Shown here piece after piece: positions 1 through 43,101 of a stretch of DNA of 43,101 bases. Both the position numbers and the translations under genes were made by a program. Every line of letters begins with the position of its first letter. Positions within the stretch are counted from its first letter, which is position 1. Under the pieces are notes generated by a model. The model did not search any database and had not been told where the DNA came from. It saw nothing but the letters and a program-made list of their open reading frames with translations. The stretch comes from a virus: positions 1 through 43,101 of the IMG/VR virus record IMGVR_UViG_3300044712_001233; one strand, 5' to 3'.

Positions 1-1036
1 GAGCTAATCCAACATACATTTGAGAGCTATCAATACTAATAGTATCATTAGCTTCATCAACTAAACCAGCAGAAGAAGTAACGGTTATGGAATCATTATA
101 GCTTCCCCATCCTGCTAAGCCGCCGGTAGAATCTTCAGCGTTCCACGACGTTACATAATTTTTACTTCCACTTCCTGAACTCGACCCGACTGGAATTAAA
201 GACGTTCCATTGTCTTCATAAAATAATTTAGTATCCGTGGCGTAAACAATAGTTCCTTCTTTACGAGTTAAAGACTGTAAATTCGCTAATGTATCTTTAG
301 GAATAGTTATACGAGACGTATTTGAAGCCGTTCCACCATCGATGTCTTTAGCCGTAATAACTTGAGCTGCATCAATCGTTACGATAGCAGAACTATTCGG
401 TAAAGAATTTCCAGAAATAACTGCGCCGGCCGCATCTCTTCGAATTACTTTATTCGCATCCGCTAGAACTGTGACTATGGAACTTAATTCTATCGCGGAA
501 CGATTATTTGTAAATTGATAAATATTAGCTGTAGTAATATTGTCTATTAGTCCCGCAGTATTATGCGCAACAAAATAGCCGATAGCATGTGTGTTTGCAG
601 GAGCTTGAGGAATTGTGGCCGCCGCTTCAGAAGCCGCCTGAGTACCAAATAAAACGTTATACATGCTTGATGAATCGACGTAAATAATACCTTTTATATA
701 ATTACCGTTACTCACAGTCATTGTAGTATTATTACCGGGACTTACTGTCACAGTACCGCCCGAAGTAGCAGGTAAAGTGACCGTTCCAGAAGCAATAGAA
801 ATTATATCAGTTCCTAAAACTGTAGAAGCGTGCTTTTCTCCAGTTGTAGGATTTGTAATAATCGAATTACCAATATGAATGGCTCGATCAACAGGAACGC
901 TAGCCGTAAGCCTAAATGGAATAGTTACTTCGGCATTTATCGATTCTAATAATACTGATAGAAATGGATCTACGGCAGATCCGCTGAGTTTATTTAACGA
1001 TCCTCTATATCCTACTTGAGTTTGATTGAAAAACAT
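1..1036 (-). CDS. Tail fibre/appendage protein, C-terminus beyond window
   Basis: An open frame starts at the ATG at 1036 (MFFNQTQVGYRG...) and reads without a stop through 345 codons to the left edge, so the C-terminus is missing. AGGAG lies just upstream of the start. The visible part is rich in Ser, Thr, Gly, Ala, Ile and Val with many short beta-like stretches and no catalytic motif, as in phage fibre and appendage proteins. Examples are TLPATSGGTVTVSPGN and the stretch DAAGAVISGNSLPNSSAIVT, which resembles fibre repeats. It follows two other fibre-like genes on the same strand. A role in host adsorption is inferred from composition and position. It could instead be a decoration protein. 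Confidence 0.7.
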   Translation of the reverse strand, partial: MFFNQTQVGYRGSLNKLSGSAVDPFLSVLLESINAEVTIPFRLTASVPVDRAIHIGNSIITNPTTGEKHASTVLGTDIISIASGTVTLPATSGGTVTVSPGNNTTMTVSNGNYIKGIIYVDSSSMYNVLFGTQAASEAAATIPQAPANTHAIGYFVAHNTAGLIDNITTANIYQFTNNRSAIELSSIVTVLADANKVIRRDAAGAVISGNSLPNSSAIVTIDAAQVITAKDIDGGTASNTSRITIPKDTLANLQSLTRKEGTIVYATDTKLFYEDNGTSLIPVGSSSGSGSKNYVTSWNAEDSTGGLAGWGSYNDSITVTSSAGLVDEANDTISIDSSQMYVGLA

Positions 1037-1066
1037 TTTATCTCCTATTTACTATATCTTATTAAA

Positions 1067-1405
1067 TTATGGAGCCCTGTCGATTCTTAGATCGATATAA
1101 TCACCAACAAATAGGCCGAAAGTAAATTTTATTTTAGTTTTCGGATCTAATGCGGCGCCCACATAAATATATTCGTATAAATTAGTCATACTGGCGCCGT
1201 TCACTGAAACTTGTAATTCTTGTCCAATATAAGTCTGACTGCCAGGTAAAGTTATTTCTGTTAGAGATGACACAGGACCCTGAATTTCATTCTCATTTGC
1301 CGGAGTACCCGAAACTACCGCTATACGCTGTGCATAAATGGCCGGAGTCGAACTTTCTTCAAAACTTCTTGGAACTCCTCCAGATAACCGTAAAAATTTT
1401 CCCAT
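1067..1405 (-). CDS. Small virion-associated protein, single appendage module
   Basis: A 112-residue protein starting at the ATG at 1405 behind GGAAAT. I do not recognise a named family. Residues about 48-112 (from EITLPGSQTYIG to FGLFVGDYIDLRI) resemble residues about 705-773 of the large fibre protein at 4800-7493 (VITLPNNSRMGN... to VDLFVGDILEFRI). It therefore looks like one appendage domain encoded alone. It lies between two fibre genes and has its own terminator upstream at 1461-1496, so it may be transcribed separately or by readthrough. Function unknown; probably a virion or fibre-tip component. Confidence 0.6.
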   Translation of the reverse strand: MGKFLRLSGGVPRSFEESSTPAIYAQRIAVVSGTPANENEIQGPVSSLTEITLPGSQTYIGQELQVSVNGASMTNLYEYIYVGAALDPKTKIKFTFGLFVGDYIDLRIDRAP

Positions 1406-1460
1406 GAATATTTCCTTATGTTCGATCTCTATAATTTATATCACTATTTTTAAAATCATA

Positions 1461-1496
1461 TAAAAATAATTGAGCGGACCCGTAAGAATCCGCTCA
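1461..1496 (-). terminator. Intrinsic terminator after the 827-residue fibre gene
   Basis: TGAGCGGA at 1471-1478 pairs with TCCGCTCA at 1489-1496: 8 bp with a 10-nt loop. On the minus strand the stem is followed by ATTATTTTTAT. It begins 13 bp past the end of the fibre gene whose stop is at 1509, so it would end that transcript before the 112-residue gene. Confidence 0.75.
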
Positions 1497-1508
1497 TTAT
1501 TTCAATGA

Positions 1509-3992
1509 TTAATTAACACCGAATACCTGTACGCCAATTTCAATCGTATTAGCATCGCGAGCGATACCAACTTTGACAGAGGCCATTCCAGCACTTTCGT
1601 CTTCAGTATTGGTTAAAGTTCCGTTAGCATGCAAGAAAATAGGCTGACCAACTGTGAAACCATGTCCAGAAGCGGCCATCTTACCAGATTTAAATAAGGT
1701 AACAGAATCGCCTGCGCTAACGGTAGTAGCGACTTTAATTAAACCAACAACCCAGAAATTATCGACTGAGCTAGCGTCTTTATCTGCACGAATAACTCTA
1801 CCGGCGGTAAATCCAGCATCGGCTACTTTCATAAATCGTACTGCGTAAACTCCAGCAGAAGAAATAGCTTCGCCTACTGGAATAGATTCGGACGTTCCAT
1901 CGGCGGGTTTATTTTCTTCAGCAGTAACCCTAGAAGCTAATTGATCTAAGGCACCATTTACGTTACCGGGATCAACGCTACCTGTCCATTTACTAACATC
2001 AGCGGGAGTATAAGTAACGCCAGAAGCATCTACGGGGATACTTTCAATGGCTAATTCTAATTCCTGTAAGGCGGTCTTAATATCTGTATTATCGGAAATA
2101 ATAGAACCAGAGAATGTTCCAAGATGCGTAGAATTTGCAGGTCTGCCAGATAAAGTCTGTAGGTTAGAAATAGCGGTACTATTTGAAGAAATAGCGCTAG
2201 ATTGAGAAGATAAAGTACTGTTAATAGTGCTGATACTTGTATCTTGCGTATCATTAGTAGATTTAGCTAAAGCTGCGGAATCGGACAATTTTTGAACTGC
2301 TTGTTCAACTGAATCAGAAGAAGTAGGAGCAGAATATTGAGCCGTAGGAGCTACTAAACCAGAAAGAAGAGCACTGCGAACTCTGGCTTGTGTAAAGTAT
2401 AAATTTGTTCCTTCAGAAACATGAGTAGTAGAAATAGTTACTGCGCCGGCAACGGGTGTTTGGCCGTTAACCGACTTAACAACTACTGAGTCGTTAGCTT
2501 TTAAGGCTAAAGCGTCGTATACCGCATTTTGTGAAGGAGCTACGTCTGTAACGCCATCGGTAATACTATCAGCAACGGCGGCTGCTTTAGCACGAGCTAC
2601 TGTAAAGTATAAATTTGTACCTTCTGAGAGATCAGAAGTAGAGAATGGAGATAAAGTAATCGACAAACCGTTATCGCCTAAAACGACGCCAGTGTACGCT
2701 TTAATTCTTAACTGGCCGCCTGTTAATTCGGATGTTAATTCTAAACCGCTATTTGTAGCTAAATCAAGTCCAATTTCATCGGTAGGTAATTCTTTAATAC
2801 CTGCGCCAAGTAAAACGTTTAAAGTATTTCCAACTTTTTCTAAACCAATACCAGCATTAATACCAGCTAATCCGCCGAATTGCGACCAGGCAGTACCTGA
2901 CCAGTTATAGAACGATTGATCATATGAAGACCAAACAATTAGACCACCACTTGGATGAGTAGAAACGTCGAAATCGACAACCCAAGCTGAACCGCTATAT
3001 TCAACTATATCACCTTGGCCAAAGCCAGAAATGACGCCGAAATTAGCATGATAAGTAGCGCTATCTAAAATATAACGATCGCCAGTACTGGGGGTAGCGC
3101 CTGGATCGAAAGTATTACTATTGACATATCGAATAACGTCAGGCTGTATATCTAATCCGGCCGCCGTTTGATCAACATAGGCTTTTGTAGCCGCATCGTT
3201 CGTTGCAATAGGAGTTCCTAAAGAAACGATGCGATAAGTACCCATATTGATTTGGCCAGACATTGTGCCGCCAGCTAAATCTAATTTACCGGCCATGATA
3301 GTATCATGGACGCCTAATTCAGAATCAATACCTGATAAATGACTGGCTACCACTAAATGATTACCGACCGTATAATTAACAGGATTCGGTAATGCGCCTA
3401 TAGCTGCATCTAATTGACTTAAAGCTAATTGAACCTGAGAGCCTAAAATATTATTTAAACCAGTAGAATCAAAAGAAATAGCGGAAGCGTCATGGGCGTC
3501 AACGGCGTCAGATAAATGAGACTCTAAAGCTGTTTCTAAAGACTGAATAGCCGATTTAATTGTCTGGTTATCGGGTATTGTACCGCCAGAAAAATTTCCC
3601 AAATCAGTAGCATTTGCGGCCACGCCAGATAAGGTAACTAAATTTCCAACTTTAGTTTCAGCAGCAGCTAAATCAGTATCTAATTTTTCGATACCTGACT
3701 GTACTGTAACTTGTGTGCGAACGGCTGTTAAACCGACATTATCTGCACCAGAATTGCTATCGACAACAGATCCTAATTGGGTTTTTGTAAAATAACGACT
3801 GTCATGAGTATGATAAGAAGAATCTAAATCAGACCCATTCTGTAGATTGATTAAACGATCTAAAATAGCCTTTGTCAAGTCGGTTCCAGATACTCCACCA
3901 ACTTTAAGCGTACCTACCACTACAGTATTGGTAGTTAGATCTAAATTTCTAGTTATAGTGCCAACTAGTAGGCCTAACCTTGTAATGTTCAT
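1509..3992 (-). CDS. Tail fibre protein with NLYFT and KAYVD repeats
   Basis: An 827-residue protein starting at the ATG at 3992 behind AAGGAG. It carries several signatures common in phage fibres: GTMSGQINMGTYRIVSLG followed by NDAATKAYVDQ (about 243-275), and two copies of SEGTNLYFT-x-AR (about 456-467 and 526-537). There is also an internal duplication: residues 119-158 (LSGVAANATDLGNFSG...) match 611-651 (LSGRPANSTHLGTFSG...). The middle (about 570-610) is Ser/Thr/Asn-rich and probably coiled. The last ~80 residues form a beta-rich domain. It is expected to form a trimeric fibre attached to the baseplate. Receptor specificity cannot be read from the sequence. Confidence 0.85.
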   Translation of the reverse strand: MNITRLGLLVGTITRNLDLTTNTVVVGTLKVGGVSGTDLTKAILDRLINLQNGSDLDSSYHTHDSRYFTKTQLGSVVDSNSGADNVGLTAVRTQVTVQSGIEKLDTDLAAAETKVGNLVTLSGVAANATDLGNFSGGTIPDNQTIKSAIQSLETALESHLSDAVDAHDASAISFDSTGLNNILGSQVQLALSQLDAAIGALPNPVNYTVGNHLVVASHLSGIDSELGVHDTIMAGKLDLAGGTMSGQINMGTYRIVSLGTPIATNDAATKAYVDQTAAGLDIQPDVIRYVNSNTFDPGATPSTGDRYILDSATYHANFGVISGFGQGDIVEYSGSAWVVDFDVSTHPSGGLIVWSSYDQSFYNWSGTAWSQFGGLAGINAGIGLEKVGNTLNVLLGAGIKELPTDEIGLDLATNSGLELTSELTGGQLRIKAYTGVVLGDNGLSITLSPFSTSDLSEGTNLYFTVARAKAAAVADSITDGVTDVAPSQNAVYDALALKANDSVVVKSVNGQTPVAGAVTISTTHVSEGTNLYFTQARVRSALLSGLVAPTAQYSAPTSSDSVEQAVQKLSDSAALAKSTNDTQDTSISTINSTLSSQSSAISSNSTAISNLQTLSGRPANSTHLGTFSGSIISDNTDIKTALQELELAIESIPVDASGVTYTPADVSKWTGSVDPGNVNGALDQLASRVTAEENKPADGTSESIPVGEAISSAGVYAVRFMKVADAGFTAGRVIRADKDASSVDNFWVVGLIKVATTVSAGDSVTLFKSGKMAASGHGFTVGQPIFLHANGTLTNTEDESAGMASVKVGIARDANTIEIGVQVFGVN

Positions 3993-4038
3993 TATAAAAC
4001 TCCTTATACGAACAATTATTTTATCTTATATTGACGCC

Positions 4039-4053
4039 AAAGTCGGCGACTTT
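4039..4053 (-). other. Short hairpin after the 89-residue gene
   Basis: AAAGTC-GGC-GACTTT, a 6-bp stem with a 3-nt loop, lies 4 bp past the stop of the gene at 4057-4326 and about 47 bp before the fibre start at 3992. No T tract follows it on the minus strand, so it is not a standard terminator. It may be a processing or attenuation structure, or chance. Confidence 0.3.
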
Positions 4054-4056
4054 ATT

Positions 4057-4326
4057 CTAAGATTGTGTCTCTGTTTTTTGTTTAGGTTTTCTGCCTCTTT
4101 TCTTAGGCAAATTAGTTACTTGCATAGATTCATTTTTAGGCAATTCTTCAAATAAAATCGACATTTTAGCATTTAACCCATAAACAGATAAAATTTTATT
4201 AACTTCTTCTGCGGCGCCGGTACAAATCTGATTAATTTTTTCACTAATCATTATTCCCAATTGATTAATCTGTTCTTTATCTAGTTTATTGATTTCAACT
4301 TTTCTTTCCCTGTCTTTTAAATCCAT
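4057..4326 (-). CDS. Small basic-tailed protein with AT-hook-like motif
   Basis: An 89-residue protein starting at the ATG at 4326 behind GAGG. Residues 1-60 are predicted helical and highly charged (MDLKDRERKVEINKLDKEQ...). The C-terminal tail holds PKKRGRKPKQK, which matches the RGRKP core of an AT-hook and could equally be a basic nucleic-acid tail. It lies between fibre genes, so it may be a small assembly factor or chaperone. I do not recognise the family, and DNA binding is only suggested by the tail. Confidence 0.6.
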   Translation of the reverse strand: MDLKDRERKVEINKLDKEQINQLGIMISEKINQICTGAAEEVNKILSVYGLNAKMSILFEELPKNESMQVTNLPKKRGRKPKQKTETQS

Positions 4327-4342
4327 AAAATCCTCTTATAGT

Positions 4343-4789
4343 TTATAGTTGTCCTGCTAGGGTCAACATTAGTTTTAAATCTTTTTGTAGCGGATTAAAT
4401 TCATTTTTTACTATAATTCCTACGAATACGGAAAAATCTCCCACTAAAAATCCATTAACTCCAACAGCCGGCTCTATATCGGTAAGATTTCCCGACTTAT
4501 CGATAAAAACTAAAGTTCTTAATGGAAATGAAGTAGAAATATTCTCTAATCTACCGAAATCAATTACCTGCCCAGTAGCAGCGTTCGGTATGTTATCCAT
4601 AGTCAAACCGACCATAGACCTTACATTATTTTCATCCGATACGTCTACTGGTATTAACTGTCCATTGGTATTTATAGAGACAGGAGTAGCTTTTAACAAA
4701 GTGCCCCCTGCTCCATTTTGATATCCAGACGCTAACTGCCTACTCGATCCTTTAGCTGACGTTCCTCTAAAATTTGGAGAATATCCCAT
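4343..4789 (-). CDS. Beta-rich virion protein of the fibre cluster
   Basis: I place the start at the ATG at 4789 (MGYSPNFRGTSAK..., 148 residues) because AAGGAAAAGAT sits immediately upstream. A longer frame starting at 4849 would overlap the preceding fibre gene by about 50 bp. The protein is beta-rich with alternating short strands (LIPVDVSDENNVRSMVGLTM, GFLVGDFSVFVGIIVKN) and no catalytic motif. It is similar in style to the last 80 residues of the 827-residue fibre (VGLIKVATTVSAGDSVTLFKSGK...). It is probably a fibre-tip, decoration or appendage protein. Confidence 0.6.
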   Translation of the reverse strand: MGYSPNFRGTSAKGSSRQLASGYQNGAGGTLLKATPVSINTNGQLIPVDVSDENNVRSMVGLTMDNIPNAATGQVIDFGRLENISTSFPLRTLVFIDKSGNLTDIEPAVGVNGFLVGDFSVFVGIIVKNEFNPLQKDLKLMLTLAGQL

Positions 4790-4799
4790 ATCTTTTCCT

Positions 4800-7493
4800 T
4801 TATAATAACCAATAAACAGAGCCGTCAGTAATGGCATTGAAACTTTCATATTGAACGACCGTACTCTGCATAGGAACTCCGTCGATATTCGCTCCTCCGC
4901 TTACTATTAATTGCATAGGATTGGCGCTCGAATCTATCTTTTTAAAGAAAAATACTTGACCGACAGCCGAAGCTGGACTAGGAAGAGTAAAAGTAACAGA
5001 TCCCGAAGAACAGTCTGCTAATAAAACGTTATCTGAATTTAAAACTGCATAATTGCTAGTTTTCGTAGAAATCGCTACCGGACCACCAATAGCATCAGCA
5101 CCAGGAACTCCCGGAGGACCTGCGGGTCCTTGTGGGCCAGTTCCGCCGCCGCCGCCAGCGCCTGCTCCGCCGGCAGAGATACGAAACTCTAAAATATCTC
5201 CAACAAATAAATCTACTAAAATAGTAATCTGTGCGCTTGCCGTACCAGAAGCCCCTACTTCGCTCCATCCGTCGCCTAATAGTAAGTACTGACCATTCCA
5301 ATATACCTGAAGAGACCCCTTACCTACCGTGTAATTCTGCGGTATATTACCCATACGACTATTGTTAGGCAATGTGATGACCGTTCCAGATAAAATCGGA
5401 CCATTTAAAGAAGTGGGAGGCGTCGCTCCAGAAGCGACTATTGTGACTGGCTCATCATAAGAAGGATCATCTAAAGAGGTGAGTATCAAACCAAATGCTT
5501 TGTCTAATTTTTTGATAGCTAAAGTTAAGTTATCGCCGTCATTAACAATATAATTGCCATCTCCCGTGCCTTGTTGGAAAACGGTAACGGTAAAAGGAGC
5601 GGAAACGTTTACGTTATATGCGTCAGAAGTTACGCCAGATGAGTTATTGGTGACTCTAATTGTGTCATCATTTGGATTGCTTAATTGTACGGCGCTAAAA
5701 TCTGCAAAAAAAGTAGTTGTAATCGCCGTTAAGAATAAAGAGGCTACTTGTATTGCTGTTTGACCGGTAGAAATATCTACCTCTACGCCCATTCTTTCAG
5801 CAGCGGGCATCGGATCGGTTCCGATACCGTCTTTTTTGAACCAAACATAATATTTTCTAGAATCAGCAGAAGAATTTAAATAAAAATATTCTCCAGAATT
5901 GATAGTAGAGGCCGCGCCAAATTTAAAATCGGTGATTTCCGGAACTGCACCAGGATTTACCGTAGCTACATACTGAGGCGCATATGAAGATTCTAGAGGT
6001 GCGCCGATATATTGTAAAATCTGTTTAGAGGTTCCGTCGTCTATTTCTTCGGTTTCTCCTTGCTCTAATTCGGAGCCCATAAATCGGATATAGACTTTAG
6101 GAATGATTCCCGTATTATCCGATCGAACAAATAACCAAAAAATATCCTGTCCAAGCGGCACAGATTGCCTATTAGCAATCACAATATCTCTCGAAGAAGA
6201 AGGGACGGCGGCGGCCTGATATGTACCAAAAGAATATTTGCCTTTAGCGCCGCTAGCTCCAGTTGAAAGACCTATATAGACAGAGGTTAAAGTGACTTGA
6301 CTTAATGAATCAACTGTCAAAATTTTATAATATCCAGAAACGGTGTCGGAAGATAATTTTACCCAATCGCCCGCCTGCAATGAACCGGTCCACGCGATAG
6401 ATCCTACGGATTGAACAACCGCGCTTCCATTAGTAAAAATTAAATTAGGAGAAATTGCCACATCTCTTACTAAATTAATGTAGGCAACCTGGTCATCTCC
6501 TAAAATAATGTCAGAAGATAAATTGTTTGCTAAAATTTTATAAGAAAGAGAAGTGCCTATAACTCTTAGATAAATATCGTCAGACCAATTAATCTGGCCT
6601 GCTACAGTGGCCGAGTGAGTTATTGATCCTTTGCCCGTAGTAATAGTATTCCCTAAATCTTCTCTTAAAGACTCAATAGAGCCGGCAGAACTCGAAGAAT
6701 ACCAATAAGTCGTTCCTTTAATTTCTTTAATAGAAGTCATAAGAGCATCTAATAAATCTTTAAGGGAACCCAACATCTTATCCCCGCCACGGAACGGGTT
6801 GGAACTATTTGAAGAAGAAGTTGACGGATTTTCTAATCTTCCTTCTGGCTGCGCGGTCCAAGGATATTGATAAAACGGATTAGGAGAAGCGCCGCCCTGA
6901 CCAAGTCTGAAGAGTAGCCAACGAGCATCGGTGATAGAAACAACATTATTTCCAGAATCTGTAGTGACGGTAGCGATAGGCAGAACATTAGACGCAAAAG
7001 TACTAGTAGTGATTTTGATACGATATCTTAAAATCTGAGCTTTCGGTAAGCTTTTAATTGTCTCATTTTTGGTAGTAGGAACCCAAATATATGTTTGAGC
7101 ACTAGTAGAATTATCAATAAATCTTTCATATTCTAATCCTACGTAATTGATAGCATTAGGGGCGAAAGCTCCATCAACAATAACGTTAGTCGCACTATTT
7201 AGTTGTTGTGAAGGGGTCCCAGGAGGAACTAGGAATACGGTTCCTGATTGGCTAGAAGCAATATGAAATACGGCTCCAGGATCGACTAATAGCTGTAAAC
7301 CACTAGCAGCTCCGCCAATTGCGCCGGCCATACTAATTTCAAAACCGCGCAAAATGTATCCTTGAGAAGTGCCAGTAACGAAAGATTTGATTAATTCATC
7401 AAAATCATTACTTACTGCGCTTTCTAATGATTTAATATCGGGTAAATCTACCCTTCCCTGTGAAACCCAATTTATACGACGTTTTACGCTCAT
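4800..7493 (-). CDS. Large tail fibre/appendage protein with collagen-like segment
   Basis: An 897-residue protein starting at the ATG at 7493 behind TTAGGA. The N-terminus (RVDLPDIKSLESAVSNDFDEL) resembles the virion-attachment ends of fibre proteins. Residues 364-402 carry a GDW(V)KL...GYYKILTV beta module also seen in the baseplate-J proteins. Residues about 530-645 (KYYVWFKKDGIGTDP ... FTVTVFQQGTG) are a module shared with residues about 1785-1895 of the 2183-residue J protein. Residues 705-773 match the separate 112-residue protein at 1067-1405. A Gly-rich hinge (774-785) leads into a short collagen-like Gly-X-Y run (GPQGPAGPPGVPGAD, 786-800) and a globular C-terminal domain of about 95 residues. 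The collagen run suggests trimerisation. Confidence 0.8.
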   Translation of the reverse strand: MSVKRRINWVSQGRVDLPDIKSLESAVSNDFDELIKSFVTGTSQGYILRGFEISMAGAIGGAASGLQLLVDPGAVFHIASSQSGTVFLVPPGTPSQQLNSATNVIVDGAFAPNAINYVGLEYERFIDNSTSAQTYIWVPTTKNETIKSLPKAQILRYRIKITTSTFASNVLPIATVTTDSGNNVVSITDARWLLFRLGQGGASPNPFYQYPWTAQPEGRLENPSTSSSNSSNPFRGGDKMLGSLKDLLDALMTSIKEIKGTTYWYSSSSAGSIESLREDLGNTITTGKGSITHSATVAGQINWSDDIYLRVIGTSLSYKILANNLSSDIILGDDQVAYINLVRDVAISPNLIFTNGSAVVQSVGSIAWTGSLQAGDWVKLSSDTVSGYYKILTVDSLSQVTLTSVYIGLSTGASGAKGKYSFGTYQAAAVPSSSRDIVIANRQSVPLGQDIFWLFVRSDNTGIIPKVYIRFMGSELEQGETEEIDDGTSKQILQYIGAPLESSYAPQYVATVNPGAVPEITDFKFGAASTINSGEYFYLNSSADSRKYYVWFKKDGIGTDPMPAAERMGVEVDISTGQTAIQVASLFLTAITTTFFADFSAVQLSNPNDDTIRVTNNSSGVTSDAYNVNVSAPFTVTVFQQGTGDGNYIVNDGDNLTLAIKKLDKAFGLILTSLDDPSYDEPVTIVASGATPPTSLNGPILSGTVITLPNNSRMGNIPQNYTVGKGSLQVYWNGQYLLLGDGWSEVGASGTASAQITILVDLFVGDILEFRISAGGAGAGGGGGTGPQGPAGPPGVPGADAIGGPVAISTKTSNYAVLNSDNVLLADCSSGSVTFTLPSPASAVGQVFFFKKIDSSANPMQLIVSGGANIDGVPMQSTVVQYESFNAITDGSVYWLL

Positions 7494-7572
7494 TATTAAA
7501 TCCTAATTTGGTAAATTTTTGCCTTTTCTATAATAAAGATTGAGACTAATAGCTTCTCCATAAAAAATACAA

Positions 7573-7601
7573 TTGCTTTAATTATATTTATCATATAAAA
7601 T
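7573..7601 (+). promoter_or_regulatory. Sigma70-type promoter for the 7.6-9.5 kb island
   Basis: TTGCTT at 7573-7578, a 17-bp spacer, then TAAAAT at 7596-7601. Initiation is expected near 7608, about 40 bp before the TTG start at 7649. It lies in the 155-bp divergent gap between the minus-strand fibre gene and the first plus-strand gene. The gap has no other clear feature. Confidence 0.5.
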
Positions 7602-7648
7602 GATTAAAGAAGACCAATCTTTAATTTATATGGTTAAGGAGTGCTCAA

Positions 7649-8035
7649 TTGGGAAAAACTCGTCGCGGTGCCAAAGAATATAGCAGAGAACAACAACTTA
7701 TACATGAAAATAAACAATTAAAACGAGAGCTTAGCCGTCTCCAGAAGCAATTAGCCAGAATTGATTTAGATCGATACAGTCATATCCAAGACATGTTAAA
7801 GGAATGTAAAACGGCTGAAGAAAGCACGCAAGATACTCTAGATAAGCTTAAACAAGAATGGAAATGTAACAAATGCCAAGATGGATATCTAGAAATCTTT
7901 ACTTACACAAAAATGGGCGAAGTCTGGTATATAAGAAAATGTAATTGCTGTAATAATAAAACTAAATCTCAAATATACACCCCAAATGTTAAAGGAATCT
8001 TAATTAATAAGCCAGAAATAGAAGAAAAAGAATAA
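7649..8035 (+). CDS. Coiled-coil protein with C-terminal zinc ribbon
   Basis: A 128-residue protein with a TTG start at 7649, supported by AAGGAG 7 bp upstream. Residues 10-70 are strongly helical and charged (ENKQLKRELSRLQKQLAR), a likely coiled coil. Residues 73-101 hold two cysteine knuckles, CNKC and CNCC, separated by about 21 residues as in a zinc ribbon. Small phage proteins of this build are often nucleic-acid or RNA-polymerase associated, but nothing here proves that. It is the first gene of a plus-strand island inside the minus-strand tail module and has its own promoter. Confidence 0.7.
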   Translation: MGKTRRGAKEYSREQQLIHENKQLKRELSRLQKQLARIDLDRYSHIQDMLKECKTAEESTQDTLDKLKQEWKCNKCQDGYLEIFTYTKMGEVWYIRKCNCCNNKTKSQIYTPNVKGILINKPEIEEKE

Positions 8036-8135
8036 TTATTATTATAAAAAATAATTATACTTTATAACTATTTATTTTTATTCAATTTTTCTTTTTTAAA
8101 AAATAAAAATTTATCTTTATTTGAGCCGCTCTATT

Positions 8136-8144
8136 TGGTATACT
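8136..8144 (+). promoter_or_regulatory. Extended -10 promoter before the transglycosylase gene
   Basis: TGGTATACT matches the TGn-TATAAT extended -10 form. The predicted start near 8151 leaves a leader of about 11 nt that begins just before GGAGG (8153-8157). No good -35 is visible. The AT-rich stretch 8036-8130 upstream holds no gene. Confidence 0.5.
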
Positions 8145-8161
8145 GCTTTTATGGAGGTCGC

Positions 8162-8587
8162 ATGACTTATGAATTTATTATTTTAGCTGCCGCTAAGGCC
8201 GCAAAAGTTTCTGGAACTTTACTACTTGCGATATGTACTCACGAAAGCGGTCTTAAAAATGTTTACGTTCCTCATGACGGAGGAAGTCCTACTTATGGAA
8301 TTTGCCAAGTGAAACTTCCTACAGCACAAATGATGGGCTTTAAAGGAGAAGCAAAAGATTTAATGATTCCTGAAATTAATGCAAAATGGGCCGCTATTTA
8401 TTTGAAATATCAAATTGATCGATATGATAAAAATTTATGTAAAGCTACTGCTGCCTACAATGCTGGAAAATTCAATAAAAGTAAAAATGATCCTCAAATT
8501 CCAAGAAATTTAAAATATGTTAGAAAAATACAATCAAAAATAGATAAAAATTTTTATCACATTTTAGCCTGTGGAGACAAAAAATGA
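8162..8587 (+). CDS. Lytic transglycosylase (SLT-type), 141 residues
   Basis: Cleaves the MurNAc-GlcNAc bond of peptidoglycan. The SLT fold is recognised from the catalytic glutamate in AICTHESGL (Glu28), the YGICQVK motif that follows it, and AAYNAGK near residue 102. I chose the ATG at 8162 because GGAGG lies 4 bp upstream; an in-frame TTG at 8135 has no ribosome site and lies upstream of the predicted transcription start. No signal peptide is evident, so as endolysin it would need a holin, or it could be virion-carried and act in entry. The stop overlaps the next start (ATGA at 8584-8587), indicating translational coupling. Confidence 0.88.
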   Translation: MTYEFIILAAAKAAKVSGTLLLAICTHESGLKNVYVPHDGGSPTYGICQVKLPTAQMMGFKGEAKDLMIPEINAKWAAIYLKYQIDRYDKNLCKATAAYNAGKFNKSKNDPQIPRNLKYVRKIQSKIDKNFYHILACGDKK

Positions 8588-8961
8588 AACAGTGCTATAG
8601 AGAAAAAATATACAATTTTCAAATCCCTAAATATGACCCCAATCTATTATTAGCAAAAACCATCAGTCGATTGGAAAATATTGAACATAAAACGATTGAT
8701 ATTTATTCTTTAGAAGAAAACGAATTAAATCATCTCTTATTAAATTTTATAAGACACGTAGTAATCAAAGACTATAATAATCATTGTCACTCTCCTTCAT
8801 TTGTTAAAGATCCTAAAGAATATTTTTATTGGTTTAAAAAATTAAATTTAGAAATAGGAAAAGTTTATCCCTTTTTAAATAAAGTTATACATCAACAAAT
8901 TAACGCTAAGCGGATACAAGCTTTTGCACAAAGGCCAAAAGATGAAGGTACTAACTCTTGA
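8584..8961 (+). CDS. Unknown helical protein coupled to the transglycosylase
   Basis: A 125-residue protein starting in the ATGA overlap with the transglycosylase stop and overlapping the next gene by 20 bp. I do not recognise it. It is rich in Lys, Asn, Ile and Leu, mostly helical, with a HCHSPSFVKDPKEYFYWFKKL segment around residues 61-80. There is no membrane segment or signal, so it does not look like a holin. Tight packing between the lysis-type gene and the exonuclease implies co-translation. Confidence 0.6.
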   Translation: MKQCYREKIYNFQIPKYDPNLLLAKTISRLENIEHKTIDIYSLEENELNHLLLNFIRHVVIKDYNNHCHSPSFVKDPKEYFYWFKKLNLEIGKVYPFLNKVIHQQINAKRIQAFAQRPKDEGTNS

Positions 8962-9490
8962 TTGTGAATATAATCAGCCATCTAAAAAATTAATCAATAT
9001 TGGGGCGGCCGTTTTTGACGCAAGAAGCGCCGAACTTATTGAAACATTAGATTTATATATCAATCCAAATGAACCTATTAATCCAGAAATAATAGATTTA
9101 ACCGGCATTACAGATAGTGATGTAAAAAATGGATTAACTCCTTTTCAAGCCTATGAAGAATTGAAAAGATTCCATAAGAAACATAAATGTTTCATGAACC
9201 CATTGGTTTGGGGATCTAGTACTTCAAATGATAGTCATCATATTTGGACAGAGTCGCAGTCTACAGAAGAAAATTTTATGGGTTTTAGAGTTTTAGACGT
9301 AAAAACTATTTATCAAAGTTGGAAACTTTTTGAAAATAAACAAATAAAATCCAGCCTAAAAGAGGCTTGTGAAAGATGCGGTTTATCATTTGAAGGCATC
9401 CCTCATAGAGCATTACCGGATGCAATTAATACTTTTAGAATTTGGTATTTCTTAGTAAAAAAAATAAGTTTAGGCGCTCGCTCTGTCTAA
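8942..9490 (+). CDS. DEDDh 3'-5' exonuclease (DnaQ/RNase T-like)
   Basis: A 182-residue nuclease predicted to remove nucleotides from 3' ends of DNA or RNA using two metal ions. All motifs are visible: Exo I in LTLDCEYN (Asp7, Glu9), Exo II around SSTSNDSHH (Asp97) and Exo III HRALPD (His155, Asp160), which makes it the DEDDh subtype. I chose the ATG at 8942, with AAAGG 7 bp upstream; an in-frame TTG at 8924 is less likely. The substrate is not determinable; stand-alone members include proofreading subunits, RNase T and oligoribonucleases. Its last 21 bp overlap the end of the convergent tail gene. Confidence 0.88.
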   Translation: MKVLTLDCEYNQPSKKLINIGAAVFDARSAELIETLDLYINPNEPINPEIIDLTGITDSDVKNGLTPFQAYEELKRFHKKHKCFMNPLVWGSSTSNDSHHIWTESQSTEENFMGFRVLDVKTIYQSWKLFENKQIKSSLKEACERCGLSFEGIPHRALPDAINTFRIWYFLVKKISLGARSV

Positions 9491-9898
9491 AGCAAACATA
9501 GGAATTTGTCCCACGAAAGCAAAATTCAAACGATATACAGATTTTGACACTATAGAGTGATCTTCTTTACTAACTTTTGCATTTTGTATAAATATGATAT
9601 CTTCTCCAGTAGATCTATCTTGTACTCGTATAGAAATGTAGGGAGAGGCAAAATAATCTGTGAATTTAGGACGAATATCGTGTCCCTGTAAACCTCCACT
9701 ATTTTTAAGACGAATACCATTGACCATACCGCTAACGGTCACTCTTCTGCCAGCAATTTCTTGTGGATATGGAGAATCTATTCCGTAAATCCCTTCTTCG
9801 GCATAATCTACAGTAAAATTAATACTTTGCACAGTTTTATAAATTTTATTATTTATATACAGTTTAATATGTGGACCAGATAAAGTGTATTGTGGCAT
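9470..9898 (-). CDS. Tail tube-like or baseplate structural protein
   Basis: 142 residues from the ATG at 9898, preceded by TTGGAG; an upstream frame start at 9910 would overlap the previous gene further. It is all-beta in appearance, with a motif-rich stretch YAEEGIYGIDSPYPQEIAG, then GRRVTVSGMVNGIRL and YISIRVQDRSTGEDIIFIQNAKV. That pattern (a strand-rich barrel with long hairpins) is typical of tail-tube-fold proteins in contractile tails, including tube and tube-initiator proteins. It follows the J-like wedge gene directly. A specific role as tube, tube initiator or hub ring is not resolved. Confidence 0.6.
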   Translation of the reverse strand: MPQYTLSGPHIKLYINNKIYKTVQSINFTVDYAEEGIYGIDSPYPQEIAGRRVTVSGMVNGIRLKNSGGLQGHDIRPKFTDYFASPYISIRVQDRSTGEDIIFIQNAKVSKEDHSIVSKSVYRLNFAFVGQIPMFALDRASA

Positions 9899-9900
9899 GA

Positions 9901-11517
9901 TTAACTCCAAATAATTGGGTTTTCTGTGTATTCAGTACCCCATTTTCCAAGCCCGACGTCACCGGGGTATAGAATTGTAAAAATTACATTTATACCAGCC
10001 GCAGCTATACTCTGAATTAGATTCTGAGCGTAAATTCTTCCACTGACTACATCAGTAACGTAAAACGGATAATCCGTACCGTCTTGACTAATTTGTACGG
10101 CAGATTTTTGTACTAAAGAAATATCTGTACCAATCGGATGATATTTTTTAATAGTGTAAGCTGGGCTTATCAATAAAGTATTCGAAGAAGGCCTAGCGAT
10201 ATATGGAATAGGCCCCTCTTGTTCTTGTGTTCCATAGCCCAATAATAAATATCCAAAGGTGTCTGGGAATGCTGAAGCATCCAATACGGAAATCACTTTA
10301 GGCATTGTGCCGTCTAAATTCTGATTAAGTGCGGTCCCTACTTCACTAATTGTAAATGGTTGAGAAGTATCATACATATATGGACCTTCTTGGTCTGGCA
10401 ATAAAGATTGAGGATCTAATGGATCATGTAAATGTGCTGACCCAATCCTTTCCCTTCTTACTACTCTAGTAGCAGCAGGTAAAAATATCTGTAATATATT
10501 ATTCTGAGTTTGATAAACTGCCGCGTATGCTAGTTTATTAATAACTGTCTTTCGTACTGGATTAAAAAATAAAACAGCATTATCGTCGCCTTGTACTACT
10601 ATTCCAGGAGATCCCAGAGGATTCTCTATTTCAAAATAAGAATTGTTAACTGAACCACCTATAGAATTGACTATCGTGTAACTTCCTTCATTTGGAGAAG
10701 CGGAAAAGCCTCCTCCGTAAACATTTACATAATTGCCTTTATTAACTTTTCCTAATTGAGGATTAGCTCCTCCAGACCACGTAAAACGGATCAGTCCTCC
10801 AGGTCTCAGAGAAAGTGTCCATTGTGTAGACATATTCCCGCCAGCAGGAACAGAAGCCTCAAATTTTAATTCATTTTGGGCTCTTCCACCTAGAATAGCT
10901 ACACTGGATGCTGGACCTACAGAATCACTTAATATTTGAACATATGGTCCATTACCATCGTCTTTGGCAATAGCATTTCCATTAAGACCACGGTTTCTCA
11001 GTGTTTTAACAATAACGTCGGCTATTTCCTGCGCTTTTGCCGCCGCGATACTTTGAAATTCAGAAGTGGAAAATTCTATTGGAACAGTAAATTTATCGTC
11101 AAAACGAATAACCAACTGATCTCCATCTTGCAAATTATAAGGCTCAAATGCCATAGCATCATTGTTAGCGTGTACATACTCATCTCCGAATATCGAATTT
11201 AATAAACTATTGATCAAATCTCTTACTTGTTTTCTATTTTTTACTTCTATGCCGATCTCTCTATAGATATCATCCGAAAGCCCAATTTCTGGGGGTCTAG
11301 TAATACCGTATTCGGCTAATCTCTCATCTAAATATCTTCCAGAAGCTGAAGCTATATAAAGTTGATCATGTACTTGTCGAACGTTATCGATTAAATAAGA
11401 AGAGCCTCCGGTCGCCAAAGCAGACAGGATAGCATCAACAGTAGGTCCCTTTAAATATGGATTTAAATAGGACCTCAATCTTTTTATTTCATCTTGAATA
11501 GTCGTATAAGTGGGCAT
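9901..11517 (-). CDS. Baseplate wedge protein, J-like
   Basis: 538 residues from the ATG at 11517 behind GGAG. The N-terminal 100 residues (SALATGGSSYLIDNVRQVHDQLY then GRYLDERLAEYGITRPPEIG and FRDDIYREI-like helix) follow the opening of baseplate-J/gp6/gp47-type wedge proteins. About residues 245-300 contain a beta module (FTWSGGANPQLGKV..GNYVNVY..., then NEGSYTIVN) that recurs in the 2183-residue protein next door. No enzyme motif is present. It probably joins the giant J protein in wedges around the hub, like gp6 paralogues. The partnership is inferred from adjacency and the shared module. Confidence 0.72.
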   Translation of the reverse strand: MPTYTTIQDEIKRLRSYLNPYLKGPTVDAILSALATGGSSYLIDNVRQVHDQLYIASASGRYLDERLAEYGITRPPEIGLSDDIYREIGIEVKNRKQVRDLINSLLNSIFGDEYVHANNDAMAFEPYNLQDGDQLVIRFDDKFTVPIEFSTSEFQSIAAAKAQEIADVIVKTLRNRGLNGNAIAKDDGNGPYVQILSDSVGPASSVAILGGRAQNELKFEASVPAGGNMSTQWTLSLRPGGLIRFTWSGGANPQLGKVNKGNYVNVYGGGFSASPNEGSYTIVNSIGGSVNNSYFEIENPLGSPGIVVQGDDNAVLFFNPVRKTVINKLAYAAVYQTQNNILQIFLPAATRVVRRERIGSAHLHDPLDPQSLLPDQEGPYMYDTSQPFTISEVGTALNQNLDGTMPKVISVLDASAFPDTFGYLLLGYGTQEQEGPIPYIARPSSNTLLISPAYTIKKYHPIGTDISLVQKSAVQISQDGTDYPFYVTDVVSGRIYAQNLIQSIAAAGINVIFTILYPGDVGLGKWGTEYTENPIIWS

Positions 11518-11527
11518 GATATCTCCA

Positions 11528-14500
11528 TTATCCTATTGCAGACACGCTAATATCCTGAATTGGATCAATAATTCTAGATTTTTCTCCAGGAGCTAAGAAA
11601 ATTAAATCGTGCGTGGCGTCATATAAAGGACTGCTGATAGCTACCGCTCTTACGCCAGGTATAGAATTTACAACGCCTATTATTGAACTTATAGCTATAG
11701 AAGAACCAACATCATTAGAATTAATTAACGAACTGACCGAAGTTCTAACTTGTTCGGCGGCCTGGGCAAAAGGAACTCCTGTATTAAATCTACAGTCAAT
11801 CGAAATTTGAACTCTTCTTACTAAAGGCTCTCTAACGAACACCGTAGAACCGGCCGCTCCCACTCCAGGATAGGTAACCGGATCTCTTGGATCTCCGTAA
11901 ATTATTCTGTTAGCTTCTGCTATTAAACCTGTGTTATATCTATAACTGTCTAACCCGTTTTTAACAACCGTAGAATAATTTAATTTATTTAAAGAAGTTA
12001 ATTGAACTTTAGCAGATTCGTTAATCTTTGTGTATTGTGCTACTGTGTCGAAATCTATTAAATTTCTAGTAGGAGCGCCAGGCTGCGATGAAACTAGTAA
12101 AACATGTTTATACCCAGAATATAAAACGCCTTCTTCTACATAAACAGAACTTTCTCTATTATTCAAACTTACGTTGGACATAGATAACAAAGTACTATCA
12201 ATGACTATAGAATTGACATCTATAATTTCGGAAATATTAAAGGTTCCCGCATTAATAACGGAAAGAGTATCTCCAGTTACTACTAATTTATCTCCTATAA
12301 CTGACGATTCATATTCCACAAATTGTATTTGAGGTCTGTGGCAACTAAAAGCTCCCATAGAAATAAACACAGCGGTTTCGTTGACTGCGGAAGGATTGAT
12401 ACACTCTAAGAACGTGCGCCTTCCTTGCTGAATCACTAAAACACTAAAAGGAGAGGGAACGTTAAAATTTGTAGCGTCGGACGTTTCTTGATATCCGACT
12501 GTTGTAACGTAACAAGTATTACCAATAGAGGTAGCAGAAAGTCCCGTGGTAACATTTAATACTGCGGCCACTTTAAAGGCTACTTGACTGTCATTATCAC
12601 CGCTTAAAATATTAACTTGCACTCCAGTATGTAATGGGACAGAAGGATCTGAGTTAGATCCATTGACATTAAACCAAACATAGTACAGATTGACATCGCC
12701 CGCACTATTGATAAAGAAATATTTGCCCGCTCCACCTAAAATAAATTGACTACCAGCAGGAAGCACTAAATTAGTTTTTTCCTGTAATTTAGCGCCAGAT
12801 CTCAATACCATATATTCGCCTTGGTTATTAGGATCAAAATCCGTACCAAAAGTTATGACATCTCCCATTTTAGCATTTTCAAAATTCGGCTCTGTTCCTA
12901 TTCCATTCCAATTTAAATAGGCAGAATTATTAGTAGCATTTACTTTTATAGAAGTAGAGGGATCAACTCCTAAAGAAATATTATTATATGGTAAAGTGAC
13001 TTCTTCTTCCATTACATTACTATTTTCAAACCAAACACTGTCGCCATAACGACGGATAACTCTAAATCTACCTTGATTTAAAACAGAAAAAGGAGAAGAC
13101 AATATTAAAGTATCTCCTTCTGATACTTCACTATAGGCAGAAAAATCATCCGAAACAAAGGTCTGGCCTACTAAAAATGCGCCGCTAACTGTTACATTGG
13201 CTGGACCATTCGGCACATAAGAAATACCGATAGACGCAGAAGAAGAGGCTGTAATTGTCACAATTGTGCCATTTACGGAAGATGTTACGCCGGCGATAGT
13301 TCCTGCAACAGCAGAAAAATTAATAGCTGTATCAGCAGGAGTAACACCAATCGCAAAATCAGTATCTGCTATTAAAGTCGTTGTATCGATAGTAAATGCG
13401 TCTCCAATATTAGCGTTAGCTGTGAAAGTAAACGTTCCGGAAGAAAATTGATTCTTAGCCGAAGGATTTAGTACTCGTACAGACGTTCCGTCATCAGAAA
13501 CTCCAGTAACTAAAAATGTACCATTATTTTCTGTATAATTTGTTCCGGCGATTGTTAATAAATCTCCAATAGACAATTCATTGAAATTAGTATTACCGGT
13601 TAAGATGATATATCTAGAATCATTCGATCCAGATATCTTTTCAATATTTAAAGTCCCACCTAGCGAATCATCAAGATTTAAGGTAGATTTTATAAAATTA
13701 GGACTGATTCCAGAACCGTCCCAGCTTAAACACACTAATGAGCCCTGTTTTTCGATTTTAAAAGTGCGAGTAGAAGATCTGATATGATGTCTTGGCTTAC
13801 CGAAATATCTCTGGTTATCAGCCTTATTTTTAAATACTATAGTAGATTTACCTACTAAAGGGTAATCTCCGATAACGTCGATACTAGTATTAGAACTAAA
13901 AAGAGCTTCTTTTCTCTGATAATTAGAGGACTGTAATTTAAACCATTGATCACTATGAATACCCTGCGAAGAAACTCTGTCGCTAGAAATCTGCATAACA
14001 GAATTATTTATTCTACTGGCGGTATCTAAAACTGGAACCTCGTATTTATTTCCCAATCCGCCTATAATTTGCACAGAACCATCACTACCAAGAATATTGG
14101 TAGAAATTTCTAACTTAGAATTCCGATCTACTAAGCTCAATGAACCTACAGTAGTTAGACCAGTAACGGCGAGGATGGACCATAATCGATACACTTGATC
14201 CATAGTGGTAGGAATTAATCTAAAATATTCTCCATCATTAAAAGCGTAACCTACGTCTGTAGATAAAGATAAAGGAACTTTAAATGTGAACTGAGGACTT
14301 CCGGCAAAATTGTTAGAAGAAATCCAATTTATGCCGTCTAATAAATAAACACTATCGTAAACAAAGTTACTATCTTCAAATGTACTTAAGTTTACTATTC
14401 CAGATCCATCTATTCCGCCATCATTAACAATCGTGGAGGTAAAATATAGAGATAGATTATTGTTAATATAATCATTAATATCTGAGGCTGTAGTATTAGA

Positions 14501-17500
14501 TGCCTGATAGAAAGAAATAGATCCGCTGACTAAAGTACTTTTATTACTTTCCGCGATTGCTGCTCCATTAGGTCTCTGAATTGTAAAACTTGTCGAAGTA
14601 GGAGTAAATCCAACTTCTGTAGAAACTCGGAAAATACCTATATTAGAGGGATCGAATTCTGTTTGAGATGTCATATTGACATACTCTCCGCCTACTAATC
14701 CTGTAAGAGCGGGATTTGTTCCAATTCCGTTCCATGTATAGGTAACTTGATCTACGCCTAAAACTGGAGTGTTGGGAACTATTGTTATATCCCATTCTGT
14801 AGTTGCATCTATTGACGTAGCTACGGCAATATCACTTTTCAAATTAATACGTATAGAAATTTGATCATCGACAACTACTGTACTACCGATATCAGAATTC
14901 GGTACAGAAGGATAGACGTATCCTATATTTATTTTTTCTCCACTTCTTCCCCATTCCGTAGATCTAAATAATAAAGCTGTTTTAGTTGGGCTCGGCTTTA
15001 AAACTTTATGTGCTTGCATCAATACTTTGAAATTTGAGAAATCGAAAGTAGCCCCAAAAGCATCGGAGAAATTAGACGTAGGTCCAAAATCTACATCGTA
15101 GGCATTAAAATTAGAAGGATTGACTGCTAAAGTAGTATTAGTCTGTCCAATTCTATACAGGGGCAATTCAAAACTCTTTGAATTGGTGTCATTATCCATA
15201 ACAACTACGGAAGTGTCATTATGGCCAAAATCTAACGGACTTGCAATGAAAAACCTGTCGATAGAACGAAGTCTTCTAAAATAATTATCATTTTCTATAT
15301 TGACTAAAAATCCTGATATAGACTTTTCTTGTACAGATTCTCCATAAGGTTGTGCATCTTTAAATGAGCCATATGGATGGAGTATAGAAATTAACTCGTT
15401 AGGATCTCTGCCGGTAAACGAAATAGAAGAATTTAAACTGCTTATAAAACTGTTAATAGGATCTGCAAAAACTCCAGATGAAAAATTTGAATGTATAAAT
15501 AATGGAAATTGTCCTTCTTTTTCTTGACTATCGTAGAAAGCAATTAGAGAATCCTTACTCGTTCCTTGATCTCCAGAAGTTAATCCTAATAATTTGCCTT
15601 GAGAATCAGAAGTAACTATTAAAATTCTTCCATCTATATCTTTAGACGTAGAACGTAAAATCAGATATTGGCTATCTGATACGCTAAAATTAATATTGTT
15701 TGTTTGAGCTTGTAATTCTAGGGCTATTTGATCTAAAGTTTTTACGCCGGAGGCGATTTTAAATTTTTGAGGAGCTAAAATACTTCTTAATACTATAAAA
15801 CCTTCGGAAAATAATACACCAGGAGTAACCGCAGCAGAAGCGTATTCGGATGCAGTAACTAATAAATCTAAAGTAGATGCCGTAACCGCTCTCACTCTTC
15901 CTTCTAAGCGATCAGAACTTGGAAGTTCATTGGACCAAATAATGACGTAGTCTCCAATTTGAATATTTGCAAAAGCATTAACTATATTGGAAGTGTAACG
16001 AATAACATTAGTAGACGGCTTAGAAACTCCTAAAATAGAACTGCCGGACACTCCAGTAGAGATTAATTGGCCTGGTTCGTCTACCAAAATCCAAACGTAA
16101 GCGTCAGAAGCAAATGTAATACTACCACTAGGAATCTGTTCACTAGAAATTCTAGCCTCAGTTTGATCGCTACCTAATTCTAATCGATCTCCAGTAGATA
16201 ATGGAGAAATTAATTGAATTTGCGCCGTATTCCTATCTAAAATAAAATCGGCAGATTTCCCAGAAGAAGATAGTCCGAGTAATGAACTAAACATTCCCTT
16301 TACAACTAAAGAAGAAGAAGGATCGATAGAAATCTGAGCCCTATTATTGGCCCCTAAATTGCTAGTTATTTTTAACTGAGAACCGATTTGTTCTACTGTG
16401 GCACCCGTTAACTTGTTATTTAAAACTTGAACCCAAGAATCTAGCGAGTTAGTTGAAGAAACGCTAGTATAGAGACCTGTATTGATAAAATCTGCGTCCA
16501 ATATTGTATAGGTGATTGGGGCCGTATTATCAATAGTCAAAATCAAAGTTTCGCCATTTGCTATAGTAGCCGACCATAATTGTTGGCTCTGTGAAAATAT
16601 AGACGCACTATTGCCGAATTGGCTTAATGGAATTCTATTTTTATATAAGCGAACGGTCTGTATTTCATTAGCTGGAAATCCTAATTGAATTGCGGCGTCT
16701 CTTCCTGATGTGGTCGGCGTAGAAATTTTTATTGTATCGTTCCCTTCGCCCTTTTTTCTAATTACGACGTTTTGTCCGCCATTAGCAGTAGTCGCTTCAA
16801 ATCCTAATGCTGTATTAGCATTAACACTGGCCGTCACCTCAAATGCGGTAACTCCTCCAGGACTTCTAAAATCAGAATCACTAAAAATATGTTGATAAGT
16901 CTGATCTCCTACAGTAACAGCTAGAGTATCTCCTCCTATTAAATCGAATGGGGCAGATAACGTAGTTTCTAAGAAAGCTTTTGCTACTGGAGCCTGTCTG
17001 CCTCCGGTAGAAATTTGAAAAATGTATTCTCCTCCTAGAGCACTGTCAACTAAAACTTCTAATCCGATACCTGTAGATTTGGCCTCATATACATTTCCGT
17101 CGTCTACGTATACAGTAGACAGGCCATTAATAGTAGTTATATCAGTACTTACGATGGAAGACTGTTCATCCGTAGGTGTAGCGCCAATAACTTTGGATTT
17201 AATAGCCGTAGCTGTTCCTAAACCTATAGAAGACAATGATCTTTTAATACGCACTCTTAACTGGTCATCGGTTTCACTATCCGAGCCAGTAGTAAATGGC
17301 AAATCATTTCTTACAGAAGCGCCAGGAAATGGAGCAGAAGCAAATTCTTTAATAGCCCCACGAGGAATTCTTCCAGATGCTCCTGGCAGTAATGCACTTA
17401 CTTGGATATTTGAAGATTCTACTTCACCATCTAAAATGATAGCGGAAGTTACTACGCTATATTGCAAATCTGGAGTGGCGCCAGAAGACGGGGATATAGC

Positions 17501-18079
17501 GATCGTGTTAGCTGGTATATTTCTATTCCCGCCTTGTGCTAAAATAACGGTTTCTCCGACATTGTGGAATTTAGTAGTCGGATTTGATAAATTTACTACA
17601 TAATAACTGCCTAATTGAACGACAGAAGAATAAGGTATCGGCCCTTCAATATTTGGAGTCCCCCTACCAATATAAACCGATCCGGTAGGAGTAAATAAAC
17701 TCGCGTCGCTTACCTTAATTTGGACTGAACCTATATTTGGAGGATTCGCTCCAGCATAGACCTTAGTAGAAATTTTATTAAAGCTAGTATCCGTGACGGT
17801 TACTAGTCCTGTAGTTGGCTTTGCGGTGATTGGAGTAATTTTATTCTCTCTGGCTAATCTCTGTAAAGTTTCTCCAGTAGCTCTATCTACTGAAAAATCC
17901 TTAAGAATTTGAAAAATATCCCCAGAGGAACGAGCAATAGCGAGAGCTACGGTCTCAAAAAAACTAGTAACAGCCGACCCCACGTTAAAATCATTAATGC
18001 CCATTTTAGAGGCATAGGCTGATAACATTGATCCGGAAATATCTTCGTAGGATTGAGGTTGTGGTAAATTTTCTGCCAT
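11528..18079 (-). CDS. Giant baseplate J/gp47-like wedge protein, 2183 residues
   Basis: Residues 1-310 look like a baseplate-J N-terminus: FFETVALAIARSSGDIFQIL, DRATGETLQRLARE, LLPGASGRIPRGAI and DSETDDQLRVRIKRSL. Residues about 2055-2180 have the usual J C-terminus (EPLVRRVQISIDCRF..., ending in VVNSIPGVRAVAISS). Typical members are a few hundred residues, so some 1700 residues are inserted. The insert repeats a beta module, G-D-x-(V/L)...N-x-G-x-(F/Y)-x-V, near residues 701-745, 1124-1172, 1497-1541, 1647-1689, 1732-1762 and 1924-1966. Three copies are preceded by W-(N/D)-G-x-G (1116, 1453, 1724). Residues 1785-1895 match the YYVWF module of the fibre at 4800-7493. It may form a wedge plus an arm or external appendage. 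Confidence 0.85.
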   Translation of the reverse strand: MAENLPQPQSYEDISGSMLSAYASKMGINDFNVGSAVTSFFETVALAIARSSGDIFQILKDFSVDRATGETLQRLARENKITPITAKPTTGLVTVTDTSFNKISTKVYAGANPPNIGSVQIKVSDASLFTPTGSVYIGRGTPNIEGPIPYSSVVQLGSYYVVNLSNPTTKFHNVGETVILAQGGNRNIPANTIAISPSSGATPDLQYSVVTSAIILDGEVESSNIQVSALLPGASGRIPRGAIKEFASAPFPGASVRNDLPFTTGSDSETDDQLRVRIKRSLSSIGLGTATAIKSKVIGATPTDEQSSIVSTDITTINGLSTVYVDDGNVYEAKSTGIGLEVLVDSALGGEYIFQISTGGRQAPVAKAFLETTLSAPFDLIGGDTLAVTVGDQTYQHIFSDSDFRSPGGVTAFEVTASVNANTALGFEATTANGGQNVVIRKKGEGNDTIKISTPTTSGRDAAIQLGFPANEIQTVRLYKNRIPLSQFGNSASIFSQSQQLWSATIANGETLILTIDNTAPITYTILDADFINTGLYTSVSSTNSLDSWVQVLNNKLTGATVEQIGSQLKITSNLGANNRAQISIDPSSSLVVKGMFSSLLGLSSSGKSADFILDRNTAQIQLISPLSTGDRLELGSDQTEARISSEQIPSGSITFASDAYVWILVDEPGQLISTGVSGSSILGVSKPSTNVIRYTSNIVNAFANIQIGDYVIIWSNELPSSDRLEGRVRAVTASTLDLLVTASEYASAAVTPGVLFSEGFIVLRSILAPQKFKIASGVKTLDQIALELQAQTNNINFSVSDSQYLILRSTSKDIDGRILIVTSDSQGKLLGLTSGDQGTSKDSLIAFYDSQEKEGQFPLFIHSNFSSGVFADPINSFISSLNSSISFTGRDPNELISILHPYGSFKDAQPYGESVQEKSISGFLVNIENDNYFRRLRSIDRFFIASPLDFGHNDTSVVVMDNDTNSKSFELPLYRIGQTNTTLAVNPSNFNAYDVDFGPTSNFSDAFGATFDFSNFKVLMQAHKVLKPSPTKTALLFRSTEWGRSGEKINIGYVYPSVPNSDIGSTVVVDDQISIRINLKSDIAVATSIDATTEWDITIVPNTPVLGVDQVTYTWNGIGTNPALTGLVGGEYVNMTSQTEFDPSNIGIFRVSTEVGFTPTSTSFTIQRPNGAAIAESNKSTLVSGSISFYQASNTTASDINDYINNNLSLYFTSTIVNDGGIDGSGIVNLSTFEDSNFVYDSVYLLDGINWISSNNFAGSPQFTFKVPLSLSTDVGYAFNDGEYFRLIPTTMDQVYRLWSILAVTGLTTVGSLSLVDRNSKLEISTNILGSDGSVQIIGGLGNKYEVPVLDTASRINNSVMQISSDRVSSQGIHSDQWFKLQSSNYQRKEALFSSNTSIDVIGDYPLVGKSTIVFKNKADNQRYFGKPRHHIRSSTRTFKIEKQGSLVCLSWDGSGISPNFIKSTLNLDDSLGGTLNIEKISGSNDSRYIILTGNTNFNELSIGDLLTIAGTNYTENNGTFLVTGVSDDGTSVRVLNPSAKNQFSSGTFTFTANANIGDAFTIDTTTLIADTDFAIGVTPADTAINFSAVAGTIAGVTSSVNGTIVTITASSSASIGISYVPNGPANVTVSGAFLVGQTFVSDDFSAYSEVSEGDTLILSSPFSVLNQGRFRVIRRYGDSVWFENSNVMEEEVTLPYNNISLGVDPSTSIKVNATNNSAYLNWNGIGTEPNFENAKMGDVITFGTDFDPNNQGEYMVLRSGAKLQEKTNLVLPAGSQFILGGAGKYFFINSAGDVNLYYVWFNVNGSNSDPSVPLHTGVQVNILSGDNDSQVAFKVAAVLNVTTGLSATSIGNTCYVTTVGYQETSDATNFNVPSPFSVLVIQQGRRTFLECINPSAVNETAVFISMGAFSCHRPQIQFVEYESSVIGDKLVVTGDTLSVINAGTFNISEIIDVNSIVIDSTLLSMSNVSLNNRESSVYVEEGVLYSGYKHVLLVSSQPGAPTRNLIDFDTVAQYTKINESAKVQLTSLNKLNYSTVVKNGLDSYRYNTGLIAEANRIIYGDPRDPVTYPGVGAAGSTVFVREPLVRRVQISIDCRFNTGVPFAQAAEQVRTSVSSLINSNDVGSSIAISSIIGVVNSIPGVRAVAISSPLYDATHDLIFLAPGEKSRIIDPIQDISVSAIG

Positions 18080-18108
18080 TTTATAACTCCATTAAAGGTC
18101 TTCAATAT

Positions 18109-18117
18109 ATTATATCA
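18109..18117 (-). promoter_or_regulatory. Possible extended -10 promoter for the giant J gene
   Basis: On the minus strand TGATATAAT lies 30-38 bp before the ATG at 18079, in the short gap after the LysM-gp25 gene. No convincing -35 is seen. It could add an internal promoter in the baseplate operon. Confidence 0.4.
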
Positions 18118-20727
18118 TTAATTTTTAAATTCGAACGTTAAAGGGAATACACCAGTTTGTCCCGATATCACTAAAACCATACTAATAAATAGAGAAGGTC
18201 CACTAATCTCGATCTTTAAATTTTCCAATCTTTCAAATCTTGGATCTTCTTCTACCAATCTAGTGATAGTGTCATAAATTTCTTGTGCGTTGGTTTCAGA
18301 ATTCATTAATCCAGGTCTGATACTTAAACCAAAATCTGGATGTAGAAGAAAGGTTCCTTTTAATGTCGATAATTTAATTTTAATCGCTTGAATCAAATTA
18401 GTCATTCCGGATGACAATCTAAAGTCCCCATAACTATTTACAGCTATATCTCCGGAGTCAGTTAGTAGCCAATCTACCTTGCTCATTCCAGTTAAAGGAT
18501 CTCCTGCCGTAGAAGAAGGAACTATAATACTCGGCTCATCGGGTACGGGTAAATCGCTAGGAATAAATATTTTCTGTTGACTATTTGTAGTGCCCGGCAA
18601 ATAAGCCTGTAGGTACGCTTTATCTAACGTAATAAAATTATCTAAATTGGGTTCGCCGTCTAAGGTGATTAGAAAACTAGTATCGGAAAGCCTGTCTATT
18701 CCTAAAATTTTTCTATAAGAAGGTTTTTGTGTAGAACTTCTTAATATTACTCTTTGTCCTAAATATAAATTTTCAATATCGCCAATAGTTATCTGTCGAC
18801 CGATAGCATTCGATAGTAAGTCTTTAGTAAATCCATTTTCATCTATATATGGATCTCTTAAGTTATTTAAAGTAACTATTTCTAACCATCTACTAGAGTC
18901 GCCTAAATATCTTTGCGCAATTCCCTCTACCGTTAGACCAAAAGGGACGGGGACTAATATTTTACTATTAGGAATCGTAAAAGCAATACCCGAATCATCA
19001 GCTAAACCGGCCACATAATCCATATTTGACTGTCTATTTGAATCATCGATGTCGGTAGTGGCCGTTAAGATATCATAAGACTGTAAAACTTCATAAAGCG
19101 CTTTTAGCAATTCATATTCGTCTAAAGTTATAGGAGTAGACCGTACAGAGGGAGCTGGACGTCCATAAATTTGATTATAAAACGCATTCCCAGATCCAAA
19201 ATTATTCGACAATTGAAGCGCTAATTCTTGAATTATAGATCTGTATTGTTTGAGATCGTCAACTGTAGTGAGGCGAGCGTCTTCTAAAATAGCACTAATT
19301 GTATCTTGTTGAGAATTGTCTAAACTTAAATTATTAATAGGAACCTGATCCATTAAGGTAAAATTACGCTCCGGCTGTTTAAATACATTATTAGCGGGAT
19401 CGATAGTCTGAGAAGTTTTTAAAGTATTCCCTAATGTTCCAGACGCCACGGAGGCAAGGGTAAGACCTTCGACAGTAGCAGTCGATTTTGATATAGCTTC
19501 CATAGCGTCTCTTACGTTTTTACTACTATTAAGTAAGTCTATAGAATCTCTTAAATTATTTAAACTATCTTTAATAGCGCTAGAATAATCTCTTTGAATT
19601 TGATAAGGTAGATCGGAAGCTGTAATTGCTACGCCCGCTAAATCTTTCACAAAAAGTGAGGTTTGTCTCAATGCATTTAAAGGAGCTGTTACGTCGCTAC
19701 GTACAGCTCTTATTAAATCTATTGTAGAGCTAGTTAGACGACGAGCTTCCGATACTGTATTCAATACTCTATTAAGTATGCCGGGGCCGACGGCAGTTAG
19801 TTTAGGTGGATCAGAAATTTTCTGCTTTAAAGATATTCTTCTCCAGGCCTTTAATTGAAAAGTGTACTTAATTTCATTTGGGCTATTTACAGACTGCGTC
19901 CAGTTAAATTGTAAAGGGGTAACAATCAAAGACTGGCTTTGTTTAGGTATATCAAAAACCAATCTCCATCCTGCATTTTCTGGACGAGTTTTTGCCTCGG
20001 CGTATTGTTCTAAAAATTGCTGTAAAGAAAGGGCTAAATACAATCCAGTACTTTTGGGACCCAAATTAACGTTTTCAGGCCTTTTAGACGTCGGTTGTCC
20101 GGCTGGATGATTAGAAGTAGCTGCGCTAATTACGCGTTTTGCTTGATCTTTTAGATTATTAAAAGCTTCTATTGTTCCACCAAATACAGACTGAACTACG
20201 CTCGGGGTAGAAGGGGGACTGGTTAAATTTTGACGATATGGCCAAATACCCATGGAGCCAGAGGCGTTTATCATTTTAAATTTCAATCCACCGTGTTCCT
20301 CTAAAACTCCTCGTAATGTAGCAGAAGTATTGATTGCATATTGATCTGTTATACTTAATTGTTGGGGAGTAATTGGTAATGTAAATATCCATTGTTTATT
20401 CAAGGGCTCAAAATTAATAATAGCGCTGGAATTTCCAGCATTTTGTATCTTAATTGAAGAAGTAGAAGCGCCATTAACTACTTTATTGCCCTTAGATACA
20501 TCAACTACCATTAAGCGATAGGGAAATAATTTATCCCAGCGATCAGGATCTATATCGATTGGAATAAAAAATTTACTTTTGGGCTCATTAGACCAAGGAA
20601 TATCACTTTGACTCGATTTAACAAAACCAGCTACCGATTTTATCTTTTTTTCGATATCTGACTTTAAGTGATCAAAATCAGACTGTAATTGTTCTACGTA
20701 TTTATTAGCGCCTAATGAAAAGTCCAT
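18118..20727 (-). CDS. LysM-gp25 fusion baseplate protein
   Basis: 869 residues from the ATG at 20727 behind AAGGG. Three parts are visible. The N-terminal ~300 residues contain TLPITPQQLSITDQYAINTS and LQFNWTQSVNSPNEIKYTFQLKAW, a tail-protein pattern often found upstream of LysM. Residues about 590-625 (VPVPFGLTVEGIAQRYLGD...WLEIVTLNNLRDP) form a LysM-like domain, as in gp53-type wedge proteins. Residues about 750-869 (DWLLTDSGDIAVNSYGDFRL, LSTLKGTFLLHPDFGLSI) match the GPW/gp25 wedge family. The region 300-500 is helical and perhaps coiled. In many myoviruses gp53-like and gp25-like parts are separate genes; here they are one chain next to the J gene. Confidence 0.82.
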   Translation of the reverse strand: MDFSLGANKYVEQLQSDFDHLKSDIEKKIKSVAGFVKSSQSDIPWSNEPKSKFFIPIDIDPDRWDKLFPYRLMVVDVSKGNKVVNGASTSSIKIQNAGNSSAIINFEPLNKQWIFTLPITPQQLSITDQYAINTSATLRGVLEEHGGLKFKMINASGSMGIWPYRQNLTSPPSTPSVVQSVFGGTIEAFNNLKDQAKRVISAATSNHPAGQPTSKRPENVNLGPKSTGLYLALSLQQFLEQYAEAKTRPENAGWRLVFDIPKQSQSLIVTPLQFNWTQSVNSPNEIKYTFQLKAWRRISLKQKISDPPKLTAVGPGILNRVLNTVSEARRLTSSTIDLIRAVRSDVTAPLNALRQTSLFVKDLAGVAITASDLPYQIQRDYSSAIKDSLNNLRDSIDLLNSSKNVRDAMEAISKSTATVEGLTLASVASGTLGNTLKTSQTIDPANNVFKQPERNFTLMDQVPINNLSLDNSQQDTISAILEDARLTTVDDLKQYRSIIQELALQLSNNFGSGNAFYNQIYGRPAPSVRSTPITLDEYELLKALYEVLQSYDILTATTDIDDSNRQSNMDYVAGLADDSGIAFTIPNSKILVPVPFGLTVEGIAQRYLGDSSRWLEIVTLNNLRDPYIDENGFTKDLLSNAIGRQITIGDIENLYLGQRVILRSSTQKPSYRKILGIDRLSDTSFLITLDGEPNLDNFITLDKAYLQAYLPGTTNSQQKIFIPSDLPVPDEPSIIVPSSTAGDPLTGMSKVDWLLTDSGDIAVNSYGDFRLSSGMTNLIQAIKIKLSTLKGTFLLHPDFGLSIRPGLMNSETNAQEIYDTITRLVEEDPRFERLENLKIEISGPSLFISMVLVISGQTGVFPLTFEFKN

Positions 20728-20782
20728 ATATACCCTTATTATAAGATTGTGATTAAACCCCCTTCCTTATTATGATATATCA

Positions 20783-20791
20783 TGATATAAT
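20783..20791 (+). promoter_or_regulatory. Extended -10 promoter for the lipoprotein gene
   Basis: TGATATAAT is a perfect TGn-TATAAT extended -10, 18 bp before the ATG at 20810, with AAGAGG at 20799-20804 as the ribosome site. No good -35 is seen. It lies in the 82-bp divergent gap next to the baseplate fusion gene. Confidence 0.6.
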
Positions 20792-20809
20792 TTATATTAA
20801 GAGGCCTAT

Positions 20810-21379
20810 ATGAATAAAACAGTTATTGTATTATTTTTATTTATAGTATTTATAAGTTCTTGTTGTACTACAAAAGATAATGTTTTAGAAAAAAAATATC
20901 CAGATAATACAGCAATACTTCCTTTTGTTAAAGAATACAAAGAGTTAGCAAAAAAACATAAAATTGAATTTAAAAAAAGGGTAAAAATTAGATTTAAAGA
21001 TATCGATAGGGGTCTATATATCGGTTTTTGTCGTTATGATGAAAGACGCAGGGAGGTCTACATAGATATCGAATTTTGGGATCGATCGTCAGAAGAATTA
21101 AGACGTGCTTTAGTATTTCATGAACTCACCCATTGCTACTGCGGAAGAACGCACGATTGGGGAAAAAATAAAAATTATCCAAATTTACTTTTGGAAAGAA
21201 TCTCTAACAATATGAGAAAAGTAGATATAGTGCCCCTAGTACCAATTTTCCCGGAAGGATATTACGAAGACATGTGTCCGTTTTCTCTAATGGACCCAAC
21301 TTTAGTAGATAATTACTGTTTAAATAAATACAAAACAGTATATTACGAAGAAATGTTCGATAGATGTGAACCTTATTAG
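20810..21379 (+). CDS. Lipoprotein zinc metallopeptidase
   Basis: 189 residues from the ATG at 20810. Residues 1-18 are a signal peptide (KTVIVLFLFIVFISS) ending at a lipobox-type cysteine (ISSCC), so the protein should be lipid-anchored in the envelope after export. Residues about 105-116 read HELTHCYCGRTH, an HExxH zinc-protease motif with a third His and a Gly, one residue longer than the classical metzincin HExxHxxGxxH. Further on, PFSLMDP resembles a metzincin Met-turn. Several cysteines suggest disulphides outside the cytoplasm. It is a single plus-strand gene with its own promoter among minus-strand baseplate genes, meeting the next gene tail to tail with a 4-bp overlap. The substrate is unknown. 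Confidence 0.78.
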   Translation: MNKTVIVLFLFIVFISSCCTTKDNVLEKKYPDNTAILPFVKEYKELAKKHKIEFKKRVKIRFKDIDRGLYIGFCRYDERRREVYIDIEFWDRSSEELRRALVFHELTHCYCGRTHDWGKNKNYPNLLLERISNNMRKVDIVPLVPIFPEGYYEDMCPFSLMDPTLVDNYCLNKYKTVYYEEMFDRCEPY

Positions 21380-22761
21380 GTTACGTCTTTATAGATTCTG
21401 GCCTGAGCGTCTGTTCTATATTTCATAGGGACAGAATCATTTAATGTGATTAATTTACCTGAAATAGACTTGATAGCTCTTACTAATTCTTCTTGGCCTT
21501 CTGCCATAATAAAAACAGAATTACCTACTGAAAAAATAGAAGAATCTACGACATTGATAATAGCGGTCCCATTCGCCGGGGCCGAGAACGCACTTGTGGG
21601 AACTAATCCTAAATAAATATTTTTAGTATTAAGAATATCATTTTTTATTTTTATTTGAGCGGTTCTAGAATTTTGCATACCGGTTAATTTGATTAGAGAT
21701 CCACCTAAAAAATTTAATCGTAGAACTAAATAATTATATCTTTGGCCATATAAACCGCTACTCGATATTAACTCTCCCGTACTTAAATTTTGACTGATAG
21801 TTCCCAAATTAACATTTAATTGAGAAATTCTCGTAGAAATAAAACTATTTCTTGTATTTAATGCATTCTGCAACGCGACTAATTGAGTAGAATGTAATTT
21901 TGTAGGAGCTAATAAATTGGAATTGTAAGAATTAAATCCTAAGCAAGTAGTTTGTCCATGTGAAGTATTGAAATCTGGATAAGCTAACCAGATATTAAGG
22001 GCTGGTATAATCACGTTATTTATGTTATTTATTGCAGCATTATTTTGCGCCTGCCTTGCAGAGTCTTTATCGTCGTTCACTATCAAAGATACTTCTGACA
22101 ATAAAATGTTTTTATAAGTATTTACTGCATTAACAATATCAGTTTTCAATGTTTGAATAACTGGATCATTAGAAATCAAATCGGGACCAGATGTCCACAC
22201 TCCTCCGTTACCGACGCAAGATGGTTGAGTGGTATACATAGGTAAATCACAACTTCCTGTAGGAGCACATGATTGTCCAGTAGTATTTATTATGTCTGTA
22301 TGTGTGTTGGCACTTGTTATATATCCTAATATGGTAGTGATGTAGGAACTTTCATTTGCAATAGCACCGTATCCCTCTGAATAATTTTTTCCTATGGAAT
22401 AGCCTAAAGCAAATGGTTTTGTCTGTGTCCAAATATTTCCGACAGAAGATAAACTAGGCACAGAAACAGTTCGGTCATTGGGGAAAAAAGCATTTTGTAA
22501 TTTTTTATTTGCCGCATCTAAAATAATTTGCTCAGTAATAGTTGTACGTAAATTGCCATCCAATAAATTAAATTCATTTTGATATCTATTTATTAAAACA
22601 TTGACAGGATCGAATAAATTTTTGTGGGCCGTATCTAATTTTTGTACAGCCGCAATCTCTTTCTCTAATTGTATACGTGCGCGATCGATATCGGCAGCGT
22701 CCGTATCGGCCTTAACAATTTTTAATGAAAATGTTACACGATCATCTTTAGTTAATGGCAT
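21376..22761 (-). CDS. Baseplate-cluster structural protein of unknown family
   Basis: 461 residues from the ATG at 22761 behind AAGGAT. I do not recognise a named family. Residues 15-75 are helical (RARIQLEKEIAAVQKLDTAHK), the middle holds a Cys-containing loop (about 167-187: SCAPTGSCDLP then PSCVGNGGVW), and residues about 290-345 are again helical (QLVALQNALNTRNSFISTRI). The last 60 residues are beta-rich (VDSSIFSVGNSVFIMAEGQEELV). It lies between the baseplate fusion gene and the spike/hub genes, so it is probably a baseplate or tail-needle-associated component. Confidence 0.6.
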   Translation of the reverse strand: MPLTKDDRVTFSLKIVKADTDAADIDRARIQLEKEIAAVQKLDTAHKNLFDPVNVLINRYQNEFNLLDGNLRTTITEQIILDAANKKLQNAFFPNDRTVSVPSLSSVGNIWTQTKPFALGYSIGKNYSEGYGAIANESSYITTILGYITSANTHTDIINTTGQSCAPTGSCDLPMYTTQPSCVGNGGVWTSGPDLISNDPVIQTLKTDIVNAVNTYKNILLSEVSLIVNDDKDSARQAQNNAAINNINNVIIPALNIWLAYPDFNTSHGQTTCLGFNSYNSNLLAPTKLHSTQLVALQNALNTRNSFISTRISQLNVNLGTISQNLSTGELISSSGLYGQRYNYLVLRLNFLGGSLIKLTGMQNSRTAQIKIKNDILNTKNIYLGLVPTSAFSAPANGTAIINVVDSSIFSVGNSVFIMAEGQEELVRAIKSISGKLITLNDSVPMKYRTDAQARIYKDVT

Positions 22762-23033
22762 TAATGTATCCTTAAGGGTCGAATTTGTAAAGTTGATAAG
22801 AAGAATTTTGCGTCGGCTTGTTGTGCGGCAGTCCCATTTTTCTTTAAGTTATTTAATTTGATAAACATCTGATCGAAGAAATATTCTATTCTATCTTTTT
22901 CAAAAGCCATCATGCCGTTAGGCAGAGTGAATATCTCTGGTCCTACCTGTAGATAATAATGACCGCTTTCAGAAGCTATAACGTCTTCTGTTGTGTATTT
23001 TCCATAAGGATTTTGATCTTTCTTGTTGTCCAT
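22761..23033 (-). CDS. Small unknown protein of the baseplate cluster
   Basis: 90 residues from the ATG at 23033. It overlaps the next gene by one base (22761). I do not recognise it; the sequence is acidic to mixed (ASESGHYYLQVGPEIFTLPNG, then a helical KDRIEYFFDQMFIKLNNLKK). No strong ribosome site is visible, but a good minus-strand promoter lies just upstream, so it may be the first gene of a sub-transcript. It may be a small wedge or chaperone protein. Confidence 0.55.
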   Translation of the reverse strand: MDNKKDQNPYGKYTTEDVIASESGHYYLQVGPEIFTLPNGMMAFEKDRIEYFFDQMFIKLNNLKKNGTAAQQADAKFFLSTLQIRPLRIH

Positions 23034-23038
23034 AATTC

Positions 23039-23066
23039 ATTATACCAAAAAATACTGAAAAGTCAA
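23039..23066 (-). promoter_or_regulatory. Sigma70 promoter with extended -10 inside the tail operon
   Basis: Minus strand: TTGACT (23066-23061), 16-bp spacer, then TATAAT (23044-23039) preceded by TGG to give an extended -10. Initiation should fall near 23032, very close to or at the ATG at 23033, so the transcript may be leaderless for that gene or serve the next gene. Confidence 0.5.
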
Positions 23067-23567
23067 AATTGTTATGAAATCAAATAAAACATGGCATATC
23101 ATAATTGTTCCGTAGCCATATCTTCTCGCGTAATCATTAGTGACGTAAATATAAAATAACATAACACCGAAAGTCCATAAACTTTGGTAGATATGGGCAG
23201 CCGCAAAAATAAAAGAAAATAGGCCTAATAATATATAGAAAATATAATGACAAATTTTGTTAGTATCTTTTATATGATTTCTGAAAAGCAATAACGGTAA
23301 ACCAAATACCGCGTCCTCCCAAAATACAAATGGAGTAATTGACAAAGGAAGAGATCTAAAAATAGCAAAAATTGACAAACCTATAGATAATTTATAAAGC
23401 ACCAGCCTAATTAAAAATACGACTACTAAAAATATAATCCATTTCAAGATTGCCTTAAGATCTACTCTTAAAATTGTGCGGTAAGAAGTAAAAAATGTCA
23501 GAATTATTAAAATAATTCCAATTAATATATAAAATCCATTATGTGAAAAAAAGCTATAAAAATCCAT
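23040..23567 (-). CDS. CPBP/ABI-type intramembrane protease-like protein
   Basis: 175 residues with four or five hydrophobic helices (for example FYILIGIILIILTFF, WIIFLVVVFLIRLVL and IFYILLGLFSFIFAA). The three CPBP (ABI) motifs are visible in order: E-D-x-x-F-G in WEDAVFGLPLLL (the usual EExxFRG with Asp for the second Glu), FxxxH in FAAAH, and HxxxD in HVLFD. That family covers CAAX-protease-like and bacteriocin-immunity proteins acting in the cytoplasmic membrane. It overlaps the spike gene stop by TAATG (23565-23569), so it is translated with the tail proteins. A phage role is not established; candidates are processing of a tail or envelope protein, or interference with host defence or superinfecting phage. 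Confidence 0.7.
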   Translation of the reverse strand: MDFYSFFSHNGFYILIGIILIILTFFTSYRTILRVDLKAILKWIIFLVVVFLIRLVLYKLSIGLSIFAIFRSLPLSITPFVFWEDAVFGLPLLLFRNHIKDTNKICHYIFYILLGLFSFIFAAAHIYQSLWTFGVMLFYIYVTNDYARRYGYGTIMICHVLFDFITILTFQYFLV

Positions 23568-24622
23568 TATACCGCCGTAACTTTTACCGCATATCCAGAA
23601 ATAGCGTTACTAATAACCGGAGCGCCCTCGTTTCCAGTACCCATAAAGATTGTGCTTAACAATAATACGGGCTGGCCTCCGGCGCCTCCTAAAGCGACTA
23701 TGCCATCTATTGTTATCATAGGAGATTTTATATTTACCATAGAAGCGGCTTCTACTTTATATTGGCTACCTTTTTGCATTATTTCTGACTGTGCCTCTAT
23801 ACTCATTTTTTGACAAGTTATAGAAGAAGATCCAGTCGCTTTTACTATTGAATCAGCACACTGTAAACTATAGTTTTTAGTAGCTTTTTCAGTAATATTT
23901 TCAGAAGCTATCACATTAAAATTTTTCTTAGAAGTATTACTAATATCCCCATCCGCCGTTAAACTAGCAATTCCTTTTTTATCTAGTCGTAATTTAATAG
24001 TTTTATGATCTATTTGCAGAGACCCGTCCTTTTCTATTTTAGCGGTCGTATTTCCCTGATTTTTATCGATAATTTTCCCATCATTGTCTGTCGCCCCTTT
24101 AAATGTAAGAGTCGCGCTGCCGTCTTTTTCTACTTTGATATTTAAACCATTGTATTCACCCTCTAGATGTGGATCTTCGTCTTTTAATGTAGTTTTTCTA
24201 TCGGGATGTGTAAGGGCGCCGACTATTACAGCTTTATCGGACATAGAATCTAAACATAACAAAAGAACTATTGCACCATTCTGATCTTTTAAATTTACAG
24301 AATCTCCTTTATTTTTTTTCTGTTTTTTCTTTCTTAGGGTTCTTTCCAGAAAATCAGCAATAGATCCAAGGCCTTCGCTAGACATACAATTACGATAAAG
24401 AATAGATGTCGCCCCGCGATCTTCATTCTGCTCCATTACTAATACATCATATTCTGTAGTAAGCTTAGACTTATTTCTATCGTGTTTAATAGGATATGTT
24501 TCAATAATTACCCCTACTCGAAGAGAGGTATTTTTATAACTTTTATTAAATCCGGCCATTGGAGAATGATTATTTAGATCCAATAGCCCAGAAGGTGGAA
24601 CAAAACCAGATTCTTCGATCAT
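23567..24622 (-). CDS. Baseplate spike/puncturing protein (gpV/gp5-like)
   Basis: 351 residues from the ATG at 24622 behind AGGACG, coupled to the hub gene by TAATG. Residues 30-75 (VGVIIETYPIKHD..., YDVLVMEQ) and 115-140 (GAIVLLLCLDSMSDKAVIVGALTHPD) fit the OB-fold of central spikes. The later half (about 155-320) is built of short repeats such as IKVEKDGSATLTFKG, AKIEKDGSLQIDHKT and SSSITCQKMSIEAQ, expected to form a trimeric beta-helix. No lysozyme domain is seen. It should sit at the tip of the tail tube and pierce the envelope. Confidence 0.8.
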   Translation of the reverse strand: MIEESGFVPPSGLLDLNNHSPMAGFNKSYKNTSLRVGVIIETYPIKHDRNKSKLTTEYDVLVMEQNEDRGATSILYRNCMSSEGLGSIADFLERTLRKKKQKKNKGDSVNLKDQNGAIVLLLCLDSMSDKAVIVGALTHPDRKTTLKDEDPHLEGEYNGLNIKVEKDGSATLTFKGATDNDGKIIDKNQGNTTAKIEKDGSLQIDHKTIKLRLDKKGIASLTADGDISNTSKKNFNVIASENITEKATKNYSLQCADSIVKATGSSSITCQKMSIEAQSEIMQKGSQYKVEAASMVNIKSPMITIDGIVALGGAGGQPVLLLSTIFMGTGNEGAPVISNAISGYAVKVTAV

Positions 24623-26451
24623 TACGTCCTACCTTTCTTTGGTTGGGGAAAGGGTTTATTATTTTGTTCTATTTCATTTTTAGTTGGCGCCGTAGTATTA
24701 TTTCTATAGACAACATCTTGTTCTTCAGATACGCCGGGTAAAATATGATTATTTTTTGAATCTCTTTCTCTTTCTTTATACGCACGAGTATTAGTCATTT
24801 CGCTATATTTAGTTCCAGATGCAGAGCTATTAATATCTACGCCACTACTTAAATTAATAATTGTTCTAAATCTCTTTTTTCCATCACTTACAGAATAAAT
24901 ACAAGAATGAGAAATTTGTTCTATATGAAATACTACATTATCAAATTCTAAATTATCTCCGACAGCAATCGGATCGACTATGCCAGTACATTCTAAAGTG
25001 CCGTTTAATTTTAAATGTCCGCCGATTAGTGCGTCTCCTACGATTTTAGCCCAAGAAGGACTCAGATAATCTTTTTTTGCAGAAGTTAATTCGTCAAATT
25101 GAGTAGTTACTATATATGGCCTAAGTCCGCTTCTTTGAACGTCAACTACGTCATATACGTAGTTTCCTTTAGCTATTTCTGCCGATATGGCCGTTCCTTT
25201 GGAATCTATCGTAGATTTTCCAAAATATTGAACAAAATTTATTCTAGCTGACTCATCTCTTCCAATATCTAAATTATGTATTAAAGACGGATGAATTTTC
25301 CATCTAGGCAAATTTAAAAATTTTGTTGTGGGTAATTTTGATTCAGAAAAATCTTCGGTAGTAAAAGGTATTTGTCGATATACTAAAGTAGGTAGTATTT
25401 TATTGGCTGGAGAAATTCTAAAACATGTATAGAGTTCATTTAGAGGAGAATTAGTATATTGATTTAAAATAGACCAAGCTTGAACTTGATTCCAATATTC
25501 GGGCTTTAAAAAAGAATCTCCTGAACAAGGTGTCTTTGTGTAATAAATCCTATTATATTTTGAATAAATAGGATTAGGATTCATCCCAACATAAAGTTGT
25601 TGATTATTATTATTGGAATATTGCTGTATACCAAACAGTCCTAGATAAACGTCCTTTGCGGCCTTCACCCCAGGAATATCTAAAAGGTTGCCGACCAAAG
25701 ACGGCATAAAAAAATGTACGTTAGGACTTTTTAATACGCCATTTTTTTCTTTTCTACCTTGCTCATTAATACCGTCGCCAATAAAACTGTGCAAAAGTAC
25801 AGAAATTAAATCTTGGCAATTAACTAATCCCTTATCATTAATTAATTTAGACCAATCTCTACCTAAATAACTAGAAAATAAAAATTGGTTTTTGGGATCT
25901 TGATTGGGGTCGATCAAATATGGGTTAAAATAAATAGTGTTGTTGAATTCTGTAAATGCGTATCCAGTTATTTTGAATAATAGTATTTTTGTTCCGGTTC
26001 CAGGATCAGAAGTTAAAATTTTTCTTACACTTTGTACTTTATAAAATCCTTTAAAGCCATCTTTGACTCCGTTAATAGGCTTTTTTGCTCTTGCTTGATT
26101 AGCTACTCTTCTTGCATCTGCTGGCCAGTTTAACATATTAACAAAAACAAAATCTCCGGGCGCTATTTCTGTACCATAATTCACATCAGACATAATTAAA
26201 ACAGCATTCATGGCGGGAGTAAGAGTATTTTTTGAATCATTTGTAGAAACTTGCAAACAGTCATTTTCAACAACTAAAGGGTCCCTTACATCTGTAGATG
26301 TTCCAGAACTCATCCCTTTAGTATCTCTATTTTCCCATCTAACGAACGTTAAAACCCATTCAGGACTTGTTTGTTGAACAGATCCATTCTCTCCATCCTT
26401 AGAAGTGCCATTCGTAGTAATATTTTTAACAAAAGCTTTATTATTTGCCAT
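24622..26451 (-). CDS. Baseplate hub protein candidate (gp27/gpD-like)
   Basis: 609 residues from the ATG at 26451. Evidence is order and style: it lies between the tape-measure candidate and the spike. It has beta-rich runs typical of tube-like hub domains (LIMSDVNYGTEIAPGDFVFVNML, near residues 85-110; GFYKVQSVRKILTSD; DNLEFDNVVFHIEQISHS near 510-530). No enzyme motif is present. The C-terminal 40 residues are low-complexity (NNTTAPTKNEIEQNNKPFPQ), probably flexible. It should form the trimeric adaptor between tube and spike. Confidence 0.68.
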   Translation of the reverse strand: MANNKAFVKNITTNGTSKDGENGSVQQTSPEWVLTFVRWENRDTKGMSSGTSTDVRDPLVVENDCLQVSTNDSKNTLTPAMNAVLIMSDVNYGTEIAPGDFVFVNMLNWPADARRVANQARAKKPINGVKDGFKGFYKVQSVRKILTSDPGTGTKILLFKITGYAFTEFNNTIYFNPYLIDPNQDPKNQFLFSSYLGRDWSKLINDKGLVNCQDLISVLLHSFIGDGINEQGRKEKNGVLKSPNVHFFMPSLVGNLLDIPGVKAAKDVYLGLFGIQQYSNNNNQQLYVGMNPNPIYSKYNRIYYTKTPCSGDSFLKPEYWNQVQAWSILNQYTNSPLNELYTCFRISPANKILPTLVYRQIPFTTEDFSESKLPTTKFLNLPRWKIHPSLIHNLDIGRDESARINFVQYFGKSTIDSKGTAISAEIAKGNYVYDVVDVQRSGLRPYIVTTQFDELTSAKKDYLSPSWAKIVGDALIGGHLKLNGTLECTGIVDPIAVGDNLEFDNVVFHIEQISHSCIYSVSDGKKRFRTIINLSSGVDINSSASGTKYSEMTNTRAYKERERDSKNNHILPGVSEEQDVVYRNNTTAPTKNEIEQNNKPFPQPKKGRT

Positions 26452-26453
26452 AA

Positions 26454-28817
26454 TTATTTCGATTGTTTACCTGTTTGATATTGAGTAGTAGGCATAGTAC
26501 TTAATTTCTTTAAAATTTCTTGTAATCCAGCAGTATCTTTAGCTTGTAATGCCTGCATTAATTCGGCATTCATCTGCCTCATTTCTCTAGTCCAGGCGGC
26601 CGTAGATTTAGCCGCAATTTCCATTTGAGGAGCAAGTTCTCTAAAATTTTCTAAAACCACTTTAGAATCAGCGGCCATAGCTTTTAGAGTTTCGTCTTCC
26701 ATCCTGCCGGTCTCTCCAGATATTTTTTTACGCCGGATCTCTTCTCTACTAGCGGCAGTTTCTACTGCCGTGGCGGCGGGATTAATAGTTCCTAATGCGC
26801 GAGCTACCGTCTCTCTCTGGCCTTGATATCCCAATTCGGTAGTTTGGAATGCTGTTAATCTATTAAAATCGTCTCTTAAATCTTGCGGCAATTTCTCTAT
26901 ATCCGCTTCGCTTAATCTTTCTTTACCGAGTTTTTTCATTCCGGCTCTTATACGATCTCTTATAGAATCGGCCTCTTTGAAACGACTTACCGCTCCCTGA
27001 TTAACCGTAGTCATTTTCTGAACTATAGCTTGAGGAGAAATACCGGCTTCTTGGGCTGCTGCTTGAACTAATGGATTATTTTCATTAAGATCGGCTTCTG
27101 GGACCTGCATCAATGCTTGTTTTGTAATCGTAGTTAATTTATTTAAATCTTTATCCCCCATCATGCCGGCCGCTCTCATCACTCCTCTTGGGCCGGTTGT
27201 AGTTTGAGATATTTGCTGATACTGTTCATAGGCAGTTTTGGCAGCCCCTAAACCTAATGTAGTCTCCTCGCCTAAAAATCTTCCAAAGCCAGCCGATACT
27301 CGACCAAAATCTTCTTCTGTTTTAGCTCCACTTTTAGCTATAATTTCCGCAGTCATTTGAACAAATTTTCTGTTTTCTTCTGCGAATTTACTATCGTCTA
27401 GTCCTAATTTCATTCCTTCTGCTAAAATCTTAATAGTCGCATTTTTAGTCGCTTCACTAGAACCTAATCCGCCACTTAAAGTACCTAAAACTTGGGCAGC
27501 ATTAGTTAAATTAGCCCCTCTTTGCAATTGAAGACCGAACGCAGACTCTCGCGCCATTCTAGTAGATCCGCCGGCGCCTACTATACCTTGAGCCATCTCC
27601 ATACCCATTTCTGGCGTAAATCCGGCCCCCATAATACTTTCCTGAAATCCTCCAGGTCCATAAAATTGTTTATTTTGCATCCCCATCATTCTTTGGAATT
27701 GCAAATTACGCATAAAATTTTGTTCATATTCTTGAACTGCTAAAGTTTTAAAAGGATTCTGTTTTTTTTGTCCTTCTAAAGAGGCCTGAAAGTCTTTTGA
27801 TAATTGTTCAGCCAAAATAGACTCATAGCGCTGATTAGCTGTATTAGAAACTTTACTTAACAATAAAGAACGCTGACGCTCATCTCCCAAAAGATTTGAG
27901 GCGCCCTTAAACGCTGTTACTCCTCCAGCTATTAAACCAGCGGCCGTGCCGACTACAGGGATCGCATTGCCAGATGCGGCCATTAAAGCTCCGCCGCCGA
28001 TCATCCCTAAATTGCCCGTCATAGACACTTTATCAGCTATACGCTCCGCCCTCATTCTTTCTAGGGCTTGTTGGGCCGCTAATTTACGTTCTTGGGCAAA
28101 GGCCTGCTCAAAGACAGATCTACGACCATAAATATCGCTGGCAAAATTACCCATCGTTCCTTGTACAGCATTGCCCATAGCTTGAGTAGTTCTAATAGGA
28201 CCGGCAGAAAAATCTCTAAATATTTCAGAACCCTCTCGTAAAGCAAATCCAGCGCCAGATAATACTGTTCCTATGGCACCCATTGGACTGGACCTAAAAT
28301 TATCTAAAATTCTTTGTCCTATTCCTCTACCTCTACCGCGTCCGCCTCCATCCGCAGATTGATCACGGGCATCTATTGCCTGATTAATAGCCTCGTCGCG
28401 TTGACGATACATCTCTTTCATTTGTTGATGATTGGATTCTACTCTAGCTATTTTTTCCCTAATCTCCAGTTCTTCTTTAGAATCTTTTACCATCTGCTTT
28501 TGTTCATCTCTTAACTTTTTTAAAGATTCTGCTTGTTTGAATATTTCTTTATTTAATTTTTCTTGGCTTTTTGCATGATCAGAAATTAACTGATCCATTT
28601 CTCTTTTTGTCTGTTGTGTAGATCTCTTAAATGCCTCCGCCGTCGGAGTCGACATTATTCCGCCCATTCCCATACTTTGTAGCCTTTGGGAAGTTTGAGC
28701 TTGCATTCTGCTTAATTCTTGCGGAGATACTTCTTTTAATTTCTGTTTAATCTGTTCTATAGAACGATCAAATTCTTCTGTATCTATAGCCGCCGAAAAT
28801 TCTACTTCTTTTCGCAT
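26454..28817 (-). CDS. Tape-measure-like protein
   Basis: 787 residues from the ATG at 28817. Residues 1-155 are highly charged and helical, likely coiled coil (DRSIEQIKQKLKEV, KSQEKLNKEIFKQAESLKKL). A Gly/Arg linker follows (GGGRGRGRGIG, about 158-168), then a Gly/Ala-rich hydrophobic segment (MIGGGALMAASGNAIPVVG) and long helical regions rich in Gln, Met and Ala. This fits a tail tape measure, which sets tube length and may enter the membrane during DNA injection, although 787 residues is short if this is a long contractile tail. It stands next to the hub gene, as expected. An additional tape measure outside the window is possible. Confidence 0.65.
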   Translation of the reverse strand: MRKEVEFSAAIDTEEFDRSIEQIKQKLKEVSPQELSRMQAQTSQRLQSMGMGGIMSTPTAEAFKRSTQQTKREMDQLISDHAKSQEKLNKEIFKQAESLKKLRDEQKQMVKDSKEELEIREKIARVESNHQQMKEMYRQRDEAINQAIDARDQSADGGGRGRGRGIGQRILDNFRSSPMGAIGTVLSGAGFALREGSEIFRDFSAGPIRTTQAMGNAVQGTMGNFASDIYGRRSVFEQAFAQERKLAAQQALERMRAERIADKVSMTGNLGMIGGGALMAASGNAIPVVGTAAGLIAGGVTAFKGASNLLGDERQRSLLLSKVSNTANQRYESILAEQLSKDFQASLEGQKKQNPFKTLAVQEYEQNFMRNLQFQRMMGMQNKQFYGPGGFQESIMGAGFTPEMGMEMAQGIVGAGGSTRMARESAFGLQLQRGANLTNAAQVLGTLSGGLGSSEATKNATIKILAEGMKLGLDDSKFAEENRKFVQMTAEIIAKSGAKTEEDFGRVSAGFGRFLGEETTLGLGAAKTAYEQYQQISQTTTGPRGVMRAAGMMGDKDLNKLTTITKQALMQVPEADLNENNPLVQAAAQEAGISPQAIVQKMTTVNQGAVSRFKEADSIRDRIRAGMKKLGKERLSEADIEKLPQDLRDDFNRLTAFQTTELGYQGQRETVARALGTINPAATAVETAASREEIRRKKISGETGRMEDETLKAMAADSKVVLENFRELAPQMEIAAKSTAAWTREMRQMNAELMQALQAKDTAGLQEILKKLSTMPTTQYQTGKQSK

Positions 28818-28944
28818 ATTTATACCAATCCTATAACTAATCTATATTAATTAAGATTGCAGTTTGCTGACTTATATCTATATATCACATAAAAATCTTA
28901 TTAGTTGTTGATTTTATTAATTTTTTTTCATTTTAGATAACTTG

Positions 28945-28973
28945 TTGACTTGATTAAAGAATTATGATAATCT
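28945..28973 (+). promoter_or_regulatory. Strong sigma70 promoter for the MazG-like gene
   Basis: TTGACT at 28945-28950, exactly 17 bp, then TAATCT at 28968-28973 with TGA before it (extended -10). AAAGGAG follows and the ATG is at 28991, so the leader is only about 10 nt. It lies in the 173-bp divergent gap right of the tape-measure gene. Confidence 0.65.
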
Positions 28974-28990
28974 ATTCTAAAGGAGTATTT

Positions 28991-29593
28991 ATGAACCCTA
29001 AAGAATACGTAGCTAATGTGTTAAAAACAGAAACAAACGATCAAACTGCCATAACCAATAGGGCTAAGTCTAAGAGAGGAATTAGACTCATTCATGCAGT
29101 ATTAGGGCTTTCTTCAGAAATGGCAGAAGTTATGGATTTAACTCATAAATTGATAGATAATACACACCTAAAAGAAGAAATGGGAGATTTATATTGGTAT
29201 ACAGGATTGATTATCGACGAACTTCAATTAGATCCTAATGAAATTTACCAAAAATATGACTTTAGCGGAACTCCAGAAAATGTTAGAGGGTCAGCCGTCA
29301 ACCTAATAGTAAGCACTATTGGAGAATTAGTAGTACATGTAGGAGAAATATCCGACATCCTAAAGAAAGAAATATTTTACGATAGAACAATTGATCCCGA
29401 AGTAGTGAAATTGAAATTAAAACAAATAGATTACTGTATAAGTTTTATCCTACATTTAAGATTCATGACCTCTGAACAAGCTATGAAGTCTAATATTGCT
29501 AAATTAAAATTCCGCTATCCGCATAAATTTACAGAACAAAGTGCTCTAAATAGAGACCTAGAAGGCGAAAGAAAAATTTTAGAACAAGAATAG
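28991..29593 (+). CDS. MazG-like NTP pyrophosphohydrolase with degenerate second repeat
   Basis: I chose the ATG at 28991 (200 residues), preceded by AAAGGAG; an in-frame ATG at 28964 lies within the promoter. GLSSEMAEVMDL and LKEEMGDLYWYTG give the ExxE and ExxD metal-binding pattern of all-alpha NTP pyrophosphatases, which hydrolyse (d)NTPs, or (p)ppGpp in some phage cases, to monophosphates. The end (NIAKLKFRYPHKF, then ALNRDLEGERK) is typical of the family. Between them, residues about 100-165 (STIGELVVHVGEISDILKKE, LKLKQIDYCISFILHL) look like a second copy that has lost most acidic residues. Its promoter and opposite strand set it apart from its neighbours. Confidence 0.8.
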   Translation: MNPKEYVANVLKTETNDQTAITNRAKSKRGIRLIHAVLGLSSEMAEVMDLTHKLIDNTHLKEEMGDLYWYTGLIIDELQLDPNEIYQKYDFSGTPENVRGSAVNLIVSTIGELVVHVGEISDILKKEIFYDRTIDPEVVKLKLKQIDYCISFILHLRFMTSEQAMKSNIAKLKFRYPHKFTEQSALNRDLEGERKILEQE

Positions 29594-29594
29594 G

Positions 29595-29834
29595 TTAATC
29601 AAATAAATTATCTTTATCTAATTGGGCCTCATAGTCATTGAGGTTAATTTCCTCTCCATCAAATTCTTCATTTCGTATATCGGGAAACTCACTGTTTAAA
29701 ATAGTTTCCCAGAGTTCAATAAGGTGATCAATTTTTTTCTGATCTTGGGAGGCATTTAAAATTTTTGATATTTTATTAAATGTTGTATTATTATCTATTT
29801 TTTTCTGTTTCCAGTCGCTGCAAATTTTACACAT
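29595..29834 (-). CDS. Small acidic protein with N-terminal CxxC
   Basis: 79 residues from the ATG at 29834 (MCKICSDWKQKK...), behind AGGAC. It is helical and acidic, especially at the C-terminus (DGEEINLNDYEAQLDKD). The CKIC pair could bind metal but there is no second pair. It is the last gene of the minus-strand run here and ends one base past the convergent MazG stop. I do not recognise the family. Confidence 0.55.
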   Translation of the reverse strand: MCKICSDWKQKKIDNNTTFNKISKILNASQDQKKIDHLIELWETILNSEFPDIRNEEFDGEEINLNDYEAQLDKDNLFD

Positions 29835-29841
29835 AAAAGTC

Positions 29842-30987
29842 CTAATGAAAATCAGTATTATTTTTATCTGCTAAATAGTCTTCTGAGACCCATTTCAATG
29901 CTTGCTTTTGTCCATTTTTATCATATTCTTTTCGACTTTTAATTACGATACCTTCGCGAACTAACTGTGACGGACAGAAAACGCTAGGCCCTTTAGTCAA
30001 AGAATAGGCGAGTTCACGATTAAACGGCCCTCTATAAAGGACGGGTACGAACTCAAATCCTCTATCTTTAGCATATTTTTCTACTTCTTCTGGATTAAGC
30101 CATCGACTTCCATTGGAATCTACTATTTTGACATCAAATAATAAAAATTTATGTCCGTCTAGACCATACTCATAATTCTTTTGAATTGATTTTCCAATTA
30201 TTTCTCCGAAAATAATTTCTCCAAATTGCATTTTATTAAAAGCGTCTATTTCTTTAAAACATGCTCCATAAACATCTTCTCCATAAAATCCTTTATAGTC
30301 TGATTTGGCAGAAATATCTACATTATTGCTTCCGTATCCGATTTCAAATTCTGGCGCCATTCTTAAAAACTTTTTTATTTTTTTCCAAAAAGTATTTGCA
30401 ATAAAAGGTAATTTGTATGCCCTTGCATTTGTACCATGAACTTTCTCTTCAATAATTACTTCATGTTGTTCATCAAATTTATTCGGAAACCATTTTATAT
30501 TCTCTACTCCTCCATATTTACTAAAGAGTGGATGAGAATCTTTTTGTTTTTTAGAGGTCGACACTCCTAAATTGGCGCCTTTAAATTCTGGCTCGGGAGG
30601 TTCATATTTCTTAATACTTAAAAATAAAGACAGATCTGTTTCTAAAGGAATTTGGTCTAAATTTATAATGGAAGATAATTCTGAAGGATTAACTATCATA
30701 CCCTGAGAAGCTAGGCCCCGTATACGAATTTGCCTCACTCGATGATTGTGAAGTTTGATCTTACTATCTTCTGGGAATAAAATCTTTTCAATATTTTCTG
30801 GTAAAATAGAATCAATGGGAACATAAATTATTTTAGACCCTACTACATATTTATCTTTAGGTATAATTACCTGAAATCCATAAACTGTAGCTACCAATAA
30901 TCTATCGGCATTATTATGTGGCTGAATATCTAAAATTGTAGTATAAGGAACTTTGTAACCACTATTGTCTTGATCTAAATTTTCCAT
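29842..30987 (-). CDS. RNA ligase, Rnl5/DRB0094-like
   Basis: 381 residues from the ATG at 30987, which overlaps the kinase stop as TAATG and has GGAGGG upstream; a longer frame start at 31038 would run into the kinase gene. Nucleotidyltransferase motif I is EKVHGTNA with Lys182 the expected adenylated residue. Motif IV is REGIVIKS and motif V ALKWVSEDYL. Residues 1-120 form a beta-rich N-terminal part that fits the OB-type domain found before the ligase core in DRB0094-like ligases. It would seal 3'-OH and 5'-phosphate RNA ends. Directly downstream of a kinase-phosphatase, this makes an RNA end-healing and sealing pair. Confidence 0.85.
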   Translation of the reverse strand: MENLDQDNSGYKVPYTTILDIQPHNNADRLLVATVYGFQVIIPKDKYVVGSKIIYVPIDSILPENIEKILFPEDSKIKLHNHRVRQIRIRGLASQGMIVNPSELSSIINLDQIPLETDLSLFLSIKKYEPPEPEFKGANLGVSTSKKQKDSHPLFSKYGGVENIKWFPNKFDEQHEVIIEEKVHGTNARAYKLPFIANTFWKKIKKFLRMAPEFEIGYGSNNVDISAKSDYKGFYGEDVYGACFKEIDAFNKMQFGEIIFGEIIGKSIQKNYEYGLDGHKFLLFDVKIVDSNGSRWLNPEEVEKYAKDRGFEFVPVLYRGPFNRELAYSLTKGPSVFCPSQLVREGIVIKSRKEYDKNGQKQALKWVSEDYLADKNNTDFH

Positions 30988-31856
30988 TAAAAATTGCCCT
31001 CCGAACATTGTAAACAAGTAAAACCTCTTCGACGCCACATATCACAAACACGTTTTCGATCATCGATAAAAAACACGGGTTCATAACGAGTTAAAATCTC
31101 AAAATCCAAAATAATCTCTTTAATTATATCATCTCTACGAGAATCTTTATTGTGTCTCATAAACAAATCATCGTGGGTTATTTTATTTTTCTGTAACCAC
31201 TGTTTAGTCACCTCTCTATAAGTATCATGACGCCCAGAACATAAAACTATCGAATATAAATTACTTACTCCATATAAAATATCCCTACACCATTCATTTA
31301 CAGAATCTTCGGGAATTTCTTCAAAAAATTTGTCCCATCTTTTATTACCATTTTGAACATAATGTAATCTATGATCGATATTACAAATCGTACCGTCTAA
31401 ATCAAAACACGCGGCCTTAATTTTCTCATTATTTGGCCAAATTCTTTCTACTTCATCCGCTTCCCAATCTTCCACCCTTTCATATCTATTAAAAAACATG
31501 TCTAGAGCACTTTTCGCCGACGTATAATCTTTAATAGTCTCATGATTAACTCTAGTTAACATTCTTTCCATACAAGTATTATAAGATTCATGTAGGACAA
31601 TAATTTTAGTATGATAATTCCCCAATTTTTTAGCTAAACTTAAATATCGAATTCTTTGAATGGCGTCAAAATTCATTCTGTCTACTATAACATTTTTGCC
31701 CGATTTCATAGCTTCTTCAAAAAGAATTTTATGGAATTGTCCCTGCGAATCTTGATTAATATAAATAAAATTTTTTTCAATATATTTTTTAGCTAAAGTT
31801 GATTTACCAGAACCTGGCGGACCAACTAATAAAATGAGTGTAGATTTACCGTCCAT
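30987..31856 (-). CDS. Polynucleotide kinase / 3'-phosphatase
   Basis: 289 residues from the ATG at 31856 behind GGTGAA. The N-terminal kinase has a Walker A loop VGPPGSGKST (residues 11-20), and NVIVDRMNF near 55-63. The C-terminal HAD phosphatase starts at FDLDGTI (Asp152, Asp154), with LCSGRHDTYRE and FFIDDRKRVCDMW as later motifs. This is the kinase-phosphatase order of the T4 Pnkp type: it phosphorylates 5'-OH and removes 3'-phosphate or 2',3'-cyclic phosphate. It is coupled to the ligase by TAATG and overlaps the preceding HAD gene by 11 bp. The likely role is repair of tRNA cut by host anticodon nucleases. Confidence 0.9.
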   Translation of the reverse strand: MDGKSTLILLVGPPGSGKSTLAKKYIEKNFIYINQDSQGQFHKILFEEAMKSGKNVIVDRMNFDAIQRIRYLSLAKKLGNYHTKIIVLHESYNTCMERMLTRVNHETIKDYTSAKSALDMFFNRYERVEDWEADEVERIWPNNEKIKAACFDLDGTICNIDHRLHYVQNGNKRWDKFFEEIPEDSVNEWCRDILYGVSNLYSIVLCSGRHDTYREVTKQWLQKNKITHDDLFMRHNKDSRRDDIIKEIILDFEILTRYEPVFFIDDRKRVCDMWRRRGFTCLQCSEGNF

Positions 31857-32382
31857 CTTTTTTCACCTTTTTCTTTTTTTCTAATATGGTTGGTTTATTC
31901 TGATCTTTTATTTTCTTAATTGCTTCTACAACTAATGGTAAAGTTAATCCAGTTTCCCAGGTAGTGTGGACGAAATGTTCTTTCCCGTGATAATAGGAGA
32001 TGCCATCGTCATTGTCATCTATAGCAATATAGCCCTTAGTATCGGGATGCTCTTTAAGCCATATATCGATCTCTCTACCTCTTTCACTGGAAAAAGTATT
32101 CGGCGTTATTCCTATTACTCTAGAAGAATCTATTCCATAAGATCTCAATTTATCTTTAAGCCATCCTAAAGGATATAAATTCCTCCACGCAGAAGAAATG
32201 ACTATTTTAGAGTTCGGAAAAGTTTCTAAAATTGATTGAAAATTTGAAGTGCAAACATTGCAAAATGTTTCATTTACTGGACCTAAATCTTCTTCTGGAC
32301 GTGATTTACGTTTTCTATCCTCATATAAAAATGAGGCCGCTGAATTTAATACTCCGTCAAAATCTAAAAAAATTACAAACAT
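31846..32382 (-). CDS. HAD phosphatase of the RNA-repair-associated type
   Basis: 178 residues from the ATG at 32382 behind AGAGGG. The HAD motif I is FLDFDGVLN (Asp7, Asp9), motif II VISSAWR, and a late acidic motif IAIDDNDDG. The DGVLN...S-x-WR pattern is what I recall for HAD domains found with RNA-repair proteins in conflict systems (Burroughs and Aravind's HAD-SAK group). The C-terminal tail is basic (EKKKKVKKDGR). Its place directly before the kinase-ligase pair supports an end-processing role, perhaps on 2'- or 3'-phosphates. The specific substrate is unknown. Confidence 0.75.
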   Translation of the reverse strand: MFVIFLDFDGVLNSAASFLYEDRKRKSRPEEDLGPVNETFCNVCTSNFQSILETFPNSKIVISSAWRNLYPLGWLKDKLRSYGIDSSRVIGITPNTFSSERGREIDIWLKEHPDTKGYIAIDDNDDGISYYHGKEHFVHTTWETGLTLPLVVEAIKKIKDQNKPTILEKKKKVKKDGR

Positions 32383-32569
32383 ACCAACCCTCTTTTAATA
32401 ATTTCTCATACTGCTCTTTGGTCAAAACTTCACTTTGTACCAAATTAGGGTTGAATTCTCTAATAGACCTAGAATTCATCCATATCTTACTCATTGTATC
32501 ATCACTATGAAATAAAATCAACAATTCTTGCTTATAATCAGTAGGATTAATTAATTTTTGTAATTTCAT
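32357..32569 (-). CDS. Small unknown protein before the HAD gene
   Basis: 70 residues from the ATG at 32569, overlapping the HAD gene by 26 bp. The ribosome site is weak. A helical region leads to LTKEQYEKLLKEGWYVCNFFRF at the end; such an EGW-type ending is common in small phage proteins, but I do not know the family. Packing with its neighbours favours a real gene. Confidence 0.5.
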   Translation of the reverse strand: MKLQKLINPTDYKQELLILFHSDDTMSKIWMNSRSIREFNPNLVQSEVLTKEQYEKLLKEGWYVCNFFRF

Positions 32570-32573
32570 ATAA

Positions 32574-32861
32574 CTATTTAGAATCTTTCAATAATTCGTC
32601 AATTTTCTTTCTATAAGCTGAAAATATATAATCTAAGTCCTTGTCGAAATTATCAATCAAGAATAGAGCGCTTAAAAGATACATCAAAAATAAAAGAAGC
32701 GCATTATTATTAAATAAAAATGTTAAAATAAAAAACGATAAACACGACAATCCAAAACAGTTGAGCCCCGATAAGAATATTCTAATGATTAACAAATTTA
32801 TCTCTGGTCGAATTTTAACTTTTTGTTCTTCCGTTAATTCTTCATATTTATAATTCTTCAT
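32574..32861 (-). CDS. Small membrane protein, two helices
   Basis: 95 residues from the ATG at 32861, with GAGGT upstream. Two hydrophobic helices (about residues 23-47 and 50-71; FGLSCLSFFILTFLF and LLLFLMYLLSALFLI) are joined by a short NNN turn, with charged ends (LDYIFSAYRKKIDELLKDSK). Both termini are probably cytoplasmic. It could be a holin-like or superinfection-related protein, but it lies next to RNA-repair genes rather than the transglycosylase. Function unknown. Confidence 0.6.
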   Translation of the reverse strand: MKNYKYEELTEEQKVKIRPEINLLIIRIFLSGLNCFGLSCLSFFILTFLFNNNALLLFLMYLLSALFLIDNFDKDLDYIFSAYRKKIDELLKDSK

Positions 32862-32868
32862 TTAGACC

Positions 32869-33147
32869 TCAAAAATCTTTTCTAAAAGATAAAACAAAAT
32901 TTTCCTTACTGATCTGCACACTAAATTGTTGGCTTAATCTAACAGTACCGGTCCCGCCTGAAACTACGTACAACAAAGGTCCCGCAGTTTCTATTACATA
33001 TGGACCAAAAAGCTTTCTTACTTTTATTTCATGTTTCTTAACTAATTGTTTTAATTCCGGATGTGTGCTGTAATAGGCATTCGATGTCTCTTTACATCCT
33101 GTACTATTTAAACATGCGAAAACTACCAATAATTCTTCTAATGCCAT
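32869..33147 (-). CDS. Unknown small protein with conserved-looking N-terminus
   Basis: 92 residues from the ATG at 33147. The N-terminus has CLNSTGCKETSNAYYSTHPE, then a helical KQLVKKHEIKVRKLFGPYV segment and a beta-rich tail (PLLYVVSGGTGTVRLSQQFSV). I believe similar proteins occur in several large phages, without known function. The spacing to the metallophosphoesterase gene is only 3 bp. Confidence 0.55.
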   Translation of the reverse strand: MALEELLVVFACLNSTGCKETSNAYYSTHPELKQLVKKHEIKVRKLFGPYVIETAGPLLYVVSGGTGTVRLSQQFSVQISKENFVLSFRKDF

Positions 33148-33150
33148 AAT

Positions 33151-33771
33151 TCACTTATAAATAAGTTGAGGTCCCCTTTCTATCATTTGTAATATTTTTT
33201 CATGAGAGACAGGTTTAAAATCCCAAACATCACACCCTACGTTAATTTGCTTCCCATTTTGTATCCAAGCATTGTGAACGTGTCCATGTATTAACCAAGA
33301 ATTGCCATCGTTTACCATTCTTTTATGCATATATCGCATATCAATATATTGATTATTTAAATATTCTATTTTTATTTTTTCTTGGCCATCCTCATCTGTA
33401 AATTTTTGAAATGAAGACATAGGATGAAATGGATAATGACTTAAAAATATTTTTTGCCTATTCCCTATTTCTATCCAAATATTCTCTTTTACTTCTTGAA
33501 ATCCTACCTCCAACATTCTGTGAGCAGCCTTATCGTGATTTCCTAAAATCAAAATCTTATTACCATTCATTCTAGGGATCAAATGTTTTAGTAGGGAATA
33601 TCCGCACATCCCTACGTCTCCCAAAATATAAGCATTTTCATTAGATTTAACTCTGTCATTCCAATTACTAATAATGGTTTCATGCATTTCATGTAAATTT
33701 TGAAATGGACGACCGCACATTTTGATTACATTCTTATGAAAAAAATGAAAATCCGATGAAAGCCAAATCAT
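33151..33771 (-). CDS. Metallophosphoesterase
   Basis: 206 residues from the ATG at 33771 (MIWLSSDFHFFHKN), preceded by AGAGGTAAT; an upstream frame start at 33807 would overlap the previous gene. All calcineurin-like metal motifs are present: D-x-H in SSDFHFF, GD in ILGDVGM, GNHD in LILGNHDK, a His in LSHYPFH and GHVH in WLIHGHVHN. It should hydrolyse phosphomono- or diesters with two metals. Small stand-alone members include 2',3'-cyclic phosphodiesterases and phosphatases. Near an RNA-repair cluster it may open cyclic phosphates, but that is inference. Confidence 0.85.
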   Translation of the reverse strand: MIWLSSDFHFFHKNVIKMCGRPFQNLHEMHETIISNWNDRVKSNENAYILGDVGMCGYSLLKHLIPRMNGNKILILGNHDKAAHRMLEVGFQEVKENIWIEIGNRQKIFLSHYPFHPMSSFQKFTDEDGQEKIKIEYLNNQYIDMRYMHKRMVNDGNSWLIHGHVHNAWIQNGKQINVGCDVWDFKPVSHEKILQMIERGPQLIYK

Positions 33772-33772
33772 A

Positions 33773-34192
33773 TTACCTCTTTTTATCACAAACAGAACAA
33801 AATTCAAATGATTCTCTAAATCCTTGATATGTTACCCATTTATGTCCCTGAGAACATTTATCTGTTTGATGTCTGCGGGTAGGCAAAATAGGATCTCCAT
33901 ACGAAGGATCAAATTTACCAAAAGATCTATTGGGATCGAACTCTACCGCTATATCTCCATTGTCGCTCGCTATAAAATTTGAATTTCTCGTCGACATATC
34001 TAAAACCCATTCATCCCAAGTTTCACTTTCCCAATAATAATCTACCATTCCAGACGGTCTGTTATGCCAATTAATGCCGTATCTTATGTCATTTAAATTA
34101 GTTATATGATTAACAGTTTTATCAGCACTTACGATAGTTCCAGTTTGAAGAGTGGTTATTGCGATTATTGTATCTCCGGCCAAAAATCCCAT
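33773..34192 (-). CDS. Unknown protein with C-terminal zinc-binding motif
   Basis: 139 residues from the ATG at 34192. The N-terminus (GDTIIAITTLQTGTIVSA) looks like a small beta-barrel. The C-terminus has C-x4-H-x-W...F-C-x2-C (CSQGHKWVTYQGFRESFEFC, then SVC), a likely zinc site. The middle is rich in Trp, Tyr and Asp (DYYWESETWDEWVLD). I do not know the family. It lies between the metallophosphoesterase and HNH genes with very short gaps. Confidence 0.55.
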   Translation of the reverse strand: MGFLAGDTIIAITTLQTGTIVSADKTVNHITNLNDIRYGINWHNRPSGMVDYYWESETWDEWVLDMSTRNSNFIASDNGDIAVEFDPNRSFGKFDPSYGDPILPTRRHQTDKCSQGHKWVTYQGFRESFEFCSVCDKKR

Positions 34193-34194
34193 GA

Positions 34195-34782
34195 TTATTC
34201 CCTTTTCATATCTTCTTTTGTTTTCTTCTTATGACAAGTATAGCATATCACTTGATGGTTTGACAAGCCTATGGAAGGCCCTCCTTTATAGATAGGAATT
34301 ATGTGGTCCACCTCAGGATTAAATTGGCTAGGAACACGAGTCTTCATACTTGTATATACGGACCAATCGAAATGGGAGGAAAGATTTTGTTCCATTTCTC
34401 TTAATTTATTTAAATTGTCTGTAAGTGGCGTAAGCATTTGATTTTTCGATATCCAGTCTGTGATATCATGTATCCTTCTTTTTAAGCTCTGTTCAATAAA
34501 TGGCCTATAATCATAGCCACAAATATTACATTTAAAATTTTGTTTAATTAATAAAGTTCCCATTCCATGTACAGACTGCGGATTAGCCCAAGTAAAAGCG
34601 TTCTCTCCACACTCATCGGAGCAATATTTTTTTCTAGATTTTGGAAGTTCTTTTAAACACCAAATACATTTCTTAACATTATTAATAATAAGAGCACTAA
34701 GTTCAGAAAGATTATATCTTCTGTCTGTAGTGCTCTTTTCTAACTCTTCCAATTGTGAATTTTGATAATGCTTATAAATCAT
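34195..34782 (-). CDS. HNH endonuclease
   Basis: 195 residues from the ATG at 34782, coupled to the SPFH stop as TAATG. Residues 38-55 hold a zinc finger (CIWCLKELPKSRKKYCSDEC). A second knuckle CNICGYDYRP follows near residue 95. The HNH core is EVDHIIPIYKGGPSIGLSNH, then VICYTCHKKKT: the catalytic His is in VDHI, Asn in LSNH, with CxxC-type zinc holding. Gene position does not suggest an intron or an inserted homing element, so it may be a free-standing homing nuclease or serve phage DNA metabolism or host DNA breakdown. Confidence 0.85.
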   Translation of the reverse strand: MIYKHYQNSQLEELEKSTTDRRYNLSELSALIINNVKKCIWCLKELPKSRKKYCSDECGENAFTWANPQSVHGMGTLLIKQNFKCNICGYDYRPFIEQSLKRRIHDITDWISKNQMLTPLTDNLNKLREMEQNLSSHFDWSVYTSMKTRVPSQFNPEVDHIIPIYKGGPSIGLSNHQVICYTCHKKKTKEDMKRE

Positions 34783-35675
34783 TACTCTTCTTCGTCTCTT
34801 TTAGAATCAGTTTTATTTAAATCAATATTCAATAATAAACCACTATTACCGCCCATAACCTTGGGCAATTGACCATCCCATTTTTTGATATATTCTAATG
34901 ACAAAATATTGCCTGAAATGGTTTGTTTCAACAATTTTTGACTTTCTGCTTGTGCCCGAGCATTGATCAATCTGGATTCCGCATCCCCCTTTGCTTCATT
35001 GACTTTTGCCTTAGCATCTTGAATAGCCTGTAAGGCGGCATATTCTGCCTGTTTTGCCTTTTGCTCCGCAATCTGTTTGGCCTCTACGGCCTCATTAAAC
35101 TCTTTAGTAAAATCTAAATTAACTAAGGAAATATCCTTAACTACCAATCCATACGTAGTCAATCGTTTAACTAACATATCATCGATAGTGGTTTTTAACT
35201 CCATACGTCTAGTTAAAATTTCTTCTGCTGTCAGTTTTGCAGTAGCCGCTTTTAAAACTTCTGAAACGGCCGGCGCGATAACATTATTTTCAATAGCCTC
35301 TTCGTCTCCAACTTCTCTAATCATTTTACCAACAGAATTGGGATCTACCGTCCAGTTCAAGGCTACGGTAGCACCTATTCTTTGTAAATCTTTTGTGGCG
35401 GCCTCTGTCTGATCTTGTGATTTATGAACACGGACAGACATGGTTTTAATATAGCTAACAAAAGGTAATTTAAAATGAGGACCTTCTCCCAAAACTTCTT
35501 CTCCAGTTTTACCAAGAGTGACTCTAATACCTCTTTGTCCCGGACTGACTGTATCAAACGATCCCATAAAAACGAAAAATGCAAATAGTCCTAATACGGT
35601 AAATAGGACAATTTTTTTAATCTTTTTAAATTGAATTTGCAAAACTTCTTCATCATTTTTTTGTTGAAAGCCCAT
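34782..35675 (-). CDS. SPFH/prohibitin-like membrane protein
   Basis: 297 residues from the ATG at 35675, behind AAAGGAG. One N-terminal transmembrane helix (about 22-40, VLFTVLGLFAFFVFMG) is followed by a typical SPFH region: VSPGQRGIRVTLGKTGEEVLGEGPHFKLPFV, then YGLVVKDISLVNLDFTKEF. A long charged coiled coil (about 195-250, with EAKQIAEQKAKQAEY) and a short tail complete it. Cellular members (HflC/K, prohibitins) form ring-like membrane scaffolds that control proteases. In a phage it could shield or organise membrane proteins or modulate FtsH, which is inference. It is coupled to the HNH gene. Confidence 0.85.
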   Translation of the reverse strand: MGFQQKNDEEVLQIQFKKIKKIVLFTVLGLFAFFVFMGSFDTVSPGQRGIRVTLGKTGEEVLGEGPHFKLPFVSYIKTMSVRVHKSQDQTEAATKDLQRIGATVALNWTVDPNSVGKMIREVGDEEAIENNVIAPAVSEVLKAATAKLTAEEILTRRMELKTTIDDMLVKRLTTYGLVVKDISLVNLDFTKEFNEAVEAKQIAEQKAKQAEYAALQAIQDAKAKVNEAKGDAESRLINARAQAESQKLLKQTISGNILSLEYIKKWDGQLPKVMGGNSGLLLNIDLNKTDSKRDEEE

Positions 35676-35685
35676 TATATCTCCT

Positions 35686-35913
35686 TTATTTTAATAAATA
35701 ATAAAAACGTGTTAAATCTTTACCTTTTACTTCTACTACCTTAGCAAAGGGAGGATGTAAAGAACCAAAAGTTTCCTTTGAATAAAAAGTCTCCTTTTCC
35801 CCTGCTGAATTTTGTAGAACTTCTGAAGAAACTTTTTTGCCTTTTCTGGTTAGTTTATTGATTTCTTCTTCAACTTCTTTTCTAGTGACTCGTTTCCAAT
35901 TTAAATTTTCCAT
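35686..35913 (-). CDS. Small basic protein
   Basis: 75 residues from the ATG at 35913 (MENLNWKRVTRKEVEEEINK...), chosen for AAAGGAG upstream; a longer frame begins at 35979 inside the neighbouring gene. It is rich in Lys and Glu with a likely helix (RKEVEEEINKLTRKGKKV) and a beta-like end. Function unknown. Confidence 0.6.
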   Translation of the reverse strand: MENLNWKRVTRKEVEEEINKLTRKGKKVSSEVLQNSAGEKETFYSKETFGSLHPPFAKVVEVKGKDLTRFYYLLK

Positions 35914-35923
35914 ATTTTCTCCT

Positions 35924-36142
35924 TTAATCTTCATATTCTTCGTCTTCTTCAATTTCTTGTTCTTCTTCAGGCATATCAATGGGTTGGATCGCTATCCATC
36001 CGTCGAACGTGTCGTAGATCTGTTTACTTTTCATATTTATGATTGTAACCATACCTTGTTCTGCTGAATCATATTCTTCTGCACCGGGCTTAGAACCCAA
36101 TCGCACTGAGCCGTCTTCGAATATGTATAAAAAATTTTTCAT
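35924..36142 (-). CDS. Small acidic protein
   Basis: 72 residues from the ATG at 36142, with GGAGG upstream inside the end of the previous gene. The first 50 residues are beta-like (MKNFLYIFEDGSVRLGSK), the last 17 very acidic (PEEEQEIEEDEEYED). Such tails occur in DNA mimics and ribosome- or polymerase-binding phage proteins, but nothing else points that way. Family unknown. Confidence 0.6.
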   Translation of the reverse strand: MKNFLYIFEDGSVRLGSKPGAEEYDSAEQGMVTIINMKSKQIYDTFDGWIAIQPIDMPEEEQEIEEDEEYED

Positions 36143-36421
36143 TTATCCTCCATATAACCGTTTAATTACTGAATTAATTTTTAAAACTCCTACAGGATTA
36201 GAAGAAACAATAATAATTTTACTAGGTAAATGCTCTTGATGTTCTTCTAAAAAATTCATAATATCGTATCCTGTATGTTTCGGATCTGGATCTCCCAAAT
36301 CATGGTCTAAATACAATATGTCAAATTTTTCTTTCTTTAGGGCGTCTATTCCTTCTTGAAAAGTTCTTGCAGTAACGTCTGCTTTTATTTTCCGAATGTC
36401 ATCTATCAAAAGAGTTCTCAT
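36143..36421 (-). CDS. Receiver-like (cyclic-phosphate-processing type) protein
   Basis: 92 residues from the ATG at 36421 behind AGAGGGT. The start (MRTLLIDDIRKIK) and the motifs YLDHDLGDPDPKHTGYDIMNF and IIIVSSNPVG resemble receiver domains, but the phospho-acceptor region reads D-H-D-L-G. This pattern is what I recall for a receiver-derived family (cREC) proposed to act on cyclic phosphates in RNA-repair contexts. No output domain is present. With the kinase, ligase and HAD genes 4-6 kb away in the same minus-strand run, a joint role is possible, but the assignment is by eye. Confidence 0.6.
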   Translation of the reverse strand: MRTLLIDDIRKIKADVTARTFQEGIDALKKEKFDILYLDHDLGDPDPKHTGYDIMNFLEEHQEHLPSKIIIVSSNPVGVLKINSVIKRLYGG

Positions 36422-36457
36422 TATTAATTACCCTCTAAAATTGTACATTCATACAAT

Positions 36458-36655
36458 TCAATTGGACGTTCTATCTAAAAACATAGGATGATTAATTAAT
36501 AATCTTTCCGTATTAATCATCCAAGGAGCACCGGGGTCTTTCGATTCTAAAACTTGATTTTTCACTCTATATTTTCTTCTCGATTGATCGCCCATAATAA
36601 CGTATTCTCTATCAGGTTGTAACTCTAAAATAGTTAATCTTTTCTCGATTTCCAT
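36458..36655 (-). CDS. Small unknown protein
   Basis: 65 residues from the ATG at 36655, with TAGGAG upstream. Short beta- and loop-like sequence (ILELQPDREYVIMGDQSRRK, then RVKNQVLESKDPGAPWMINT). No family recognised. It is 8 bp after the 141-residue gene. Confidence 0.5.
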   Translation of the reverse strand: MEIEKRLTILELQPDREYVIMGDQSRRKYRVKNQVLESKDPGAPWMINTERLLINHPMFLDRTSN

Positions 36656-36663
36656 TTTATCTC

Positions 36664-37089
36664 CTATTTAGGTAAAAAATCTAAAAATATCCAATTTTTA
36701 TGAAACTCTTCCCAGTCCGTTACATACGTATACCTATCAAAATCTAACCACAGACGTTTACTTTCTGAATCATATTCGCATATTTCGTATGTTTCAAGAT
36801 TGTAAAATATTGTATTAAATTTATAAGTACTTGGATAACGTTCTTCTATAATACTTAAGGCCCGTATCAACGATCTCAGTCCAGAATAATTTTTAAAATT
36901 TATACTCCCGATATATTGGCCCCAATTACGATCTACGGCATCATGAGATCCTGGCTGAACTGTCTTATTTAAAGTATAAAAATTTACACTAGGGTCGAAT
37001 AACGATAAAGACACATCTATTGCTACATCGCCATTTCCAAGTATTAAGTCGATCTTTTCAAGATGTTTATCTTTAGACATATCAGACAT
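36664..37089 (-). CDS. Unknown protein with hairpin leader
   Basis: 141 residues from the ATG at 37089, with GGAGGAG immediately before it; an alternative ATG at 37080 (third Met codon region) is further from that site. The protein mixes beta and helix (LILGNGDVAIDVSLSLFDPS, then SLIRALSIIEERYPS) and ends in FDRYTYVTDWEEFHKNWIF. It has no known motif. A 7-bp hairpin lies 18-37 bp upstream. Confidence 0.55.
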   Translation of the reverse strand: MSDMSKDKHLEKIDLILGNGDVAIDVSLSLFDPSVNFYTLNKTVQPGSHDAVDRNWGQYIGSINFKNYSGLRSLIRALSIIEERYPSTYKFNTIFYNLETYEICEYDSESKRLWLDFDRYTYVTDWEEFHKNWIFLDFLPK

Positions 37090-37106
37090 ATCTCCTCCAT
37101 ATAGAT

Positions 37107-37126
37107 GTAGCGCAATTAAGCGCTAC
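37107..37126 (-). promoter_or_regulatory. GTAGCGC hairpin in a leader
   Basis: GTAGCGC and GCGCTAC form a 7-bp stem with a 6-nt AT loop, in the 75-bp gap before the 141-residue gene. No T tract follows on either strand, so it is not a plain terminator. It may be a protein or antiterminator site, or a processing hairpin. Confidence 0.45.
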
Positions 37127-37164
37127 TCTGTTATCTATAATTGTAAATGTATGGAGTTAAAAAA

Positions 37165-37371
37165 TCAATCTTTTTTATTTTTATTCTCTTTTTGAGAATT
37201 GGAGTGCTTGGAAGTTATATAATCCAAAAGATACTCTAATTCATCTATTCGATAATCATAGTCAGTATAAACTAAACCTTTCTTTCTTATTGCCTCTCTA
37301 TACTTCACTAAATTATCTAAACGATTAGATATTGCCCGTTTGATATCTTCGACGGTCAATGACTTACTCAC
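37165..37371 (-). CDS. Small helical protein, GTG start
   Basis: 68 residues from a GTG at 37371 with TAGGA 5 bp upstream, overlapping the end of the previous gene by 8 bp. Helical and charged: DIKRAISNRLDNLVKYREAI, then IDELEYLLDYITSK, and a Lys/Asn-rich tail (QKENKNKKD). Family unknown. Confidence 0.55.
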   Translation of the reverse strand: MSKSLTVEDIKRAISNRLDNLVKYREAIRKKGLVYTDYDYRIDELEYLLDYITSKHSNSQKENKNKKD

Positions 37372-37648
37372 GGGGTCCTACCTTCAACTTAAATTCACTA
37401 TAAGTAGCCGTACAGAATAATTCTCTACCTTCTATAATTTTTACAATAAAAGGATGCTGTTTTGTGGGCGGCATACCCATAGTAAGATTGAAAAAGGCAT
37501 GGAATTTATTTTCCATTTCAATAATTTCTTCTTCAACTTCTTCCGTAGAATTGAATTCTCCTCTAAATGTCCAACGATCCGCTTCTCCCGGAAGTTGAAG
37601 TTGTTGAGGAACGTCGGCGCGATAGAATAAAAAATACTTATTTTCCAT
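37364..37648 (-). CDS. Small unknown protein
   Basis: 94 residues from the ATG at 37648 behind GGTGG. The pattern FLFYRADVPQQLQLPGEADR, a glutamate-rich helix (EEVEEEIIEMENKF) and a beta-like end (FIVKIIEGRELFCTATYS) suggest a compact alpha/beta protein. No motif recognised. Confidence 0.55.
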   Translation of the reverse strand: MENKYFLFYRADVPQQLQLPGEADRWTFRGEFNSTEEVEEEIIEMENKFHAFFNLTMGMPPTKQHPFIVKIIEGRELFCTATYSEFKLKVGPRE

Positions 37649-37649
37649 A

Positions 37650-38702
37650 TTACCACCTCATATCGGGGCGAATTAATAACATACCATTTTCTTCTGTAAC
37701 TTGCATTCTTTTTTTAATTTCTTCAATAGATTCGGACTTTAATGAAACAAAAGAAAACACGGCATATTCAGGTAAGCAAAAAGGCTCAGTATATAGTTGT
37801 ACAATGGCCAATTTAGTCATTGCTCCCGTAATATACTTTCTATCAGCTAGCCCATTAATCAAATTGGCTACCGTTTTGGCAGCATCAAAAATCTTACGTT
37901 CTCCAGGAGCTATAGCCTCAATTCTAACCAAAATATCGATTATCTGTCCAAGACCAAAAGGATCGGGGCGTTTAGGGTTTAATTCCTTAACCTCATTTTC
38001 GAATGCCTTCTTAGAGGCCTGACTAAATAAATGATTTAAAGGTAAATAGGCATCATGTAATTGTAAAGTAGAAAGTGAAATAGGCTTAGAGTCTTGGCCG
38101 TCTAATTTCAAGGACTCTTCTTTAGGTTTTTCTATTGATTGTGACATATGGCCCACAAATTCCCAATAATATCCCTGATCATCAATTTCTTCTCCATTAC
38201 CAATAAAAGTCGCTACGATTTGGCAATCCTTATCAATAAAATGATGTTTGGCTTTTAATAAATGATCAGAAGTGAATCCAAAAAATTCGGTGCCCATATA
38301 GTTTGTATCTTTAATTACAGGCTTTCCGTCTTTCATTAATCTATAGCAATTATCTTTAGTGTAGTCAATCCAACTTTTGAATAAAAAATCCATAGTTTCC
38401 GGAGGTTTCCCTGAATATCTATGGCCCATATGTATAGGGAATTCTACAGGAAGTCCGTCCGAATATTTATATGACTCGTCTTCTGTCTGTTTTTTGAATT
38501 CTTTACCGTCAACATACTCTTTAGAAACAGCATCAGAATCATTAGAACTACCTAAAGTTTTATGTTTATATTCTTTAGGAACTTCTGCGCTTTTCCCAGC
38601 ATTTAAAGCATTTTGTAGATCTTGTAATGATTTTTGAGTAATTTTAGAGGATTCTTCTTTTTTGGAATTTTTGCGTACAATGACGCCCTTTTTCTTAGAC
38701 AT
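37650..38702 (-). CDS. Unknown 350-residue protein with fibre-like N-terminal motif
   Basis: 350 residues from the ATG at 38702. Residues 1-40 are basic and low complexity. NDSDAVSKEYVDGKE (about 54-68) resembles the A-x-K-x-YVD motif of phage fibre proteins (compare NDAATKAYVDQ in the 827-residue fibre). The rest is globular and unfamiliar (PIHMGHRYSGKPPETMDFLF, FVGHMSQSIEKPKEES, a helical DIDILVRIEA-like part), with no catalytic motif recognised. The gene is far from the tail module, so it may be either an appendage or a cytoplasmic protein. A 6-bp hairpin abuts its ribosome site. Confidence 0.6.
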   Translation of the reverse strand: MSKKKGVIVRKNSKKEESSKITQKSLQDLQNALNAGKSAEVPKEYKHKTLGSSNDSDAVSKEYVDGKEFKKQTEDESYKYSDGLPVEFPIHMGHRYSGKPPETMDFLFKSWIDYTKDNCYRLMKDGKPVIKDTNYMGTEFFGFTSDHLLKAKHHFIDKDCQIVATFIGNGEEIDDQGYYWEFVGHMSQSIEKPKEESLKLDGQDSKPISLSTLQLHDAYLPLNHLFSQASKKAFENEVKELNPKRPDPFGLGQIIDILVRIEAIAPGERKIFDAAKTVANLINGLADRKYITGAMTKLAIVQLYTEPFCLPEYAVFSFVSLKSESIEEIKKRMQVTEENGMLLIRPDMRW

Positions 38703-38714
38703 TTTATTTTCTCC

Positions 38715-38729
38715 TGGTCGTCGCGACCA
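38715..38729 (-). promoter_or_regulatory. Hairpin abutting the ribosome site of the 350-residue gene
   Basis: TGGTCG-TCG-CGACCA, a 6-bp stem with a 3-nt loop. On the minus strand its last base is the first base of AGGAG, and the ATG at 38702 follows 8 bp later. A hairpin ending exactly at the Shine-Dalgarno is the layout of translational operators, so it may be a repressor or autoregulation site. Confidence 0.45.
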
Positions 38730-38856
38730 AAATTATGAACACCACATCGCATGGGTTCTAAAATAAGATTATCATAGAATTTTAAAAATAGTGTAATTAT
38801 ATTTTATATACCGATAAAACTGCTCGATAGATCTAAAAAAGATACAAATAATGATT

Positions 38857-39411
38857 TTAGATAATCGAATAGCTAATACTGCCTTCTCTTGCTATAGTTT
38901 TAATGCCCACTTTTTTAAACAAATCTACCTGGTCAATATTTGATGATTCGGGATCATATTCTGGCAAAAATCTATATTCTACAAACAAAAAACAGAATAG
39001 GACATAGGCTTTAGGGGCATCAAATAAGCCGGTTTTAATGTCTAAAGTCGATAATTTAGTAAAACTGGGCTCTTTAAGATATTGACCCACATAAAGCTTT
39101 TGTAATTTTCGTAAATCTTCCGATAAAATATCAATAGCTTGCTGTTCCTGTCCTTCGGCATATGAAATAGCTAAATAAGTACAAGGTAGAATGTCTCTGA
39201 CAAGATCTTTTCGTAAAATAAAATCGAACTTTCTCAAAATATTTTTAGGTAAAAATCGACTTAAAAAAATTTCAGTTTTGTATAAAAACCAATGGTGACT
39301 TCTATTGAATTGAAGTAAGGCGGTTATAATACTCTTACCAGAAAACATTTTTTGGATAGATTTATCTAATTTTGATACCACACTTACACAGACAAAACTT
39401 TCTTCTGACAT
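38857..39411 (-). CDS. Unknown 184-residue protein
   Basis: 184 residues from the ATG at 39411, with AAGGAA upstream. Mostly helical and hydrophobic patches (HHWFLYKTEIFLSRFLPKNI, YVLFCFLFVEYRFLPEYDPE) without a clear membrane helix, and QEQQAIDILSEDLRKLQKLY in the middle. No family recognised. It is bordered by 150- and 304-bp gaps. Confidence 0.55.
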   Translation of the reverse strand: MSEESFVCVSVVSKLDKSIQKMFSGKSIITALLQFNRSHHWFLYKTEIFLSRFLPKNILRKFDFILRKDLVRDILPCTYLAISYAEGQEQQAIDILSEDLRKLQKLYVGQYLKEPSFTKLSTLDIKTGLFDAPKAYVLFCFLFVEYRFLPEYDPESSNIDQVDLFKKVGIKTIAREGSISYSII

Positions 39412-39515
39412 AAAAAATTCCTTATTTTAAAAATAAATAATAATTACTATATAACTATTTATCATTATTTTTACCAAAAAGATGGTTAAGAATTCAAAAA
39501 CCCAACAACATCTCC

Positions 39516-39539
39516 CGCCGTAGGCGTAGCTTGCGAAGC
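39516..39539. repeat. Two adjacent GC-rich mini-palindromes
   Basis: CGCC-GTA-GGCG (39516-39526) and GCTT-GCG-AAGC (39529-39539) sit side by side, then an A run. They stand out in an AT-rich gap (39412-39715). They resemble short REP-like palindromic repeats of bacterial genomes. No T tract is suitably placed for a terminator. Confidence 0.45.
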
Positions 39540-39601
39540 AAAAAAAGATATATCGATTTTTTCAAATTTTACTAAAATTAACAAAATTATTAATGTAGGT
39601 A

Positions 39602-39633
39602 AAAATAAAAAGGTCGGTTGGGAGAAACCGACC
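39602..39633 (-). terminator. Strong intrinsic terminator
   Basis: GGTCGGTT (39612-39619) and AACCGACC (39626-39633) form an 8-bp GC-rich stem with a 6-nt loop; on the minus strand TTTTTATTTT follows (39611-39602). It lies 83 bp past the end of the 66-residue gene, so it ends the two-gene transcript that starts near 40.16 kb. Confidence 0.8.
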
Positions 39634-39634
39634 C

Positions 39635-39663
39635 GGTCTTAATTGTAAGGGGGGATTAAGACC
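39635..39663. other. Second hairpin next to the terminator
   Basis: GGTCTTAAT (39635-39643) pairs with ATTAAGACC (39655-39663): 9 bp with an 11-nt G-rich loop, one base from the terminator stem. It has no T tract. It may strengthen termination or protect an RNA end. Confidence 0.55.
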
Positions 39664-39715
39664 TTAACCATTTAATCTAACAAGTAATTACAGTATAACG
39701 CATTTTAAAATAAAG

Positions 39716-39916
39716 TCAAGCATTTTTCTCTTCTTCTTCAATTCTTTTTAAAGTTTTATCTAACTTATTGAGATTAAAACGAAATTCAAAATACCACTTC
39801 CCGAAATCAATAATAAAAGCGTCACATTCTAAAAATTGTGCAAAAGTAAATCCGAATGAATACTGAAAATCGTAAGTTCCTACTTGATAATCATAATATC
39901 CTATTTGAAATTTCAT
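39716..39916 (-). CDS. Small aromatic-rich protein
   Basis: 66 residues from the ATG at 39916, in an ATGA overlap with the preceding gene and with GGAG before it. Beta-like and rich in Tyr and Phe (YYDYQVGTYDFQYSFGFTF, then a helix with EEEEK at the end). Family unknown. It is the last gene before the terminator at 39602-39633. Confidence 0.6.
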   Translation of the reverse strand: MKFQIGYYDYQVGTYDFQYSFGFTFAQFLECDAFIIDFGKWYFEFRFNLNKLDKTLKRIEEEEKNA

Positions 39917-40155
39917 AATACTCCAATCTGAGTCCAGTCAGGACCGAAATTATATCTTTCAATTACAGTACAGCCATTTTCTTCAGTCCGCCGACAATCC
40001 TTTAATGCTTTACCGGACAAATGTGTTAATTCTTTATAAGTCAAATTAGTCAAGCTATCCCGAATTTGTATATTAAAATGGCCACAAAGGAGCTTAATGG
40101 ACATTAAAGTGTCCAAATTTGAATAAGATTGTAAAAATTTGATAAAATCTAGCAA
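39913..40155 (-). CDS. Small unknown protein, start uncertain
   Basis: 80 residues if it begins at the TTG at 40155, which has no good ribosome site; an in-frame ATG at 40104 (63 residues) is the alternative. It reads LDFIKFLQSYSNLDTLMSIK..., then HLSGKALKDCRRTEENGCTV and ends ERYNFGPDWTQIGVL. It overlaps the next gene by ATGA, which supports translation. Function unknown. Confidence 0.5.
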   Translation of the reverse strand: MLDFIKFLQSYSNLDTLMSIKLLCGHFNIQIRDSLTNLTYKELTHLSGKALKDCRRTEENGCTVIERYNFGPDWTQIGVL

Positions 40156-40592
40156 AGGTTGGGCGAAGTATCATGTTTAGACCAAAGCTCCTAAAATGGG
40201 CCAGGATAAGACTTGGTTAATGGGATAAGTAAAGACAAGGAATAGACCAAAAGAATGGCTAGGTAGGGCAAACAAATAGCTCTAAACAAGAAAAGAGGGA
40301 AATGTTGTTATCTTTAGGCCACATTGGTCATTGAGGTTAAATAAAAGATGGGAAAGATGCTCGTAGGCAACACTGGTCACGATTTACTAACAAAAAGATA
40401 CTACATTTTGTGGCAAGGGGCAGATAGAGGAGTCGGTTTTAAGGGGTCTGATTTTGGGAAAAATTTCGGAAAAAAATTTCGTGAAAAGGGAGGTCGTATT
40501 TTTTGGAAAAAATTTTGGAAAAATTTTTAATGAAATTGTATGTGTAACTATATCACCCCTTGTCTCAACCTAATACGTATTTACCCGAGACA

Positions 40593-40626
40593 CGGTTTTC
40601 CTGAGTGCTTCCGCACACTTAAACCG
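40593..40626. other. Imperfect hairpin in the control region
   Basis: Outer stem CGGTTT/AAACCG (40593-40598, 40621-40626) encloses an inner stem GTGC-TTCC-GCAC (40605-40616), with 6- and 4-base internal loops. A separate 10-bp palindrome AATACGTATT sits at 40572-40581. Confidence 0.45.
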
Positions 40627-40754
40627 CCTTCGACCCAATTTGAGACAGTATTCTTTTTCCTAGTCCTTACCTATGCCATGACCTCATCTAGGCTCTATCT
40701 ATAGACCTAAGGTCTTGACCTCACTTACTTACTGTCCCTTACTCATCCACTGAC

Positions 40755-40936
40755 TGACTCTGTCTTGTCTCTTACTGTCTAGGCCTTGAGGTCTCTATGT
40801 GGTCTCTATGAGGTCGCCTGACTCTGTCTTGTCTCTTGTATTTAGTTTTTGTCTCTTGTCTGTATGCATGAGGTCACTTGAGGGGTCGCTTGACTCTGTC
40901 TTGTCTCTTGTATGCATGAGGTCACTTGAGGGGTCG
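40755..40936. repeat. Direct repeats in the control region
   Basis: Repeat A, TGACTCTGTCTTGTCTCTT, occurs at 40755-40773, 40819-40837 and 40891-40909. Repeat B, 28 bp with core ATGAGGTCACTTGAGG, occurs identically at 40861-40888 and 40909-40936. A and B together form a 48-bp unit repeated nearly twice. GGTCTCTATG is repeated in tandem at 40790-40810. Spacing is uneven and there is no uniform repeat-spacer structure, so this is not a CRISPR array. Iteron-like origin or regulator sites are possible. Confidence 0.8.
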
Positions 40937-41025
40937 TGTTTTTTGGTCGTGTTGAGCCAAAAGAGTGAAAACAATTTTCGAGCGTAAGTGATTGAATAGA
41001 TTAAGATATTAGATAGTAAAGAATT

Positions 41026-41041
41026 ATTTACTTAAGTAAAT
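41026..41041. promoter_or_regulatory. 16-bp perfect palindrome, candidate operator
   Basis: ATTTACTTAAGTAAAT is a perfect inverted repeat 58 bp before the first gene of the plus-strand block (ATG at 41100). Symmetry and place suit a dimeric repressor site. Confidence 0.45.
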
Positions 41042-41072
41042 TTGAGGGGCGCCGATAAAACCTATGTAAGGC

Positions 41073-41104
41073 AAAAAACCGTATCAAAAGGAGACGAAAA
41101 TGAA
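41073..41104 (+). repeat. Conserved leader, copy 1 of type 1
   Basis: Thirty-two bases with core ACCGTATCAAAAGGAGAC, including the ribosome site and start codon of the gene at 41100. It is nearly identical (one mismatch) to 41314-41345. Confidence 0.8.
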
Positions 41105-41315
41105 TATCAGTTTGAGACAAAAAATAAGAGACTTAATTAGTAAGCGCTGTCAGGCCCTTAATAAGAGCATGGTCAAGATACCACAAGACGACCTTAAGGA
41201 ACTAATTGATATCATTGAAACTGACCATATTAAGTACAACACGGACCTAGAACACGAGATAGAGAAAATGATAGCAGTTTCGTCAGTTTCAGGCTGTCTA
41301 TTTTTAAATATTTAA
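41100..41315 (+). CDS. Small helical protein, first of the right-hand block
   Basis: 71 residues from the ATG at 41100 behind AAAAGGAG. Helical and charged (LRQKIRDLISKRCQALNKSM, then LKELIDIIETDHIKYN), no membrane segment or motif. Family unknown. It shares its leader sequence with the next gene. Confidence 0.6.
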   Translation: MNISLRQKIRDLISKRCQALNKSMVKIPQDDLKELIDIIETDHIKYNTDLEHEIEKMIAVSSVSGCLFLNI

Positions 41316-41345
41316 AAAACCGTATCAAAAGGAGACAAAAATGAA
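41314..41345 (+). repeat. Conserved leader, copy 2 of type 1
   Basis: Same 32-base element as 41073-41104 with one difference (GAGACA for GAGACG). It carries AAAAGGAG and the ATG at 41341. It begins at the stop codon of the previous gene. Confidence 0.8.
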
Positions 41346-42021
41346 CTTAATATCAAAACAAGACTTAAGAGAGTTCGCCGCTAAACATAGTTGGTCAAAA
41401 GCTATGAGTTCAGGGGGACTAGATAGCTGGAACAACTATGTCGGTCCTGACATGGGTGATCTAGTTGTAGTATGTAGTCGGTCTAGAGATAGCGATATCA
41501 TGGCAGAGTCAAATTTCGAGTCGGCTCTTGAAATGCTCGGCGGTGAGAGTAAGAGCGTAAGAGTTGATCGTTTTGGGCATTGGGCGTGTGGCTGGTTCGA
41601 GTTGATCTTAGTTAACCCTAAGAATGAAGCTAAGTTGACTAAGGCCTACGAAATTCGAAAACTACTTGACGAATATCCCGTTTTAGACGATACAGACTAT
41701 TATGAGCGTGAAAACGAAGAGATAGAGAGCGACTTCGACCACTATCGTGATGATTTCATTAAGACAATATGCGAATTCATTGGAGTGCCAGAGGACCACG
41801 AATTGACCGAAAATGAAACAAAAGACCTTGAGGCGGTCGCTCATGCGGTCTATCGTGATGATTGCGCATATTGCGGCTATACTGACGCTTTTGTTAACCT
41901 TGAGTCTATACAGCGGGCCTGTATTCGCGGCGGCTGTACTGACAACTTGAATTACTTAGCGCGACTAGGCAACGAAATAGCCGAAATGATGATTGAGTGC
42001 TACGCGGAGGTCTCAGAATGA
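41341..42021 (+). CDS. Unknown phage/plasmid protein with FGHWACGWFE motif
   Basis: 226 residues from the ATG at 41341 behind AAAAGGAG. Features: SRSRDSDIMAESNFESALEM, then VRVDRFGHWACGWFELILV (about 73-91), KLTKAYEIRKLLDEYPVLDD and DYYERENEE, then a Cys-rich section with DCAYCGYTD and ACIRGGC. The FGHWACGW...YPVLD...YxERE pattern is one I recall from widespread phage and plasmid proteins of unknown function. The coding style differs from genes left of 40 kb (more GAC, GAG, CGC). Its stop overlaps the next small gene by ATGA. Confidence 0.65.
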   Translation: MNLISKQDLREFAAKHSWSKAMSSGGLDSWNNYVGPDMGDLVVVCSRSRDSDIMAESNFESALEMLGGESKSVRVDRFGHWACGWFELILVNPKNEAKLTKAYEIRKLLDEYPVLDDTDYYERENEEIESDFDHYRDDFIKTICEFIGVPEDHELTENETKDLEAVAHAVYRDDCAYCGYTDAFVNLESIQRACIRGGCTDNLNYLARLGNEIAEMMIECYAEVSE

Positions 42022-42101
42022 GACACTTTTGGCTTAACTTCTCTATCGACTTGATTTTATTCACGTTTTGTCTGATCTTAATTGGAGTGAGTTTAATTTA
42101 A
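42018..42101 (+). CDS. 27-residue membrane micropeptide
   Basis: An ATG at 42018 overlaps the previous stop as ATGA and is preceded by a perfect GGAGG with 7-bp spacing. The frame reads MRHFWLNFSIDLILFTFCLI followed by LIGVSLI and a stop. Almost all of it is one transmembrane helix with a basic N-terminus, as in single-span phage membrane peptides. The reading frame is short, but the ribosome site and coupling are strong. It could be an inhibitor, holin-like or membrane regulator. Confidence 0.6.
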   Translation: MRHFWLNFSIDLILFTFCLILIGVSLI

Positions 42102-42115
42102 AAAGGAGTATCAAA

Positions 42116-42586
42116 ATGAAACGTATCAATTTGAAACAATTAGTAGAAACTGAACTCAAAAGACTGTATCATAATGCGACACTTCGCGGCAAATTGTGTA
42201 CAGAGTCAGACTATGAGTCAGACTTATTTCAAAACGAATTCGACTTCGAGTGTCGTCAAGCCATAGATGAGGCTCAAGAGCTATGCGAAGGATACGGCGA
42301 AGTCTATCAGTGGGGTCGCGGCGGGCGTACTCTAGCGCCGTCGGGCTTGATCATACAGCGCGGCGGTTCAAGTTTCAGAATTAAGGGTATTGAAGACTTA
42401 GACCTTGAGCCTCAAGAGTTTCGGGCTCTATACAAGATGCTTAAGCGCTTCAATGATGCGGTTCAAAACTGGTGTTCAACTAGACCGGACGAAATATTGA
42501 CAGAGCTACGCGCGGAATATTCGGAGTCACTCGCTGAAAACAAAAACAAAAAACGTGTTGTTCGTACAGTTGTAGACTATATTTAA
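42116..42586 (+). CDS. Unknown small protein of the right-hand block
   Basis: 156 residues from the ATG at 42116 (MKRINLKQLVETELKRLYHN...), chosen for AAAAGGAG and the GTATCAAAATG leader; an upstream in-frame TTG at 42068 lies inside the micropeptide. It has acidic and helical stretches (SDYESDLFQNEFDFECRQAI), a glycine-rich QWGRGGRTLAPSG and a basic end (ENKNKKRVVRTVVDYI). VQNWCSTRP near residue 118 resembles FQNWCSEFG in the next gene. No known motif. Confidence 0.6.
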   Translation: MKRINLKQLVETELKRLYHNATLRGKLCTESDYESDLFQNEFDFECRQAIDEAQELCEGYGEVYQWGRGGRTLAPSGLIIQRGGSSFRIKGIEDLDLEPQEFRALYKMLKRFNDAVQNWCSTRPDEILTELRAEYSESLAENKNKKRVVRTVVDYI

Positions 42587-42614
42587 TAAAATTAACCACT
42601 TACCAAGGAGTATC
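42584..42614 (+). repeat. Conserved leader, copy 1 of type 2
   Basis: A 31-base element beginning at the stop codon of the 156-residue gene, with core ACCACTTACCAAGGAGTATC, leading to the ATG at 42618. It is repeated at 43071-43101 with one mismatch. Confidence 0.85.
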
Positions 42615-42617
42615 AAA

Positions 42618-43073
42618 ATGACACAATTCAAAAATTTCAAGTACGAAATTAATTTCGTTTCAAAAGTCGATCAAAAACCATGGCCGCACTATCTCTGGAG
42701 CGTGAAAATTAATGGAGAGCTATTCACTTACAAAACGGGCCTAGGTCACGCCGTCAAGTCTGACACTTATTTTTTAAAAAAATCAGATCAAGATCAATAC
42801 AGGGGGCGCCTAATTAAGATCTACAGTACTAAACACTGTTTAGAGTATGCAATTGAGCCAAAAATTGAGAATATCCTAAACAGTCTGTTTTTGGACTCTG
42901 AGGCAAATTGTATGTCGTTTCAAAACTGGTGTTCTGAATTCGGATACAATACGGACTCAATTAAGGACTCACAGATCTATCAAGAGTGCTGTAAGATAGA
43001 CAGTCAAGTAAGACGGGTATTAGGTCCAGACTATCAAAAAATTAAGGAATATATTGAGTCACTGGAACTCTAA
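42618..43073 (+). CDS. Unknown small phage protein with WCSEFGYNTDS motif
   Basis: 151 residues from the ATG at 42618 behind AAGGAG. The first half is beta-like (FKYEINFVSKVDQKPWPHYL, WSVKINGELFTYKTGLG). The second half has FQNWCSEFGYNTDSIKDSQI and then YQECCKIDSQVRRVLGPDYQ. I recall this WC-x-E(D)FGY-x-TDS pattern from many phage proteins without known function. It is the last full gene in the window. Confidence 0.65.
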   Translation: MTQFKNFKYEINFVSKVDQKPWPHYLWSVKINGELFTYKTGLGHAVKSDTYFLKKSDQDQYRGRLIKIYSTKHCLEYAIEPKIENILNSLFLDSEANCMSFQNWCSEFGYNTDSIKDSQIYQECCKIDSQVRRVLGPDYQKIKEYIESLEL

Positions 43074-43101
43074 TAAAATCAACCACTTACCAAGGAGTAT
43101 C
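43071..43101 (+). repeat. Conserved leader, copy 2 of type 2 (edge)
   Basis: 31 bases matching 42584-42614 except C for T at one place, starting at the stop codon of the 151-residue gene and running to the window edge. By analogy the next gene should begin just past 43101. Confidence 0.85.

What the first reader, a model, noticed from the sequence alone, without database searches (positions are those of the whole stretch)
29842..32382. Three-gene RNA end-healing and sealing cluster
A HAD phosphatase (FLDFDGVLN), a kinase-phosphatase (GPPGSGKST plus FDLDGT) and an RNA ligase (KVHG, REGIVIKS, LKWVSEDYL) overlap in a coupled operon. T4 uses Pnkp and Rnl1 to repair anticodon-nuclease damage. Here the ligase is Rnl5-like by domain layout rather than T4 Rnl1-like, and an extra HAD enzyme is present. 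The set may counter host tRNA-cutting defences.
Basis: partly seen in the sequence, partly recalled or inferred. Interest (0 to 1): 0.7.

Follow-up and report, generated by a model that had tools for sequence, protein, structure and literature searches.

The report
Phage RNA end-repair gene cluster
Three overlapping phage genes encode an enzyme kit that cleans and rejoins broken RNA ends, most likely to undo tRNA cuts made by bacterial defences; kits of this type are already published, but in this phage's relatives the rejoining enzyme has been swapped between two ligase families.

Summary
On the minus strand, three coupled genes encode a HAD_SAK_2 phosphatase, a T4-type polynucleotide kinase/3'-phosphatase (Pnkp) and an Rnl5 (DRB0094-type) RNA ligase. 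Profiles and an AlphaFold/Foldseek comparison match the ligase full length to Naegleria RNA ligase, not to DNA ligases or capping enzymes. Its motif residues are invariant in 42 sequences. The ligase probably starts at ATG 30987, in a TAATG overlap with the Pnkp stop.

The window is a fragment of a ~170-kb phage. Seven syntenic relatives all keep Pnkp with a ligase just downstream. That slot alternates: Rnl5 in the window and four relatives, T4-Rnl1-like (PF09511) in three. The types are interleaved on the virion tree, so the ligase was exchanged at least twice. An RlaP repair nucleotidyltransferase lies upstream of Pnkp in four. HAD is optional, and its direct overlap with Pnkp is unique to the window. 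An essentially complete relative has no tRNA gene, so the target is probably host RNA.

Phage sets of ligase, PNK-HAD, SAK-HAD and RlaP are already published as RNA repair (PMC7824862). This is a new member of a known kind; the ligase exchange is the notable part. Substrate and counter-defence role are untested.

The parts
31846..32382 (-). HAD_SAK_2 phosphatase, 178 aa; overlaps the Pnkp start by 11 bp (31846-31856)
   Evidence: Pfam PF18143 3.8e-28; HAD residues D7, D9, S63, R101, D122, D123 invariant in 48 sequences; AF2 model pLDDT 94.5
30987..31856 (-). Pnkp: N-terminal P-loop 5'-kinase plus C-terminal HAD 3'-phosphatase, 289 aa
   Evidence: PF25109 1.2e-31, AAA_33 5e-14; aligns end to end with T4 Pnkp 1ltq, 4.8e-18; K18, D36, R102, D152, D154, R209, D242, K246, D266, R267 invariant in 14 sequences
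29842..30987 (-). Rnl5/DRB0094-type RNA ligase, 381 aa from ATG 30987 (the mechanical ORF runs to GTG 31038): N-terminal OB-like module plus C-terminal nucleotidyltransferase domain
   Evidence: TIGR02306 155.8 bits; PF09414 plus PF21189 OB-fold; Naegleria ligase full length 6e-104; Foldseek top 13 hits are all Naegleria ligase; K182, G185, E262, E345, G346, K365 invariant in 42 sequences
30985..31002 (-). Pnkp/ligase coupling site: GGAGGG (31002-30997) and TAATG (30989-30985)
   Evidence: read directly from the sequence
29595..29834 (-). 79-aa protein of unknown function directly downstream of the ligase; homologues follow the ligase slot in relatives, whichever ligase type fills it
   Evidence: blastp hits in G003, G005, G006, G007 and the same position in G001 and G005 gene lists; no PHROG match
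33151..33807 (-). Calcineurin-like phosphoesterase (phrog_547): possible accessory phosphatase, membership in the module not shown
   Evidence: phrog_547 1e-46; 59% identical homologue 2 kb upstream of HAD in G001, 32% homologue near HAD in G003

Best explanation
This is a phage RNA healing-and-sealing module. When a host ribonuclease cuts an RNA (most likely a tRNA anticodon loop) and leaves 2',3'-cyclic phosphate and 5'-OH ends, Pnkp removes the 3' phosphate and phosphorylates the 5' end. The ligase adenylylates itself on K182, moves AMP to the 5' phosphate and seals the strand. HAD_SAK_2 is a second phosphatase that helps clear blocked ends. Shown by sequence: the enzyme families, intact catalytic residues, translational coupling, conservation of Pnkp plus ligase in a syntenic phage lineage, and exchange of the ligase between Rnl5 and Rnl1-like types in one slot. 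Inferred: that the substrate is RNA rather than DNA, that the RNA is host tRNA, that the purpose is counter-defence, and that HAD acts in the same pathway.
For: Families and motifs. Pnkp orthologue in 7 of 7 syntenic relatives, each with a ligase within 0.7 kb downstream. The slot holds Rnl5 in the window, G002, G004, G006, G007 and a PF09511 (T4 Rnl1-family) ligase in G001, G003, G005; types interleaved on the virion tree, single Rnl1-like clade rejected, AU p 5e-5. Rnl1 of T4 is a tRNA-repair ligase, so its use in the same slot points to RNA. RlaP, a nucleotidyltransferase family named for RNA repair, lies upstream of Pnkp in four relatives. G005, essentially complete, and G001 (169 kb) have no tRNA gene, so the target is probably host RNA. 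A published survey reads the same gene families in jumbo phages as RNA repair (PMC7824862).
Against: Characterised Rnl5 enzymes (Deinococcus, Naegleria) seal 3'-OH/5'-PO4 nicks in duplexes (own knowledge; title of 5cot), and I know of no demonstration that one seals tRNA halves. The kinase lacks the T4 R38 and D85/T86 acceptor residues, so its substrate preference may differ. Host and host nuclease are unknown. HAD is missing from G005 and G007.
Confidence: 0.72

Rival explanations
1. Phage tRNA maturation: the enzymes process the phage's own tRNAs, for example 2',3'-cyclic-phosphate ends left by theta ribozymes, before CCA addition.
For: DRB0094-family ligase is reported enriched 140-fold in theta-ribozyme phages (PMC10879173). 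G006 has 17 tRNA genes. G003 has a CCA-enzyme head domain near the island.
Against: No tRNA gene in the window, in essentially complete G005 or in G001, which all keep the module. No Rfam match other than a tRNA in the window or the island regions searched; whether Rfam holds the theta ribozyme was not checked. A 5'-kinase and a ligase are not needed for 3'-end trimming.
Confidence: 0.08
2. Nick repair in DNA or RNA:DNA: Pnkp heals broken DNA ends, and the ligase seals nicks with a ribonucleotide at the 3'-OH side during replication or repair.
For: Rnl5 enzymes need RNA only on the 3'-OH side and Pnkp acts on DNA too (own knowledge). In Deinococcus a PNK is discussed in DNA end healing (PMC1997131).
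Against: The slot is filled by a T4-Rnl1-family ligase in three relatives. RlaP in four relatives. The ligase profile and fold rank RNA ligases first.
Confidence: 0.12
3. HAD_SAK_2 is a neighbour and not part of the repair pathway; only Pnkp and ligase work together.
For: HAD orthologue absent from G005 and not found in G007 (a fragment) while Pnkp and ligase stay. A second HAD_SAK_2 lies downstream in most relatives. Outside the lineage, closeness to a ligase is marginal: 3 of 25 contigs within 1 kb against 0.7 expected (p 0.03), not significant at 3-10 kb.
Against: Orthologues at 49-53% identity lie 1.6-2.3 kb upstream of Pnkp in five relatives. It overlaps Pnkp directly in the window. HAD adjoins a ligase in three other contigs (G010, G011, G012).
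Confidence: 0.35

Closest known systems
Jumbo-phage RNA repair sets (Iyer et al. 2021, PMC7824862, section 3.4.9)
   Same: RNA ligase with fused PNK-HAD, standalone Swiss-army-knife HAD, RlaP and CCA enzymes, read there as repair of defence-inflicted RNA breaks
   Different: Here a compact coupled operon with an Rnl5 ligase in a phage of about 170 kb; the survey names Rnl1 and Rnl2 as the common families and gives no slot exchange in the passages read
Bacteriophage T4 Pnkp (pseT) and Rnl1
   Same: Pnkp has the same domain order and catalytic residues; healing then sealing of cut tRNA is the model (PMC3400036)
   Different: The ligase is Rnl5, not Rnl1; T4 genes are not adjacent in this way; kinase acceptor motifs differ; extra HAD
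Deinococcus DraRnl (DRB0094) and Naegleria gruberi RNA ligase (Rnl5)
   Same: Full-length sequence and fold match, N-terminal OB-like module
   Different: Motif I is KVHG rather than KxDG; coupled to Pnkp; phage-encoded
Aeromonas phage 44RR2.8t (DRB0094-type ligase, rnlA and pseT within 7 kb)
   Same: A phage already known to carry a DRB0094-type ligase near Pnkp
   Different: It keeps both ligases; the ligases are at most 25% identical over the aligned part; genes not in one overlapping set
Bacterial Pnkp1-Rnl-Hen1 complex (PMC4411300)
   Same: Operon-type healing and sealing of ribotoxin-cut RNA; Pnkp1 is a PDB hit to this Pnkp
   Different: Different ligase and subunits; no Hen1 was identified next to the cluster

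Membership tests
Rnl5 / DRB0094 RNA ligase | Full-length match to the family profile above its curated cut-off | tested here: met
   TIGR02306 155.8 bits, cut-off 151.15, profile 7-339 of 341; three of four lineage orthologues score 126-144 bits, below it, and G007 scores 164.6
Rnl5 / DRB0094 RNA ligase | N-terminal OB-type module before the nucleotidyltransferase domain, as in Naegleria ligase | tested here: met
   PF21189 OB-fold at 34-116; Foldseek to Naegleria ligase over 377-384 columns, TM 0.62-0.74
Rnl5 / DRB0094 RNA ligase | Nucleotidyltransferase motif residues intact | tested here: met
   K182, G185, E262, E345, G346, K365 invariant in 42; motif I is KVHG, H in 15 of 42 and D in 23
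Rnl5 / DRB0094 RNA ligase | Seals 3'-OH/5'-PO4 nicks with RNA on the 3'-OH side | not testable with these tools
   needs enzyme assay
T4-type Pnkp | N-terminal P-loop kinase fused to C-terminal HAD phosphatase | tested here: met
   AAA_33 and HAD_PNKP; end-to-end alignment with 1ltq
T4-type Pnkp | Kinase and phosphatase catalytic residues | tested here: met
   K18, D36, R102 and D152, D154, R209, D242, K246, D266 invariant in 14
T4-type Pnkp | T4-type 5'-OH acceptor residues R38 and D85/T86 (own knowledge of T4 numbering) | tested here: not met
   window reads NQDSQGQ and VDRMN; closer to fungal 9d8a/9drz and mammalian PNKP kinases
HAD_SAK_2 (Swiss-army-knife RNA repair HAD) | Family profile and HAD motifs I-IV | tested here: met
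   PF18143 99 bits, cut-off 27.5; motif residues invariant in 48
HAD_SAK_2 (Swiss-army-knife RNA repair HAD) | Genomic link to RNA repair genes | tested here: inconclusive
   strong in this lineage, marginal elsewhere
Phage tRNA-repair / counter-anticodon-nuclease system | Pnkp and RNA ligase co-encoded and kept together | tested here: met
   8 of 8 lineage contigs including the window
Phage tRNA-repair / counter-anticodon-nuclease system | Restores cleaved tRNA and infection in a nuclease-bearing host | not testable with these tools
   needs infection and biochemical tests

The most novel reading that the evidence does not exclude
Rnl5 and Rnl1-like ligases are functionally interchangeable partners of one phage Pnkp: these phages swap the sealing enzyme in a fixed slot, perhaps to match the kind of RNA break made by the current host's nuclease. 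That would make Rnl5 an in vivo tRNA-repair ligase.
Probability: 0.35. Interest if true: 0.55.

Novelty: new member of a known kind. Interest (0 to 1): 0.38.

Why it matters
To my knowledge the biological role of Rnl5 ligases is not settled. A phage lineage that keeps the healing enzyme and exchanges the sealing enzyme between Rnl5 and Rnl1-like types is a natural experiment on what Rnl5 is for: both ligases can be tested side by side with the same Pnkp on the same broken tRNAs.

Tried and rejected
A single-sequence scan of viral contigs with the ligase found nothing; alignment queries were needed. DNA-level similarity found no close phage. DNA ligase or capping enzyme as identity of the ligase: rejected by profile and fold. 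A general HAD-ligase linkage across phages, suggested at first by co-occurrence in 6-kb flanks, was tested against random placement on whole contigs and is only marginal. Theta-ribozyme link: no Rfam match. An anti-phage defence reading: PADLOC gives only weak P-loop and HNH matches. Bacterial homologues of the ligase are distant (best full-length match 29% identity), so the host was not identified.

Full report
What is there. On the minus strand the window reads HAD (32382-31846), Pnkp (31856-30987), ligase (30987-29842), then a 79-aa gene (29834-29595). HAD and Pnkp overlap by 11 bases. Pnkp and ligase share one base in TAATG, with GGAGGG 9 nt upstream of the ATG. The GTG start at 31038 found by the ORF tool is therefore probably wrong, and the ligase has 381 residues. 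The window is an IMG/VR virus record of 43,101 bases with no tRNA gene and 35.5% GC.

What the proteins are. The ligase matches NCBIfam RNA_lig_DRB0094 over its whole length, just above the curated cut-off. A 47-row profile matches Naegleria gruberi RNA ligase at 6e-104 over the whole chain; T4 Rnl2 (1e-17) and archaeal RNA ligases come far behind, over the catalytic domain only. The AlphaFold model (pLDDT 89.9) gives the same answer by fold: the top 13 Foldseek hits are all Naegleria ligase, then T4 Rnl2. The catalytic residues are invariant in 42 sequences; motif I is KVHG, with H in 15 of the 42 and D in 23. The kinase-phosphatase aligns end to end with T4 Pnkp. Its tested catalytic residues are invariant in 14 sequences, but its acceptor-side kinase motifs differ from T4 and resemble two fungal kinases and mammalian PNKP. 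The HAD is HAD_SAK_2 with intact HAD motifs in 48 sequences and a confident model, but it has no close solved relative.

The phage and its relatives. Virus contigs found with ligase and HAD alignments include seven that share syntenic virion genes with the window. G001, G005 and G006 are 169-177 kb; G002, G003, G004 and G007 are fragments. In G005 one long gene is split across the contig ends with only about five residues missing, so that genome is essentially complete. The window is thus about a quarter of such a genome. All seven carry an orthologue of Pnkp (48-54% identity) and a ligase within 0.7 kb downstream of it.

The ligase slot. In the window, G002, G004, G006 and G007 the slot holds Rnl5 (48-58% identity). 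In G001, G003 and G005 it holds a ligase of PF09511, the T4 Rnl1 family: 67-83 bits against a cut-off of 28.3, but well below the strict T4 RnlA equivalog cut-off. The surroundings are the same: Pnkp on one side, and on the other the homologue of the 79-aa gene, peptide deformylase and a second HAD_SAK_2, though not every flank gene was found in every contig. On a tree of four virion proteins the two ligase types are interleaved: three changes on the best tree, at least two forced by well-supported branches, and a single Rnl1-like clade rejected (AU p 5e-5). The Pnkp tree also rejects it (p 0.01). So the sealing enzyme has been exchanged while the healing enzyme stayed. Eight contigs are few, and the direction of change is unknown.

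Other members. RlaP, a nucleotidyltransferase family named for RNA repair, lies between HAD and Pnkp in G001, G003 and G006 and upstream of Pnkp in G007; it was not found in the window, G002, G004 or G005. The HAD orthologue is near the island in five relatives; G005 and G007 have only the more distant second copy. Outside the lineage, HAD_SAK_2 lies within 1 kb of a ligase in 3 of 25 contigs that have both (0.7 expected, p 0.03) and is not significantly close at 3-10 kb. I therefore treat Pnkp plus ligase as the core and HAD as a likely but unproven member.

How it probably works. T4 uses Pnkp to turn 2',3'-cyclic-P/5'-OH ends into 3'-OH/5'-P, and Rnl1 to seal cut tRNA-Lys (PMC3400036). The same chemistry is expected here. 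Support for RNA rather than DNA comes from the Rnl1-like replacement and from RlaP. Support for host rather than phage RNA comes from the absence of tRNA genes in G005 and G001, although G006 has 17. A published survey of jumbo phages lists these same families (RNA ligases, PNK-HAD, standalone Swiss-army-knife HAD, RlaP, CCA enzymes) and reads them as repair of defence-inflicted RNA breaks (PMC7824862). That makes the present cluster a new member of a known kind. The main limit is that characterised Rnl5 enzymes seal nicks in duplexes (own knowledge), so sealing of an anticodon loop by this ligase is inference.

Rivals. Maturation of phage tRNAs, suggested by the enrichment of DRB0094 ligases in theta-ribozyme phages (PMC10879173), is disfavoured by genomes that have the module but no tRNA gene. 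Nick repair in DNA or RNA:DNA is possible for Rnl5 and Pnkp but explains the Rnl1-like exchange and RlaP poorly. Whether HAD is a mere neighbour remains open.

Verdict. Observation confirmed, with a corrected ligase start. Interpretation partly supported. The system is ordinary in kind; its one notable feature is the repeated exchange of the ligase family in a fixed slot.

Noticed in passing
L002 (Tunturiibacter phage Tunturi_5), 3068-8395: A HAD_SAK_2 relative (35% identical) lies between two separate genes annotated as NAD-dependent DNA ligase (388 and 317 aa ORFs), which look like the front and back parts of a split ligase.
   Followed up: no
L170 3687-6360 and L168 (contig G006): One relative has 17 tRNA genes (15 in one array) while two other relatives of similar size have none.
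   Followed up: partly
L192 5890-6717 (G005) and G001:78677-79249: G005 and G001 carry a second RNA ligase (PF09414) elsewhere in the genome.
   Followed up: no
L163 18222-18713, L190 6182-6664, L083 5276-5758, L180 13230-13727: A peptide deformylase gene sits just downstream of the repair island in most relatives.
   Followed up: no
window 28964-29593 (+): A MazG-like pyrophosphatase gene on the opposite strand directly follows the repair operon; only G005 has a weak homologue.
   Followed up: no
window 34782-35675 (-): SPFH/Band 7 protein (Pfam 4.5e-32, phrog_200) in the same strand run, upstream of the repair genes.
   Followed up: no
window 30987-31856 (-): The kinase domain's best PDB relatives by sequence are two fungal kinases (9d8a, 9drz) that share its unusual DR.NFD..QR motif; no paper describing them was found.
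   Followed up: partly
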